Below, piece by piece: positions 1-34,854 of a stretch of 34,854 bases of DNA; within the stretch, counting starts at the first letter, position 1, and every line of letters begins with the position of its first letter. The stretch spans positions 1-34,854 of IMG/VR virus record IMGVR_UViG_3300046535_000743; one strand, written 5' to 3'. The notes under the pieces were generated by a model. That model worked only from the letters and a program-made list of their open reading frames with translations. It did not search any database and was not told where the DNA came from. This DNA is from a virus. Position numbers and translations under genes: made by a program.

Positions 1-872
1 TGCTGCGGGTACTGCTGGGCGGCCATGTTGCCGTAGGCCGCCTGCGCCTCGGGCGAGCCGGGGCCGGCCATGCCGGGCGCGTACGCCGGCTGACCGTACT
101 GCGGGGCCGGCGCGTAGGCCGGCTGCGGCGGGTACGCCGGCTGACCGTACTGCGGGGGCATGCCCTGCGGCGGGTAGCCGGGCTGCTGCTGGCCGTACGG
201 GGCCGGCTGGCCCTGCGGGTACGGCTGCGGCGCGTAGGCCGGCTGCGGCGCCGGGGGCGGCGTGGCGGCCGGCAGGGTGCTCGGCTCGTCCTGCCAGTGC
301 GGCCGCCGGTTGACGAACTCGTCGGCACGCTGGCACGAGCTCGGGTCGCCGGACATGTCGACGAGGATGGCCGGCGCGGCGTTCGCGCCGCGCGCCTGCC
401 CCTTGCCCATGCGGGCGAGGACGGGCACGCCGATCTGTCGGGCGAGCCCCTTGGCGAGCACCTTGCCACCCCACATGACGCCGATGTACGTCTTGCCGGG
501 GGCGCCGTACGGGTCACGGTCGTCGAGGTCGACGACGTTGACCTTGATGGCGTCCGACGGCGGCTTTTCGGCCTCGATCTGGTTGTGGTTGGCGTCGAAC
601 TTGGCCGGCTTGCCCTCGAAAAACGCCGGGTGCGACGACACGGCCACGACGATCAAGAGGTGATTGTCGAGGCTCGTGGCCGTCACCCGGTCGCCGTCGG
701 GGGCGGCCTCGGGTGCCGCCCACCGGCCGGTGCCGGGCTGCGGGGCGGCCTGTGCCGGCTGCGGGGGCGCGTACTGCGGCGCCGGCTGGCCGGGCTGGTA
801 CTGCGGCGGGGGCGGCCCGTACTGCGGGCCGGGGCCGGGCTGCGGGTACTGCGGTTGCGGGTAGGGCTGCAC
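1..872 (-). CDS. Pro/Gln/Tyr-rich protein with a possible ssDNA-binding core (partial)
   Basis: The gene starts at a GTG (872-870) with GAGGG eight bases upstream and stays open to the left edge, so its C-terminus is missing; about 290 residues are seen. Residues 1-48 and about 200 onward are low-complexity Pro/Gln/Tyr/Ala repeats of PQPxYAPQ type. The middle (about 50-200) is an ordinary folded domain with a VVDLDD stretch and a GKGQARG loop before a DP(S)S element. That layout resembles the ssDNA-binding proteins of some actinophages, but this is recalled similarity only. Exact DNA repeats (26 bases at 81-106 and 132-157; 20 bases at 111-130 and 231-250) underlie the C-terminal repeats. A disordered-tailed SSB is the main reading; a structural or scaffold protein is the alternative. 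Confidence 0.7.
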   Translation of the reverse strand, partial: MQPYPQPQYPQPGPGPQYGPPPPQYQPGQPAPQYAPPQPAQAAPQPGTGRWAAPEAAPDGDRVTATSLDNHLLIVVAVSSHPAFFEGKPAKFDANHNQIEAEKPPSDAIKVNVVDLDDRDPYGAPGKTYIGVMWGGKVLAKGLARQIGVPVLARMGKGQARGANAAPAILVDMSGDPSSCQRADEFVNRRPHWQDEPSTLPAATPPPAPQPAYAPQPYPQGQPAPYGQQQPGYPPQGMPPQYGQPAYPPQPAYAPAPQYGQPAYAPGMAGPGSPEAQAAYGNMAAQQYPQ

Positions 873-930
873 TTGGCTTTCCCTCGATCCTGTTTGTGGG
901 CTGGCGTGTGAGCGTGTCGCTCGGTTGCCG

Positions 931-1006
931 TGGATGCTCGGGACTCGAACCCGATACGGTGGCCGTCCGATCGGCAGCCGGCCGGCCGTAGCGCCTTGCG
1001 CACCCG
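931..1006 (-). tRNA. tRNA-like element, non-canonical
   Basis: On the minus strand a perfect T-arm (TCGGG, loop TTCGAGT, CCCGA) is followed by GCATCCA, which pairs with CGGGTGC 70 bases upstream in 6 of 7 positions including one G-U. The middle does not fold normally: no U8, a poor D-stem, and an anticodon stem (GGCTG/CGGCC) that closes a 9-base rather than 7-base loop containing GAT CGG. No CCA is encoded. It lies between two CDSs in a 140-base gap. It may be a degenerate or unusual phage tRNA or a tRNA mimic; the anticodon is not assigned. Confidence 0.35.
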
Positions 1007-1012
1007 AGCTTG

Positions 1013-1477
1013 CTAGTCGGCGACGAGGCCGCGCTCGGCCCGCCACTCGCGTACCGCGTCGTCGGCCTTGAGCTTGGCCGGCACGTCGCGCCACGGGGTG
1101 ACGCCGGTGGGGTCCGACTCGCCGAGGATGCGCGCGAACGAGCCGGGCGCGAGCGTGTAGGGCCAGTCGCCGGGGCCGCCGAGGTCGATGCCGGTGGGGA
1201 TGATTCCGCGCACCTCGACGCCGCCGACGCCGCCGCGTACCTGTGCGTTGTCCAGCTTGACGCGGCGCCCCTCGGCGGCGCGCACGTCGAGGCCGTCGTC
1301 GAGGCCGTGCTTGTAGCTCTCGGCGAGGGCGGCCCGGTCGGCGCCGTGCTGCGTGTGCCGGCCATAGTGGTACGCGGCGACGATCAGGACGGCGACGCCG
1401 ATGATGGCGAGGACGATGGCGATGTGTCCGACGACGGCCGCGGCCAACGCCTCGTAGAACGCGATGATGGTTCGCAT
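1013..1477 (-). CDS. Membrane-anchored hypothetical protein
   Basis: The protein is 154 aa. ATG at 1477 follows a strong GGAGGAAGCA ribosome site, and a promoter-like element lies just upstream (1516-1546). Residues about 12-36 form one hydrophobic segment (AAAVVGHIAIVLAIIGVAVL), with charged and soluble sequence after it, so a single-pass protein with a mostly soluble C-terminal part is likely. The C-terminal half (GIDLGGPGDWPYTLAPGSF) looks folded but matches no family I recognise. It is the last intact gene before the tRNA-like element. A role at the host membrane, for instance superinfection exclusion, is only a guess from the topology. Confidence 0.8.
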   Translation of the reverse strand: MRTIIAFYEALAAAVVGHIAIVLAIIGVAVLIVAAYHYGRHTQHGADRAALAESYKHGLDDGLDVRAAEGRRVKLDNAQVRGGVGGVEVRGIIPTGIDLGGPGDWPYTLAPGSFARILGESDPTGVTPWRDVPAKLKADDAVREWRAERGLVAD

Positions 1478-1515
1478 TGCTTCCTCCGGTTCGCGTGTCA
1501 GATGGTCGAAACGTC

Positions 1516-1546
1516 AAGGTAGCACAGGTGCACGGTCACCCGTCAA
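1516..1546 (-). promoter_or_regulatory. Putative promoter with overlapping dyad operator
   Basis: On the minus strand TTGACG (1546-1541) is followed 19 bases later by an extended -10, TGC plus TACCTT (1524-1516). Between them lies the near-palindrome GGTGACCGTGCACC (1540-1527). The 13 bases GGTGCACGGTCAC are repeated exactly at 8025-8037. It would drive the gene starting at 1477. The -35 overlaps the stop codon of the preceding gene. Confidence 0.45.
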
Positions 1547-1722
1547 TGCGCGCCGTATCGGGCACGCGTCACAAACGACGCGGCCAGCACGCACAAGGCG
1601 AGGAACACGAGTAGGCCGGTAAGTCCGCGGACCGCACGGTTGCCGCCACCGATGGCGCCGATGACACCGGCGACGGCCAGCCCGAGCAGCGCGAGGAATA
1701 ACAGCCGGTCGGCGCCGCTCAC
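1543..1722 (-). CDS. Small two-helix membrane protein
   Basis: The product is 59 aa. The GTG start (1722-1720) overlaps the TGA of the preceding gene as GTGA, which implies translational coupling, and the frame ends in TGA at 1543. The product is almost entirely two hydrophobic helices (about residues 6-25 and 34-51) separated by a short GGGNRAVRG turn, with a basic C-terminal tail (TRARYGAH). No family is recognised. A small two-helix protein could be a holin-like or inner-membrane effector, but it sits far from the endolysin. The coupling and unbroken hydrophobic pattern argue that it is real despite its size. Confidence 0.65.
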   Translation of the reverse strand: MSGADRLLFLALLGLAVAGVIGAIGGGNRAVRGLTGLLVFLALCVLAASFVTRARYGAH

Positions 1723-1958
1723 GAGGCACGCTCGCGCGGGTTACGCCGGAACCATGCGACGCCCTCGGCCATCGCCCGCCGGTGGGTCGCCGGGTCGGCG
1801 CCGCGGTTGCTGTAGCCGAACGTGATTCGGTCTCGGATCGCGAGGGGCAGCCGGCGCCAGTCGTCCCGGCAGGCGAACAGGCCGCGCGGGATGTTGTAGC
1901 CGCACTGGCCGGGGCACGGGTGGAGGTTGGCCGCCGGGCGGCCACGTCGACTCGTCAT
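1719..1958 (-). CDS. Small cysteine-containing hypothetical protein
   Basis: The protein is 79 aa. ATG (1958-1956) overlaps the stop of the upstream gene as ATGA. The N-terminal third contains HPCPGQCGY and then LFACRDDW, three cysteines in a spacing typical of small zinc-ribbon proteins. The rest is basic and probably helical (WRRLPLAIRDRITFGY). Similar C-x-x-C, FAC-x-x-W, LP mini-proteins are common in actinophage early regions and generally lack a known function. It forms a tightly overlapped run with the genes on both sides. Confidence 0.72.
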   Translation of the reverse strand: MTSRRGRPAANLHPCPGQCGYNIPRGLFACRDDWRRLPLAIRDRITFGYSNRGADPATHRRAMAEGVAWFRRNPRERAS

Positions 1959-2224
1959 GATGCATCCACCCAACGCTTGCGGAACAGCGTGCGCCGCTGC
2001 TCGACCCATCGCGGACCGTGGATGAAACCGCCGCGGATGACCCATCGGCGGCCGCACGCCCGGCATTCGATGGCCGTGCCGAGGATGACGCTGCCCTCGC
2101 CGCTCGGCATGCGCGCCTCGCGGCCGCCGTCCTCGACGGGTAGGGGGTTGCCGCACTCGCACGCCGGGCCGGGCGCCGGCTCGGGCGGGCCGATGATCTC
2201 CCAAAGCCGTTCCTCATAGCTCAC
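1955..2224 (-). CDS. Small zinc-ribbon-like protein
   Basis: The protein is 89 aa. GTG (2224-2222) overlaps the nuclease stop as GTGA and has AGGGGAG seven bases upstream. Two cysteine pairs, CEC near residue 23 and CRAC near residue 55, are separated by about 30 residues and followed by GRRW, a pattern of a zinc ribbon. The C-terminus is basic (EQRRTLFRKRWVDAS), consistent with nucleic-acid contact. Translational coupling to the Cas4-like nuclease suggests the two are made together, but a functional link is inference. Confidence 0.75.
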   Translation of the reverse strand: MSYEERLWEIIGPPEPAPGPACECGNPLPVEDGGREARMPSGEGSVILGTAIECRACGRRWVIRGGFIHGPRWVEQRRTLFRKRWVDAS

Positions 2225-3678
2225 GGTGTCGCTCCCCTCTTGCCGGTGCCGGCCTTGGCGCCGGCCATGAATTCGCGCCCCTTGTCGCACGATTCGCGCC
2301 CGAGGGGCCGGTGTGGGTTGTAGTACGAGCAGAACCCGCAACCCTTGCCGGGGGCGGTCGGAACGTCCTGCCAAGGCTCGTCGGCCTCGTCGGCGCCACG
2401 TTCGAGCGCCCATTGCCGCAACGTTGACACGCGGTCGATGGCGGCCTCGGCGTTGGCGTAGTCCGGCTCGCGCTCGATGACGAGCAGGCCGTCGAGGAAG
2501 CCCGAGCGCGGCCAGAGTGCGAGGTTGATGGTGCGGACCTTGAACCCAGCACGCCGCCAGCCGAGGGCGTACGTGTCCAGCTGGACGCCGTACTTGGACG
2601 TCGGCACGAGTTGCTCTTTCTTGACCTCGCGGAACGTGTCGGTGCCGAGCACCTTGTGGTCGTAGATGTCGACCTCGCCGAGCTCGCCGCCCTCAACCAT
2701 CGTGGTTGAGAGGACGTCGGCGAGGTCGGTCGAGCCGCTCATGCCGTCAGTCATCCACACGCGGCGTTCGAGTAGGAAACGGTCCGAGGTGCGCGGCCCG
2801 GCGGCCTCGTTCGCGGCGCTGAACGCGTCGGCGAGCTTGGCGTGCACGGCCGTGCCCACGAACGACGCCCAAGGGTCGGGCCATGTGATAGCGGGGAACC
2901 CGAGGGCGCGGCGCATGACTCGGGCGTCGCACGGGTCGCCGATCTCGGACGGGCCGATCTCGACTTGGTTCGAGCGCGGGTCGGCCTGCGCGTACGCCTT
3001 AACGATGTCGATCATCGTTTGGCGTTTTGCGGCGAGCCGCGGGGGCACGGTGTTGCCGTCCCGGTCGACGATGACGGGCGCGGCGAACCGTACGGGCTCG
3101 AACACGACGGGCTCGATGCGGCCGGGCAGGTCGAGCGGCGAGCCGGCCCATGCCGGCGGCGCGGCGATGGCGGCGAGCTCGGCGCGCGCCGGCTCGGTGA
3201 GCGGCCCGTTGCCGACGACGTGCCCGGTTGCGAGCGCCGTCTCGGCGTCGTGGATGCGGGTGCGCATCTCGTCGGCGTCGGCCGGCTGGCCGTTGACGAG
3301 GTAGCGCTCGGGGTGGCCGGTGATGGTGTCCTCGGGATAGCCGGCGGCGGCCGCGAGCACCGGGTCGACGAACTCGCCCGGTACGTCGTACATGGCGGCG
3401 ACATCGGACGCCGCGAGCCGGGCGTGTTCGACGAGCTGCTCGTCGGTGGGCATGTCCTCGCGGGTGCCAGCGAGATAGTCGTACATCGGGTTACCGGGGC
3501 CGGGCGTGCCGGCCATGAGGCCGATAGTGGCGCGCGCGACGGCGGCCGTGTTCCATTCCTCATCGCGCTCGTCGACGAGGATGGGCGCGCGCCATGGCGA
3601 CGGCGCCGGCAGGCCGCCGGATGGGTCGGGTGTCGTCCAATCGTCATCGTCGACTTGGATGGGTGCTGCGTAACGCAT
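2221..3678 (-). CDS. Cas4/RecB-like PD-(D/E)XK exonuclease with Fe-S cysteines
   Basis: The protein is 485 aa, starting at ATG 3678 with GAGAGG six bases upstream. The nuclease domain occupies about residues 240-470: a first cysteine C250 (DPCDARVMRRAL), a G-x-x-x-H motif at 275-279 (GTAVH), an acidic motif around D318, the D-x-K pair D340/K342 in DIYDHK, and the Q-x-x-x-Y motif 366-370. C447, C450 and C464 complete the four-cysteine set typical of the 4Fe-4S Cas4/AddB group. The first 240 residues are acidic, Pro-rich and probably partly disordered. It likely acts on DNA ends in recombination or replication. No recombinase partner is visible in the window. Confidence 0.85.
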   Translation of the reverse strand: MRYAAPIQVDDDDWTTPDPSGGLPAPSPWRAPILVDERDEEWNTAAVARATIGLMAGTPGPGNPMYDYLAGTREDMPTDEQLVEHARLAASDVAAMYDVPGEFVDPVLAAAAGYPEDTITGHPERYLVNGQPADADEMRTRIHDAETALATGHVVGNGPLTEPARAELAAIAAPPAWAGSPLDLPGRIEPVVFEPVRFAAPVIVDRDGNTVPPRLAAKRQTMIDIVKAYAQADPRSNQVEIGPSEIGDPCDARVMRRALGFPAITWPDPWASFVGTAVHAKLADAFSAANEAAGPRTSDRFLLERRVWMTDGMSGSTDLADVLSTTMVEGGELGEVDIYDHKVLGTDTFREVKKEQLVPTSKYGVQLDTYALGWRRAGFKVRTINLALWPRSGFLDGLLVIEREPDYANAEAAIDRVSTLRQWALERGADEADEPWQDVPTAPGKGCGFCSYYNPHRPLGRESCDKGREFMAGAKAGTGKRGATP

Positions 3679-3734
3679 CGGGTGCCTCTCGGGTGAGGGT
3701 GGGCGGCCGGCGCGAACCGGCCGCCCGAGTATCG

Positions 3735-4040
3735 CTAAAGGGACTGACAGTGCGAGACGCCGGTCGCCGGTTCGACGAGGGTGAGCCGGGTGCGGCCGGG
3801 CAGGAAACAGCCGGCCTCGACCGGATGGAAGGTGAGCACGTGGTCGCCGAGCGAGCACGCGGGGCCGTAGTGCCCGTGACAGACGAGCAGGGAAACGGGC
3901 ACGCCGCCGTCAACCACGAGGACGTGCCAGCCGGCGAGCTCGGGGCACATGTTGACGGGAACGTCGGGCGTCGGCGTGCATTTGCACATGCCGTCGGTGG
4001 GGTCGGTCGCAACGCCGATCCAGTTGAGCCGCTCGCCCAC
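3735..4040 (-). CDS. Hypothetical protein
   Basis: The protein is 101 aa, with a GTG start at 4040 that shares one base with the upstream TAG stop and is preceded by GGAGGGGG five bases away. It contains several cysteines (MCKCTPTP near residue 18, then single ones later) and a mixed beta-rich sequence (WHVLVVDGGVPVSLLVC, TRLTLVEPATG). No family is recognised. It is followed by a 56-base gap before the nuclease gene, which has its own ribosome site. Confidence 0.72.
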   Translation of the reverse strand: MGERLNWIGVATDPTDGMCKCTPTPDVPVNMCPELAGWHVLVVDGGVPVSLLVCHGHYGPACSLGDHVLTFHPVEAGCFLPGRTRLTLVEPATGVSHCQSL

Positions 4041-4486
4041 TAGAACCCCCTCCGTACGACGTGGTTGCACGGGTTGCTGTAGACGATCGTGTACCGGTAG
4101 CCGGCGCGGCCGGCCATGATGGAACGGGGCGCCTCGTGCACCTCGCGCCGCATGCCGAGCAGGACGGCGCCGCATTCCTCGCCGTCGAGCCCGACCTTGG
4201 GGAACCGGCAGATGACCTGCGGCGCCGGGTCGAATCCGTGGTATTCGCCGCACGTGCACCGGTGCTTGCCGGGGTGGGAGACGGCCGGCGGCCCGTCCTG
4301 CGGGTTGTCGAGGTCGGGCACGGTGACCATCGGCCGCATGCACCAATGCAGGATGCCGGGCTTGTCGCCGGGTGGCGCCATCTCGCCCCACGTTGCGCCG
4401 CACCGGGCGTTCACGAGTGACGCGTCGGTGTGCTCGTCGAACAGCAACTTGCCGCCGACGCCGAGTGTCGGGTCGGTCTTACGCAT
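4040..4486 (-). CDS. Cysteine-rich hypothetical protein
   Basis: The protein is 148 aa, starting at ATG 4486 with GGGAG seven bases upstream. Seven cysteines are spread over the chain, including CTCGEYHGF near residue 77 and GEECGAV near residue 105, so metal binding is likely. The 3' end touches the next gene's GTG start, and the 5' end overlaps the previous gene by eight bases, giving a coupled three-gene run. I recognise no enzyme or DNA-binding family. Confidence 0.75.
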   Translation of the reverse strand: MRKTDPTLGVGGKLLFDEHTDASLVNARCGATWGEMAPPGDKPGILHWCMRPMVTVPDLDNPQDGPPAVSHPGKHRCTCGEYHGFDPAPQVICRFPKVGLDGEECGAVLLGMRREVHEAPRSIMAGRAGYRYTIVYSNPCNHVVRRGF

Positions 4487-4922
4487 AGCGGGACTCCCAT
4501 TCGTTGATGGCGGCCTTGGTCTTGGCGAGGTCGAGCTCGATGTCGGCGATGGCGATGAGCAACTCGCTCGGGCCGGCCTGTTTGGTGCGTTGCCGACGCT
4601 CGCGTTGCCGACGCTCGGCGTTGTAGATCATCCGGTCGTACGCCTGCCGGGCGAGGCCGGCGAGCACCGGCTCGGAGTCCGGGGGGTGCAACTCGTCCCG
4701 GTGCGTGCCCGAGCTGATCTCGATGCCGTCGGCGAGCCGGAACCGCTCCTGACGGATCGAGTAACCGCCGACGGACACGATGGCCGTGGTGGCGGTGAGC
4801 CGGTCGACGACGCGCAGGCTTACCCGGTCGTCGATGACGCCGGCAGCGATGACGGCCACCGGGTCGCCGGGCTTGAGGCCGGCCAGCCACGCCGTACGGG
4901 CGTCGCTCTTGTCGCTGGTCAA
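4479..4922 (-). CDS. Hypothetical protein with beta-rich N-terminus and helical C-terminus
   Basis: The protein is 147 aa. The start is a TTG (4922-4920) with GAGGA four bases upstream; no better in-frame ATG or GTG lies nearby. The N-terminal 70 residues look like a small beta barrel (GDPVAVIAAG, RLTATTAIVSVGGYSI). The last 60 are a charged helix rich in Arg/Gln/Glu (AERRQRERRQRTK), probably a coiled coil. Function is unknown; a nucleic-acid-binding accessory is possible from the barrel plus basic helix. Confidence 0.75.
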   Translation of the reverse strand: MTSDKSDARTAWLAGLKPGDPVAVIAAGVIDDRVSLRVVDRLTATTAIVSVGGYSIRQERFRLADGIEISSGTHRDELHPPDSEPVLAGLARQAYDRMIYNAERRQRERRQRTKQAGPSELLIAIADIELDLAKTKAAINEWESRYA

Positions 4923-4929
4923 GGTGTCC

Positions 4930-5196
4930 TCACATTCCGAAAATCAGGTGGCCGTCACGGCGGTCGATGCAATTCGTGGTCGTGCTGCTACTGCTCACGC
5001 TGCCACCGGACACGTACTTCCCGCCGACGTAGCCACCGGGCACGTACGTCGTCCCGTAGGACGTGACGGTGACGACGCGGCCGCCGAGCCGCTCGCACCG
5101 GGCTTTCTGGTGCTGGTACACCTTGAGCCCGACGATGCCGATGGCGGCGATGATGAGGATGCCGATGGCGTAGACGATGGCCGGCCGCCGGGTCAT
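4930..5196 (-). CDS. Small single-pass membrane protein
   Basis: The protein is 88 aa. ATG 5196 overlaps the RuvC-like stop as ATGA. Residues about 6-25 form a transmembrane helix after a short basic start (MTRRP), which suggests an N-in, C-out signal anchor. The exposed part contains two cysteines and a Gly/Ser/Thr/Tyr-rich stretch (PGGYVGGKYVSGGSVSSSS). Such short exported proteins in early regions can interfere with cell-envelope processes, but no family is recognised and the role is open. Confidence 0.75.
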   Translation of the reverse strand: MTRRPAIVYAIGILIIAAIGIVGLKVYQHQKARCERLGGRVVTVTSYGTTYVPGGYVGGKYVSGGSVSSSSTTTNCIDRRDGHLIFGM

Positions 5197-5792
5197 CGCC
5201 GGGCCGCCTTCCGTGCCTTGGGCGGCGCCGTCAGGGTGGCAACGGCCCGCCGGTGGGTTTCGGGGAGATCGGCGAGCGGCTTGCCTTGGATGGCGGCCGC
5301 GAGCGCACACGCTACGGACGCGTCGGCGGCGTTGTCGTCGCCCTTGGTGTCGAATGCGGGGAAGCGGCGCGCTACGGCGTCGATCATCGCGCCCTTGGTC
5401 GCGATGCCGCGGCCGGTGGCGTACACCTTGAGGACGGTCGGCGGCGCGAGGATGACGGTGGGGACGAGCGCGAGCAGCTTGCGGAGCACGGTGAAGTGCA
5501 GATAGCCGCGCTCGTAGACGCCGCGGCTTGCCGTGGTGCCGAGTTGCGGCGCCTCGACGACCACGAGCGACGGGAACGCGTTGCCGGACGAGACGCGGCC
5601 GGACGCGCATGCGAGGGTCACGATGTCGCTGGCGAGCTTGTCGAGGGTGGCGATGGCGTCGCGTGCGGGCATGCTCTCGATGCCCTTGACGCCGACAACG
5701 GTGACGGTGGGCGGTGGCTGGCCGTAGCCGTCGAGCGGGTGCACGGCGATGCCGGCCGCCGTGACGGATAGGTCGAGTCCGGTGACGTACAT
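5193..5792 (-). CDS. RuvC-like Holliday junction resolvase
   Basis: The protein is 199 aa, starting at ATG 5792. The RNase-H fold acidic set of the RuvC family is in place: D7 in the first strand (GLDLSVTAAG), E80 at the end of the second conserved strand (SLVVVEAP), and the C-terminal D-x-x-x-D pair D153/D157 in GDDNAADA. The length matches RuvC (about 170-190 aa). It should cut four-way junctions made during replication or recombination before packaging. It is coupled to the small membrane protein downstream and lies a few genes from the Cas4-like nuclease, suggesting a DNA-processing set. Confidence 0.85.
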   Translation of the reverse strand: MYVTGLDLSVTAAGIAVHPLDGYGQPPPTVTVVGVKGIESMPARDAIATLDKLASDIVTLACASGRVSSGNAFPSLVVVEAPQLGTTASRGVYERGYLHFTVLRKLLALVPTVILAPPTVLKVYATGRGIATKGAMIDAVARRFPAFDTKGDDNAADASVACALAAAIQGKPLADLPETHRRAVATLTAPPKARKAARR

Positions 5793-5822
5793 GGGTCCTA
5801 CTTTCGGGTGTGATGGTGCGGG

Positions 5823-6203
5823 TTACGTGCGGCGCATCGTGGACGGAAGCGGCGACGTGAGGCCGTCGGCCGCGTGCTGGACTTGGGCGCACGGCTGGCA
5901 CACGAGGTGTTCCTCGCCCTTGAACTTGCGCCGGTACCGGGCGTGCGTGGCGTGGCCACGCTTGCCCTCGTGTAGCAGCCTGACGCCCTCATGGCAGGCC
6001 GTCGGCCGGCCGTGGTACGCCGACCATTCCGGCCGGTCGGTGAGGCTGTCAGCGGCCAGCGGGGGCCGCCGTCCGGCGCCGCGCGCGTCGGCGTTGCGCC
6101 GGCCGCGCAGCCCGAGCCCTACCGGGGTGTCGGGGATGTCGAGGCCGGGCAGCGTTTCGATCGAGAGGCCGACGTTGCCGGCGCGGTTGTTTCGGCGTGG
6201 CAT
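5823..6203 (-). CDS. Small basic Cys/His-containing hypothetical protein
   Basis: The protein is 126 aa. ATG 6203 shares its A with the TGA stop of the 45-residue gene upstream, a TGATG coupling signal; there is no independent ribosome site. The sequence is basic, with an N-terminal linker-like part and a C-terminal stretch containing TACHEGVRLLHEGKRGH and LVCQPCAQVQHA. The C-x-x-C plus flanking histidines suggests a treble-clef or HNH-like fragment, but I cannot place the catalytic residues. Function is unknown. Confidence 0.7.
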   Translation of the reverse strand: MPRRNNRAGNVGLSIETLPGLDIPDTPVGLGLRGRRNADARGAGRRPPLAADSLTDRPEWSAYHGRPTACHEGVRLLHEGKRGHATHARYRRKFKGEEHLVCQPCAQVQHAADGLTSPLPSTMRRT

Positions 6204-6340
6204 CACTTGGTCCGAGCCTCGTTGGTGCGCTTGATGTCGCCTTGGCGGATGAGCTCGCACGCCGCGCACTGGCAGCCGGGCCGGTGCAGTACGCGGCCGC
6301 CGTCGTCCTTGGGCAGCCGGTCGGCCTTGTCCTTGGGCAT
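6203..6340 (-). CDS. 45-residue Cys mini-protein
   Basis: ATG 6340 follows a strong AAGGGG eight bases upstream, and the TGA overlaps the next gene's ATG. The product is highly charged (MPKDKADRLPKDDGG) with a compact CQCAAC knuckle near residues 23-28 and a Lys/Arg-rich tail. A single knuckle of this size could bind one metal ion or form part of a dimeric site. The strong ribosome site and the coupling are the reasons to accept so short a gene. Confidence 0.65.
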   Translation of the reverse strand: MPKDKADRLPKDDGGRVLHRPGCQCAACELIRQGDIKRTNEARTK

Positions 6341-6352
6341 GATCGTTTCCCC

Positions 6353-6568
6353 TTACTCGTAGCACTCGGAATGGATGAGCTCGCCGTCGTCGCGCATGAT
6401 GTCGTCGCCGACGTCGAACCGTTCGGTGCACGCCGCGCAACGGCCGGCGTAGCGCGCCTCGAACGTGGCCGGCCGCGGCCGGGCGATGGTGGTGCCAGCC
6501 GGCGGCCGCGGCCGGCAGTCAACGCACGTGCCGAGCAAGAGCTCGTGCTTGCATAGGTCGTCGGTCAC
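6353..6568 (-). CDS. Small zinc-finger-like protein
   Basis: The protein is 71 aa. GTG 6568 overlaps the upstream stop as GTGA and has GAGG seven bases upstream. Two C-x-x-C-type pairs are present: CKHELLLGTCVDC near the N-terminus and CAAC near residue 44, followed by IHSEC near the end. The arrangement C-x2-C ... H-x2-C resembles one treble-clef zinc finger plus an N-terminal knuckle. Such proteins often sit beside phage DNA-metabolism genes; no specific function can be assigned. Confidence 0.75.
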   Translation of the reverse strand: MTDDLCKHELLLGTCVDCRPRPPAGTTIARPRPATFEARYAGRCAACTERFDVGDDIMRDDGELIHSECYE

Positions 6569-7548
6569 GCGCCGACCTCGGCGAGAATCCGGTCAGCGCG
6601 GCCGAGGGCGCGGTTGTTGTGCTTCCGCGCGCGCTTGGCCTGCGCCGGGGTCGGCGGCCGCTTCCGCGGGCCGACGAGCTCGCCCTCGCCGGTCGCCCAC
6701 GCGGCGGCCTGGCGGATGGCGTTGCGGCGGCGCACCTCGGCCCGGTGCTGGGCGGCGAGGATGTCGACCGCGGCCGCCGGGCCGCACGATTCGGCGATGT
6801 TCGCCATAAACGTCCACGAGGCGAAGGCAAGGGCGCCGTCGAGGCGCCGGAATTCCTCGGCCCAACGGGCATCGTCGAGCTCGTCGTCGGTGAAATCGTC
6901 GATGCCCTTGACCTCAACGACCGGCGGCGCGTCGGCGGCGTCGAGCCGGGCGACGACCTCGGCGCGTACCTCGGCCTCGATGGCGTGCGCGCGGGCGAGC
7001 GCCTCGTCGGTCATGTCGTCAGACTGGCCGACGAGCTCGGCGACGGCCTTGGGCGACCAATCGGCCGTAGCGCCCTGCCCGTCGGGCTCGACGGCCGCGG
7101 GTAGGCCGTTGCCGTCGGTGCCGGGCGTCCAGCCGGCGGCGTCGAGGGCGGCGTATCGGGACTCGACGGATACATGCCCGTCCGGGGTGAGGCCGTGCCG
7201 CATGCGCTCGCGCGCGGCCGCCGCTTCGAGCTCGGCGTCGTAGCCGTCGACGAGTGTCTCGTGCACGCGGTCGGCGATGGCGACTCGGGTGGGGCCGGCC
7301 CACGCCGGCACCGGGCGGCCGGTGGCGTGTGCGACGACCTCGGCCGACGGCGGGACGTCGAGCCGGGTGCGCGCGGCGGGCAGCGTGTCGGCGAACATGA
7401 CGGGCTGCATGCGCTCGCGGACGGCGCGGCGCACGGTGTCGGCCTTGGGCCGGCGGCCGGTGGGGGCGAGGAAGTACCAGCCGGCGGCGCCGACGATGGC
7501 GATGATGCCGGCGATGCCGAGGGCAACGAATCGGGGGTCGAGGTTCAT
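6565..7548 (-). CDS. Membrane-anchored hypothetical protein, long helical domain
   Basis: The protein is 327 aa, starting at ATG 7548 with GGAAGG eleven bases upstream. Residues about 7-28 (FVALGIAGIIAIVGAAGWYFL) are a signal anchor. The remainder is soluble and strongly helical, rich in Ala, Asp, Glu and Arg, with a basic C-terminal tail (KRPPTPAQAKRARKHNNRALGR). No catalytic motif is evident. It follows a 130-base non-coding gap that contains a hairpin, so it may have its own promoter. A membrane-tethered scaffold or host-takeover protein are possibilities without direct support. Confidence 0.78.
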   Translation of the reverse strand: MNLDPRFVALGIAGIIAIVGAAGWYFLAPTGRRPKADTVRRAVRERMQPVMFADTLPAARTRLDVPPSAEVVAHATGRPVPAWAGPTRVAIADRVHETLVDGYDAELEAAAARERMRHGLTPDGHVSVESRYAALDAAGWTPGTDGNGLPAAVEPDGQGATADWSPKAVAELVGQSDDMTDEALARAHAIEAEVRAEVVARLDAADAPPVVEVKGIDDFTDDELDDARWAEEFRRLDGALAFASWTFMANIAESCGPAAAVDILAAQHRAEVRRRNAIRQAAAWATGEGELVGPRKRPPTPAQAKRARKHNNRALGRADRILAEVGA

Positions 7549-7641
7549 GGCGTTGTCTGCCTTCCGGTAGTGACGCTGTGCACCTGGTGAGCGCGCGTGT
7601 ACCCTGGCGCGCAAGCCTTCCTTGTGCGGGACGGGTGGATG

Positions 7642-7679
7642 CGACGGCGGCCCCTTATTCGGGTGGGGGGTCGCCGTCG
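7642..7679 (-). terminator. Strong hairpin after the 106-aa gene
   Basis: CGACGGCGACCCC (7679-7667) pairs with GGGGCCGCCGTCG (7654-7642) with one A-C mismatch around a 12-base loop. It begins a few bases beyond the stop codon at 7682. There is no U-tract, so it could be an actinobacterial-type terminator or an mRNA 3' stabiliser. Confidence 0.5.
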
Positions 7680-7681
7680 TG

Positions 7682-8002
7682 CTATGCGGCGGCGAGGTCT
7701 CGGCGCGGCTTGCCGTGCTTGTCGAGGATGTTGGCGGCGATGCCGTAGGCGACGATGGTGCGCTCGTACCAGTAGGGCACCATGACGTCGCGGTCGGTTT
7801 CGGGATCGATGGCGTAGCCGTCCGGCAGGGGGAACGGCTGGACGACGGGCCGGCCGGCCTTGGTGCGCCGGATGGCCGTCTCGATGGCGGACAGCTTGCG
7901 GCCGAGCCGGGTGGCGGCGTTGCGCTTGGAGAGCGCCGGCCCCTTGCCCATGGTTGTTGCCGGCCACGCGACTAGCGCGGCGTGAGCGGTGGTGGCGGTC
8001 AT
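7682..8002 (-). CDS. Hypothetical protein
   Basis: The protein is 106 aa, starting at ATG 8002 with AAAGG seven bases upstream and a promoter-like element about 35 bases before the start. The first part is Ala-rich and basic (MTATTAHAALVAWPATT ... KRNAATRLGRKL). The second half looks folded and includes YAIDPETDRDVMVPYWYERTI. No family is recognised. It is isolated: promoter before it and a strong hairpin immediately after, so it may be a single-gene transcript. Confidence 0.75.
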   Translation of the reverse strand: MTATTAHAALVAWPATTMGKGPALSKRNAATRLGRKLSAIETAIRRTKAGRPVVQPFPLPDGYAIDPETDRDVMVPYWYERTIVAYGIAANILDKHGKPRRDLAAA

Positions 8003-8024
8003 GACGTGGCCTTTCGGGTCGATG

Positions 8025-8044
8025 GGTGCACGGTCACGGTAGCA
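8025..8044 (-). promoter_or_regulatory. Putative extended -10 promoter with operator-like element
   Basis: TGC plus TACCGT (8044-8036) forms an extended -10 on the minus strand, and GTGACCGTGCACC (8037-8025) overlaps its downstream edge, an identical 13-base match to 1527-1539. No convincing -35 is present. A protein bound at this dyad would block the start region of the gene beginning at 8002. Confidence 0.4.
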
Positions 8045-8128
8045 CTGTGACGGGCGCCGGTGGCCTGCCCTCGCGGGTGCACTTCCGGCCGAGCCGGGGC
8101 CGCCACGACGGCGGCCACGGCAGGTTGG

Positions 8129-9490
8129 CTAGCGCTCGGCGGCCGCGGTAGCCGAGAGATCGTGTCCGCGGACAATCGCCCAATAGTCGTTGAACGGCAC
8201 GGTGTCGATGTCGACGCGGCCGAACCCGGCGATGATGTCGCGGGTGATCGCCTTGACGTCGAACTCGTCGGCGCGGCCGTCGAGCGAGCGGATGACCTGC
8301 GACTCGACCTCACGATCGGTGATCGTGTTCACCTCGGCGACGTCGATGCGTTCGGCGGCGTCGAGCTCGTTGCGCGTCGCGCCCTGCTCGGCCATGTGCG
8401 CGAGCATCGCACGCCGCTCGATCTTGGCGTCGAGCTCGTGCGCGGCGGCCTCGTCGGCGAGGAACGCCACGTACCACGCTTCCGTGCCGGCGCCGAGGGT
8501 GTGGTTGCGGCGCGTCCACATGACGAATTGGTCGGCCTCGTCGACGCGCGAGCCGGGCGCCGGGTTCGGGACGAACGCGCCCATGAAGTCGAGGAACATG
8601 TTGAGGACGCGCGCCTTGGCGTGCTGCTCGTCGAGGGCATCCTCGCGCGCCATCGGCGACCAGAAGTAGTAACGGACCCACCGGCCGCCGACGCTGCCGT
8701 GCGCGCCGTCCCACGCCCGGAAGGTCACCTCACCGTAGGCGTTGGGGCCGGCCTCGACAACGATCTCGGTGAACCAACCGTGCTCGGTGGCGGCCGCGGC
8801 CCACGTCGCGAACGACGGGGTGAGCGCGCCGTTGAATCCCTCGGTGGCGAGGTAGTCGAGGCTGAACGAGTGGGTGCGGCCAATCTGGCGCTCGTCGAGG
8901 TACGCCTCGGCCTCGTCCGCGGCGCGGCGCTTGAGGTCGTTGATGGTGTGCGCCTCGTCGATGTCGTTGGCGAGCCGGATTTCAGCGGCCATGAGCCGGC
9001 CGCGGGTTTCGAGGCCGGCAGCGTTCCACGTGGCCGTGCGCGCGCTCTTGGCGGCGCCAAGGTAGTCGATGGCCTCGATGGTGTAGGCGGGCCGGCGCGA
9101 GGTGATGGTTTCGCCCTCGACGGCGGCGATGTACGCCTCGGCGTCGGCGGCGTCCTCAGCGCACCAATGCAGCCGGCCGCCGTCGGGGTAGTCGAGCGTG
9201 ACAGCGGGGAAGCACGAGCGCAGGCACTTCCGGCAGAACTGCCGGCCGGCGTTCGGGTCGGCGGGCCGGGTCGGCTCGATGGCGGTGGGTTCCATGCTCA
9301 TCCACTGGCCGAGCTGCGAAACGGCGTGCTGCGTGCGCTTGGCCTGCTGGTACCAACGCCGCTTGACGTCGCCGTCGCGGTTGGCGACGAACTCGACCAA
9401 GATGCGCGTCTTGGTGACGCGGACGACGGTGGCGTAGCGCGTGCCCATGTGACGGACGATGACCTTGGCGCCTGCGGTGATCGGGTTCAT
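8129..9490 (-). CDS. Large hypothetical protein with Cys cluster
   Basis: The protein is 453 aa. I chose ATG 9490 because GGAGGG lies nine bases upstream; longer in-frame extensions run through the promoter-like palindrome. Residues 5-35 look like a small KOW/Tudor-type barrel (AGAKVIVRHMGTRYATVVRV). C86, C89, C93 and C110 form a likely metal site. The rest is acidic and aromatic-rich with SFSLDYLATEGFN and RYYFWSPMARED stretches and no known catalytic motif. It is the largest unassigned gene in the left region and is the first gene after the terminator at 9596, under the best palindrome-bearing promoter region. Confidence 0.8.
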   Translation of the reverse strand: MNPITAGAKVIVRHMGTRYATVVRVTKTRILVEFVANRDGDVKRRWYQQAKRTQHAVSQLGQWMSMEPTAIEPTRPADPNAGRQFCRKCLRSCFPAVTLDYPDGGRLHWCAEDAADAEAYIAAVEGETITSRRPAYTIEAIDYLGAAKSARTATWNAAGLETRGRLMAAEIRLANDIDEAHTINDLKRRAADEAEAYLDERQIGRTHSFSLDYLATEGFNGALTPSFATWAAAATEHGWFTEIVVEAGPNAYGEVTFRAWDGAHGSVGGRWVRYYFWSPMAREDALDEQHAKARVLNMFLDFMGAFVPNPAPGSRVDEADQFVMWTRRNHTLGAGTEAWYVAFLADEAAAHELDAKIERRAMLAHMAEQGATRNELDAAERIDVAEVNTITDREVESQVIRSLDGRADEFDVKAITRDIIAGFGRVDIDTVPFNDYWAIVRGHDLSATAAAER

Positions 9491-9531
9491 TTCGGGGTTC
9501 CCTCCGGTGTCGTGGGTCAACCTGTGCATGT

Positions 9532-9558
9532 CAAGTAGACCACGGTGACCGGTCACCG
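9532..9558 (-). promoter_or_regulatory. Promoter-like region with perfect 16-bp palindrome
   Basis: CGGTGACCGGTCACCG (9543-9558) is a perfect palindrome. It is followed on the minus strand by TACTTG (9537-9532), which aligns with the -10 region of the element at 1516-1546; TTGCCC upstream aligns with its -35. It lies between a terminator and the ATG at 9490, the right place for the start of a transcript. Confidence 0.5.
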
Positions 9559-9595
9559 GGCAACGTGCGCTGTCTACGGGCACGAATTTGGCACG

Positions 9596-9635
9596 AAAAA
9601 ACCCGGCCACCTGCCGCGAAACAGGGTCGGCCGGG
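9596..9635 (-). terminator. Rho-independent terminator
   Basis: On the minus strand CCCGGCC (9635-9629) pairs perfectly with GGCCGGG (9608-9602), followed directly by six T residues (9601-9596). Inner bases can extend the stem with a bulge. It lies 15 bases past the stop of the gene at 9650-10078 and closes the lysis module. Confidence 0.85.
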
Positions 9636-9649
9636 CTTTCCCGAGCGCG

Positions 9650-10078
9650 TCAGGCTGGCGTGTCGCCCGTCGAGGGGGCGTCGGCCGGCGGCGCGCCGCC
9701 GTCACCCGCGCTACCCGGCGCACTGTCCGACGGCGCCGCGTCGCCGCCGTCCGTCGCCGCCGGGGCCGGCTGGCCGTTGGCAGCGTTGAACGCCGCCACG
9801 TCGGCCGCGTCCACGGCGTCGATGCGCGCGAGGATGGCGGACGCCTGCGCCGCCTGCTCGGGCGTGAGCTCGCCGCCGGACTGCTCGATCTCGGTGAGCT
9901 TGGCGAGCAACGCCGCGTCGTCACCTTCGAGCCGGTCGAGGGACGTGCCGGCCGCGTCGAGTACCTCGGTGATCTTCACTAGCTGCCTTCCTTCCTTAAG
10001 CTGCCCGGCAAGCAACCTGTCCACCTTACGGTGCAGGCTGGCCAGCATGAGCAGCACTAGCGGGTGTGGTCGTTCCAT
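9650..10078 (-). CDS. Hypothetical protein with coiled-coil N-terminus and acidic Ala/Pro/Gly tail
   Basis: The protein is 142 aa from ATG 10078. That start gives an amphipathic N-terminus (LVLLMLASLHRKVDRLL) of a type I recall from actinophage proteins next to lysis genes, but it lacks a ribosome site. An internal GTG at 9979 has an excellent AAGGAAGGAAGG six bases upstream and would give 109 aa; the codons over the first 33 residues (GAA, CGA, CCA, AGG) are also unlike the genome's usual choice. The body is helical and acidic (LLAKLTEIEQ), and the last 45 residues are disordered Ala/Asp/Gly/Pro. Function is unknown. Confidence 0.65.
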   Translation of the reverse strand: MERPHPLVLLMLASLHRKVDRLLAGQLKEGRQLVKITEVLDAAGTSLDRLEGDDAALLAKLTEIEQSGGELTPEQAAQASAILARIDAVDAADVAAFNAANGQPAPAATDGGDAAPSDSAPGSAGDGGAPPADAPSTGDTPA

Positions 10079-10101
10079 CGGCCGAGACTAGCAGCCGAAC
10101 C

Positions 10102-10446
10102 TTAGGGCAGCCGGCGCCCGAGGAAGGTGAGCTCGGCGTGCGCCGCCGTGATCGTCATCGTTGTCCCGTAAATCTCGACGGGAAACGGCCCGAATCCCCA
10201 CGTGGCGCCGGCCGGGATGGTGAACGGGTCGGTGACGGTGTGCCCCTCGACGACGGTGATGGGGTTGAACGTCACATCGTGCGCCGTCGATGCTCCGTTC
10301 GTGTTCTTGACGTCGACGACGGTCTTGCCGTCGTTGGCGAGGGTCATGCCGTCGACGGTGTTGCCGACGGCCGGCGTGAGCCCCGACACGACGAGCTTGT
10401 TGGTGCCCCGGCCGTACTTACCCACCGGTACCGCGGTTGCGGTCAT
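10102..10446 (-). CDS. Small beta-sandwich phage structural-type protein
   Basis: The protein is 114 aa, starting at ATG 10446 with GAGGAAGGA seven bases upstream. The sequence alternates short beta strands with the pattern VDVKNTNGASTAHDVTF ... TDPFTIPAGATWGFGPF and YGTTMTITAAHAELTF. This immunoglobulin-like layout recurs in small actinophage proteins of uncertain role, some thought to decorate virions. It overlaps the preceding membrane-protein gene by 29 bases and belongs to the lysis-side transcript. Virion decoration is inference. Confidence 0.75.
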   Translation of the reverse strand: MTATAVPVGKYGRGTNKLVVSGLTPAVGNTVDGMTLANDGKTVVDVKNTNGASTAHDVTFNPITVVEGHTVTDPFTIPAGATWGFGPFPVEIYGTTMTITAAHAELTFLGRRLP

Positions 10447-10762
10447 CCTCTTGTCCTTCCTCGCGTTGGCGCCTGCGGGTCGCATCGACGAGCAGGACGT
10501 ATTGCGTGGCGAAATTGCCGACGATGAGAGCGTAGACACCCACCCGTATCACGTCACGAGCCGGAAAGGTGGCGCCGGCCCACAGCGTGACGACGCCGAG
10601 CCCGAGCAGCAAAAACCACATGACGTTAGACCCGAGCAGATACCACGAGGTGAGCGAGCGGCGCGCGGTCGGCCAACGCACGAACCATAGGTAGTGGGCG
10701 AGGAATAGGGCGACGAGCGCCCACGAGCCGATGAGCAGCACGTCGCCCACACCGTTCCACAC
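10418..10762 (-). CDS. Three-helix membrane protein, possible holin
   Basis: The protein is 114 aa. GTG 10762 has GGGAGG seven bases upstream, better than the in-frame ATG at 10777. Three hydrophobic segments are visible (about residues 6-29, 41-62 and 73-94), followed by a strongly basic, then acidic tail (DATRRRQREEGQEDDRNR). The layout and the SLTSWYLLGSNVMWFLLLG segment resemble small membrane proteins found near actinophage endolysins. Location four genes after the lysin makes a holin or lysis regulator plausible, but the 71-aa protein at 12322 is a competing candidate. Confidence 0.75.
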   Translation of the reverse strand: MWNGVGDVLLIGSWALVALFLAHYLWFVRWPTARRSLTSWYLLGSNVMWFLLLGLGVVTLWAGATFPARDVIRVGVYALIVGNFATQYVLLVDATRRRQREEGQEDDRNRGTGG

Positions 10763-10766
10763 CGGG

Positions 10767-10985
10767 CTACCTCCCATGCATGGCCGCGCGTAGCCGCTCG
10801 GCGAGGTGATTGCGGTTGTTCACACGTACAAAATACCTGGCCAGGCCGACAAGCTGCTCGGTTGTTGAGTCGACGTCGGCGCGTTGCTGCTCGACCTCGG
10901 CACGCAGCCCGGCGAGCTCGGCGCGCTCATCGTCGGACACGGGCGGCTCGTCGAGGTGCAGCCATCGGGTTAGGGCACGAATCAC
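10767..10985 (-). CDS. Small coiled-coil protein
   Basis: The protein is 72 aa. GTG 10985 overlaps the upstream TGA as GTGA and has AGGGG six bases upstream. A central charged helix (SDDERAELAGLRAEVEQQRADVDSTTE, described by its heptad pattern) is followed by RNHLAERLRAAM at the C-terminus, a motif I recall from small conserved actinophage proteins. There is no membrane segment. It sits between two membrane proteins of the lysis block; function is unknown. Confidence 0.72.
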   Translation of the reverse strand: MIRALTRWLHLDEPPVSDDERAELAGLRAEVEQQRADVDSTTEQLVGLARYFVRVNNRNHLAERLRAAMHGR

Positions 10986-11257
10986 GCCGCGCCCCTAACC
11001 CGTTCGGTCATCGCCTCGATGAGCCGTTGCGTCGTCTCCTGACCGTGTTGGATGGCGTCGAGCGAGGTGGCCAGGCTACGGCCGGTCTCGATCTGCGTTT
11101 TGAGGATGTCGATGGTTTCGGCGTTGTGGGCACGGATGTCGGCAACGCGCTCGTCGTAGCCGGCGCGCAAGGTGCGCACGATCCATCGCACGAGCCACGC
11201 GGCGAGCGCGATGACGGCGCCGAGCGTGCTGGCGAATGCGGCCGCGAGCGGTTCCAC
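10982..11257 (-). CDS. Membrane-anchored coiled-coil protein of the lysis block
   Basis: The protein is 91 aa, starting at GTG 11257, two bases after the endolysin stop. Residues about 4-27 form one membrane helix (AAAFASTLGAVIALAAWLVRW). The rest is a charged helix with heptad character (IDILKTQIETGRSLATSLDAI). The topology resembles spanin-like or lysis-accessory proteins, though spanins proper are a Gram-negative device. It is coupled to the 72-aa coiled-coil gene after it, and the two might interact. Confidence 0.72.
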   Translation of the reverse strand: MEPLAAAFASTLGAVIALAAWLVRWIVRTLRAGYDERVADIRAHNAETIDILKTQIETGRSLATSLDAIQHGQETTQRLIEAMTERVRGAA

Positions 11258-11259
11258 GG

Positions 11260-12312
11260 CTAGGGGGCGGTGAGGGCGTCGTGTGCGGCCTGCTCGGCGG
11301 CCGCGAGCCGGGCACGCGTGTCGGCGAGCTCGGCGGCGAGCTGCGTGATGAGCGCCGACTCGGCGTCGCCGGTGTCCTTGATGGCCTTGAGGATGACGGC
11401 CGTGTCGATGTTCGAGCCGGCGCCGGACAACGCGGTGACGGCGGCGATGAGCGCCGCAAGTTGCTTGTCCTGTCCGGCCTGCGACGCGATGAGCGAACGC
11501 ACGTTGAGCTGCGTGTCGAGTAGCGCGGTGGCCGGCGTCTCGGTCGGGTTCGCGCTCGGCAGATTCTTGGTGTACCAAACGACCTTGGCGTCACCGGCGT
11601 CGAGTGTGGTCACGGGCATTCCTTTCATGAGGTCGGCAATGAGCTCGTCGACGGTTCCGCGGTAGGCGTTCGCGTCGCATGTGGTCTTGCCGGCGATGGT
11701 GGCCGTGCTGGCGTATTGCAGGATCAGGGGAACCTTGCCCGAGTACTCGGACCAGCCTACGAAATCGTCGCCGGGGTACATGTCCTTGAACGGCGCTTGC
11801 CGGCTCGACGGATAGTGCGCGTTCCACAGGTGGCCGGGCCAGCCGGTGAGTTGGTTGCCGTACTGTCCGCGGCTCGCGTACATGACGACGGGCCGGCCGG
11901 TGGCGGCGCGGAGTGCGTTGCCGAATGCGATGCCGACGGACGCCGGCACACTGTCGGTGTCCCATCGCTCAAGGTCAACCTGCCAGAACCATCCGGGGAA
12001 GGTGCGCCACCACGGCTCGGACTCGTCGGCGAGGGCGATGCAGTTGGCCACCTGCGCGGCGACGCTCGGCGAGGAACGCACCACGTAGTAGCCGCCGATG
12101 AGCGGCATGCCGGCGGCCTTGGCCGCGGCGAGGTTCGGCCCGTCGGCGAGGTCGTCGTACGAGCCGCCCTCGCCGACTTTGGCCGTGACGAACCGGATTC
12201 CCTCGGCGTACGCGCGGCGCATGACATCGGCGCCGAGCAATCCGTCGTAGTGGGAGGTGTCCCACCCGAACGTTTGCACGGCGCCGACGGTCTTACCTGA
12301 GAGTGCGGGCAT
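11260..12312 (-). CDS. Endolysin, GH25 muramidase
   Basis: The protein is 350 aa, ATG 12312. Residues about 13-232 are a glycoside hydrolase family 25 domain, which cuts the MurNAc-GlcNAc bond of peptidoglycan. D18 in FGWDTSHYDG and the D-x-E pair D113/E115 in WQVDLERWD are the family's active-site acids; IRFVTAKVGEG and GGYYVVR are typical core strands. The C-terminal 110 residues begin with DAKVVWYTKNLP and become an Ala-rich coiled coil (LAAELADTRARLAAAEQAA). No classical LysM, SH3 or peptidoglycan-binding repeat is seen. There is no signal peptide, so release needs a holin. Confidence 0.92.
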   Translation of the reverse strand: MPALSGKTVGAVQTFGWDTSHYDGLLGADVMRRAYAEGIRFVTAKVGEGGSYDDLADGPNLAAAKAAGMPLIGGYYVVRSSPSVAAQVANCIALADESEPWWRTFPGWFWQVDLERWDTDSVPASVGIAFGNALRAATGRPVVMYASRGQYGNQLTGWPGHLWNAHYPSSRQAPFKDMYPGDDFVGWSEYSGKVPLILQYASTATIAGKTTCDANAYRGTVDELIADLMKGMPVTTLDAGDAKVVWYTKNLPSANPTETPATALLDTQLNVRSLIASQAGQDKQLAALIAAVTALSGAGSNIDTAVILKAIKDTGDAESALITQLAAELADTRARLAAAEQAAHDALTAP

Positions 12313-12321
12313 GGGGCCAGC

Positions 12322-12537
12322 CTACGAGATCAGGGCGCCGGTGACGATGAGGGCGCCGATGACGGCGACGATGGCGCCGGGGTAGACGGCGCCGACGACG
12401 GCGAGGGCGGCGCCGAGCAGAACGACGACGGCGCCGATGGTGATGATGCCGGCGCGGCGGCCGGCCGCCCGGCGGGCCGTGTTCCGCGCGTACTGCCGGC
12501 GCTGCCACGTGGTGACGGTGGTCGATGGGTAAGCCAT
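12322..12537 (-). CDS. Small two-helix membrane protein, holin candidate
   Basis: The protein is 71 aa, starting at ATG 12537 with GAGAGGAAACGATC directly before it. A basic N-terminus (WQRRQYARNTARRAAGRRAG) precedes two hydrophobic helices (about residues 31-52 and 54-71) joined by a short YPGA turn. It is the first gene of the transcript and lies nine bases before the endolysin, the standard holin position. Small size, two helices and a charged end fit a class II-like holin, although the charge is at the N-terminus rather than the C-terminus. Confidence 0.8.
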   Translation of the reverse strand: MAYPSTTVTTWQRRQYARNTARRAAGRRAGIITIGAVVVLLGAALAVVGAVYPGAIVAVIGALIVTGALIS

Positions 12538-12569
12538 GATCGTTTCCTCTCGGGTGATGATCGTTTGTG

Positions 12570-12679
12570 CCCCTCGGCGTGCCGTGTGACCGGTTCTTGA
12601 GCCTGTGATCCGAGCGCCGGCCCGGCCGTGCCGAGGGGTGTTACACATCTCAGGGGAGTTAACCAAGGCGCCTGAGATG
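12570..12679 (-). promoter_or_regulatory. Structured 5' leader of the lysis transcript
   Basis: There are two perfect 9-bp inverted repeats: CATCTCAGG (12679-12671) with CCTGAGATG (12654-12646), 16-base loop; and CCCCTCGGC (12638-12630) with GCCGAGGGG (12578-12570), enclosing 51 bases that include a GGCCGGGCCGGC self-complementary tract. Both lie between the putative start of transcription near 12682 and the holin ATG. They could act as an attenuator, a translational control or an RNA stabiliser. Confidence 0.45.
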
Positions 12680-12688
12680 ATGCCGCCG

Positions 12689-12717
12689 ACTGTAGCAGAC
12701 TGCACGGTGAACGTGCA
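12689..12717 (-). promoter_or_regulatory. Putative lysis-cassette promoter and dyad
   Basis: On the minus strand TGCACG-GTGAA-type dyad bases (12701-12717, arms TGCACG/CGTGCA, 5-base loop) are followed by the extended -10 TGC plus TACAGT (12697-12689). TGCTAC is shared with the elements near 1516 and 8036. The -35 is weak (TTAGTG, 21 bases away). Confidence 0.4.
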
Positions 12718-12889
12718 CTAACGGCCTTGAGAGCGTCGTACAGCCAAGATCACAATCTACCCATCCGACCATACTGGCATGTGACCGTTCGTCGGTCAGC
12801 GGAGACTTATACATACTGTTAGGTAACTTAGCGCGCCGGCGACAACGTTTGCGCAGCTCACGAAAATCGCCGACACGCACAGTTACGAT

Positions 12890-13795
12890 CTAGATGAGCT
12901 CCCCATTGGTCGCCGCCGATATGCTCGCGTTGCCCAGCGAACCGCCCGCGGCCGCGTAGAAACCCGACTTACCGGACGTGCCGCCGGGCGCCGGCACGCG
13001 CACGGCCATCCGGTAGATACGGCCGGTCTTGCCACCGGCGGCCGCCGGTGCCTTGACGCCCATGCGATAGATGCGGCCGCGCAGCGCCGGGGGCGGCGAC
13101 GGGACATCGACGGCCATGCGGTAGATGCGGCCCGTCAGTGCGGCGGCCGCCGGGCGCAGCGCGAGCGCGTGCCACGCGTACGCGTTCTCCGTACCCGATG
13201 AGGTGATCGTGCGCGACGCGGCGCCCGAGCTCGTCGAGCGCGCGGAATCGTAGACGGCGAGTGTGTAGTCGAATCCCGAGCCGGACGTCGAGCCGTGATC
13301 GGCGAGCTCGACGTCGGAACCGTCCGAGGTCGTCGTTGTGTGCGCGGCCGCGAACGCATGCCGCCCGAACGCCGCGGTGAGTAGCTCCGAGCCGGTCGTC
13401 ACCACGGTTACGGCGGCCGGCACGGTGGTCACGTTCGTCGAGTTGAGTCCGTTGGCGTGCGCGTCGATGGGCGTCGTGTTGTCTACGTCGATGTGCGATT
13501 CGAGCTGGACGCCGCCCTTGGCGCCGATACTCGGCGTCCACGTGTACGAGCTCGGCTCGCTCCCACCGGCCACCTTGTAGTAGACCGAAAAGTTGATGTT
13601 GGTGTTGCTGGTCTCGGCGGCGAGCAGGGTCCAGCCGGACGGCGCGGTGAACGTGACCGAGGTGCCGATCGCGCCGACGAACGCGACCATGACGTCACCC
13701 GACACGGTGCCGGCAGGCTTGTTGACAACCCACCCGCCGGTAGCCCCGGTGTCGTGGGTGAACAGCGTTGACGCGCGTAGGGACGGCGTTGTCAT
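12890..13795 (-). CDS. Minor tail protein with C-terminal 18-residue repeats
   Basis: The protein is 301 aa, starting at ATG 13795, three bases after the upstream TAG. Residues 1-110 are a beta-rich domain with a PSGWTLL core that is clearly related to the first domain of the next gene upstream (GDVMVAFVG versus GDLMLALVS; TFTAPSGWT versus TFPAGWT). The C-terminus carries three GRIYRM(A/G)V units at an exact 54-base spacing (13007, 13061, 13115), then a GFYAAAGGSLG end. It is the last gene of the structural block, a common position for a receptor-binding or tail-tip accessory protein. Confidence 0.8.
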   Translation of the reverse strand: MTTPSLRASTLFTHDTGATGGWVVNKPAGTVSGDVMVAFVGAIGTSVTFTAPSGWTLLAAETSNTNINFSVYYKVAGGSEPSSYTWTPSIGAKGGVQLESHIDVDNTTPIDAHANGLNSTNVTTVPAAVTVVTTGSELLTAAFGRHAFAAAHTTTTSDGSDVELADHGSTSGSGFDYTLAVYDSARSTSSGAASRTITSSGTENAYAWHALALRPAAAALTGRIYRMAVDVPSPPPALRGRIYRMGVKAPAAAGGKTGRIYRMAVRVPAPGGTSGKSGFYAAAGGSLGNASISAATNGELI

Positions 13796-13798
13796 GGG

Positions 13799-14884
13799 CT
13801 AGCTCGCGGCCGTGAGGGTGAGCTCAAGTCGCAGGTTGTTCGCCGTGCCGGACGAGTAGGTGATGCCGGCCACGTTCGTCGGGTTGAGGGCGTGGCTGAT
13901 CTCGGTGGGGTCGGCCGTCACGGTCTCTGTCCACGTTTCGAGCGTCGTCGTGTTTTGGATGAACTTGGCCGTCCATGTGGTCGAGCTCGCGCCCGAGCCG
14001 AGGCCGAGGGCGAACTCGACGGCCCACCCCGAGGTAGTGCCGGGGTCGGTGACCGTGGTGAGGCCGCACCGGTAGACGCCGCCGACGATGGCCTCGACGT
14101 AATCGGCCGTGCTCGTCGCGGTCTCGTCGACGTCGGCGTAGAGGTTCGTGTTGTCGGTGATGCCGGTGACGTTGGTCTTGGTGATATCGCTGATCGGCTT
14201 GAGGATGGTCGTGGTCGACAGGGGCGCGAACGCGATAGTCCACGTAACCACCTGCGCCGGCCCGGCCGTCGTCGTGAACGGTTCGCCGCCGTACGCACCC
14301 GCGGCGCCGGCCTGCTTGCTCGCCATGACCGAATCGCACTTGCCGGTGCCGGACGCCGGCACCTCGCTCGCGCGCAGCGCGTACCCGGACGGCTCGGTGA
14401 TCGTGAGGACGACCGAGTTTTTGTCGGTGTAGCCGGTGATGATGATGGCGTTGTCAACCGACGTCGTGACGCTCGGCGTGGCGAACGAGGTGAGGCCGCT
14501 CGCCGAGTCGGTCTCGATCGTGTCGAAATCCATGATGGGCGAGGTGGCGTCGATCCCTCGCCACGCCGCGAACGTCATCGACGTCTTGCTACCGGTGGTG
14601 CCGGGCGTCGCCGTGACGGCCGAGCCGTTGTCGCTCGACGGCGAGCCGACGGTGCCGGCGGCCCGGCGGTACGCGGCAACGACGGTCATGCCCGAGCCGC
14701 CCGACGGCGGGTTGAGGGTGCGAATGACGGTCCAGCCTGCGGGGAACGTGATAGACGCCTGCGCGCTGGACACGAGGGCGAGCATGAGGTCGCCGCCCTG
14801 CACCACGGATGGAATCGTGATTGAGGGCGTGCCGGTCGTCGAGACGGCCGCGAGCCCCGAACTAGCGACGTAGCTATCGGTCAC
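13799..14884 (-). CDS. Minor tail protein, beta-rich
   Basis: The protein is 361 aa, starting at GTG 14884 with AAGGGGG close upstream. The N-terminal half repeats the fold of the following gene's first domain (PSVVQGGDLMLALVSSAQ, ITFPAGWTVI, MTVVAAYRRAAG). The C-terminal half (from about 235: ILKPISDITKTNVTGITDN) looks like a second beta sandwich with YVEAIVGGVYRCGLTTV. Low in charge and rich in Thr/Ser/Gly, as is usual for tail-tip or fibre proteins. Its place after the hub and minor tail genes supports a distal tail role. Confidence 0.82.
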   Translation of the reverse strand: MTDSYVASSGLAAVSTTGTPSITIPSVVQGGDLMLALVSSAQASITFPAGWTVIRTLNPPSGGSGMTVVAAYRRAAGTVGSPSSDNGSAVTATPGTTGSKTSMTFAAWRGIDATSPIMDFDTIETDSASGLTSFATPSVTTSVDNAIIITGYTDKNSVVLTITEPSGYALRASEVPASGTGKCDSVMASKQAGAAGAYGGEPFTTTAGPAQVVTWTIAFAPLSTTTILKPISDITKTNVTGITDNTNLYADVDETATSTADYVEAIVGGVYRCGLTTVTDPGTTSGWAVEFALGLGSGASSTTWTAKFIQNTTTLETWTETVTADPTEISHALNPTNVAGITYSSGTANNLRLELTLTAAS

Positions 14885-14893
14885 AACGCCCCC

Positions 14894-15859
14894 TTACAGG
14901 GTGAATGCGGTATAGGGCAGGTAGTGCGCCGAGCTGAACGCCGCGGACATCGGCGGCCATGCCGGGTCACCCGATGGTAGTGGCGTGTTCGGCGCGGTGG
15001 CCGCGAAATCGAACATGGCGAAGTAGCAGCAACTTCCGTGCGGGCCGGCGCCGTTCGTCCGGGCGTACTCGAACATGTTTTGCGTCCACGTGACGGCCGC
15101 GCCGGTGTGGTCGGTGACGGCCGCCCGGATGCCGATCTCGGCGATGCCCCATGCGAGCCCCTTGGCGTCGCACCAATCACGACACGGCTTGAGCTCGTGC
15201 TCGGGCGTCGTGAGCGTGTTGTGCAGCATGTAGAGGTCCCACCCGACGCACTTGACCTTGCCGGCCCAACTCGCTTGCCAAAAGTCGTCGGGGAAGCCTT
15301 TGGAGACGCCGCCGATGAGTGACCAGTTGGTGAAGATCAGTTGCGGGTATACGTGCGGGTTGCCGACGTCGGCGCAAATCGATAGGAACCGATCGGTGGC
15401 CGATTTCCACAAGGGGATATTCAGCCCCGACGTTGACCGATACTTGACGTCGGGCTCGTGCCAGATGCACGGAAACACCGGGTGCCCGGTCGGAATCGAC
15501 GTCAGCCACCCGGTGACGAGGGTGTCGTACGCACCCGACGCCATGAGGTCGAGGGACGGCTTGGCGCTGAACACTGACGCGAGGTGGCCGATGTCCGGGG
15601 CCGCCTTGTCCAAGTCGAACGCGGTGGCGAAGTTGCCCGAGTTGTACGTGCGCGACATTGACCACGGCCCGGCGGTGGCTCGGATCGCGTCGAATGCCGG
15701 CCGGCCGCGAGAGACGGACGCGCCGACGAGCATGCCGGTTCCGCCGGGTGGCGGTGGGGTGATGCCGCCCCCGCCACCTCCACCGGACGGCGGCGTCTCG
15801 GGCGTGCCGCCGTCGAGGGGCACGAGCAAGCCGTGTTCGGCGCCCCATGCTCGCGCCAT
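14894..15859 (-). CDS. Tail-associated glycoside hydrolase-like protein
   Basis: The protein is 321 aa, starting at ATG 15859. A short N-terminal piece (1-25) is joined by a Gly7 run and a Pro4 run (about 26-41) to a domain of about 280 residues that looks like a TIM barrel. E135 in PCIWHEPD and E241 in WGIAEIGI sit where clan GH-A enzymes, particularly GH26-like ones, carry the acid/base and nucleophile glutamates. Other supporting segments are YPQLIFTNWS, VGWDLYML and CYFAMFDF. It probably trims or binds a cell-surface glycan during adsorption. Family number and substrate are not certain. Confidence 0.72.
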   Translation of the reverse strand: MARAWGAEHGLLVPLDGGTPETPPSGGGGGGGITPPPPGGTGMLVGASVSRGRPAFDAIRATAGPWSMSRTYNSGNFATAFDLDKAAPDIGHLASVFSAKPSLDLMASGAYDTLVTGWLTSIPTGHPVFPCIWHEPDVKYRSTSGLNIPLWKSATDRFLSICADVGNPHVYPQLIFTNWSLIGGVSKGFPDDFWQASWAGKVKCVGWDLYMLHNTLTTPEHELKPCRDWCDAKGLAWGIAEIGIRAAVTDHTGAAVTWTQNMFEYARTNGAGPHGSCCYFAMFDFAATAPNTPLPSGDPAWPPMSAAFSSAHYLPYTAFTL

Positions 15860-15861
15860 GG

Positions 15862-16410
15862 TTACGGCGTCCGATCGATGAACACGTCGAGATCGTCACG
15901 CATGTACTCGGGCGTGCCGCCGATGCCGGGCGGCGTCGGGCCGGGCCACAGCATGAATCGGTCACCGGCGATGTCGGGCCGCGGCGTCCAGCCCGAGCCG
16001 TCGTTGTTGTTGAACACGACGGTGATGGCCGACAGGTTTTCGAGGGCGTCGAGCCGGTTGGCGTTGTTGGCAACGTCGTCCTCGATGGCGGTGAGCCGGG
16101 CGTCGAGGTCGTTGGCCGGCAGCCACACCCGCGGGCCGAGGTCGGCCGAGATCCACATGCCCGAGATGGTGTCGGGGCCGTAGAACAGCGGGATTTGCCC
16201 GATGGTGTAGACGCCGACGCCGCCCGATGAGGTGGTGACGCTCGTGATGGGCGTCGAGCCGTCGCCGTCGAGTAGGTCGGTGTACTGCGAGCCGCCGGTT
16301 TGGTCAGACCAGCACGTGACGTCCGAGCCGCCGACAAGCTGCGGGGTAACGCCGTCACCGGCGATGGTGAAAACCCACGCGTCTGAGGACGCGCCGTGTG
16401 GATGCCTCAT
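15862..16410 (-). CDS. Minor tail protein
   Basis: The protein is 182 aa, starting at ATG 16410 with AGGTG upstream, three bases after the previous stop. The N-terminal half is beta-rich (WVFTIAGDGVTPQLVGG, YTIGQIPLFYGPDTISGMWIS). A short heptad helix (ARLTAIEDDVANNANRLDAL) lies at about 104-123, likely a trimerising coiled coil, followed by a Trp/Pro-rich end. This beta, coiled-coil, tip layout is typical of trimeric tail-tip connectors. It directly precedes the glycosidase-like gene and may help carry it. Confidence 0.78.
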   Translation of the reverse strand: MRHPHGASSDAWVFTIAGDGVTPQLVGGSDVTCWSDQTGGSQYTDLLDGDGSTPITSVTTSSGGVGVYTIGQIPLFYGPDTISGMWISADLGPRVWLPANDLDARLTAIEDDVANNANRLDALENLSAITVVFNNNDGSGWTPRPDIAGDRFMLWPGPTPPGIGGTPEYMRDDLDVFIDRTP

Positions 16411-16413
16411 GCT

Positions 16414-17403
16414 CTACACCTGCCAGCTAGCGGACTCGAAAGTGAGGTTGGTGCCGTTCGGGATCGATACCGAGTAGTCCCGGATTTCGACCTTGCCGTC
16501 AGAGCGGACCGCGCCGCGGAGCATCGTGTTGCCGATGAACGCGTAGATGGGCACGCCGGCTCGGTATGTTGCGGCCGGCGGCTCGAATCCGGCCGGCACC
16601 TTGCCGACGAACGCGTTGGTGTTGGCGGCGAGGGTGCCGCCGGGCCGCGAGCCGTCGCCGCCGCGCTGCACCTCCAACACGAACGTCACGAGGCCGTTCT
16701 TGCGGCGCACCTGCGCGCCGTAGCCGGTGCTCGGGATGTTCCAGTCGGGGCAGCCGTTGGCGTTGCCGGTGACGACGGGAACGGGGCCGGTGTCGCCCGC
16801 CACGGTTTTCCATGCCACGCCGTCGCCGAGCAGCAAGTCGCCCGACTCGTACTCGGTGATGAGTCGGCCGGCGAGCGCGGCCGGCCGTACCGATGTCGTG
16901 GACGTGATGAGTCGGCCGTCGGTGCCGAGCCACACGCCGCGGCGCTTGACGGCCGAGTTGCTCATCGACACGGCGCCGGGTGCCACCTCGATCCACGCGA
17001 GGGGGTATTGCACCTTGCCCGTTCCGCCGGGCGCCTCGGTGAGCGGCGCCGGCCCGGTGGACGAGCCGGCCGTGCCGGTGACGATCTTGGCCCGTAGCAC
17101 GTTGTCGGCCGCGTGATCCATTTCGAGGCATGCGAGGTCAAGCCGCGCCTGCGATGACGGGTTCGCGGCCGCCGAAAGGATCTGGTCGGCGTCGGCTTCC
17201 CACCGGACGCCGCGGAACATGACGGGTGCCAGCGCGCGGAAGCGCACGCCGCGGCTCGCGTCGCCCGAGCAGTACACCGGGTACGGGTCGGCCGGCGTGC
17301 CGATGATGCCGTCGGGCACGTAGGCCATCCACAGTGCCTCGGTCTCGGCGTCGATGAGGACACCTGACGCTCGGCCGCCCGATGGGTAAGAGTCCTCAGC
17401 CAC
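16414..17403 (-). CDS. Minor tail protein
   Basis: The protein is 329 aa, starting at GTG 17403 with AGGAAGGA six bases upstream, overlapping the hub gene by eight bases. The N-terminal half contains FRGVRWEADADQILSAAANPSSQARLDLACLEMD (given here as a region, about 63-96), a pattern seen in actinophage minor tail or baseplate proteins that precede the fibre. The C-terminal half is beta-rich (YGAQVRRKNGLVTFVLEV, GTNLTFESASWQV), like a tip or collar domain. Function in the tail tip is inferred from order and composition. Confidence 0.8.
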   Translation of the reverse strand: MAEDSYPSGGRASGVLIDAETEALWMAYVPDGIIGTPADPYPVYCSGDASRGVRFRALAPVMFRGVRWEADADQILSAAANPSSQARLDLACLEMDHAADNVLRAKIVTGTAGSSTGPAPLTEAPGGTGKVQYPLAWIEVAPGAVSMSNSAVKRRGVWLGTDGRLITSTTSVRPAALAGRLITEYESGDLLLGDGVAWKTVAGDTGPVPVVTGNANGCPDWNIPSTGYGAQVRRKNGLVTFVLEVQRGGDGSRPGGTLAANTNAFVGKVPAGFEPPAATYRAGVPIYAFIGNTMLRGAVRSDGKVEIRDYSVSIPNGTNLTFESASWQV

Positions 17404-18571
17404 GCTCGATCCTTCCTAGGCGTCGTTCGAGGTCGCGCAGCTTGCGTAGCGTCCTCGTGTCGGTGATGGGGTCGCCGCCGATCTGTGGGCTAATCGTCTC
17501 ACCCGCATCCTGTCCGTCGGTACGTACCGCGATGTTGACTGCGGTGACCTGCGAGACGATGGCGCCGGCCCCGTCGATTTCGACAGTTACGAGGTCGCCG
17601 AGCCCGTAGTCGCGCCCGAAACGCTGGTCGGCGTTATCGATGGCCACCACGCTAATTGAACCCTGCTCGGCCGCTTGCGCGAGCGCGTCGAGGCCGGCGT
17701 TGGTGAGCTCGCCGACGTCGTTGGACTCGCTGGCAACGAACGACTCGATGCGCGGCCAGCCGGCGGCGAGCGCCGCGGTGTTCTCGACCTCGACGATTGT
17801 GCGACCGGTGCCGGTGCCGTCGCCGCCGACGATGGCCACGGTGAACGTCGGCGCTTGGTGACGGAACGAGTAGGCGCGCAGGTTGCCGATTGCTTTGGAG
17901 TAGCGGACGAGGCCGCTACGGTCGACGGGCGGCTCGACCTCGAACAGTAGGACGCCGGTTGAGCGGTCGATGCGGTAGACGAGGCCGCCCCCGACCGCGG
18001 CGACGGCGCGTAGGTCGTCGGTGAGTAGGCCGAACCGTGACGAGTAGGTGATCGTGGTGCCGGCCGCGGCCGAGCTGCCGAGGGCGAGGCCGGGCACCTG
18101 CCGCGCGGCGAGGGCGCCGGGGCCGGCGTTTTCGTTGACGAGCGTGCGCATGATCGTCTTGGCGTTGACGCCCGTGAACGTGCGCCGGGCGGTGACGGTT
18201 TGGTGCTCGGCGTCGTTGGCCGGCGTCATGTACGTCAGCCGGCCGGCGAGTGCGGCTCGGTCGTCACCGGCGTAGATGACCATCGTGCCGGGGTCGGCGT
18301 TCTGCCCGTCCGAGCTCCAATCTTGGTCGCCCTGGCGTTCGATGGGGCCGCCGGTGAGGTATTGCCAACCGGTGCCGTCGTCGCGCAGGATTTCGAGCCG
18401 GTTGCCGGGCTGCGCGAGGTCGGTCCAGCTTGGCGACGTCGGGACGGTGACGGCCATCGTGTCGACGGAGTTGAGCCGTAGCACGATGTCGAGCGCCGTC
18501 CACGAGTCGATGATGTCGCCGATGGGCACGAGGTCGGGGCCGGTGAAGTAGACGACGTAATCGGTGTTCAT
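17396..18571 (-). CDS. Gp37-like tail hub protein
   Basis: The protein is 391 aa, starting at ATG 18571, two bases after the upstream stop. It resembles the siphovirus ReqiPepy6 Gp37-like family: an N-terminal WTALDIVLRLNSVDTMAVTVP, GNRLEILRDD and GPIE strand pattern, a central SSRFGLLTDDLRAVAAVGGG helix, and the late GLGDLVTVEIDG followed by VTAVNIAV. These proteins are thought to form the hub beneath the Dit ring, equivalent to the N-terminal part of Tal. The C-terminus ends in a basic helix (RTLRKLRDLERRLGRIERG). Confidence 0.85.
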   Translation of the reverse strand: MNTDYVVYFTGPDLVPIGDIIDSWTALDIVLRLNSVDTMAVTVPTSPSWTDLAQPGNRLEILRDDGTGWQYLTGGPIERQGDQDWSSDGQNADPGTMVIYAGDDRAALAGRLTYMTPANDAEHQTVTARRTFTGVNAKTIMRTLVNENAGPGALAARQVPGLALGSSAAAGTTITYSSRFGLLTDDLRAVAAVGGGLVYRIDRSTGVLLFEVEPPVDRSGLVRYSKAIGNLRAYSFRHQAPTFTVAIVGGDGTGTGRTIVEVENTAALAAGWPRIESFVASESNDVGELTNAGLDALAQAAEQGSISVVAIDNADQRFGRDYGLGDLVTVEIDGAGAIVSQVTAVNIAVRTDGQDAGETISPQIGGDPITDTRTLRKLRDLERRLGRIERG

Positions 18572-18573
18572 CG

Positions 18574-19500
18574 TCAGGCCATCTTGTAGCGCTTGATGAA
18601 CTCAAGGGTGACCTTGGTATCGGCGCCCGAGCCGGACACGGCGAAATCGACGGCCGACGTTCCGCGCGGGATGCCCCACAGTGTCGAGCCGGGCAGCGTG
18701 AGCTTGTCGAGCAACGAAAGGTCGGCGTCGTCGAGAATGCGCGGCGGGTCGGAAAAGATCCTTACCGACTGGCCCGAGGTGAGGGTGTGCGTGATGGTGA
18801 ACGTGGCCGTGGTGCCGTCGGGTCGGGTGATGGTGGCCGTGATGCCGGTCATGGGGCCGTCGATCGTCCAATCGGCGTACGTGGTGAGCTGCCCGGTGTT
18901 GACGAGGGTCGAGTTGCCGAGGGTGCGCCCGGACGAGACGCGCGGGTACGGGGCGAAGAATGACGAGCCGGCCGAGCCTTCGCGGACGACGCGCACGGGC
19001 ACCGGGTCGTACCAGTAGCCGCGGGGACAGTACAGCTGGACGGGCACGAGATCGTGCGACCAGTCGTCGCCTTGGCCGTTGTCCCATCCGGCGTAATAGG
19101 TGCCGTCGATGCGGCGCTCGCTACCGTCCGGCCGGACGATGCGCAGCGTTCCGAGCCCCTCCTCGGTGGTGCGGGTGAAAGCGTCCTCGACGTCGCGCCA
19201 CGGGACTAGGAACGAGTCCTGATCGTGGCCGAATACGTGGATGGGCAGGGTGACGATGCGCGGCTCGTATCGGATCGAGTTGATGCCGACGCCGCCGCGC
19301 GAGCGGGCCGCGGTTGACAGGGTGATCGGTTGCGAGCCGAGGCCGGCGACGCCGGATGCGAGGAAGTAGCCCTGATCGGGATCGACGAGTGACCACTCGC
19401 GGCCGGTGGGGTCGAGCCATCCGGCGTAGGCGTACTCGAACGTGCGGCCGGGCGGCCGGGTGTCGACGGTTACGCCGCCTGCGCCTGCGCGTACGGGCAT
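18574..19500 (-). CDS. Distal tail (Dit)-like protein
   Basis: The protein is 308 aa. I placed the start at ATG 19500 because AGGAG lies eight bases upstream and one base separates it from the tape-measure stop. The N-terminal part (NSIRYEPRIVTLPIHVFG, FTRTTEEGLGTLRIVRPDG, YYAGWDNGQG) follows the siphovirus tail-component family. The C-terminal half (TYADWTIDGPMTGITATI, FAVSGSGADTKVTLEFIKRY) matches the usual second beta domain. Dit forms the hexameric ring that joins the tail tube to the tip; its position right after the tape measure agrees. Confidence 0.85.
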   Translation of the reverse strand: MPVRAGAGGVTVDTRPPGRTFEYAYAGWLDPTGREWSLVDPDQGYFLASGVAGLGSQPITLSTAARSRGGVGINSIRYEPRIVTLPIHVFGHDQDSFLVPWRDVEDAFTRTTEEGLGTLRIVRPDGSERRIDGTYYAGWDNGQGDDWSHDLVPVQLYCPRGYWYDPVPVRVVREGSAGSSFFAPYPRVSSGRTLGNSTLVNTGQLTTYADWTIDGPMTGITATITRPDGTTATFTITHTLTSGQSVRIFSDPPRILDDADLSLLDKLTLPGSTLWGIPRGTSAVDFAVSGSGADTKVTLEFIKRYKMA

Positions 19501-19501
19501 G

Positions 19502-22441
19502 TCAGTTGCTCCTATCCGCACGCTGTAGGGCGTCGTGGCGGGCCGAGATCGCGGCGAGCTCGGTGACGCCGATTGTGGTGCCGGCGGCGTTGATCGTCCA
19601 GCTATTCGAGACGGCCCTCACGGCGTCCATAGCGAGCGCGGAAGTGCCGGCGCGGTCGAGTCCTAGCATCGCCGCCGTTGGCGGCCGTAGCGCACGCACG
19701 AGGGCGGCGTGTGCGCGTGGCGCGTGCTGCTCGACGCCGACGGCGTAGCCCTCGACGGTGAACACGCCCATTTCGGCGTAGAGCTTGCTCGGCGAGCCGA
19801 TGTGCAGGAAATTCTTGGCCGCCTTCCATCCGTCCTTGACGGCGCCAACGATGGCGTCGACGACCTTGCTGGCGCTCTCTTTGATGCCGTTGACGAGGCC
19901 GTCGATGATGTTGGTGCCGAGTTGCTTGACGTCGCCGATGAACCCATTGACAAACGTCGTTATCTTGCCGGGCAGTGACGAAAATGCGTCGACGACCTTG
20001 CCGGGCAAGCCCTTGGCGATGGCGACGGCGTTCGAGACGCCGGTCGTGAACTTGATCTTGAGGTACGACCACGCGGCCGCCACCTTGGCGCCGATGAGCG
20101 AGCCGAGCGCCGAGATAGCGGCGACGATCTTGCCGGGGAGCGACTTGGCGAGCGCCTCGGCGTTCGAGACGCCGGTCGTGAACTTGGCCTTGACGTTCGT
20201 CCACAGGTTCGTGATGCCGGTGATGAACCGCGCGACGAGGTTCGCGACAACGGCTATGGCCTTGTCGCGTAGCCCGGTGAGCAGGCCGACGACCTGGCCA
20301 GGGAGCGCCTTGGCCTCGGATACGACGGCGTTGACGCCCTTTTTGAACAGCGATACGCCGAGGTCCCACAGCTTGACGATCAGTTGCGCGGCCTTGACCG
20401 GTAGCCCGATGAGCAGGCCAAGGATGAGGCCGATGGCGAACCCGAGGGCGTGCAACATGCCCTCACCGGCGTTCTTGAGGACGCTGATGAGCAGGCCGGG
20501 GAGTGCCTTGAGGGCGGCGAGGGCGCGGCCGGGCAGCGACGTCAAGAAATCGAGAATGCTTGATCCGAGCTTGGCGAAGAATCCGCCGATGGCCTTGCCG
20601 ATGCCGACGAAGAAACCGCCGATGCGGCCGGGGAGCTTGGTGAAGAAATCGCCGATGCTCTTGCCGATGTCGGTGAAGAATCCGCCGACGGCCTTAACCG
20701 CCGTGCCGAGCCCGTTAAGGATGGCCTTGCCGACATCACCCCACTTGATGCCGTTGATGAACTTGGTGAAGTTTTCGAGCGGTCCGACGAGCTTGAGGAG
20801 TGGCGTGAGCAGGAAAGTTAGACCCTTGGCGATGAGCTCGATAAGCGGGACGATCGCCTTGGACGCGAGGAACGACACGAGCGCCGCGGTGAGCTTGATG
20901 AGCGGCGTTTGGATGGCCACGAACAGCCCGAGCAGCTGTGCGGCGATGGTGATGAGCGGCGTGAGCGCCGTCACGATGTCGACGATGGGCGGTAGCAGCG
21001 ACACAATCGCCGGGATCATCGGGAGGAACGCGTTGACGACTTGTACGACGAGCGGCGCGAGCGCTTGCAGGAGGGGCATGAAAGCGGCCGCGAGCGCCTT
21101 GATGATGTCGGCGAGCGGCGGCGCTAGCTGCGTAAATAGGTCCGAGATGAGGCCGAGGACGGGCGCGAGGACGTCGGCGAGAATCTGGCCGAGTTGGGTG
21201 ATGACGGGCAATAGCGGCTCGACGAGCTGCGCGACGGCCGAGACGAGCGAGCGCAGCACCGGGCCGAACGCGACGATGACCGGCGACAGACCTTGGACGA
21301 GCGCCACGACGAGCGCCGAGATGACGGGCAGGATGGGCGCGAGCGCGCCGGCTATGGTGCCCAGCGCCGAGCCGAGGGGAGCGATGGCCGGCCCGAGGGC
21401 GGCGAGCGCCGGGCCGAGCGCGTTGAGTAGCGGCGTCAAGATCGGCGTGATGCCGGAAACGATCTGACCGATGAGGGGCAGGACGGACGCGAGGACGCCG
21501 CCGATGGCCGGCGCGAGCACGCTCACGGCCTGCCCGATGAGCGGCGTTACGGTGGTGAGGGCATCCTTGATCTGCGGAATTACGCCTTGGAACGCGCCGG
21601 ACAACGCCTGTCCGATGGTGTCCTTGAACGTCGAAAACACGCCAAGCAGGGTGAGCGATTGCTTTTCCATGGCGCCGGCCGCGCCGGGGAACTGCTGCAT
21701 GCCCTTGAGCAGCTGATTTACGCCGTCGCTCGCGTTGATGGTGCCGGCGCTGATCTCATCCATCACCTTCGCTTGCGTCTCGCCGCGAACGGCGGCGAGG
21801 GCAGCGACGCCCGAGAATCCGGGGAGCGCGTTGCTGAGCTGGTTGATGTTGTCGAGGGTGAGCTTACCACGGCTTGTGATCTGCGACAAGGCGAGCGACA
21901 CACTGTCGAGGTTTTGGGCGCCGCCACCGGTGACCGAGACGACGTTGCCGATGGTCGTGAGGAACGGCACTAGTTGCTGCTGAGTCTGGCCGATGCTCTT
22001 GGCCATGGCATCGAACCGGCCGGCCGTCGTGGTGAGGTCGGTGAACTCGAACGGGGTGGCCGCGGCGAACGACTGTAGCTCTTTGAGCTGCGCCGTGCCC
22101 TTGGCTACCGAGCCGGTGAGCGAGTTGAACGAGATTTGCGTTTGTTCGAGGCTGGCCGCGGTCTTGAGGCCGAACGTGGTGAGGCCGGCCAGCCCGACGC
22201 CGATGCCGATGGTGGCCGCGGCGAGGCCGGTCTTGAGGATGCCGCCGAGGCCGCTGAGCGCGGAACGGGCGCCACCCTTGAACCGGGCGCCGAACGACTT
22301 GCCGGCTCGGTCGCCCTCGCCCTCGACGGCCGGGCCGATGGAACGCCGAAGCTCGCCAGCAATCTCGCTTTGTAGCTTGCTGGCGAACCCCTTGGCGCTC
22401 GGGATGATCGTGACGTACGCGGTACCGACCTCGATGGCCAC
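19502..22441 (-). CDS. Tail tape measure protein
   Basis: The protein is 979 aa, starting at GTG 22441 with GGGAGG eight bases upstream. Residues about 85-280 form the conserved tape-measure domain (LEQTQISFNSLTGS, AATPFEFTDLTTTAGRFDAM, TLDNINQLSNALPGFSG). The centre, about 280-560, is a long hydrophobic Ala/Leu/Ile/Pro stretch, and several helical repeat units follow. The C-terminus has FLHIGSPSK at about 878-886, a motif common in tape measures. At roughly 1.5 angstroms per residue the length predicts a tail near 147 nm. Two copies of FTTGVSNA.A.AK.LPGK come from an exact 28-base DNA repeat 132 bases apart. Confidence 0.95.
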   Translation of the reverse strand: MAIEVGTAYVTIIPSAKGFASKLQSEIAGELRRSIGPAVEGEGDRAGKSFGARFKGGARSALSGLGGILKTGLAAATIGIGVGLAGLTTFGLKTAASLEQTQISFNSLTGSVAKGTAQLKELQSFAAATPFEFTDLTTTAGRFDAMAKSIGQTQQQLVPFLTTIGNVVSVTGGGAQNLDSVSLALSQITSRGKLTLDNINQLSNALPGFSGVAALAAVRGETQAKVMDEISAGTINASDGVNQLLKGMQQFPGAAGAMEKQSLTLLGVFSTFKDTIGQALSGAFQGVIPQIKDALTTVTPLIGQAVSVLAPAIGGVLASVLPLIGQIVSGITPILTPLLNALGPALAALGPAIAPLGSALGTIAGALAPILPVISALVVALVQGLSPVIVAFGPVLRSLVSAVAQLVEPLLPVITQLGQILADVLAPVLGLISDLFTQLAPPLADIIKALAAAFMPLLQALAPLVVQVVNAFLPMIPAIVSLLPPIVDIVTALTPLITIAAQLLGLFVAIQTPLIKLTAALVSFLASKAIVPLIELIAKGLTFLLTPLLKLVGPLENFTKFINGIKWGDVGKAILNGLGTAVKAVGGFFTDIGKSIGDFFTKLPGRIGGFFVGIGKAIGGFFAKLGSSILDFLTSLPGRALAALKALPGLLISVLKNAGEGMLHALGFAIGLILGLLIGLPVKAAQLIVKLWDLGVSLFKKGVNAVVSEAKALPGQVVGLLTGLRDKAIAVVANLVARFITGITNLWTNVKAKFTTGVSNAEALAKSLPGKIVAAISALGSLIGAKVAAAWSYLKIKFTTGVSNAVAIAKGLPGKVVDAFSSLPGKITTFVNGFIGDVKQLGTNIIDGLVNGIKESASKVVDAIVGAVKDGWKAAKNFLHIGSPSKLYAEMGVFTVEGYAVGVEQHAPRAHAALVRALRPPTAAMLGLDRAGTSALAMDAVRAVSNSWTINAAGTTIGVTELAAISARHDALQRADRSN

Positions 22442-22457
22442 GCCGCCGACCTCCCGT

Positions 22458-23344
22458 CTATTCCGGTGTGGGTACGGCCCGTTCGAGGTCTAGTCGCGCC
22501 TGCTCTCGGGCGTCCTCGCCGGGCTCGTACCCTGGCGCCGGCAAACCCGGCGGCCGTTCGTGCATTGGCGCGCGCCCTGCCATGCGCGCCAACTCTGCCA
22601 TCATCTCAGCCGGCGAGCGGCCGGCCGAGCCCCCGAACCTCGTCTTGCCGTCGTCGGCCTTGGCGCCGGGTCGCGGTAGCGGCGTCGGCCGCGGCCCCTT
22701 GCCCTGACGCTGCCAATTCGCCTCGGCGAGCCGGTCGTGTATGCCGGCCAGTAGATGCGTTTCGAGCGTCCACTCGAACCCTTCCTTGAGCAGCTGACGA
22801 GCGTGTGCCGAGTCGCGGGCCGGGTTGCGAATCCAACTCACGAGCTCGGCAAGCGTTAGGTCCCGTACGTGCCAGCCGGCCCGCAAGAGGTCGGCTTGTA
22901 TGGCGTCGCCGTGGTCACGTAGCTCGGCGACGACGCCGGCTATTCCCCCGAGCGCAGCCCCGAGATGCGCACCCATTCCTCAAAAAGCGTGTTGGTCTGA
23001 CGGAGCGACTTGCGTGCGCGCTCGAACGACTGCCAGCGCTCGCGCGCGTGCTCGTCGACGGGCTCGCCGCGTCGTGCGAGCTCCTCGTCGGGCGCGTCGC
23101 CGAGGCCGTAGCGGATGGCGATGAGGATGCCTTCGAGGTTGCCGGTGTCGGCGACGGCGACCACGTTGAGGTCGATGTCGCCGAGGTCGCACAGCGTGTA
23201 TTCCTCGCCGCCGAGCTCGAACGTGAACCCGTCGCCGCCGGTGAGCTCGTCGAGGCTGAACACCTCGCGCGTGCTCCCGACGGCGGCGAGCTTGCGGGGG
23301 CCGGCCGCTTTCTTGGGCGGCTTGGTCTTGACCGTGTTGGCCAT
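22458..23344 (-). CDS. Tail assembly chaperone, frameshifted long form
   Basis: This is the -1 frameshift product of the chaperone gene: translation starts at 23344, shifts at GGGGGAA (22949-22943) just before the TAG of the short form, and continues in the -1 frame to 22458. It gives about 295 aa. The added part (IAGVVAELRDHGDAIQADLL, LAELVSWIRNPARDSAHAR, then a Pro/Gly/Arg-rich end) is typical of the T segment of G-GT chaperones that load tail protein on the tape measure. No good start with a ribosome site exists for the second frame alone. The shift is inferred from sequence. Confidence 0.8.
22940..23344 (-). CDS. Tail assembly chaperone, short form
   Basis: The protein is 134 aa, starting at ATG 23344 with AAAGGA five bases upstream. 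The N-terminus is basic and disordered (ANTVKTKPPKKAAGPRK); the body (TFELGGEEYTLCDLGDIDL, NLEGILIAIRYGLGD) then ends with a charged helix (ARERWQSFERARKSLRQTN). Its place between the major tail protein and the tape measure, and the slippery heptamer six codons or fewer from its stop, identify it as the gpG-type member of the pair. It should be made in large excess over the frameshifted form. Confidence 0.88.
   Translation of the reverse strand: MANTVKTKPPKKAAGPRKLAAVGSTREVFSLDELTGGDGFTFELGGEEYTLCDLGDIDLNVVAVADTGNLEGILIAIRYGLGDAPDEELARRGEPVDEHARERWQSFERARKSLRQTNTLFEEWVRISGLRSGE
22943..22949 (-). other. Slippery heptamer for -1 frameshifting
   Basis: GGGGGAA on the minus strand is read as G GGG GAA in the short-form frame, immediately followed by the TAG stop. 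Shifting back one base gives ATA GCC and joins the second frame seamlessly. The same type of G-rich heptamer is known at this position in other siphoviruses. Confidence 0.7.
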
Positions 23345-23373
23345 GGTGATCCTTTCGGGTGTGGTTGGTGCAG

Positions 23374-23937
23374 TTACGCGGCCGGCGCCCAGGACGCCTT
23401 GTCGCTGAACTTGGTGCACACGACGCCGCTCACCGGGTACATCGTGATCTCGACCTCGTAGCCGATCTGCGTGTCGGACTTGTACGTGATGTCCGACCGG
23501 TTCGAGACCTCGCCGTCCGCGATGTAGATGCGGAGGTGGTCGTTGCCGTCGATGACGTCGAGGACGAACTCACGGCGGTCCGGTGACGGAACCATGACGT
23601 CCATCCGGTAGCCGGTGGCGCCGTCGGACACGACGACCGAGCCCTTGTGGAACAGCTCGGCGGCCTCGCGCTTGTTCTCAATCATCATGAACTTGATCGT
23701 GGCCTTGGACGCCGAGATGACCGTGCGGACGATCGTGCCGCCCTGCCACGCCTTGATCTCGGTCGTGGTGTCGTTGTACGCCTCGGTGATGCCGTTGTCG
23801 GAGATGTAACCGAGGTCGGCGAACAGCACATCGAGGGTGCTGATTGCCGTGGTCGGCGGCGTCGGGGTGTCGCCGTTCGCCGTCGCGTAAATGGCGCCCG
23901 TCACGGCGACATTCACGTTAGCCGATGAGCTGCTCAC
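23374..23937 (-). CDS. Major tail protein
   Basis: The protein is 187 aa, starting at GTG 23937 with GGAAGG eight bases upstream. It has the length and strand pattern of siphovirus tail tube subunits: ANVNVAVTGAIYATANGDTPTP at the N-terminus, FADLGYISDNGITEAYNDTTTEIKAWQGG in the middle (region about 41-69), and VEITMYPVSGVVCTKF before the end. Position between the tail terminator and the chaperones is exactly that of the tube protein. It should be one of the two most abundant virion proteins. Confidence 0.92.
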   Translation of the reverse strand: MSSSSANVNVAVTGAIYATANGDTPTPPTTAISTLDVLFADLGYISDNGITEAYNDTTTEIKAWQGGTIVRTVISASKATIKFMMIENKREAAELFHKGSVVVSDGATGYRMDVMVPSPDRREFVLDVIDGNDHLRIYIADGEVSNRSDITYKSDTQIGYEVEITMYPVSGVVCTKFSDKASWAPAA

Positions 23938-23953
23938 GTTGGTGTCCTTCCTG

Positions 23954-24400
23954 CTAGGCGCCGTTGGCGCGTAGGCGTGTCTCGACGGTGAAAAGAATGA
24001 TCTCACGCGCCGGGTTGATTGGGTCCTCGAACCGGCCGGGGCCGATGAACTCGACCGACTGACCGATACGGACCCCCGCGACGATGAGGCCGCGAGATTG
24101 GGTGACGATGCCGAGCACGAGCTCGGCGAGCTTGGCGCCGTTCTCGTCGTCGTCCTTGTCGTCGGTGAAGTACCACACTTGGTAATCGATGCGCGGCGCC
24201 GTCTCGACGATGCCGACGCGTACGCCGCCCGAGCGTCGCACCCGGACGTAGCGTGCGGGCATGGCGGCCGGCGGGTACTTGGTGCCGACCCTGACCTCGG
24301 CGGCGAACGGGTACGTGCCGACGTCTAGCGCGGCGAGCGCGCCGCGCAGCATGGTCACCATGGTCTTCTCGGCGGGGGCGCCGATTACGAGCTCTGTCAT
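23954..24400 (-). CDS. Tail terminator protein
   Basis: The protein is 148 aa. ATG 24400 overlaps the upstream stop as ATGA. The start (MTELVIGAPAEKTMVTMLRG) and strands YPFAAEVRVGTKYP, RIDYQVWYFTDDKDDDENG and EIILFTVETRLR match small alpha/beta proteins that cap the tail tube in siphoviruses. The position immediately before the major tail protein supports the role. It presumably stops tube growth at the length set by the tape measure and joins the tail to the connector. Confidence 0.82.
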   Translation of the reverse strand: MTELVIGAPAEKTMVTMLRGALAALDVGTYPFAAEVRVGTKYPPAAMPARYVRVRRSGGVRVGIVETAPRIDYQVWYFTDDKDDDENGAKLAELVLGIVTQSRGLIVAGVRIGQSVEFIGPGRFEDPINPAREIILFTVETRLRANGA

Positions 24401-24723
24401 CGGGCAGCGTCCATCGACTGTCCGAGCACCCGGTGGTGCGCCTCGACCGCGCGGGCCGCCGGGTGCTCGGCGACGACACGCGCTCGCGTCCGGTTCTTGC
24501 CCTTGCCCATGATGACCTTGGCCTTGATGTGTGCGGGTGCGTCCGGCTCGGTTTGGCCGGCGTCGCGTGCGCCGACGTCGATTTGCTCGTACCGGCGGTT
24601 CGCGGCCTCGGCCACCCGGCCGGCGCGCTGCTCGATGTCGACGGCCACCTCGGGCGATAGCAAGAGCTCGCGGATTCCCTCGCGGTTGAGCTCGATGCGG
24701 ATTGCGCCTGTCTGCCACGTCAT
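24397..24723 (-). CDS. HK97 gp10-like neck or minor head-tail protein
   Basis: The protein is 108 aa, ATG 24723, three bases after the upstream stop. The N-terminus (RIELNREGIRELLLSPEVAVDI) and a central helix (RVAEAANRRYEQIDVGA) followed by strands carrying MGKGKNRTRARVVAEHPAA fit the HK97 gp10-like family, which lies between the connector and tail terminator in many actinophages. A role at the head-tail joint is expected from that placement. Confidence 0.82.
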   Translation of the reverse strand: MTWQTGAIRIELNREGIRELLLSPEVAVDIEQRAGRVAEAANRRYEQIDVGARDAGQTEPDAPAHIKAKVIMGKGKNRTRARVVAEHPAARAVEAHHRVLGQSMDAAR

Positions 24724-24727
24724 CGCG

Positions 24728-25072
24728 TCACCCGGCCACGTCGACGAGGTAGAGCTCGGTGTGGTCGATGACGCCGGTGGCGAACGCGAGCGGCTCGCCG
24801 TCGACGTCGTAGACGCGGCCGCCGAATCGCGCCCGGTCGAGGGCGGTGATGTCGACGCCGGGCGGCGCGATGACGAGCAGGCGCCGGCCTACGGCGTCGC
24901 GCGAGCGGCCGTCGACGGTCTCGGGCGCGGCGACAGGCTGCACGGAACAGCCGGTGATGTCGAGCTCGTCGGGGGCCGTCCAGTCGAGCACGGCGTTTTC
25001 GTACCCGTCGAGCGCCTCGGCGGCGCGTAGCCGGGTGATGGTCTGCGTGGCGAACGACAGGGGCAGGGTCAT
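24728..25072 (-). CDS. Head-to-tail stopper-like protein
   Basis: The protein is 114 aa, ATG 25072, overlapping the upstream stop as ATGA. It is a small beta-rich protein (LDWTAPDELDITGCSVQPV, VGRRLLVIAPPGVDI, DRARFGGRVYDVDGEP) of the kind that follows the gp6-like connector and closes the portal channel. The identification rests on gene order and the typical VYDVDGEP strand; no residue-level signature can be checked. It could equally be called head completion protein. Confidence 0.75.
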   Translation of the reverse strand: MTLPLSFATQTITRLRAAEALDGYENAVLDWTAPDELDITGCSVQPVAAPETVDGRSRDAVGRRLLVIAPPGVDITALDRARFGGRVYDVDGEPLAFATGVIDHTELYLVDVAG

Positions 25073-25725
25073 CGGTAGCCGCCCATGTAGCCCGTCAGCC
25101 GGCGCATGTCGTTCTGCGTGAGGTCGATGCCGGGCAATGTGCCGTCGCTGCGCTCTTTCGGTCCGGACACGGATACCTGCCCGGCCTGCTGGCGGCCGAG
25201 GGGCAGGGGGCCGGCGAACGCGCGGCCGGCGAGCGCGCACGTGAGTAGCTTGAGGTCGAGGGGGTTGTTGACGAACCCGTGCGTGGCGATGACGGTGGCC
25301 GCTTTCTGCCGGAACGGCCACGAGTAGCCAACCGACGTCCAGTCGTCCCATACGAGGGCGCCCGGTCCCCAAAACGAGGCCGCCGACGTCGGGTAGAGGG
25401 TGATGCAGCCGGCGCGCGTCCACCGGTACGCGGACGGGTCGAGCTCGGTGTCGTCGGCGTTTTGCCAGTGCAGCGTTACCGACGACACGTCGGCGACACG
25501 TGACGCCGGCAGCATGAGATGCCGGCCGCCGTGCCCGTCGACGAGCAACTCATCGTCGACGAGCTGCGGCCATACCTGCCATCCGCACGCGTTGCGGATG
25601 ACGAGCGACGCGGCGGCGAGGTAGAGCTCGGCGCTCGCGGTGTCGAACTCGTTGAGCGGCATGCGCGCGTAGGCCGCAAAGTCGGCAGCCGTCGCGAACG
25701 GTTCGTACGTTGAGAGCTCATCCAC
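25069..25725 (-). CDS. Head-tail connector (gp6/adaptor-like)
   Basis: The protein is 218 aa, starting at GTG 25725 with GGAAGG seven bases upstream. The N-terminus (FATAADFAAYARMPLN, then ASAELYLAAASLVIRNACGW) is the helical start of adaptor proteins of the gp6/gp15 type, followed by a beta part (DVSSVTLHWQNADDTELD, CITLYPTSAASFW). Adaptors form a ring under the portal. It is longer than many members (about 100-170 aa), with an added Gly/Arg-rich C-terminus. Confidence 0.82.
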   Translation of the reverse strand: MDELSTYEPFATAADFAAYARMPLNEFDTASAELYLAAASLVIRNACGWQVWPQLVDDELLVDGHGGRHLMLPASRVADVSSVTLHWQNADDTELDPSAYRWTRAGCITLYPTSAASFWGPGALVWDDWTSVGYSWPFRQKAATVIATHGFVNNPLDLKLLTCALAGRAFAGPLPLGRQQAGQVSVSGPKERSDGTLPGIDLTQNDMRRLTGYMGGYR

Positions 25726-25728
25726 GAG

Positions 25729-27033
25729 TCAGCCTTCCGCCGCTGGTCTAGCTGTGGCTACGGTAGCCGGTCGCGCCGTGCCGACGGTAGACGGCCGGCC
25801 GGTGGCCGAGCCGCTCGGCCGGGCCGTCCGGTGGATGACGCGTGCGGCCGCGGTGAGTCGCACGGAAGCGGCGAGGTCGACGGCGGCCGAGATCGTCGAG
25901 TGCGATGACGTGAGGGTGGCCACCATGTCGACGTCGGCGCCGAGCTCGACGGCGGCGCGGCGCTGGACGATGCCGGCCGCGGCGATATCGGCCAGCGCGG
26001 CGAGGTCGACGGCGCCGCGGACGACGCGCGTGGCGGCCGCGGCGAGCTGGACGGCCGGCGCGAGGTCGACGGCGGCGCGGCGCACGGGGATAGCGGCCGC
26101 GGCGAGATCGGCGGCCGGCGTGAGCGTGATGGCGGCGCGGCGCTGGACGGTGCCGGCGGCCGCGAGGGCGGTGGCCGGGGTGAGGGCGACGGCGGCTCGG
26201 CGGACGGCCGTGCCTGCGGTGGTGAGGGTCGAGCCGGCGGCCAGCGTTGCGGCCGCCCGGCGGACGGCGATGGCCGCCGTGGTGAGCGCGCTCGCCGGGG
26301 TGAGGGTGATGGCGGCGCGGCGCTGGACGGTGCCAGCCGTGGTGAGCGCGCTCGCGCCGGTGAGGGTGACGACGGCCGACACGGTGCTCGGGCCGGGCTC
26401 GGCCGTGTCCGAATAGGCGAGGTCGTCGAGCTTGCCGGCCGTGTTCGCGAGCGAAACGGCCTGCCCGAACGCGAGCCGCTGAATCGTCCCGCCGAAGTTG
26501 TCCGAGAGGGCGCCCGAGTCGTAGAACGTCGAGGCCGAGTCGCCGACGTAGATGCGCAAGCGGGCCGCGCCGGTCGTCGAGCCGGCCACCTCCAAGCGAA
26601 TCCGGTAGCGGGTGCCGTTCGAGAGCGCCGCCGACGTCGCGACGGTGCCGTTGGCGGCATTCGTGAACTGAACCGTGTTGCTCGTAGTGAGCAGTAGGCG
26701 CCAACGCTGCGTAAACGCGGTGTCGGTGCCGCGCATGAGGACGTTGTTGACCGAGTGCGCAAAGTCGGCCGGGTCCATGTAGCAGCCGTAATACTGTGTG
26801 GCGGCCGTGTTGCCGGCGTTGATGTTCCACCGGCGGGACACTGCCGACACGGTGGCGTTCGACGTCCACGACATGCACAGCGTGCCGCGCTTGCACCCGC
26901 CGGTGTTCGAGTAGGTGCACGTGGTGCCGGTGCCGTCCTGCTGCGAATCGAACGCCGTGCCCGAGCCGGTGTCGGTGGTGGCGATAGTGGTGCCGTTCGA
27001 GCCGCCCTCGCCCGTCCACCGGTTCTCGGTCAT
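25729..27033 (-). CDS. Structural protein with lectin-like domain and 20-residue repeats
   Basis: The protein is 434 aa, starting at ATG 27033, two bases after the upstream stop and without a clear ribosome site of its own. Residues 1-210 resemble a LamG/concanavalin-type sandwich (RYRIRLEVAGSTTGAARLRI, FYDSGALSDNFGGTIQRLAFG). Residues 221-360 are seven exact-length 20-residue repeats of the form RRAA(I/V)xLTPAxxLAAAGTxV, with two looser copies to residue 400. The tail is Thr/Ala/Arg/Pro-rich. It lies between the capsid accessory genes and the connectors, so a head-fibre or decoration role is likely. Confidence 0.8.
   Translation of the reverse strand: MTENRWTGEGGSNGTTIATTDTGSGTAFDSQQDGTGTTCTYSNTGGCKRGTLCMSWTSNATVSAVSRRWNINAGNTAATQYYGCYMDPADFAHSVNNVLMRGTDTAFTQRWRLLLTTSNTVQFTNAANGTVATSAALSNGTRYRIRLEVAGSTTGAARLRIYVGDSASTFYDSGALSDNFGGTIQRLAFGQAVSLANTAGKLDDLAYSDTAEPGPSTVSAVVTLTGASALTTAGTVQRRAAITLTPASALTTAAIAVRRAAATLAAGSTLTTAGTAVRRAAVALTPATALAAAGTVQRRAAITLTPAADLAAAAIPVRRAAVDLAPAVQLAAAATRVVRGAVDLAALADIAAAGIVQRRAAVELGADVDMVATLTSSHSTISAAVDLAASVRLTAAARVIHRTARPSGSATGRPSTVGTARPATVATARPAAEG
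25954..26373 (-). repeat. 60-base tandem coding repeat
   Basis: Seven in-frame 60-base units with GGCGGCGCGGCGC-type cores recur at a strict 60-base step (for example 26131 and 26311 are 180 apart). Looser copies continue to about 25834. These are coding repeats of the structural protein, not a CRISPR array: there are no unique spacers of constant length. Confidence 0.85.
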
Positions 27034-27035
27034 GG

Positions 27036-27422
27036 TCAGCCGATCGAGAGCGAAAAGTCCGTCGTTGCAATCTTGAGATCGTCGCCCGCGCTCGTCGTCT
27101 TGCTGGCGGTGAGGGCGCCGTACATCCACCGGAACGGGGTGCCGGCCGAGTCCCAAATTTCGACGCCGGTGACGGTGGCGGCCGGCATGCCGGCGAACAC
27201 GGCATCGGCCGAGATCGTGACGGCGGCGCCGCCCGTCGACGAGTTGATGGTCACGGAGACGGGCGCATACGAGCCGCCGGTCACCTCGGTACCGGCCGCC
27301 GAGTCCGAGCCGTTCGCCGTCATCAAGCGCAGCTTGAGAGGCAGTGTCGGCGCCGTCGTCGTGTTGCCGGTGAGCCAGTTGAGTACGCGGCTTTCGGCGT
27401 TGTCGGTCAGGTTGTCACTCAC
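27036..27422 (-). CDS. Gp80-like phage structural protein
   Basis: The protein is 128 aa. GTG 27422 overlaps the upstream TGA as GTGA, with GGAAGG ten bases upstream. The sequence follows a widely found phage domain: an N-terminal helix (NAESRVLNWLTG), then LKLRLMTANGSDSAAGTEVTGGSY, ADAVFAGMPAATVTGVEIWDSAGTP and YGALTASKTTSAGD. I recall this from tail-fibre or minor capsid proteins grouped as Gp80-like. Here it sits between head and neck genes, so a virion decoration role is as likely as a fibre. Confidence 0.82.
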   Translation of the reverse strand: MSDNLTDNAESRVLNWLTGNTTTAPTLPLKLRLMTANGSDSAAGTEVTGGSYAPVSVTINSSTGGAAVTISADAVFAGMPAATVTGVEIWDSAGTPFRWMYGALTASKTTSAGDDLKIATTDFSLSIG

Positions 27423-27790
27423 GGCTTGTCGGCCTTCCGCTTGGTGGCCTTGCGCGGCGCCCGGACGGGGCCGGGCTGGACGGCCTTGTTCTCGGCGAGC
27501 GGCGTCTCGGGCTGCTCCTGCTCGACGAGGCCGGGCTTGCCGCCGGGCCGCTCGCCCGGAACCCACGGGAGCGACGCCGGCCAACGCCGATCGTTCGGCG
27601 TCATCTCGTAGAGCCCCCACACCGGCCGGCGCTCGGTGCCGTGGTTGACCCATCGCTTTTCGCGCGGCCCCTGCTCGGTCATCTCGGTCCCTTCCTTGCG
27701 TGCGGGTAGGTCAATGGCCGGGCCGGCGCTCGGCGTGCCGCACGCCGCGTGAGCGACGCCGCACACCAGGCACCGGCCCGGCGAGGTCAC
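27419..27790 (-). CDS. Hypothetical head-region protein with CxxC motif
   Basis: The protein is 123 aa from GTG 27790, which overlaps the upstream stop as GTGA. An internal ATG at 27682 has AAGGAAGGG upstream and would give 87 aa, so two forms are possible. The N-terminal CLVCGVAHAACG (C7, C10, C17) is a neat metal-knuckle pattern and favours the longer form. The rest is Pro/Lys/Arg-rich and low complexity, with a basic tail (RAPRKATKRKADKP). Placed between a small capsid-region gene and the Gp80-like gene; function is unknown. Confidence 0.72.
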   Translation of the reverse strand: MTSPGRCLVCGVAHAACGTPSAGPAIDLPARKEGTEMTEQGPREKRWVNHGTERRPVWGLYEMTPNDRRWPASLPWVPGERPGGKPGLVEQEQPETPLAENKAVQPGPVRAPRKATKRKADKP

Positions 27791-28050
27791 GCGACGATGG
27801 CAGCGTTGCGCAGCGACGTACGCAACGCCGTCTCGAACGTGCGCGAGGCCGCCACGTCGGCGACGAGCGCGACGACCTGCGTGCGGATGACGCCGAGGTC
27901 GACAACGGTCTTGTCGAACTCGGCCTTGGTCGGCGTCGAGCCGACGGCGGCCGCCGAGGTGAGCGCGGCCGGGTTTACGGCAGTCTGCGCGGCGGGTGCG
28001 GCAACCGTGGCGGCCGTCGGACCGTTGTTGCGTCCGAAGTTGAATCCCAT
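27787..28050 (-). CDS. Small hypothetical head-region protein
   Basis: The protein is 87 aa, ATG 28050 with GGAAGG nine bases upstream. It starts GFNFGRNNGPTAATVAAP, is Ala/Thr/Val-rich and low complexity for 40 residues, then has a predicted helix (FDKTVVDLGVIRTQVVALVADVAASR). Immediately after the major capsid gene, this is where many siphoviruses encode a capsid decoration or head-assembly accessory protein. I recognise no family. Confidence 0.72.
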   Translation of the reverse strand: MGFNFGRNNGPTAATVAAPAAQTAVNPAALTSAAAVGSTPTKAEFDKTVVDLGVIRTQVVALVADVAASRTFETALRTSLRNAAIVA

Positions 28051-28066
28051 GTCGGTCTACCTTCCC

Positions 28067-29404
28067 TTACGCGTCGTAGCCGGTGGTGAGGTGGACGTCG
28101 CACTTGACGAACGCGTTGGGCTGGATGAGCCCGAACGCGTACCGGTCTTCCGCGAGGATGGCGACGAGGTTGCGGATGAAGAAATCCGCGTGTTCGCTCG
28201 ACGCGGTGAGCGTCGAGTCCTGCCGGTCCCACACGATGCCCTTGCGGAAGTCGCCGCACACGATCGTGCCCTCGGGCACGGCCTCGGACTCGACGACGGG
28301 AAGCCCCCACACCTGCGGCGTGCCCAGCTGCTGCGGGCCGCCGAAGTAGTACCGGCCGTTGTTGTCGACGAGCAGGTCGAGCCGCTCCCAGTCGTAGGGG
28401 TGCATGAGGTACGCGGTGGCCAGCGACCGGCCGACGACACGGACGAGGGTGCGCGCCCGGCGGACGGCCTTGAGGAAGTCGAACCCGGTGGCGTCCTCGG
28501 TCTGTACGCCGGTGTTGTGCAACAGCCCGTCGAAGTTGTTGCCGGTGGCGTCGCCGTTCACGATCTGGTCTTCGAGCTCCTCGGCGAGCCCGTAGGTGAG
28601 GAACGCGTCGATCAGGCTGCGAATCTGGCCGGCGTCCGAGAGGGCGCGCGTGGTGACCGGAATCCAGTGCGCGAAGTTGCGCACGTTGACGGTCTTGACG
28701 TCGAGCGCCATGGCCGATTCCGGCTTGACGCCGTTGGCCGGTGTCTGCGAGCCAGGCGTCGCCGTGGTCGTGGACTCGGCGACGATGGCGGCGTTGTTCG
28801 TGATGCCGGTCACCTCGACGTAGTCGACGACGTCGGTGGCCGTGGTCGCCTGCGTGAACATGCTCTTGACGTTGAGCGGCCGCTCGAACGCGTTCAGCCC
28901 GACGAGCAGGCCGTCGTGTTCGGGGTAGACGAGCGCGCCGGCCGAGGTCTCGGAACCGCCCGTGATGACGGTCTTGTACCGCACGGGGTCGGTCGTGAAG
29001 CGCGCCTTCTCGCGCCAACGGCCGTTGGGCGCGTACTTCTTGGCCGCGTCGGCGAACTCGGGCGACTCGACGAACTGCGTGCCGATGCTCTTGCCGCGGG
29101 TGCGGCCGAGCCGGTCGCCCTGCGCCTTGAGCTTGTCGGCGACGAGCTGCGGGTCGGCCGTCACGAAATCGGCCGGCGTCATGTCGCCGAGGCCGGCGAG
29201 GGCGGTACGCATGTCGGCGTCGGCCTTGGCGAGCAGCCAAGCGGCCTTGGCGTCGCCCGCCTTGAGTACGAGGTCGTTGATTTCCGCCTTTTCGGCCGGG
29301 GTGAGCTCGCGCCCCTCGGTGTCGGCGGCGTCGGCGATGCCTCGCGCCTTAAGGGCGAACTGCATGGCCTCGATCCGGTGCGCGTCGGCGGTCTTGGTTG
29401 CCAC
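28067..29404 (-). CDS. Major capsid protein, HK97 fold
   Basis: The protein is 445 aa, starting at GTG 29404 with AAAGGAG eight bases upstream; the in-frame extension to 29509 runs into the protease gene and is not needed. Residues 1 to about 115 are helical and charged, like the delta/scaffold domain removed by the protease. The body has the HK97 landmarks: SETSAGALVYPEHDGLLVG, TDVVDYVEVTGI, WIPVTTRALSDAGQIRSLIDAFLTYGLAEELEDQIVNG (region) and the GLPVVESEAVPEGTIVCGDFRKG strand near the C-terminus. It should be the most abundant head protein. Confidence 0.93.
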   Translation of the reverse strand: MATKTADAHRIEAMQFALKARGIADAADTEGRELTPAEKAEINDLVLKAGDAKAAWLLAKADADMRTALAGLGDMTPADFVTADPQLVADKLKAQGDRLGRTRGKSIGTQFVESPEFADAAKKYAPNGRWREKARFTTDPVRYKTVITGGSETSAGALVYPEHDGLLVGLNAFERPLNVKSMFTQATTATDVVDYVEVTGITNNAAIVAESTTTATPGSQTPANGVKPESAMALDVKTVNVRNFAHWIPVTTRALSDAGQIRSLIDAFLTYGLAEELEDQIVNGDATGNNFDGLLHNTGVQTEDATGFDFLKAVRRARTLVRVVGRSLATAYLMHPYDWERLDLLVDNNGRYYFGGPQQLGTPQVWGLPVVESEAVPEGTIVCGDFRKGIVWDRQDSTLTASSEHADFFIRNLVAILAEDRYAFGLIQPNAFVKCDVHLTTGYDA

Positions 29405-29432
29405 AGCGCTTTCTCCTTTGCGTCTCGGGGAG

Positions 29433-30248
29433 TTAGGCGAGCTCTGCAAGCAGTAGCTCGGCCGCCACCAAATTCGCATCGGTGCGCAGGTTGGACGCTC
29501 CACCGTCATCGCCGTTGCCGGCGTCCACGGTCCCGTCGGTGCTGCCTTGGATGTCGTCGGTGTTCTTGGTCGCCGATGCTACATCCTCGGCGGCCGGGTC
29601 GGTGGTCAGCATGGAACGGAGCGCCACGAGGACGGCTCGGTCCGTGTCGTCGAGGGGCCGCTTGGCGCCGACGCGGCGGCCGAGGTCGATGATGGCGCGC
29701 TTGGCGCCAACGAGCATGGTGTCGGTGTTCGCGCCGAGCAGGGTGGGGCCGACCTCGTGTAGCCCGACCTCGTGGACGAGCCACGCCTCCTCACCCATCC
29801 ACATGCCCATGCCGGCATTGCGCTCGGTGTAGGCGAACGAGAATTGCGTCACCCGGCCACCGGCGAGCAAGCGGGACACGTACGCGGCCCGCGGGTTCGC
29901 CTCGATGTCGTTTTGGCCGAGCACCCAAAGGCCGGGCGGCGAGTCGGGGCCGAACTTGGCCGCGGGAACTTCCTCGGCGTCGAGGACGTAGCCGATGTGC
30001 GACTCGGGCGCCGACCAGTCGTGAGACCACAGGACAGGGATGGGGTCGCCGCTCGCCTTGTACTCGGACAGGGTGCCGAGGAACGCGCCCGGCATCATGA
30101 CGTCGCCGTACGAGTCGACGTTGCCGAACACGGACACGATGGCGCTGAACTGTCCGGGCTTGAGGTCGTTTCCGGCCTGCCCGGCGGCCTTGATGATGTG
30201 GGCGCGCGCCTGCTTGGTGAGGTTTGCGCCGAGCGTGCGTGTGCTCAC
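29433..30248 (-). CDS. Prohead protease, S78/U35 type
   Basis: The protein is 271 aa. GTG 30248 overlaps the portal stop as GTGA and has AAGGGG seven bases upstream. The herpes-assemblin-like fold signatures are present: SVFGNVDSYGDVMMPGAF at 39-56, the catalytic-type His in LWSHDW (H76) and the Ser in QFSFAY (S137). The C-terminal 70 residues are acidic and disordered. It should cleave the capsid protein's N-terminal domain and itself during maturation. Position between portal and capsid is standard. Confidence 0.9.
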   Translation of the reverse strand: MSTRTLGANLTKQARAHIIKAAGQAGNDLKPGQFSAIVSVFGNVDSYGDVMMPGAFLGTLSEYKASGDPIPVLWSHDWSAPESHIGYVLDAEEVPAAKFGPDSPPGLWVLGQNDIEANPRAAYVSRLLAGGRVTQFSFAYTERNAGMGMWMGEEAWLVHEVGLHEVGPTLLGANTDTMLVGAKRAIIDLGRRVGAKRPLDDTDRAVLVALRSMLTTDPAAEDVASATKNTDDIQGSTDGTVDAGNGDDGGASNLRTDANLVAAELLLAELA

Positions 30249-32284
30249 TCCGATACCCCTTCCGGGATGATTACGAGGTCGCAGTTGCAGCCGGCCACCT
30301 CGTCGACTCCTAGGTTGATGGCGTCGGCCGGCCACCGGGCGCCGTTGCTGAACTTGTCGTCGAGGCCGACGGTTTGGCCGTTCATCGCCGCGTGCGACTC
30401 GCGCGGGTGCGCGCCCGTCACCCATCGCTTACGTGCCGGCTGGCCGTACTGCCGGCCGGCCTCGTATGTCGTCCACGAGGATACGGCGGTGGCCTGCGCG
30501 CGGCCGCCGGATAGCGCCCGGACGGCGATGGCGGTGGCGAACACGGCCGCGAGGGCGGCCTCGACGTCGTGGGCGGTGAGCGCGGCCGCCACCTCGTTAC
30601 GGGTGACGGTGTTGACCGACGCCGACGTGCCCGAGGTCTGCGCCGCGAGGTAGTTGAGGGTGAGCGTCGGATCGTAACCGCCCGAGTCGCCGGTCAGCTG
30701 CCGGGCGACGTCATAGCCGACGGTGGCCGACAGGGGCAGGGCGAGCTTGTAGAGGTCGACGCCGAACTCGTTTGACCATCGGTTGATGTCGAACACGTCA
30801 TGCACCTCGGGCGGTGGCGCCTTGACGTCGGCGCGCGCCGCCTTGGCGGCCGCGTACTTGCCGAGGACGCTCTTACGCTGCCGCTCGTAGAGGGCGGTGA
30901 ACGCCGCAACGTGCGCGTCGACGTCGGACGCCGGGGCAGCCTTCCGGATGGTGCGCCGGCCGAGCTCGTCGGCCTTGGGCGGCGCCGGCTCATTCGGGTT
31001 GTTCGGGTTGACGTCGCCGGGCTGCGGCGCCGAGTCCGCGGGTGACGCCTGCGCACCGGTGGTGACGTTGAGCGGCCGGATGAGCTCGTCGCCGCCCTCG
31101 ATCGAGGGGAGGTTGATGCGCGCACGGCCCTCGTTCGGTGTCATGTATGGGCCGCCGATGGCGGTGGTGAGCTGCGCGGCCTGCTGCTCAAAGTCGCCCT
31201 TGAGCTTGGCGTTGATGTTGAACTCGACGTACACCTTGCCGGTGCGCGCGCCGGGGTAGAAGTCGGGGACGAGCTGCACGTTGATCTCTTGCTCGGTGGA
31301 TGTCGTCCACGGGCCGAGGGTGTCGACGTAGTAGCCGATGTGCTGCTCTTTGATGTTGCTGAACGTGGCGTGTTCGAGGATGCCGACGAGCGGCGGCGCG
31401 ATGTGGTACGCGGCGGCCGTTTCCTCGCGGGTGAGCCGGCGCGATTCGACGTACTGCGCGTCCTTGGGTGAGTAGCCGGCCTGCTCCCAGGTCATGCCGT
31501 CCTCAAACACCGGCGAACCGCCGGACTTGGGGCCGGTCAGTTGGTAGGCGGCGAAATCGGCCTCGAATCGCTGCCGGGCCGGGTCGCTCCACTCGGGCGC
31601 CTCGATGGGCCGCTTGACCCACCCCGAGGCGAGCCACCCCGAGCGCCAGAGTGCGGCGCGCGCCTCGGTGGCCGCGTATTCCTCGGCCAAGATCGTTCGG
31701 ATTGACTCGATGGGCGACATGCCAATGCGCACGTCGCTCGGGTGATAGCCGGTAAACGCCACCATGTCGGACGCGGCGACGTCGAGGTACCCCTTGTTGC
31801 CGAGGATGCGGTACGCGTCCACCTCGAACCAGTCGCCGCCGACGGGCACCACGCGGGCCGGCGGAATCCGGCGAAGGTAGCCGGGCGCCGTCGCCGAGCC
31901 GGGGCCGCCGGGTCGAATCTTGAGCCAAAACGCCGCGTCGTAGATGGCTCGATCGGAGATCAGGCCGTGGATGAGCCGATAGCCGGTCGTGGTCGGGTTC
32001 GCCGCCACTTCCAAGAGGTAGGCCATGGGCGAATCCGGCGGCGCGAGCCGCTTTCGGTCGGTGTCACTGACGCGCTTGAACGTTTGGACGGCCATCGATG
32101 CGGCGCCGCGCGCGAGGAAGTCGACGACCATGCGCACGGCCGGCTGCGACTCGTAGATTTGCCCGTACGTGAGGGCGAGCTCGGGGCCGAGCTTGACGCC
32201 GCGCCGAATCGGGAACCCGAGGCCGGTGCCTTGGATGGGCTGGCCGATGGCGGACAACTGCCCATCGGTTACGACGAATGCCAC
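30245..32284 (-). CDS. Portal protein fused to MuF-like domain
   Basis: The protein is 679 aa, starting at GTG 32284 with GAGGAAGG nine bases upstream. Residues 1-410 are an HK97-type portal (YESQPAVRMVVDFLARGAASM, REETAAAYHIAPPLVGILEHATFSNI, the GGPYMTPNEGRARINLP clip-side segment at 377-393). A Pro/Asn-rich linker follows (411-450), then about 230 residues ending in a MuF/head-morphogenesis pattern: KRWVTGAHPRESH at 619-631, the following NG, and CNC at 666-668. Portal and MuF are usually separate genes. The fusion would fix one MuF copy per portal subunit. Confidence 0.9.
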   Translation of the reverse strand: MAFVVTDGQLSAIGQPIQGTGLGFPIRRGVKLGPELALTYGQIYESQPAVRMVVDFLARGAASMAVQTFKRVSDTDRKRLAPPDSPMAYLLEVAANPTTTGYRLIHGLISDRAIYDAAFWLKIRPGGPGSATAPGYLRRIPPARVVPVGGDWFEVDAYRILGNKGYLDVAASDMVAFTGYHPSDVRIGMSPIESIRTILAEEYAATEARAALWRSGWLASGWVKRPIEAPEWSDPARQRFEADFAAYQLTGPKSGGSPVFEDGMTWEQAGYSPKDAQYVESRRLTREETAAAYHIAPPLVGILEHATFSNIKEQHIGYYVDTLGPWTTSTEQEINVQLVPDFYPGARTGKVYVEFNINAKLKGDFEQQAAQLTTAIGGPYMTPNEGRARINLPSIEGGDELIRPLNVTTGAQASPADSAPQPGDVNPNNPNEPAPPKADELGRRTIRKAAPASDVDAHVAAFTALYERQRKSVLGKYAAAKAARADVKAPPPEVHDVFDINRWSNEFGVDLYKLALPLSATVGYDVARQLTGDSGGYDPTLTLNYLAAQTSGTSASVNTVTRNEVAAALTAHDVEAALAAVFATAIAVRALSGGRAQATAVSSWTTYEAGRQYGQPARKRWVTGAHPRESHAAMNGQTVGLDDKFSNGARWPADAINLGVDEVAGCNCDLVIIPEGVSE

Positions 32285-32304
32285 GCGCGGCCGCCTTCCT
32301 CGCC

Positions 32305-32502
32305 TTAGATGAGCTGCATAAACGCTATCGAGCGGCGAGGGATGACGATAACGCCGTCAGCCTTGGCCGGGTGCGTGCCGCGCTCGATCACCTGCGGGGA
32401 TCGTACGCGTACCGACCACGGCCAGCACAGCGCGAGCGTTCCGTCGATCGTCGTGCCGGTCACAAGCGTCACCACTACCCGGCGCGGCGCGAGCCGTCTC
32501 AC
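32305..32502 (-). CDS. Small Sm-like-looking protein between terminase and portal
   Basis: The protein is 65 aa, GTG 32502 overlapping the terminase stop as GTGA. It has five strand-like segments: VVVTLVTGTTIDGTLAL, WSVRVRSPQVI, and DGVIVIPRRSIAFMQL. The spacing and the terminal strand resemble small barrel proteins that often occur between large terminase and portal in actinophages. There is no known function. It might assist packaging or simply be a conserved linker gene. Confidence 0.75.
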   Translation of the reverse strand: MRRLAPRRVVVTLVTGTTIDGTLALCWPWSVRVRSPQVIERGTHPAKADGVIVIPRRSIAFMQLI

Positions 32503-34358
32503 TTTCGTCCCACCACAGTCAACCCCCTCGACTCGTACGCGCTCTTGCGCTCGGGTGGCGCCGCCATCGCACGCGATAGGCCGAGGATAGCGGCCGGTAC
32601 GGCGTCGATCTTATCCGCCGAGCGTGCACGGTCGGGCTTGACGTTGCCGGCCGGGTCCATCGCGACGGCGAGGTTGCCGACCATCCACCGGGCGATCGGG
32701 TGCGAGCCGTGCCGGAACATCGGCGCCTCGGGAGTGCTGGCCAGCAAGAGCCGCTTGAGCTCCTTGAGCGGCGGCGACAACGACGCGTAGCCCTGCCGGA
32801 CGGGCACCATATCGAGGCCGAGCTTGGTGAGGTCGTTGACGATCTGCGTACTGTTCCACGGGTCATAGGCGAGCTCGATGATGTTGAACCGCTTACGATC
32901 GGCCTCGATGTCGGCCTTGATGACGTCGTAGTCGGTGACGTTGCCCGAGGTGACGGTCATCCGCCCCTCACGCTGCCACTGATCGATGAGCCCCTTGGTC
33001 GTCCGCTTTTTGAGCGCCGGCAACGCGCCCTCGGGGACGTAGAACCGCCATAGCGCGTCGTAGGTGACGATGCCGGCCTCGTCGGTCGCGGGGAATAGCA
33101 GGGCGTACGCGCAAAAGTCGCTCGCGCTCGCGAGGTCGAGGCCGCCGAACGCGCGCCGGCCGACGAGCCGCGCCTCGTCGACGATCGAGGTGCAGTTGTC
33201 CCACGACGCCATAGTCAGGTAGGTCGTTTGTTGCTTGGTCCGGATTCCCAAGTGAAGCCGTAGGTATTTCGAGAGATCGGCCGGCGACTCGCTCGCAATG
33301 GTTGCCTGACGCTTGAGGTAAGCCTTGGTCGGGGAGACGCCGTAACCGGGGTTCGCGAGCCGGTGCGCTTCCTCGCTCAAGAGGTCGATGCCGCGCTTTT
33401 TGGCATCCTCCTCGGACTCGGCGGCCGCCCAAATCACGCCGTACGTCGTCGCGTCCGGGTAGACGCGCTGGGCGAGCTGGACGACGCGATGCCGCTTGCG
33501 CACATAGATCGTGTCGGGGGCGCCGTCGTCCGCGGTGGTGATGAGGACGCCGAGCGGTTGCCGGCGCGAGCCGGTGCCGGTCTCGATCGTCTCGATGAGG
33601 TCGGCCGACTTGTGCACGTGCACCTCGTCGACGCAGTAGAAATGCAGGTTGGCGCCGTGCAATCCCTCGGCGACGGACGCGACGACGGCGAACTCACTGC
33701 CGGTCGCCGTGTGGATGATCTTTTTGGTAAACGCCTTGGCGTACGGCTTGAGCGCGGGCGAGTTGCGTACGAGCGCGCGCACCGGGTCGAACACAAAGCG
33801 CGCTTGCTTCTCGGTGGTGGCCGCGGCGACGCATTCGGCGCCGGCCTCGCCGTCCGCGCAGGACATGTAGATGCCGAGGCCGCCAATTAGGGTACTTTTG
33901 CCGTTCTTTCGGGGAACCTCGACCCAACATTCGCGGATAATCCGGATGTAATCGTCAAACTCTTTGTCGTATTCGACCCACCCGAACACCGGCGCGAGGA
34001 CGTAGGCCACCTGCCACGTGTCCGGCACGAGCGGCTTGCCGGCCCATTGCCCCTTGGTGTGGACGAGATGACCGAACGCCGCGAGCACCCGGTCGACGCG
34101 CTCGCCGTCGAACAGGGCGCCGCGCACGGTCTCGTTCGGCTCGGGGGTCTTGAAAAGCGGCGCCTGCCAGGGCTCGGGGAGCTTGAGCCCCCGGGCGAGC
34201 ATGTAGTGCGCCACCTCGGCCGACATCTTGCGCGCCGCGAGCGCCTCGGCGTCGGGCATCGGCGCGTGCCGGCGGCCGCACGCCTCACAAGCGACCGTGC
34301 GCGGCGCGGCCGCGCGCTTAGCCGGTCGAGGCGAACGGGTTAGGCTGGCCGTCGGCAC
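32499..34358 (-). CDS. Terminase large subunit
   Basis: The protein is 619 aa, starting at GTG 34358 with AAGGG eight to nine bases upstream and overlapping the small terminase by 41 bases. The packaging ATPase is clear: Walker A PRKNGKST at 149-156 and Walker B YCVDEVH at 241-247. The C-terminal nuclease has its acidic residues at D408 (GGLDLAS), D499 (AYDPWN) and D585 (ADKIDAVPA). An N-terminal CEACGRRH segment may bind a metal. It drives DNA translocation and cuts concatemers. Family T-type large subunit; cos or pac use cannot be decided here. Confidence 0.97.
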   Translation of the reverse strand: MPTASLTRSPRPAKRAAAPRTVACEACGRRHAPMPDAEALAARKMSAEVAHYMLARGLKLPEPWQAPLFKTPEPNETVRGALFDGERVDRVLAAFGHLVHTKGQWAGKPLVPDTWQVAYVLAPVFGWVEYDKEFDDYIRIIRECWVEVPRKNGKSTLIGGLGIYMSCADGEAGAECVAAATTEKQARFVFDPVRALVRNSPALKPYAKAFTKKIIHTATGSEFAVVASVAEGLHGANLHFYCVDEVHVHKSADLIETIETGTGSRRQPLGVLITTADDGAPDTIYVRKRHRVVQLAQRVYPDATTYGVIWAAAESEEDAKKRGIDLLSEEAHRLANPGYGVSPTKAYLKRQATIASESPADLSKYLRLHLGIRTKQQTTYLTMASWDNCTSIVDEARLVGRRAFGGLDLASASDFCAYALLFPATDEAGIVTYDALWRFYVPEGALPALKKRTTKGLIDQWQREGRMTVTSGNVTDYDVIKADIEADRKRFNIIELAYDPWNSTQIVNDLTKLGLDMVPVRQGYASLSPPLKELKRLLLASTPEAPMFRHGSHPIARWMVGNLAVAMDPAGNVKPDRARSADKIDAVPAAILGLSRAMAAPPERKSAYESRGLTVVGRK

Positions 34359-34854
34359 CTGCGCCGCCCTTGGGCTTGTCGAGTCCGGCCAGCGCGCTCG
34401 CCGCCGACGGGTTGAGCCCGAATCGCGAGCCGAGCGCGTTGATTTGGCTCATGGCGGCGTTCCGCACGGCGACGGCCGGGTTAGCCTTCCGCTCGATGAT
34501 CGGCCACGGCGCGAAGTAGCCGAGCTCGCCCTCGCCGGGGTCATCGTCGGTGGCCTGCCGGCGCGCGTCGTCCTCGTTCCATGCCGGGTCATCGCGCGGA
34601 ATCCAACGGACGCCGGGCTTAGTGATCTCGTGGATGAGGCCGCGGCGGTAGATGTCCGCGGTGGCGTCGCGTAGCTGCTCGACGGCGAGGCAGTAGGCGG
34701 CGAGCGCGGCGAAATCCTCGTCCTTGGTGAGCTTGAGCCGCACGAGCTGCGGGAGCGAGCGCGCCCACACCTCGGCCGCGTAGTCGCCGAGCCACTCGGG
34801 CGGCTCGAACTCGGCGGCGTCCTCGACGAGCTCGAACGGCGGGGGCAGCGTGAC
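34318..34854 (-). CDS. Terminase small subunit, P27-like (5' end outside window)
   Basis: The open frame runs from the right edge to the stop at 34318, 178 residues seen, start not included. The segment PPPFELVEDAAEFEPPEWL before the GTG at 34770 is in frame and looks like the conserved start of P27-type small terminases, so that GTG is not the true start. FAALAAYCLAVEQLRDATADI is the typical helical motif, and a Ser/Ala/Gly/Pro-rich C-terminus (NPSAASALAGLDKPKGG) follows. It binds DNA and recruits the large subunit. Confidence 0.85.
   Translation of the reverse strand, partial: VTLPPPFELVEDAAEFEPPEWLGDYAAEVWARSLPQLVRLKLTKDEDFAALAAYCLAVEQLRDATADIYRRGLIHEITKPGVRWIPRDDPAWNEDDARRQATDDDPGEGELGYFAPWPIIERKANPAVAVRNAAMSQINALGSRFGLNPSAASALAGLDKPKGGAGADGQPNPFASTG

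Follow-up and report, generated by a model that had tools for sequence, protein, structure and literature searches.

A predicted GH26-like glycoside hydrolase in the tail-tip gene order of a likely actinobacterial phage

Gene content of the locus

The window analyzed here is the complete IMG/VR virus record IMGVR_UViG_3300046535_000743 (34,854 bases), and among known phages there is no near DNA match to its first 25 kb. On the minus strand, PHROG matches outline a head part with terminase, portal, head protease and major head protein, as well as a tail part with major tail protein, tail assembly chaperone, tape measure, Dit and a gp37-like minor tail protein. The gp37-like gene is followed by a cassette with a GH26-like gene (Table 1) and, downstream of it, by a gene for a GH25-like endolysin. 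Because the nearest relatives of the gp37-like protein come from Streptomyces and Microbacterium phages, the host of this phage is likely to be actinobacterial. Elsewhere in the window, a 545-aa ORF (2221-3858) has an exonuclease match (phrog_1674, 2.2e-42) that is confined to residues 278-516 in the C-terminal half and leaves the ~270 N-terminal residues unassigned.

The GH26-like ORF had been noted in a preliminary description of this DNA, which left its strand unstated. The plus strand is interrupted by stops across the interval, and the ORF lies on the minus strand. Compared with its orthologue in L002/L003 (~80% identical), changes at the three codon positions number 55/37/113, and dN/dS is ~0.26 (dN 0.16, dS 0.63); GC3 of the ORF is 0.86. 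Since dN/dS is low and third codon positions change most, the sequence comparison indicates that the ORF is a genuine gene and evolves under purifying selection. The two glutamates as well as the Gly7 and Pro4 runs that had been pointed out occur at exactly the given positions of the 321-aa translation: the runs occupy residues 26-32 and 35-38, while E135 lies in a WHEPD and E241 in an IAEIG context.

Three parts can be distinguished in the protein. The N-terminal anchor is conserved (P14 does not vary among ten full-length members of the clade described below), and a full-length AlphaFold2 model contains a weak beta-hairpin at residues 5-14 (pLDDT about 62-71). In the same model, residues 26-39 of the following linker are predicted to be disordered; the linkers of relatives are also Gly/Pro-rich, but their sequence itself is not conserved. 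The third part is the barrel core. A frameshift that would fuse the enzyme to the adaptor was also weighed; a stop codon and two bases separate the two ORFs.

Table 1. Features of the tail-tip region, in window coordinates
Feature	Position	Strand	Basis
Distal tail protein Dit	18574..19521	-	phrog_33 8.8e-13
gp37-like minor tail protein	17396..18571	-	phrog_538 4.1e-54; Pfam Sipho_Gp37 1.6e-38
Tail-tip gene, member of conserved order	16414..17403	-	phrog_17342 8.4e-45; synteny
Adaptor, 182 aa	15862..16410	-	phrog_27064 8.6e-17; homologous N-termini in relatives
GH26-like tail-tip protein, 321 aa	14894..15859	-	ORF, purifying selection, family, synteny
N-terminal anchor, residues 1-18 (MARAWGAEHGLLVPLDGG)	15806..15859	-	Conserved; weak beta-hairpin in model
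Gly/Pro-rich linker, residues 19-42	15734..15805	-	Gly7 and Pro4 runs
(beta/alpha)8 barrel core, residues 43-321 (279 aa)	14897..15733	-	AlphaFold2; Foldseek
E135 codon, predicted acid/base, after strand 4	15455..15457	-	Alignment with CtLic26A E109; conservation
E241 codon, predicted nucleophile, on strand 7	15137..15139	-	Alignment with CtLic26A E222; conservation
Conserved partner gene, 361 aa	13799..14884	-	Follows GH26-like gene; alignment A11

Family membership and conserved residues

Single-sequence searches with the GH26-like protein matched no Pfam, PHROGs or NCBIfam model and returned nothing useful from the PDB, phages or plasmids; a match to a Klebsiella mannonate dehydratase (E 0.1) was attributed to chance. 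An initial scan of genomes using two aligned sequences gave no matches. The family search was routed via the neighboring gene, that is, through 47 viral loci containing a gp37-like relative, in which a two-sequence profile detected homologs in L011, L054 and L041. Searching with alignment A4 added L057, L059, L060, L063, L064 and three Actinomadura genomes, and two additional viral scans yielded L121, L122 and L124. A profile of nine phage and prophage sequences (A6) found matches in 8 out of 397 genomes of the phylum. Within the taxonomic family of one Actinomadura strain, represented by 201 genomes, 125 contain at least a weak match to A6, and six genomes contain full-length matches with E < 1e-50, at seven places in total.

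A quick tree, drawn midpoint-rooted and with SH-aLRT as its only support measure, places the window protein in a clade of 20 rows from phages, prophages and Actinomadura (support 84; 95 for the inner 18 rows). Cellular actinobacterial GH26-like proteins (e.g. L077, L078 and L083) share a homologous barrel, the His-Glu pair and the strand-7 glutamate with this clade, but several of them are larger and have carbohydrate-binding or other extra domains, and the larger ones branch apart from it. Some score below the cut-off of the Pfam GH26 model PF02156, yet have kept the HE motif and the strand-7 glutamate: large proteins with a CBM96 domain from Actinomadura genomes (L083, 592-2229), and one with CW_binding_2 repeats from another actinobacterial genome (L073). 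The viral contig L057 contains a second, far more divergent GH26-like ORF (11514-12419, 302 aa; A6 profile E about 1e-8), situated ~4.7 kb downstream of the first.

H134, E135 and E241 are each present in 56 of 57 homologs, and D208 and Y210 in 53 of 57. The core contains five glutamates (135, 220, 222, 241, 264), only two of which, 135 and 241, are invariant in the ten full-length clade members; given this and their retention among the 57 homologs, the conservation of the pair stands above chance. K139 is likewise invariant in these ten members but variable elsewhere, which makes H-E-x-D-x-K a signature of the clade. A strand-8 Trp present in most clade members is replaced by Met in the window.

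Predicted fold and relationship to GH26

It had been proposed that the protein forms a TIM barrel, a claim that structure prediction could contradict. For the core, with 28 sequences, AlphaFold2 predicted a (beta/alpha)8 barrel (pLDDT 95.7, pTM 0.93) with strands at core positions 2-7, 26-31, 52-57, 86-90, 131-135, 162-169, 194-203 and 237-242. E135 (core position 93) is located directly past strand 4 of the model and E241 (core position 199) inside strand 7, in keeping with the earlier suggestion of clan GH-A glutamates. In order to check whether the cellular sequences had forced the fold, a full-length control was modeled with ten sequences of the phage/prophage clade only. This model (pLDDT 86.2) reproduces all eight strands and also shows the disordered linker and the weak N-terminal hairpin. 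Because barrel and top structural match (see below) are the same in the control, the predicted fold is independent of the distant cellular proteins.

The nearest solved relative is the lichenase CtLic26A (endoglucanase H; PDB 2bv9, 2vi0, 2cip). It ranks first in Foldseek for the core model (E 9e-10) and again for the control (7e-10), and the top 15 matches of the core model are all GH26 structures or CtLic26A-containing complexes, followed by GH5 from about 1e-5. The GH26-like character anticipated in the preliminary description thus agrees with the closest solved structures. Among phage proteins in BFVD, some annotated as GH5 (e.g. A0A6J5RDT7) are likewise predicted barrel glycosidases; however, their structural match to the window protein (E 2e-6 or worse) is weaker than that of solved GH26. 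CtLic26A and the predicted window structure have in common the (beta/alpha)8 barrel, an HE after strand 4, the strand-7 glutamate and a D-x-Y on strand 6, but identity in the Foldseek alignment amounts to only ~12%.

At the sequence level, the link to GH26 runs through intermediates, because a profile of eleven viral and prophage sequences gives no more than marginal matches to GH26 structures (best E 0.003). With the A6 profile as query, the cellular protein L077 is recovered (E 7e-14, whole protein), which in turn matches PF02156 at 1e-9 and CtLic26A at 3.5e-33. A weaker match of A6 (1e-6) is L078, a canonical GH26 protein with an HEMNG motif (PF02156 5e-15). When all 28 sequences are combined in one profile (A7), CtLic26A is reached at 7e-48, a value partly driven by the cellular members included, and GH26 mannanases and xylanases rank below it. 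The A7 alignment equates the HE of the family with H108-E109 of CtLic26A, and the strand-7 glutamate with E222; we take E109 and E222 to be the catalytic residues of CtLic26A. At the PF02156 cut-off the window protein has no match and L057 reaches only E 0.099, while more distant cellular relatives pass. Since it falls below this Pfam threshold, we do not file the window protein as a GH26 member; on the strength of profiles and models, it is GH26-like within clan GH-A.

The HE motif is a named feature of GH26, and a retaining mechanism with two glutamates is described for GH26 and clan GH-A (PMC6556568). In the mannanase BoMan26B, the acid/base is surrounded by R197 (-3), G204 (+3), W206 (+5) and F207 (+6) (PMC6556568). 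The window protein has C131, V138, Y140 and R141 at these offsets, and hence none of the Arg, Gly, Trp and Phe used to recognize mannanase branches A/B; instead, it combines H-E-x-D-x-K with an N-terminal tail anchor. What it does share with the mannanase is the strand-6 D-x-Y, D261 and Y263 in BoMan26B and D208 and Y210 in the window. As the sugar-site residues of GH26 mannanases are largely absent, specificity is not readable from the sequence, and the mannan-, galactan- and teichoic-type targets proposed earlier are not rankable.

The absence of several canonical residues of the GH26 substrate site would also suit a barrel that derives from a glycoside hydrolase and recognizes a host glycan without cutting it, and receptor binding would fit a position at the tail tip. 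Loss of catalysis, however, is usually followed by drift of the catalytic residues, whereas here both glutamates, the His before E135 and the strand-6 D-x-Y have been retained despite the deep divergence of the family. We therefore consider a binding-only barrel unlikely.

Tail-tip position and proposed role

The earlier placement of the gene among minor tail genes is confirmed by its tape measure, Dit and gp37-like neighbors and by comparison with other loci. The order Dit, gp37-like, adaptor, GH26-like and partner is found in eleven distinct loci (the window, L002, L011, L041, L054, L057, L059, L060, L063, L121 and L122). In L072 and L095, adaptor and partner flank the GH26-like gene. In thirteen loci, the window among them, the GH26-like gene is followed by the partner; in L060 the gap between the two would accommodate one further gene. 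The partner may be a carbohydrate-binding or an assembly protein. No cassette neighbors were found in L067, L064 and L124, and in L071 and L091-L094 the flanking sequence is not long enough for a context call. L067 (7803-8783), from Actinomadura madurae, is a close relative with both glutamates and without recognizable cassette neighbors within 8 kb; it may be the remnant of a prophage or have been domesticated.

With a probability of roughly 0.75, we interpret the window protein as a retaining beta-glycoside hydrolase of clan GH-A, nearest to GH26, that is carried at the siphophage tail tip and cuts a glycan of the host surface. According to this model, the short N-terminal anchor would attach the protein to the tail-tip adaptor or to the neighbors of the adaptor, and the Gly/Pro linker would allow the barrel to swing. 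The barrel probably cuts host surface polysaccharide during attachment; it would do so by a retaining mechanism based on two glutamates, E135 being the acid/base and E241 the nucleophile.

Alternatively, the window protein could be a tail-associated lysin that acts on peptidoglycan rather than on a secondary polysaccharide, given that tailed phages commonly carry lysins with glycosidase domains in their virions (PMC6116005). This appears very unlikely: the nearest solved relatives target beta-glucans, mannans or xylans, the window protein matches no peptidoglycan-hydrolase family, and a separate GH25-like endolysin gene is present downstream. Viral GH26 mannanases from mangrove soil have been described as auxiliary metabolic genes (PMC6460857), and the wide distribution of GH26-like enzymes in the host family, with weak or better matches in 125 of 201 genomes, would be compatible with a secreted polysaccharide degrader that aids host feeding and is not part of the virion. 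Yet the gene has a fixed position within the tail-tip gene order, its N-terminus as read lacks a secretion signal, and the conserved anchor is common to the tail-tip relatives; we regard such an auxiliary role as the least probable of the alternatives. A tail-tip glycoside hydrolase that acts on the host surface remains our preferred reading.

Further indications come from the organization of related phages. Most other phages with a gp37-like relative encode open frames of ~420-790 residues whose N-terminal part matches the first ~115 residues of the adaptor. Eighteen of these fused adaptor proteins were scanned for domains: six are beta-helix/pectate-lyase-like (four with a K1-lyase C-terminal domain), three contain GDSL and one GDPD, while no recognized domain was found in eight. 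Given the fusion of enzymes to the adaptor domain in these relatives, the GH26-like gene occupies an enzyme slot. The tailspike-like fusions share this genomic slot and the adaptor N-terminal domain with the window, but in them the enzyme is joined to the adaptor, whereas in the window a separate gene of unrelated fold follows a short adaptor and is itself followed by the partner gene. A glycerophosphodiesterase in the baseplate of phage Ld17, which appears in the reference list of PMC6116005, is a precedent for an enzyme in such a slot.

More tentatively, the phage-borne clade might represent a subfamily or CAZy family of its own, specialized on a secondary wall polysaccharide of actinobacteria that no known glycosidase attacks, and swapped as an adaptor-enzyme-partner cassette against the fused tailspike domains. 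In any case, a previously unannotated family of phage ORFs becomes a testable enzyme candidate with named catalytic residues, and phages of actinobacteria emerge with a modular tail-tip slot where a single adaptor domain is paired with surface-degrading enzymes of very different kinds. Should it prove active, the window enzyme could serve as a probe for actinobacterial wall polysaccharides and as a clue to the host structures recognized by these phages. Examples of the fused arrangement are L012 (12169-13923), L045 (12069-13682) and L023 (12062-13906), where the adaptor N-domain is joined to GDPD, GDSL or beta-helix/K1-lyase-like domains.
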